DNA of 20,154 bases, from NCBI RefSeq assembly GCF_000003605.2, contig NW_003109103.1:218699-238852 (forward strand). The letters run 5' to 3'. Under the pieces are notes generated by a model, which was given only the letters and a program-made list of their open reading frames with translations, was not told where the DNA came from and ran no database searches. The position numbers and the translations under genes were made by a program. Below are positions 1 through 20,154 of this stretch, one piece after another; position 1 is the first letter of the stretch, and every line of letters begins with the position of its first letter. This stretch comes from Saccoglossus kowalevskii. Its lineage: Eukaryota > Hemichordata > Enteropneusta > Harrimaniidae.

Positions 1-260
1 CCTAACCATGAATTGAACAAGTCATTGTTAATGACATAGTCCCCGTTGGAATTAGGGGAAAAGTTATTCATACCAAAAAATAAAGTTATGGACCAAAAGC
101 ATAGTTAGTAATTGATAGTGAATAAATGGCTGGTCTAGTATCAACAGAAATTAGATGTATTAAAATTACTTTTCCAAAATCGAAATATATGGTCAGAAAT
201 TAAATTAATTATTCATGCATTTTTTGTATCCAAAATGAATTTTCTTCGTCTGGGGCTCAG

Positions 261-282
261 GTAAATATATATATATATATAG
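261..282. repeat. (TA)n microsatellite
   Basis: A short alternating AT run lies immediately left of the 140-bp tandem array. Confidence 0.75.
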
Positions 283-880
283 TAGTATGGTCAAAAAGCA
301 GGCAGTCAACCATCTTTGACCAGATTGTGAAACTAATTGTCAAGGACATGTATTCAAACATGTATAAATTTGAAGAGAAAATAAACATGTCAACAATGAC
401 ATTTTGAAAAAAAAACAAGATGGCTGCCAGTTGGTCATTTTGGGTTCGAACACAAAACAAATCATCATGGGCATGTATCTCAACATATATAATGTTGTAT
501 CAAATTTGAACAAATACCGATAAATCCTGTCTAAGAAAACACATTTTCCAAAAAACAAGATGGATGCCAGTTGGCCATCTTTGATCTGATAATGGAACAA
601 ACTGACATGAACATGTTTTCCTATATTTATGATATATGTGAAAAATATGAATGAAAATGGTCTAAAAGCCTTGGAGATATAGTAGTATGGTCAAAAAGAA
701 AGATGGCCACCAGTCGGATATCTTTGATCTGATTATGAACAAATCGTCATCGACATGTATGCTAAAATGTACAATGTATGTAACAAATTTGAACAATCAC
801 TGACAAAGCATGCATAAGATACCACATTTTCAAAAGACAAAATGGATTGAACCAGTCTTGGATTGAACCAGTAAACCACT
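281..880. repeat. Diverged tandem array, period about 140 bp, 4-5 units
   Basis: The anchor AGATGG..GCCAGT..GGCCATCTTTGATC recurs in altered form at about 293, 418, 558, 701 and 839, giving spacings near 125, 140, 143 and 138. Shared inner blocks include GACATGTAT, AAATTTGAACAA and CACATTTTC. The 18-mer AGTAGTATGGTCAAAAAG is exact at 281-298 and 681-698. Each anchor is itself a weak palindrome, for example AAGATGG/CCATCTT at 557-582. The last unit contains a short duplication of GGATTGAACCAGT (844 and 860). It lies in a CFAP61 intron. Confidence 0.7.
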
Positions 881-1603
881 GCATGTGCATATGTTCTGGA
901 TAAAGTACTAGACACATGCAACGAATGGAGGCTTATTTTTTGATATATATCTCAGAAATATATGTCTCAATGAAAATAGACTTGCATACCAACAGCAATT
1001 GGACATTAATTATCCATATCAACGAAAACAACACAAATATCTGTATTCACCACAGGAGTGAAAATAAATGAACAACTGGATATGCATGAGAATAGGACTT
1101 TTGTTTTGTTTCAGCAATAAATTGTTTCCATTACCAACACCACATGATTTTATTTATTGATACAAATTTGTGCTAAACATCCAAGTAAACATAGGTGAAT
1201 TTCACAGTAAAAAGTTGAAAAGCGAAAGACAACTGAGGTCAGAAAAACATGTTTATTACATGAAAGCTGGATATACGCAGAATACACAAGTTACCAATAC
1301 TTTGTGAAATTTACGATGTCTCATCTCAGCAACCTCACATTGTTATTTCACATGCTTCATAGGCAGTTGATCCAGAAAACTGACACACTATTCTGTCCCA
1401 GGTTCATTAAATTTAATGTTTTAAAGTCTAGCCATTGCAAGTTTGTAGATCTTTTATATATTATATTTATATCGTGGGAGCAAATACTCGTTTTTCTTGT
1501 TTATTATCACACCTGAGTGACTAGACAGGTGATTTAGAAACAGTGCCATAAATTACTATTTTATGAGTGTGACCAAGTTGTGATAAATGAGAGCAGTGTT
1601 TAC

Positions 1604-4600
1604 CTTTAAATGCTTCATAGTCAACACCTTTCCTATTGTAACACAAGAACACAGAGCATTCTAACTTAATGGGTTTAGTATCAGAGGTAAATGAAGCACA
1701 GTGGACTTCATCACCCTCTCCACCCATGCAGTCACTCCACTCAGCCAGGTAGTAACCAGTATGGATCTGTACCCCACTGTGTTTCAATGCATTGGTTATA
1801 GCTTTGTCAATTGTAGAATTGTTGAAACACGTTGGTTGGTAGTTCAGCGGTGGTTGCACCATGATGATACGTTCACCAGGTATTCCCATCATCAGTAAGG
1901 TTTGAATAGTGGTGTAGACATCCAATGTGTGGCCATATATCAGTACTTTCCCTGTAATCCAAGTCATGGTGTGGTTAATACACATTTGTTAATGTTATAC
2001 TTGAATAGGTACGCAATGTGCAATAGAAAAATATATACACCTGATAAATCAGAATGATTTAGAAACATTTTCAGCCCATATATTGAACATATACCAATGA
2101 ACTTTTTTTCTTTCTCATGGATTGACTAATCTAAGGGTGTAATCTCTTGTCTATCTCAGACAAGTACATGTTGTTACATATCAATTAACACACACCGACA
2201 AAAGTATTTCTTTATTAAAGTGACTTAACTGTAAGTTGTTAAATTCACATTAATCAAAATTTATCATTCAGATGGGTTAGACCTCAATTGTGCCAAAAGG
2301 GAACAGTCCATTATGTTACAGGGAGGACAAATTTACCGCACCCGTCCTACCAGGGTACCAAGCTTTAAAAATCATCTATTTTAGGGAGGTGAGTGCTTAG
2401 TAAAGCAACCTCTATAAAAAGTTGTCCAGCTGCCAATTTTTGTTCATCTTGTTTATAAAATAAAATTGCGAAGTGTGTTAATTCATGGTTATTGCAACGT
2501 TATTATTGCTTTCAACAAAACTTGAAGTAATATCATTGGCACTGATTTTGACAAAAAATGGCTTGTTTAAAAAACGGTTGATTCACAAAGCGTGGAAGAT
2601 GTATTTAACACCTGTCACAGCCATCAAGCAATCATTGTCAAAGTCTAGTTTACCCACACAATATTCACAATAGTCACAATAGACACTAGAAATATTCAAA
2701 AAAGTATAGTGATTCAATGACCAAGTATCATGGCTTGACAGTCTAATTTTGGAAGGGTACTAAATTGAACGTGACCTGAAATAAAAATCCCCAAAGGGAG
2801 GGATGGCATATAGTCTAGGTTGAGTGCTAAGTCATGCACACAAGTATGATGATATTCACACACATGAAAACATAATTATCATAACTAACAGTTTTGCGAG
2901 ATGTACTCTCTTGCCTTGCGAATTCTCCCAGCTGGGCTCACTTTAAAAAGACGTTTTAATAATATAAAGTGAATGTCAAAATCTACCTTCTGTATCAAGT
3001 AAATTTTTGGAGATCCACACTTTAGCCTGGAAAGCATCATATTCGTCATTAATAGTGAACACATTACTGGGTACAACCCCTGTGTAATGCCTATTAGGGT
3101 TGTTTGGTACTTCTTCATTGGTCACTAAATCATCAATATTAGCTTCAGTCGGTGCACTTATCTGATACTGTTGACCTGTACATAGAATGAGATGATCATA
3201 GGGTACTTTAGCTCCACCGGTGACGACCACATACTTGCTGCTTCTGTACAGATAAATGGAAAAAAGAAAGTGAATGAACAGTGATATTTTAGCAATAGAG
3301 CTATATATGACTATATGTATCTGATGTTTAGTGGTGTGTTTAGTACTTTTGAATTCCTGGAGATAGGTTGTCTATTATATTTTCAAAAACTGATCTCATT
3401 TGTAGTAGACAGATACCAAGTTCAGGTAAAATAGATGCATGCATGAGCATTCAAGTTCAAGCCATATGGACTATGTGCTACTACCATTATCTTGATTAGC
3501 TGGTATGCGTACTGACTTTTCGTGCTGTCCACCTGTTGACCTTTCTACAGATTCCTCAGATATGCAAATAATTAAACAAGGTTAAGCTAAGTATATGCAA
3601 AGTAGAAATCCTATCTTGCATTCAAGTTTTTTTGGAGGATGCTAGCTACCACAATATACTCTCAAGATTAAATGTGACACACCAAATAAGAGGATATACT
3701 GCTAAGTAACGTTACGATAAAACTTAACACATCATTTGCTGGTGCCATTATATTTCATTCACTTTAGCCATTTCTGAAGACTTTCAGAAAGCGAAGTGTT
3801 AAAATTAAACATAACGAACACATTTCAAACACAAGCTTTTTGTATATATCACTGAGAACCAAGTAACTTGTACCACTACTTATCAGAGAATAAAAGTGTG
3901 ATGTGTTAAGTTTAATTTAATTTAGTTTAGTTTAAATGGTTTTGAAGTTACCAGTAACATACAAATTGTAATATAAACTAAGGACAAAACAATGATTTAC
4001 ATTTATTACACAAAAGGAATTGGAATATAAATTTTGTTTGTATCTTTGATTGACAAACACACTGCAAATGAGAGTATATTACTTGTTACGTGTACCTGTT
4101 GATAGCAACCATCTTAGCACAGACAACATTAACCCATGTTCTCAATGATATCTGTGACAATTCATGCTGCATATAACACAGACTGCTGGATAAGAAGTTA
4201 TCTCTGATGTCATCTGGAGGAAGCTCTCCTGGTAAACCATTTGGTGATATCAAAGTCAGATTATTAAATCTTAGATGTGGACTAAAATCAAGAGAAAAAA
4301 AACATTATACAAACGGATCAATACAGCCATGCATACAGCAATGGATTGTGCAGAAATCACAGCTGACTGGATGTTGAGATTGGGAGAAAAAGTAACTCAA
4401 ACCAGTGACTAAATTTACAGTAATGCAAGCATATAATCCTGTGTCTGTATTTATTTTTAATGAAGATAGGAAAAATGAAAGCAAACTAGGCAATATTTTA
4501 AATCAGGCACATATACTCACCAGAAAGTTAATGTTTCTAAAAATGATATACCAACATCTGAGGCTCCAACCACAACAATTCTAGCATTCACTGTCACTTT

Positions 4601-4648
4601 AGGTTCCAGAGTGAGTTTACGATTGATATGATTCAGTGCATACCTCTC
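1604..4648 (-). CDS. CFAP61: CFAP61 exons 18-21: Rossmann / FAD-reductase-like region (residues 702-1007)
   Basis: Exons 4648-4521, 4281-4096, 3243-2987 and 1951-1604 encode a region resembling pyridine-nucleotide-disulfide oxidoreductases. [17 protein letters not shown] has the beta-strand/glycine-loop/helix pattern of a dinucleotide-binding site, but the loop is GASDVG rather than GxGxx[16 protein letters not shown] resembles the ATG-like motif of flavin reductases. [20 protein letters not shown] then looks like the start of a second Rossmann unit. Human CFAP61 shows the same order. The last visible exon ends in phase 1 at AAAG|GTAAAC, and the rest of the protein is not in the window. Confidence 0.92.
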
Positions 4649-7600
4649 CTACAAACATATAACAAAAGAGATGAGAGAATGAGAGTAGACTCTCCCAAGT
4701 TGGGTTTCTAGCACCAGGAGTCAACTCATAAAGTTTACCTCACTTTCATACATTTTTTGGGTTACAGTTCCCTTTATCATAATGAAATTGTAAGTTATTT
4801 ACCAATATGAAGAAGTTAAAATTACAGATGACAAAAACGACATAAAACACAATTACGGATACTAGTAATATATTTCAATAAAAGGTCCCAACTTTTTATG
4901 AACTTTGTTCTTCTGACACTTATTGTTATTGTTTTTGACTCTCACCTCTTCTTTGGACACCCTTTCTGAGGGTGCATTTTCTCCTAGATCTTCCAATGGA
5001 TAGATGATCTGTCGCCTTGCTCTCACGGGAACCATGAAATTCAAGGCTGACACCAAGGAATGATGCTGAATAGTCTGAAGTAAAAATATAACAATACACA
5101 TGTAGTATGAATTTACAGACCAATGGTACACAACTTTGCCCAAGTGTCAATTAATGCAGACAAATTTAATGGAGATTTAGCTGTAGTATGTTGGCTTACC
5201 TCGTCTGTGGAGTACGGTGGATACACGGGATAGTAGAGACATGAATGATGCGACTGCCTCAGAATCTCCTTCATGAAGTGTTTCGAATAATGTTGAAATA
5301 TTGGATTCAGTGCAAAGTGGTGTAAATGTCCGTGTTCATGTCTTCTGTGATGGTTAAAGTAGATGAAGTCTTCAATATTGTAATGTGAACGAATGTATTC
5401 AATGTCTTCTTCTTGTCTTGTCACGGCCACCCCGACTATCTGTTTTAGGCAGCAGGCAACAAATGCTTGGATTGGTGTGCCATTCTGGAAGAAGGAAACG
5501 TGTACCTAAATTTGACTTTTACAACATACATTACAGCATTAAAAGGGGTCAAAATAAAAAAATATAGTTGGACAAAAATGTTTTGGTGTGTTCTATATTA
5601 TATACATGGAAGAACAATAACCTCATTATTTCTGTCCATCTTATAGGAACAGCGCCACCATAGGTTGGAAAAAAAGCACCACCACAGATGAATAAAAAAT
5701 TAACTGAATTCTTATGATACATGGGACTACATACATCCACGAACAAATAATTCAGACAATAGTATATTTGAATTACTTGAATTAAAATTGACATGTGTAT
5801 ATACGTTACTGTGTCTATAATCAAAACAGTTTATTTTCTACCTGTAAAGTGAGGTAAATATAAATGTTTGCTGTAATTTTGATGATTAAATGGTATTCAT
5901 TGCGAAAGTGGCTGACACTCCTTGTCATAACCTCAGAGAAATGGTTACTGCTACAAAATTTCACAATTTCCATTGTCATAAAAAATTGTCCCTTGCGAAA
6001 GTGAGTAGTTTACGGTATGAGTTTCCAGAAAATGTTTTATTAAAATGTTCACAATATTTATCGACTAAAATATGTAAAGAGCATTCAGAGATTATAAATA
6101 TAAATCTTGATATAAACTTACAACATCTCGTCTCGCAATGTTGTACTGCTTGAGATCGGCAATTAAGTTATCGTGATGGTGTAGGCTCTTAATAACATTC
6201 TGGATAGAGTCCATGTCACTCGTACACACAGGTCGTACCAAAAAATTTTGAAGTAATCCCGATCTGTTGAATACATACAATTCCTGCGCGAGAGTACTAG
6301 GACATCTGGGTGTTACCCTCTAATTGGTGAGAAACAAGGAAAGTTTAGTATGTGGTATTTTTATTTCAGGGATTGAAACAAGATACAAGTAGAAATCACA
6401 AACAGCTTACCACAAAACTTTGCAGCATTGGGAATTCGGGAACAAGGTGTGGCATGGTGACAACACAGAAGTCTCTGTCTGGGAAAAGATCAAAAGCCAT
6501 GGGTAGGAAATCTAGAGACCTGAAACACAAACATTAAGAATATTTTTGTTATTTGTAAGTACGTTAAATACTAAAAGGCTCGTTTGTATGCGATTCTTAC
6601 ATTATGTAAGTTATCCTGCTATACTTGCCTCATTTCATAGCGTTCATCAATACAGAATAGCTGTATACAGAAACAATTACTAGGTCCATTGTAAACTGAT
6701 TTGAACGTCGTTCTCATTTTTCGATCTGGTAACTGTGGAGTTGGTGTTCTTTCAGGGGCTGGCGGCTCTTCCTCAAATTCTTCCTGTACTGGTGATTTTA
6801 CTGAGCCAGACACCTATGACATATAAACAGCAAAGGTGACTCAAACAAGATAGACTTTGATAGATAGATCTATTGTGGTTTTTATGACTATACTATTAAA
6901 ATTAACATCAACAAAACACTGAATATAAGAAATATTTTACCTTGGAAGAAGCACCAGACTTGGCGGACTCTGGGCGACTACCTTCACTTTGTAAGGAACT
7001 ACAACTGAAGCAAGAAGAGATGGCAGAGAATAAGAAAGTGATGTTTGTAGATTTCACATTTCATTGTATCAAGAGATACTCAATACTTAATAATAACTTA
7101 GATTTGGTGGGTCTCATACAAAGGACAAGGGCTGTTGATTTGCATGATTGGGAATTTGCAACTGAGATTACTGCGATACTACAGTGAAAAGTTGTAATCA
7201 GTTTTATTAACTGCACAAATGAATGAACATTTCACTATTATTCAATACTTGGATCAAAATCTACCAAAGATTAACAAATGACAATAAAGACACAAAATCA
7301 TTCTAGCAGTATCACATGCCTTCAACAACTGAGACCTAAGCATCATAAGCATAATTATTGAGTGCTTGGACAAGATGAGATAAAAAAAAAAAACATTCAC
7401 CCACCTTCCTCCCATTTGTATATCACTAAGTTTTCGTTTGATTTTCACTTCACTTTCACTAGCAGCCTCTGTAAATAACAAAAAAAAACATACTTGTATA
7501 AAAAATATGAATGAAAGAAAATGCAAATTATTTTGAATTTGATAATAACACAGTGAACACTGTGAAATATGTATCATGGGTCATACCTCTGGATGCTGGT

Positions 7601-10600
7601 GGTTGTGACTGTGGTGTGGCTTGCTGTGGTAATGGTGTTCCTTTCACACTTGGTGTTTTGCCAGCACCTCCATCCCCTGTGAATGAAGAAAATAGACAAT
7701 GTATAGTAAATGATGCAGTACTTATTTTATAGCATGTATACACATACTGTGGGAGTGACATTACTATTTTATCCATAGTACCTATATTAATTAACACTAT
7801 AAACATGGTGAACAACTATAATAGTAAATATATATTCACAAGACTCGGTACAACATTATAATTAATTACATATAACACAAAGACAATTATTACAGGGGTG
7901 TGATTATTTAATAGAACATCCTTGGAAAACAGCCACAAAAGGTGCGCTATTAGTGACAAGTATGGATGTACGGTATAAATAATGAGTGTGGCTTTGGTAT
8001 TGATATACAAGTCAATCAAATATCAGACATACTGTGACATTCACCAAATAATAAAATGTACTATGTTTTGAGACTTGAACAGTTATAAAAATGTGTTCAT
8101 TGCACAACTTGGTTCTGAGTTTTGAGTGTGTTAAAACGACCAAAAAATCATACATGTATTTTTTTTCAGTTGAAACTTTTCCTATCTTTTACCTTATAAT
8201 CATTATAAGACGATATGAGGTGTTAGTGGAGATGTGTGTGAAACTGAGTAAGTGTGCATGTGTGCAGGCATTGAATGTTAACAATTGAAGCTATTTAGGA
8301 TGCACATGCACACGTGTATAGTAACTGTGTTTTTTATACCGGTAACATTGTTTTGACAACATTGTCACAGCGTGAGCTAGTGATGATGCATGAATGATGC
8401 ATATTCCGTCAACCACTCCAATGTTGGTTGGAAAAATTGTAAACATATTTCATTCCCATATATGTAGTACAGTGTAAGCTCATTTTGGGTGTAAAAATTA
8501 TACACTGAATTGTATTAAACTCTGTGATCATTTTGCAGTAGCAATCCAAACACAATATTTAAAACAATCTATGGGCCAAGTGAAATAAGTCTTCTGGTAA
8601 CCCTTAGTGAAGAACTCAACTCTCTAAAGTTGCACTAGTATTCAGAGATGGTACTTATTAGATTTATTAATGTTTTGGCACATTTATCCGTATATGAAAT
8701 ATTTGATGGAATGATGATGCATGAATTGCAGCACATATGTGGGGAACAATTATAGATTATCTGAAAAACTACAGTCCAAATATCATGAACACATGTGCAT
8801 CAGAACCTAAATGTTTTACCTGGCGTAATACACATAATTAAAATGCAGCTAACAGGCTGAAATCACAAGTCACCTATACTGACTTTGACCACAAGAATGT
8901 GACATCAGTAATGTTTGATATGCTTTATTGAACCTCACCCTAAGTTTAATACCACAAATGAAACTCGCATGATTTCAGACTGTAATCATGCTCAACAAAA
9001 TAAACAATTATTAATACTTGATGAGAACTATATGTACTTTGAGTTGTTAAATTTTATGATAATAAACTAGGAATTATGTGCTGTGCAATAAGATGACTTT
9101 AAAATGTAAATGAATTAATTTATACGTAATAAAATTGGAAGCATTGTCCTGTACCTTCCTCTAACTCATCAAGGTCTTCATCTAGGTGAATGAATGAACA
9201 TGCATATAAAAAATATGTTTAGCATAAAAACAAGCATAAAAAATATGTTAAATGCACTGCTGCCAAGCCACACAGTGTTAGTATTTGCATGTACTAATAA
9301 TGGTATCGGTAATCAAAAAACTAGAAGCATGGAGGTAACCTCCATGCTAGAAGAAACCATGTAATCAAAGACATTAGAGACAATTGCCATGCTCCTTCCA
9401 TTGCCAAACATGCATTAGAACCAGCATAAAATAATATTCCTACTGCAGATGAGATTAAAAGAAAAGTAGTAGCAAATACATGTAGATCATCAAACAAATG
9501 TTCAAGTATTTTAGCATTTGGGCTCACTGAAAGAATACCAACATGCAATAAAATATATGCTTGTGACAAGACATGGTATACATACCTTTCCTTGAACCAG
9601 CAGAGCCTACCCTGTCAGATTTAGTTGTATCTTGGGTACCTGGTCGGTCTTCGGTAATCACAGCTCCAACTGGAGAGGGAGCAGAGGCTGGAAAGAACAG
9701 ATTACAACTCTATTATTTTATAGTTTTATCAAATCAATTTATATAATCAATGGTTTAAAATAAAAACAATGATTTAGTTATAGGTTGAAAATATGAAAAA
9801 CTGTAAATTATGACTCACGTGGTGGTGGTGTTTGTTCCCTCGGGTCTTCCAGTATATCATCTGGATGTGGTTTACGTAAACCATGGAAAGGAGCCAATTC
9901 GAAACAGTCGTTTAAAAGCTCTAAGTTGCTCACTTCACCACAGATACTCATGAATCCTATAGCTGTACCATCATTCTATTGAAGGTAAAATAAGTTTGGA
10001 TCAATATAATTAGATTACTGTAACAGAAATCAAGTCACACAGCTGAGCTCAATACTCATGTAGAGAAGTAAATGGTAACATACCTCTGTAACAAGAGCAT
10101 GGTTATTATCATCTTGAGCTTCAATCAACTCAGCTAGGAAATAGTCACCATACGTTTTAGATAGCATATCACTCTGTCTGTTAAATATTGGAGTCAGATC
10201 ATCATGATCCTCAACACTAAAGAACGAGAAATTACATTTGTTATGACCGCAAAGTGAATACAAAATTAATTGTTTGCAAACATTTCATTATGTTGTATAA
10301 TATCAAAATAATGTAAACAGTTTTATTATTCTACACAAAAACCGATTGATAGAAGACACAAAATAGATGCACAATACAATCAAAATAGACATCAAGTGTA
10401 AGACCAACATAGCGCCACCTAGCTACTCACCGTGCTTTTCTCACAAACAGCACAGGGCAGTGATCATGACGGTAACATACAAAGATTGCGCATTTTTCTA
10501 AGGTGCCAGCATTGCTCTTCTTATCCAGTGGTTTGAAAATATCAGACAAAGAGGATTCTGGGTAGACACCCTGTGGTACAACTAGATATATAAAGTGGAG

Positions 10601-11977
10601 GTCTGGTACAGCATTGAAAGCAGTTCTGAAAACAATCCAGGTTTATTACAGAATTAAATCTAGTGACATAATTAACAAAACAAAATTCTAATAAGCTAAA
10701 AGAAAAACCATGCATTTTGTACAAACCATCCTTACCTGATGATTTCTCTTGCGCTTCCACGTGAGAATTCCTGCTTAGAGACAAAGTAGTGCATAAAGGC
10801 ACTATTCAGTGGCTAGAAAAAAGAATACAAATTATTTATTAACTTGTTGAAGACACACTTCCCAAGTGAATTGATTTGCACATGTATATGCATGTAATGT
10901 TTGTAACAATTAATAATGTAGTAGTAGTAGTATATGTATTGCACATTTTGGTTTATCAATAATCATATCATTTAGTTAATGTTCTTCCCTAGAATTTATC
11001 ACGTTATGGAAGATATATACTCATCATTTTTAATAAAGTTGGGGATGTGAAAAAGAATAACACCCAATGCTACTATGATTACAGTATTGATTCAATGGCC
11101 CAAAAACAAAAGACTGGACCTAAATCAACCCAGCTTAAAGGCAAATACCATTTATCTACAAATACAAAAGAATGGCCATGCTGGGATATACTTACAGTAC
11201 TATCCTCACAGTCATAGTACTGGTTCATCCACTGCTCCCATTTAGCTGGATCCACATCTGTCACATTTGGGAAGTCAAAGAAAGCGGCATGTGCCAAGAC
11301 TTCATCATGGTCATTGTGCAAGGTTACAGCAAGAACCGCCTTCTCACTACAGGAATATTTGAGTCAATAATTAGCGTATGGTACTCGGAATGACTGGGCT
11401 CTCTCTGCATTTTTGCTCATTGCATATACCAGTAGTACTAATTCAATTTGAGTTATTTAGTTAATCTTAAAAATATAACTCAATTTACAATATTTATTAC
11501 TGAAAGAGGAAGCATAGATCTGATTAAATTATTATAGAACTTTTGATCGATATTTGCGATGACACCATTTTGATTATTGTTTCATAGATAATGCAAAGTG
11601 AGAAAGGTCATTCAAGGCATTTACACCTCCAGAAATGTGATTCTAGTAAATCTATAAACTTGCTTGCTCGCAATAAGCTGTGGCGTTCTATCAGTTATTT
11701 GTGTAAGCCTCCAGTTTGCTGGTGGTGAGAAAGCCTTGCTCGCAGTTTAGCAAGTATGCGTGAAGTGTGGTGCGACATGAAGTCATTCTTTCAAGGAACT
11801 CAGGTTCAATTTTATTCACCAAAATACCACTTACATGAGGTGTACAACGTTGACAAGTCCAAATAGCTGTTCTGTAGCATGTGAAACCAATCTTAGAATA
11901 TTTGGTGCATCCAATGATTCAGTCCTCCTTGCATTGATAACCTCAGCAGGGCCATCTGACGAAACTAGGGTCGTCAT
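1604..11977 (-). CDS. CFAP61: CFAP61, 20 coding exons, 3' part beyond left edge
   Basis: The encoded protein is recognisable along its whole length as cilia- and flagella-associated protein 61. In the known family this is a subunit of the calmodulin- and spoke-associated complex at the base of radial spokes in motile cilia. Coding exons, 5' to 3' on the minus strand, are 11977-11835, 11346-11196, 10812-10736, 10625-10431, 10216-10084, 9975-9819, 9687-9586, 9181-9155, 7676-7587, 7468-7405, 6998-6941, 6813-6629, 6519-6411, 6319-6122, 5484-5200, 5074-4946, 4648-4521, 4281-4096, 3243-2987 and 1951-1604. Together they total 3022 nt, or 1007 codons plus one base. Every junction keeps phase, no internal stop appears, and all introns are GT-AG except one GC-AG. 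The start ATG at 11977-11975 gives MTTLVSSDG, which aligns with the family N-terminus. After splicing, an in-frame TAG at 12489-12487 lies upstream with no ATG between. About 230 C-terminal residues, by comparison with the 1237-residue human protein, should lie beyond base 1. Confidence 0.95.
1952..2986. other. CFAP61 intron
   Basis: AT-rich intron of 1035 bases between the two Rossmann-region exons. I see no repeat structure, exon or RNA gene in it. Confidence 0.8.
3244..4095. other. CFAP61 intron holding the inverted-repeat element
   Basis: Apart from the 194-bp inverted-repeat element at 3720-3913 there is only AT-rich sequence, including TTTAATTTAATTTAG-type runs directly to its right. 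Confidence 0.8.
3720..3913. repeat. 194-bp inverted-repeat element, possible MITE
   Basis: AAACTTAACACATCA at 3720-3734 is perfectly inverted at 3899-3913. Between them, TTTCTGAA/TTCAGAAA (3771-3790) forms an 8-bp stem with a 4-base loop. No convincing target duplication flanks the arms and there is no ORF. The size fits a MITE, but the class is not identifiable. It lies in the CFAP61 intron 3244-4095. Confidence 0.45.
4946..6519 (-). CDS. CFAP61: CFAP61 exons 14-17: second conserved region (residues 461-701)
   Basis: Exons 6519-6411, 6319-6122, 5484-5200 and 5074-4946 all start and end in phase 0 after the first split codon. They encode a second, strongly conserved region. Visible blocks are [33 protein letters not shown], the very conserved [19 protein letters not shown], a histidine-rich run ([19 protein letters not shown]), SCLYYPVYP and [18 protein letters not shown]. 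The [17 protein letters not shown] block is essentially identical to human, an unusually high level of conservation for an invertebrate. The position and size of this region suggest a second GNAT-like domain, which is an inference from family organisation rather than something visible in motifs. Confidence 0.93.
5485..6121. other. CFAP61 intron
   Basis: Intron of 637 bases with no recognisable features. Short frames on both strands have no exon-like boundaries. Confidence 0.8.
6629..9975 (-). CDS. CFAP61: CFAP61 exons 7-13: end of N-domain and disordered linker (residues 234-460)
   Basis: Exon 9975-9819 completes the N-terminal domain, with the motif [11 protein letters not shown]. Small exons of 102, 27, 90, 64 and 58 nt follow, encoding roughly residues 286-399. 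This stretch is rich in Pro, Ser, Thr, Gln, Glu and Lys (for example [16 protein letters not shown]) and is very likely unstructured. The matching part of human CFAP61 is also low in complexity and poorly conserved. Exon 6813-6629 adds an acidic, proline-rich stretch ([19 protein letters not shown]) and then re-enters conserved sequence at [13 protein letters not shown]. The three exons at 9687-9586, 9181-9155 and 7676-7587 are multiples of three with phase 1 at both ends, so each can be skipped without a frameshift. The 185-nt exon ends at a GC donor (GAG|GCAAGT). Confidence 0.88.
6999..7404. other. CFAP61 intron
   Basis: Intron of 406 bases between two small linker exons. It contains a short A-run near 7383-7393 and nothing else notable. 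Confidence 0.75.
7677..9154. other. CFAP61 intron upstream of the 90-nt exon
   Basis: The longest complete CFAP61 intron, 1478 bases. I see AT-rich sequence and two copies of GATGATGCATGAAT (about 8383 and 8714), but no mobile element or further exon. Undetected tiny linker exons cannot be excluded. Confidence 0.7.
9182..9585. other. CFAP61 intron between linker exons
   Basis: Intron of 404 bases. It contains the palindrome with direct repeats at 9321-9353, and AAAAATATGTT-type sequence repeated near 9210 and 9240. Nothing else is seen. Confidence 0.75.
9321..9353. repeat. Short palindrome exactly flanked by direct repeats
   Basis: CTAGAAG at 9321-9327 and 9347-9353 brackets a 19-base perfect palindrome whose arm is CATGGAGGT around one central A. 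The symmetry extends into the direct repeats, giving 11-base arms at 9326-9336 and 9338-9348. It lies in a CFAP61 intron. Confidence 0.7.
10084..11977 (-). CDS. CFAP61: CFAP61 exons 2-6: N-terminal GNAT-like region (residues 1-233)
   Basis: These five coding exons encode the conserved N-terminal region, which resembles a GNAT acyltransferase fold in family models. Landmarks are ARRTESLDA near residue 16, [13 protein letters not shown] at 48-60, [11 protein letters not shown] at 99-109, [13 protein letters not shown] near 128-140, the [16 protein letters not shown] junction around residue 190, and [20 protein letters not shown] near 210-229. These blocks follow the order and spacing of the human protein. 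Donors are canonical: GTAAGT, GTAAGT, GTAAGG, GTGAGT and GTATGT. Whether the GNAT-like fold binds acetyl-CoA cannot be judged from sequence. Confidence 0.93.
10813..11834. other. Two CFAP61 introns, 10813-11195 and 11347-11834
   Basis: Apart from the 151-nt exon between them (11196-11346), these introns show only AT-rich sequence and a short TAG microsatellite near 10917-10932. Confidence 0.75.
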
Positions 11978-11987
11978 ATTTACTTTG

Positions 11988-12454
11988 CTGTGAAGAAAGA
12001 AAACAAATGAGTTAAATATAAATATAATATTTATATTATAGGAGCTCACCCTTTTTCTATCAACTGTGTACAGAGAAAGCAAATTTGAGGACATGATATC
12101 TGAAATTAAAAACTGGCAAACAACAACCATACAAGAAGAAATATTCATAAACAAAAATAATAAAAGGTTTTGGTATATTTTAACTTGCTTCCTGCTCCGT
12201 ATTACTGCCTTGTGTAAATATAAAAGATGCAACCTTCGAATCATTTGATGCGAAATGAAAAAAAAATGGTGACCAGAAATTTGACCATTCTAAGAGTCAC
12301 CTTAAAATTAGTCAATCAATTCATGTGTTATGAACTGTTATGATACTGTTCAGCCGCGGATACTTCGGTGTTTAACGTGTAGTACATTTTTATTCATGTA
12401 AGGGTAACAGGCTGGAAAAAGCAATATATGAACAATCAAATACGATATATTTAC
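11988..12454. other. CFAP61 leader intron
   Basis: Intron of 467 bases separating the non-coding first exon from the start-codon exon. It contains an AT-only palindrome at 12015-12037, which is likely chance in such AT-rich DNA. Confidence 0.6.
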
Positions 12455-12599
12455 CTGTGTAGAACGATGTACAGTAAATTGTTACACTATAAGCCGAGTT
12501 AATAACTTTTTTCGCAAGCTCGAGCTCATCAAAACACACCCGCCATGTTGGAGGCTCTTCTATGGCAACGGCAACCTTGTTCAAGACAGTATTTGACAT
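12455..12599 (-). other. CFAP61: CFAP61 non-coding first exon (5' end approximate)
   Basis: A strong donor, CTACACAG|GTAAAT, ends this exon at 12455. The next acceptor, TTTTCTTTCTTCACAG, begins the first coding exon at 11987, leaving ten leader bases before the ATG. The intron is 467 bp. The stretch is more GC-rich than its surroundings and contains CCAACATGGCGG on the sense strand, a YY1-type site often found just inside transcripts. The transcription start cannot be read from the sequence, so the right limit is only a guess. Confidence 0.55.
12540..12576 (-). promoter_or_regulatory. RFX half-site doublet and YY1-like site at CFAP61 5' end
   Basis: On the minus strand two abutting GTTGCC half-sites occur at 12575-12570 and 12569-12564. 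The second continues as GTTGCCAT, the left half of an X-box (GTTGCCATGGYAAC), with a degenerate right half. RFX factors bind such sites in motile-cilium genes, which fits CFAP61. Some 20 bases downstream, AACATGGCGGG matches the YY1 consensus. Binding is inferred from motif match only. Confidence 0.5.
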
Positions 12600-13188
12600 G
12601 TGAGTAATTTTAGACCTAATTTGTCGTTTTAAACAATCTAATTTATATTTATTTATTTTAGTTTTATAATATTTTATATAAATATAGATAATCGTGTGTT
12701 TAATGAGTGATTATAGATAAATTGAACGTAAATGCAAAAAATAAACTTGTGAACAAGGACATATTGCTGAGCGTCCTCTGCTGCTGACCCAAGGAGAATA
12801 TTCAAAGGGTCGTAAGATGAAACTATTCTTTTGAAGGGATCTTCATAAAGTACATCATTTCTCGATAAACAAAAACACACGTCTATGTTTACATTACATT
12901 TTTATTAAATGTTCTATATAAAAATAAACTAATAATGCTTCAGTTGTGGATGGATGATATTTATTGGATATGGTGACTCAATTTATATTTTTGTCCTATC
13001 ATCTTATGTTTATAGTTGCATTTACCTATCCATACTAACATTTAGTACGACCATACGTCTGATATACGCCATGTTGGATTTCCCTCGTTGGACTTGAAAA
13101 TAGAAAACTTTGTTGTGAGAGTTTGTGCTGAAGTGTGTTGTCGCTGTAATATTCTTGAAAACCTTGATCTGTGACATCGGCTATAATC
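12600..13188. promoter_or_regulatory. Divergent CFAP61-CRNKL1 promoter region
   Basis: Some 590 bases separate the presumed CFAP61 first exon from the CRNKL1 start codon, and the two genes point away from each other, so this interval must hold the control region of at least CRNKL1. It is mostly AT-rich, with TATA-like runs near 12663-12690. A second YY1-like site, CCAACATGGCG on the minus strand, lies at 13067-13077. The CRNKL1 leader probably starts near 13080-13150. No long CpG-rich block is seen. Confidence 0.6.
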
Positions 13189-16100
13189 ATGGCATCCAGT
13201 GCAGGAAAGGGGAAAACGCCCAAAGTGGCCAAGGTAAGATGTATTAATTTGACACAAGTGTCTAACAGTAACACAAGTGATAATACATGTACAATGATAT
13301 CTCACTATGATGAGCCCAATCGCCCCCTACCAAAATAATTACTATAAATACTTCTAATTTACGGGAGGAAAATGTCCCGAAATTGAGGAAAAACTTGTTC
13401 TTTAGACAGGAGTTCACTGACTTCCGTGAGAGATTATTTTTTCATAATAATATAATAATATGCACTTCGATTACGCACTTATATGTTGAAAAACATTTTC
13501 GATCTCTGAATCGACCCAACAAGATAATATGCATATTTATTTCAAGTTAAATTAAATATATTGGTCTATGTGTATGCACAAGAAAAGGCATAAATGTAAT
13601 TTTTGATCTAAAATGTCCTTTCTGTTCGGTGATGAGCAACAAATGTTGGTGTTTACATTAAACCAAGGACCCTACAATATTGTAGGGTCTATGATTAAAC
13701 CAGTTTTTATTTTATATCACTGTGCATGATTCAGCCTGAAAATGGAGAAAATATTGTTTTGGAATCTAAATTCTATCTTGACACCAATACAGAATGCAAT
13801 TTTTGACCGAAATAACACATAAATTGACCCCCTCCCCCAAATCTATATAACAATTTCTAGGTGAAGTTTGTAGATTTCATTCATAATTAATGCAATTATA
13901 CATGTACATGTAGTTTGGGCAAGCATAAGGATAATATTTCAAAGTAAAAAAATTGGAATACTGCTTGAGATACAGACAGAAAAAAAAAAAAACAGCTGGA
14001 TTAGATTTTTTAGACCACACATATGAATAGAATAAATAATGGACCTCTCTTGTGCTCGATTGTATTCAAGTAGTCACCCAAGATCTCCTTTACTTTTGAA
14101 ACAACTTTTCATGTGGATCTCCGGTTGCTTTTTACAAATATTATTAAATGCAATATCAGAATAACCTATAATGGTTATAAATTGCAAATTCAGTGAAAGC
14201 CAATCATTGTTGGAAAAACAGAATAACATAATAAAATGTTTGGGATATTTTGGGTGGAGAGGAATCATTTATCATTAATTTATATGCAAATTAGCTATTG
14301 TCATTCCACCAATTAAGTTCATGCACTTTCTATGTAGTGAATGACTAGTCCTTACTAAAAAGAAAATGTATTTTAAAAAGTTACTGAGATCATTTTTCCC
14401 ATCTTTCCTTTTATCATAATACTTATTAAATTATTTTTTAAAACTCAACGTTGTAGTTTGTAACATGTTCAAAATAATCATATAAACAATGCTGCTTGGT
14501 CATTTACTTGCAAGTGCATATTGATTGGGATTGACACAGATATGTAATTTATGAATAACTTTTCCTCTTACTCTCATTATAGGTTAAAAATAAAATGCCG
14601 GCAGAAGTTCAAATCACTGCTGAACAGATTCTGAGGGAGGCAAAAGAGAGAGAGCTAGAAGCTGTGCCGCCAGTAAGTACACTGAATCCACTCTATTGTC
14701 TATAATGTTTTAGCATTAATGCTTACTGTCGATAAGGAACCTGCACTAAATATTTATGTGAAGAAATAGTAGTTCTAAATAGAATACTTACTGTAAAATA
14801 CTTTTAGCTGGAATTAATTTTCATTGAAAAAAAAACCTTTTGGCTGTTTTGTATGACATTTATTTTCACTAAATTTTGATGGATTGATTATAAAACAAAG
14901 GAAAAAAAAGTATTTCTACTGGATTTTATTTTCACCGATTTATCCCGTCAGTGAAAATAGCGAAAATTAATTTCTAAGTGAAAATAAAGTACTTTACAGT
15001 ATATAATGGCTAAACTAAGAAATTTCATGTTAATTTATGCTGATTGATATGCTAATGTTATTCTAATTAGTCTCATCTATAACAAAAATTCTCAGGGAGA
15101 GGCCTGAAATGCAACAAGACTTACACTCACACATGCTTCTAATATTATTTTCAGCCCCCAAAGCAGAAGATCACTGATCCAGATGAACTTCAGGAATACC
15201 GACTTAAAAAACGAAAGGAGTTTGAGGACAATATACGAAAAAATAGATCAGTTATGACTAATTGGATAAAATATGCTCAGTGGGAGGAGAGTCAGCGGGA
15301 AGTTGACAGGTGGGTAAGCAACTGGAAGTGTTCACTAAATTCTAATCCTTTTGCTACCAATATCAATAAATATCAATAAATTATGAATGTCTGTATCTCA
15401 TTCAACTGAAATTGAATATGGAAGTTTGTTTTATTTCGACGAATCCAATGGGTCTTTGAGGCTTACTTGCAATAGATCGCAGTGAAGTGGCTGATCTTGA
15501 CACTACTGTACTGTTAAGCAATATTATTGTTTGGATGCAATTTGTTGTTCAACTTTTAAGTTTATTTTTTTTTGTATCTTTCTCTTAGCATTAATTAAGG
15601 GACGACGTCAAAAGATCGATGTCGGATAAAAAACTTATTAGCTTTAGTTTGGGGGTGGGGGGTTTTGACCTCAAAAAGTTTCTATCCTACAAAAACGATT
15701 TTATTTTTTAATGAAGTCAAAAAAATCTTGGAGTATTTGTTATTCGTTTTTTTCTATCCAATCATAGCCAAAAATAACACAAAATAAAAAAAAAACATCC
15801 AAGACGAGAAAATGGTTTGGTCCGAGTGTAAAGTCTTTTTACACCCACCCGGTAACCAACTGCTATGCCATACTACTGTCGGATTATCAATTTGTATTTA
15901 ATAGTGAATGTAGTCTGACGCCATGGTCAATATTTATCAATTAAGTTTCAGTGGGGGGTAGGGGGGTTTGGGAAAAAACTAAAGGAATTAAGTTTTTTAT
16001 CCTACATTGAACTTTTGATGTTGTCCCTAATCTGGCTATATGACATGTACTATGGGTCATTACATGTGCCTGCATTTGAGAGTGGGATGTGTCTATTGTC

Positions 16101-16926
16101 AAAATAAGTCATATTTGAATGATTATATATACAATAAATACAATTTTCGGTGTATGTGCACTTCTATTGAAATGTGCTTCGACTAGTAATAGAGCAAATA
16201 TAGTATATCAAATGTTACAAGGTGAATGTTACTTTAGTCTTGTTTTGCTTGTTTATGAATCCATTGCTATGTGTTTGTTTATTTGTTTCTTTCAGAGCCC
16301 GGTCAATCTGGGAGAGAGCATTGGATGTGGATCACAGGAATATCACAATATGGCTAAAATATGCCGAATTAGAAATGAAGTAAGTACTGGTATAATGTAT
16401 ACAATTTTATTGATGTGTTCTTCATTGATTTTGATGGTAGAACAAAACTATTATGCTTGCCATGATGCTTTGTTAATTTATGTGCCATGCTGTGTGATTA
16501 CCAATTTAGCGTTAATGCAAGCTACTTTTTTTCATGCCAATTTCAACCTATGTTGTATTTGTCTGAATTACTCAGCTACATGTATTCTTCAGGCCTACAA
16601 TCATAAGATTGTAATATGTATGGTCGTCATAATTCTTAAGGTGTGGGGATAACAATGTTTTTATTTGCTTTGTTTTCTCTTCAGACATCGTCAGATCAAC
16701 CATGCAAGGAATATATGGGACAGAGCGGTTACGATTCTACCAAGAGCAAATCAGTTCTGGTATAAGTACACTTACATGGAAGAAATGCTTGGCAACACGG
16801 CTGGTGCCAGACAAGTGTTTGAAAGATGGATGGAATGGGAACCGGAGGAGCAAGCATGGTTGTCATATATCAAGATGGAACTTAGATATAAAGAAGTTGA
16901 TAGAGCCAGACAAGTATATGAACGAT
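13189..16926 (+). CDS. CRNKL1: CRNKL1 (crooked neck), 5 coding exons, 3' part beyond right edge
   Basis: The protein is recognisable as crooked-neck-like 1 (yeast Clf1/Syf3), a nuclear scaffold of the Prp19-associated part of the spliceosome. Coding exons are 13189-13233, 14583-14672, 15155-15309, 16296-16379 and 16685-16926, with matching phases. They encode 205 residues plus one base. The start ATG at 13189 gives [15 protein letters not shown], which aligns with the human N-terminus, and an in-frame TGA at 13165-13167 lies upstream. The N-terminus is basic and followed by [23 protein letters not shown] repeats then run through [51 protein letters not shown] and [19 protein letters not shown] to RARQVYER. 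At least 500 further residues (human isoforms are about 690-850 aa) must lie to the right. Intron 5 has no recognisable downstream exon before the window ends. Confidence 0.95.
13234..14582. other. CRNKL1 intron 1
   Basis: Intron of 1349 bases, bounded by AAG|GTAAGA and TATAG|GTTAAA. It contains the 22-bp palindrome with direct repeats and an A-run near 13980. No other element is seen. Confidence 0.85.
13657..13702. repeat. 22-bp perfect palindrome between 9-bp direct repeats
   Basis: The palindrome at 13668-13689 has the arm GACCCTACAAT followed without a spacer by its complement. ATTAAACCA occurs on both sides (13657-13665 and 13694-13702). It lies in CRNKL1 intron 1. Confidence 0.75.
14791..14999. 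mobile_element. 209-bp MITE with TA target duplication (Tc1/mariner-like)
   Basis: The left end begins CTGTAAAATACTTT and the right end finishes AAAGTACTTTACAG, its inverted copy with one mismatch over 14 bases. After a gap the similarity resumes at AATTAATTTTC on both arms. TA lies immediately outside each end, at 14789-14790 and 15000-15001, as expected for the Tc1/mariner superfamily. There is no ORF, so it is non-autonomous. It lies in CRNKL1 intron 2. Confidence 0.72.
15599..16027. mobile_element. 429-bp MITE with TAA target duplication (PIF/Harbinger-like)
   Basis: Terminal inverted repeats of about 39 bases start GGGACGACGTCAAAAG on the left and, as reverse complement, GGGACAACATCAAAAG on the right. 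I count 34 of 39 positions identical, and three of the five differences are CpG on the left versus CpA on the right. TAA flanks both ends (15596-15598, 16028-16030), the 3-bp TWA duplication typical of PIF/Harbinger. G-runs sit inside both ends (15651-15662 and 15953-15972). There is no transposase ORF. It lies in CRNKL1 intron 3. Confidence 0.8.
16380..16684. other. CRNKL1 intron 4
   Basis: Intron of 305 bases, bounded by AA|GTAAGT and TTCAG|ACATCG. Nothing in it stands out. Confidence 0.85.
16685..16926 (+). CDS. CRNKL1: CRNKL1 exon 5 with putative AT-AC donor
   Basis: This exon encodes 81 residues of HAT repeats, from [12 protein letters not shown] to RARQVYER, and is the last CRNKL1 exon visible. 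It follows the acceptor TTTTCTCTTCAG. If read on, the frame gives YILS and a TAA at 16938-16940, but the family continues from YERF into VLVHPDVKNW, so this is not a genuine C-terminus. ATATCCTTT at 16927-16935 matches the U12 donor consensus at every position. Cutting before it leaves a split codon starting with T, as needed for the family Phe. The only nearby GT donor, TTTC|GTAATA at 16937, is poor. Confidence 0.8.
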
Positions 16927-17300
16927 ATATCCTTTCGTAATATGACCCTGCTGGGGGGTTGAAGGATACTTCCTTTATTTGTCGTATTATTATCAGAATT
17001 ATTGTCACTGTGTTCGAAGTTCTCTCAAGGAATTTTTGGATGGCATCTTATTTGCATAAGAGTACAACCTAATTTACATAACAAGTAGATTATTTTGAAA
17101 TAATAGTTTTCTTTAGCATAATAATAATTTGCTGGTGTATTGTTTTCCTGAAAGTTTAAGCGCAATTAAATTGTTTTGCTCGAAGATGCCTTGGAAAAAG
17201 TGATGGGAGTTTACAGCCTCCACTCTGTGCAAAAAAACAACAACTTTCTAGGTAGACCATTGTTAGACTCGTATTGATGTGAATTGATCAATGCCTATTT

Positions 17301-17690
17301 AGCCTTCGCAGACGAAGTCTGCCGAAGGCTTATAGATTGGGTTCTGTCCGTTCTGTTCTGTTCTGTTTTACCTCTTATAACTTTTATATGCTCTGTCCAA
17401 TTTTTTTCCAAATTGGTGCAAATGTATATCTCAATGCCATACATATGCACGCCAAGTATTTTTTTGATTCGCCAAAGTTTCATTGTGTTTTTCTGTGATT
17501 TTCAACATTTTTTTAGTACAAATGCCGAAATTTGCCGGAAAAATCTGAGTTTTAACGACATCTCGCAAGAGAACTGGTAAACCGTATTGCGCATGCGCCA
17601 GTCCAACTGCTGAGGAAATCGGCGGCGATTTCGTCTGAGTATATTGTATTTCGGGACTGTATCTTTCTTTGCACAAGGCTTATATAGATT
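17301..17690 (+). repeat. Hairpin-headed repeat, copy 1
   Basis: The copy opens with a long stem-loop. AGCCTTCG (17301-17308) pairs with CGAAGGCT (17323-17330), and inside it CAGAC pairs with GTCTG around a GAA loop. After the stem come CTTATAGATTGGG, a run of TCTGT units and TTTTACC. A second copy with the same layout but a different stem sequence lies at 20025. The right end is uncertain. AAGGCTTATA recurs at about 17676 and may mark it. It lies in CRNKL1 intron 5. Confidence 0.55.
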
Positions 17691-18030
17691 AAATTCTATC
17701 TCAAAGGTAAGAAACTGTGCTTATGGTATTTATTATGAACTTTGATTTATCCTTTTGTGTCCTGACTTTAGTGAGAAACTAGTGATCGCATAGTGTCACA
17801 TTTTGCCAGAAAAACAGTCCTGCTATTAGTTCAAGAACTGGTTATGAAACGTGTAGATCGAAAGTCTTTCTCGTCATTTAGGAGGCTTGGGAATAACGTT
17901 TGGCATATAAAATACTGGAATAATAAAAACGTAAAAGTTTAGAACACGCTGATCGTGATTCTGTTATGTACGATTGCTATTTCCGGTGTTCATTGGCAAC
18001 TGTAGCAGATTGAAGCTTTGTTTCGTGACG
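17580..18030 (+). promoter_or_regulatory. Promoter-like intronic stretch with NRF1-type site
   Basis: TGCGCATGCGC at 17588-17598 is a full NRF1-type palindrome. A locally CpG-richer stretch (GGCGGCGATTTCG) follows, then a good splice donor, CAAAG|GTAAGA, near 17706. Further right lie TTTCCGG (ETS type) and ATTGGCAAC. It could be an alternative or repeat-borne promoter inside CRNKL1 intron 5. No ORF of interest follows. Confidence 0.25.
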
Positions 18031-18180
18031 ACATATTAGGCTAGAATTATCGAGAAAACACAAGTCAAGTTCGGCCAACCGTGACTGCTTGAAAGCAATG
18101 ATGAAATTGAAAAGTACTGTAATTCAATATCAATGAATCTATCATCACTTTTAAATTACCTTTGAAGTAAATATGATACC

Positions 18181-18200
18181 CGAGTGCATTATTGCACTCG
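18181..18200. repeat. Perfect small hairpin
   Basis: CGAGTGCA (18181-18188) and TGCACTCG (18193-18200) form an 8-bp stem around TTAT. GAAATTGAAA occurs on either side (near 18102 and 18231), so this may be the remnant of a palindromic repeat. Confidence 0.5.
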
Positions 18201-18555
18201 TGACCGGGACCTCCATGCTCCATGCGGTGTTGAAATTGAAATGTTGAAATGTCAACAGAGACACATTTTCCCAATCAGCTATTTATTTCGGTACTGAAGT
18301 CAGGGTGGCAATTTCAATGTTTAGCTACCATAATTTATCTCCATTATGAGCAGGAAAATAAATTACGGACCTCGATTGAGAGGGATTTAACGGTGGCCAT
18401 GTTTTTAAGGGATAGTGAAACAATATTAGGGAGGGGTCAAATTCACGTAATTCTCAATTTTAATGATGTTGACTTAATGGTCATAATTTTTTTTTTAAAA
18501 ACTCCGGATATTATTTTATATAATATTTTAATACAACTACAATATGTTAATTAGT

Positions 18556-18575
18556 ATGCAAATTAATATGCAAAT
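18556..18575. promoter_or_regulatory. Tandem octamer motifs
   Basis: Two exact ATGCAAAT octamers, the POU-factor type, lie 12 bases apart in the same orientation next to the LINE tail. The region is AT-rich and the motif recurs elsewhere, so function is doubtful. Confidence 0.2.
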
Positions 18576-18583
18576 TAGCAGCC

Positions 18584-19616
18584 AATAATAATAATAATAA
18601 TAACTCTATTTAATTAAGCGCAACAATTCCAACATATGAAGATCAAAGGCGCTGATACAATAAACAATCAGCCAAATATTAAAAGCACATTTAAATAAGT
18701 GCGTTTTCAGTCTGGATTTAAAAATGTCTACTGAAGGACTAGAACGAACAGACAGAGGTAATTCATTAAAAAGTTTAGGACCTAAATTTTCAAAAGCACG
18801 GTCTTTGTATAACACCTTGGACTTTTTACTACACATCTGACGAGTTTTAATAAGAAACTTCGATTCAGATCTTAAACTACGACTCGGTACATAAAATTCG
18901 ATTAATTCACATAGATAATTTGGGGCAAAACCATACAAAGATTTATACACTAGTAAAAGTAATTTGAAATTGATTCTTTGTACAACTGGTAACCAATGAA
19001 GTTTAATAAAAATGTCTGTAATGTGGTCATATTTTCGAGCACGAGTGACAAGGCGGGCTGCTGCATTTTGTACACGAATAAGAGGTTTTATCTTAGTTAC
19101 AGGGAGACCAGACAATAATGAATTACAGCTGTCTAAGCGAGAAGATATGAAAGCATGTACCAACTTTTCAGTATCAGATTGGGATAATGATTTACGAATA
19201 CGATTAATATTTCTTAGATGGGAATATCCAGATCTACAAATAGTAGAAATGTGTGTTTCCATAGATAGCTGCGAATCAAACAAGACACCTAAGTTTCTAG
19301 CACTTGACGAAGCACTAACCAATTCTTCACCAATTGCGATACTAGACAAAGGACACGAGTCTTGTGAGAATCTCCGAGACGACATGCACACAAATTCAGT
19401 TTTCGACACATTCAAAAGTAGGAAATTACAAGACATCCAATCGCTAACATCTTGAATACATGTCTGAAGTATCACCCGGGCGCGAATTTGATCATCTTCA
19501 GAAACCGATAAATAAATCTGTGTGTCATCGGCGTAAAAATGATATTTTACGCCGTGACGTCGCAATAACTCGCCCAATGGACGCATGTACATTGAGAACA
19601 ATCTGAGACAATGCAA
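18584..19616 (-). mobile_element. 5'-truncated CR1/L2-like non-LTR retrotransposon
   Basis: A 336-codon ORF, open from about 19616 to its stop at 18608-18606, encodes the C-terminal part of a reverse transcriptase. It contains the catalytic-type block YHFYADDTQIYLS and the C-terminal signature LHWLPVVQRINFKLLLLVYKSLYGFAPNYL seen in CR1/L2-group LINEs. Convincing similarity begins at LFSMYM (about 19597), just after the point where a GxVLGP block would be expected, so the element is 5'-truncated there. The stop is followed almost directly by a (TTA)n tail, read as AATAAT on the plus strand at 18584-18603. The absence of stops suggests a recent insertion. It lies antisense in CRNKL1 intron 5. 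No clear target-site duplication was found. Confidence 0.85.
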
Positions 19617-20024
19617 TCCAGTTCAAAGGAAATTTGACATACACTTAGGTTACATGATCACTACCTCTGCTGATTAGTTTTTTTATGCACTTCTATCTGC
19701 TTTTATATTAAATGTATTTTTTTATATTTTTCTCAATAGTTTTTTTTTATTTCTTTTGATAGCTTGGCATCCATTTGGTTCAGCTCAAGTGAAGTTTTCG
19801 ACACAAGTACTTTGGCTTTTTGCACATTCTTAATATTTTATTTTTGCAGAATCCTGTGAATATTAATTTGACAACTTTGTAGAGTGGAAACTGTTGAATT
19901 AGTTCATCCTAGATTTTGGTAGAACATGTTTAAAATAGTACAGTGTGAACTGCAATTTCTTTCTGGCTGGTATAAATTTATAAAGTAATATTTTTTCGTA
20001 CTAAAAAGACTCAAATATCTTTTT

Positions 20025-20154
20025 AGCTCCGCTGTCGACTTTGTCGAGCGGAGCTTATCATATGAGTGATTGTCCGTCGTCGTCCGTCTCCGTCGTCGTC
20101 CGTGTCAATGTTTTACTTTTTCGACTTCTTCTTGAAAACTACAAGCCTGAATGC
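20025..20154 (+). repeat. Hairpin-headed repeat, copy 2, cut by right edge
   Basis: AGCTCCGCT (20025-20033) pairs with AGCGGAGCT (20047-20055). Inside, CGAC pairs with GTCG around a TTT loop, with two bases bulged. The stem is followed by TATCATATGAG, then tandem GTCCGTC/CGTCGT units, then TTTTAC and a pyrimidine-rich stretch. The order of parts matches the copy at 17301. The element continues beyond the window. Confidence 0.55.

Follow-up and report, generated by a model that had tools for sequence, protein, structure and literature searches.

At this locus the fifth coding exon of a spliceosome gene runs into a word that reads as a minor-class splice donor, a few bases before its reading frame closes, which raises the question of which spliceosome would remove the intron that begins there. 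The sequence read is a 20,154-base window (the whole stretch of DNA analysed) of one contig, and the whole assembly comprises 572 Mb in 4,830 contigs.

A CRNKL1 gene model ending at exon 5

CRNKL1 (crooked neck) has five coding exons placed on the forward strand of the window, and joining them yields an uninterrupted protein reading of 208 residues. They are listed here with splice boundaries marked by a slash and with exon 5 ending as in the reading that we favour:

13189..13233, + strand: CRNKL1 coding exon 1, 15 residues, donor AAG/GTAAGATG (10.3 bits); placed by its open frame, in phase with exon 2
14583..14672, + strand: CRNKL1 coding exon 2, donor CCA/GTAAGTAC (7.1 bits); placed by its open frame, in phase
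15155..15309, + strand: CRNKL1 coding exon 3, donor CAG/GTGGGTAA; tblastn match to human CRNKL1, 62% over 58 residues, the alignment extending a little beyond the exon
16296..16379, + strand: CRNKL1 coding exon 4, donor GAA/GTAAGTAC; tblastn match to human CRNKL1, 86% identity over 29 residues
16685..16926, + strand: CRNKL1 coding exon 5 as it would end before a U12-type AT-AC intron, phase 1, end CGAT/ATATCC

Exon 5 begins at 16685, preceded by ...CTCTTCAG, and matches human CRNKL1 by tblastn at 83% identity in an alignment of 83 residues, of which the final three lie past 16926. Homology thus anchors exons 3, 4 and 5 of the model, with exons 1 and 2 placed by frame alone. Among solved structures phmmer matches exon 5 to Crooked neck-like protein 1 (E 7.7e-63) and the Pfam match is PF23233 HAT_Syf1_CNRKL1_N; by these similarities the gene is CRNKL1, a HAT-repeat protein nearest crooked neck. 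When relatives of exon 5 were sought in the viral_contigs and genome_contigs collections, 3 and 11 stretches respectively matched the search pattern and none encoded a relative. A separate stop-free frame of 177 codons (16119-16652, + strand) spans exon 4 out of the CRNKL1 frame and is probably a chance occurrence.

Two candidate donors before an in-frame stop

The frame of exon 5 meets a stop codon, TAA, at 16938-16940. A donor is needed before it, and the plausible sites are therefore ATATCC at 16927, which would split a codon in phase 1, and a GT at 16937, which would do so in phase 2:

16927..16935, + strand: ATATCCTTT, a complete match to the U12-type AT-AC 5' splice site (9/9, no mismatch)
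16937..16942, + strand: rival U2-type donor TTTC/GTAATA, phase 2, -2.2 bits
16927..16936, + strand: stretch that would be exonic were the rival donor used, T16926 plus AT giving TAT (Tyr), followed by ATC and CTT and by TC as the first two bases of a split codon

The consensus behind the nine-base match is a general one for U12-type AT-AC donors and is not fitted to the host species. A sequence-only reading of this locus had reported a complete minor-spliceosome donor at these nine positions, and the word is there exactly as described. As a bare word it is not rare, with one occurrence on both strands of the window against 0.45 expected and at least one in 35 of 100 shuffled windows; its weight comes from standing where a coding exon ends and not from its presence.

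The principal competitor is an ordinary U2-type GT-AG intron that uses the very weak donor at 16937, in which case exon 5 would end ...YERYIL-S and ATATCCTTT would have arisen by chance from the codons TAT ATC CTT T. Such an intron has in its favour that the great majority of introns are major-class and that this GT stands directly 5' of the in-frame stop. Its donor argues against it. Scored with a general human matrix, which may not suit the host species, it is the weakest of 23 placed donors by more than 7 bits, the 22 others ranging from 5.1 to 12.1 bits in a comparison set of 4 CRNKL1 and 18 CFAP61 donors, the latter picked by eye from open frames in a way that favours strong donors and with homology support for one frame only. 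In simulations from this matrix about 0.6% of donors come out as weak, and 64% of the 2,337 GT sites on both strands of the window score at least as high. The site TTC/GTAATA has the GT but otherwise departs from the U2-type consensus MAG/GTRAGT, so that the description of the competing major-class donor as weak, made from the letters alone, is borne out by the scores. Another GT, at 16914 (CAA/GTATAT), scores better than that at 16937, with 1.4 bits, and was rejected because the conserved VYER-YIL would turn intronic.

The protein across the junction

The sequence-only reading had further held that the reading frame must break at ATATCC, and on this point it was mistaken. Reading through, the codons CGA TAT ATC CTT give R-Y-I-L, which both phmmer and tblastn align to human R-F-V-L, and the orthologue 8xi2_J has R-Y-I-Q at the same columns, so that Y-I is itself found in a relative. 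The three codons concerned are also the commonest of their kind in the exons read (TAT for 7 of 10 Tyr, ATC for 7 of 13 Ile and CTT for 5 of 12 Leu, the junction stretch counted in), as a U2-type intron with a coding ATATCCTTT would have it. A phase-1 U12-type AT-AC donor that follows a T, however, always translates as Y-I-L, so a coincidence is involved in either case: a minor-class donor happens to read as acceptable protein, or acceptable protein happens to spell a complete minor-class donor.

The next residue speaks against the GT. Its use would bring in Ser (TCN), and at that column the four distinct orthologues displayed have Val (human, 9esh_R and 8ro0_J) or Ile (8xi2_J), this view showing five of the 12 distinct matched sequences, two of them human, with the yeast CLF1 rows outside it. 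We take 9esh_R to be from S. pombe and 8ro0_J from C. elegans.

A reported U12-type intron in primate CRNKL1

PMC10098413, in the part available, assays CRNKL1 in human and monkey cells as carrying a U12-type intron, and gives exons 6-7-8 as the span of the CRNKL1 amplicon (Table 1). Translating the primers given there, we obtained EEMLGN for the forward primer, at human residues 159-164, and YARFEE for the reverse, at 221-226 (8c6j_S numbering). The junction in the window corresponds to human residue 208, within this interval; EEMLGN stands within exon 5 of the window, which continues from there without a break to the junction, so that YARFEE has to be encoded by exon 6 or a later exon. Since it is situated between the two primers, the junction falls in the stretch for which the primate U12-type intron is reported, and this argues against a U2-type intron here, which would have to suppose that the primate U12-type intron is the other intron of the interval or was lost or converted in this lineage. 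PMC10098413 is a single source and, in the part available, not a study of intron class, and an amplicon of three exons implies two primate introns in the interval. The comparison with other animals that had been proposed from the sequence accordingly came out in part: a U12-type intron is reported for primates in the same stretch, and the match is one of stretch, with two candidate introns, as far as the available text goes. We found no report in the literature beyond PMC10098413 that joins CRNKL1, THOC2 and U12, and the intron class of CRNKL1 goes unmentioned in the available parts of PMC9895063, PMC9505925 and PMC8999970.

Judged by gene and by the primers flanking the junction, the window intron is like the primate one of exons 6-7-8, and it is probably its counterpart. 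It also resembles the U12-type AT-AC introns of PHB2, KCMF1 and STX6, as the available part of PMC2831892 presents them, in its complete ATATCCTTT donor and its phase 1, with U6atac in the genome. With U2-type GT-AG introns that have weak donors it shares an in-frame GT before a stop, but it differs from them in how far that donor falls below the other 22.

Minor-spliceosome RNAs in the genome

A search with a 37-base U6atac pattern gave two forward matches, and none with the reversed pattern as a control. Both loci match the Rfam model RF00619, one at 136.2 bits and the other at 111.8, where the gathering score is 33:

L015, 1490-1614: U6atac locus (Rfam RF00619)
L016, 1490-1620: U6atac locus (Rfam RF00619)

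The AAAGGA of the U6atac of this genome is complementary to positions +4 to +9 of the donor (U4-C5-C6-U7-U8-U9). The stem loop of the second locus, L016, is altered, and this locus could be either a variant or a pseudogene. For U12 snRNA the Rfam model returned 0 hits in a weak search, in which 44 of 18,940 first-look candidates were scored and controls rang in 0 of 14, and a 37-base pattern allowing up to 3 mismatches, likewise a weak search, had no match. PHB2 was tried as an AT-AC control within the species and dropped, its four matches, at 47-54% identity, being taken for a paralogue.

Weight of the readings

We estimate at roughly 0.94 the probability that exon 5 ends at 16926 (CGAT/ATATCC) and that intron 5 is a U12-type AT-AC intron in phase 1 of a Phe codon. 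Before PMC10098413 was counted, the evidence of the sequence made the same reading somewhat better than an even bet. This first weighing used a likelihood ratio of U12-type to U2-type whose inputs are our own estimates, with AT-AC priors of 1e-3 and 3e-4, set there because minor introns make up <0.5% of introns (PMC2831892) and AT-AC introns 8 to 47% of minor introns in animals having any (PMC7367187, Table 2), as stated in the available parts of the two papers. With inputs generous to the U2-type reading the ratio was 1.2 at the higher prior and 0.4 at the lower; with middle inputs it was 5.1 and 1.5, and with harsh inputs 33 and 10. With primate CRNKL1 reported, in the available text, to have a minor intron in the corresponding stretch, the prior becomes higher by orders of magnitude, and this is the sole cause of the rise to the present figure. 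An ordinary U2-type intron from GT 16937 accordingly retains a small chance, of a few in a hundred.

The central proposal of the sequence-only reading, a U12-type AT-AC intron within a spliceosome gene, is thus strengthened: the donor matches at 9 of 9 positions, the alternative is an outlier in its weakness and would place Ser in a Val/Ile column, U6atac is in the genome, and the primers given in the available part of PMC10098413 lie on either side of the junction. In this account U11/U12 would recognise ATATCCTTT, the AAAGGA of U6atac would then pair with the donor at U4-C5-C6-U7-U8-U9, and the next exon would complete the Phe codon and continue V-L-V-H-P. We infer that the site is used here, that the intron has a branch site and an AC end and is followed by an exon 6, and that its position is identical to that of the primate intron.

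A mixed reading, in which the minor spliceosome acts at ATATCC 16927 and the major spliceosome sometimes at the GT 10 bases downstream, is less probable again than a plain U2-type intron, and we consider it very improbable. The two sites do lie within 10 bases of each other, and cryptic U2-type sites near impaired minor introns have been described (PMC8329584, in the part available), but the phases differ (1 and 2), so a shared acceptor would keep the frame for only one of them.

If the U12-type AT-AC reading is right, this intron with its perfect AT-AC donor is probably the counterpart, in a further animal, of the minor intron reported for primate CRNKL1, and CRNKL1 would join the splicing-factor genes that carry minor introns, SF3A1 and, in fly, a relative of ZRSR2 being those named in the available part of PMC2831892. 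A U12-type intron in CRNKL1 is already known from primates, through the available text of PMC10098413, and no new mechanism is involved. The same text reports that CRNKL1 mRNA is reduced upon perturbation, and this reduction does not amount to evidence that one spliceosome regulates the other. It is a possible but rather unlikely idea that the intron has been kept from this animal to primates because the supply of a factor at the core of the major spliceosome then depends on minor-spliceosome capacity, a dependence that would tie the two machineries together in a conserved way.

The far side of intron 5

The intron runs out of the window:

16927..20154, + strand: readable 5' part of CRNKL1 intron 5, counted from the putative U12-type donor; its 3' end and exon 6 lie outside the window

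Neither tblastn nor an ungapped scan found exon 6 in the window. The 3.2 kb of intron that can be read contain one word near the branch-site consensus TTCCTTRAY, at 16970 and with one mismatch; no matching exon comes after it, and no pairing of a U12-type branch site with such an exon was found in this part. A short intron ending near 17000 was considered and rejected, the reading beyond it being by eye unlike V-L-V-H-P. Human residues 217-277 had no match in the whole genome at E <= 0.001, and residues 413-542, searched genome-wide at E <= 10, had two, namely exon 5 of the window (repeat similarity, E 4.4e-4) and a weak place on another contig (E 0.22). Later CRNKL1 exons were thus found neither in the readable assembly, with these two human pieces, nor in the examined stretches of the same contig, with five human pieces; part of the CRNKL1 neighbourhood reads N. 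These missing exons and unread runs are what could suggest that the gene is broken or misassembled here, with no real intron boundary to explain, but the five exons follow one another correctly and keep the phase, homology to human CRNKL1 supports three of the five, and the missing ones are accounted for by the unread stretch; of the readings considered this is the least probable, and a remote one. Within intron 5 there is also a LINE-like element, a frame of 338 codons on the - strand (18606-19622) with a Pfam RVT_1 match (E 1e-8).

Neighbouring CFAP61

Upstream, CFAP61 (1521-12000, - strand) stands head to head with CRNKL1 (13189-16936, + strand), their start codons about 1.2 kb apart as judged by eye; homology supports the CFAP61 assignment in the frame 1521-1988 only. 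The neighbourhood of the two genes is presumably the same in human. One CFAP61 frame placed by eye (6619-6813, - strand) appears to end GAG/GCAAGTAT, with its donor at 6628, a GC-type donor that otherwise follows the consensus strongly.
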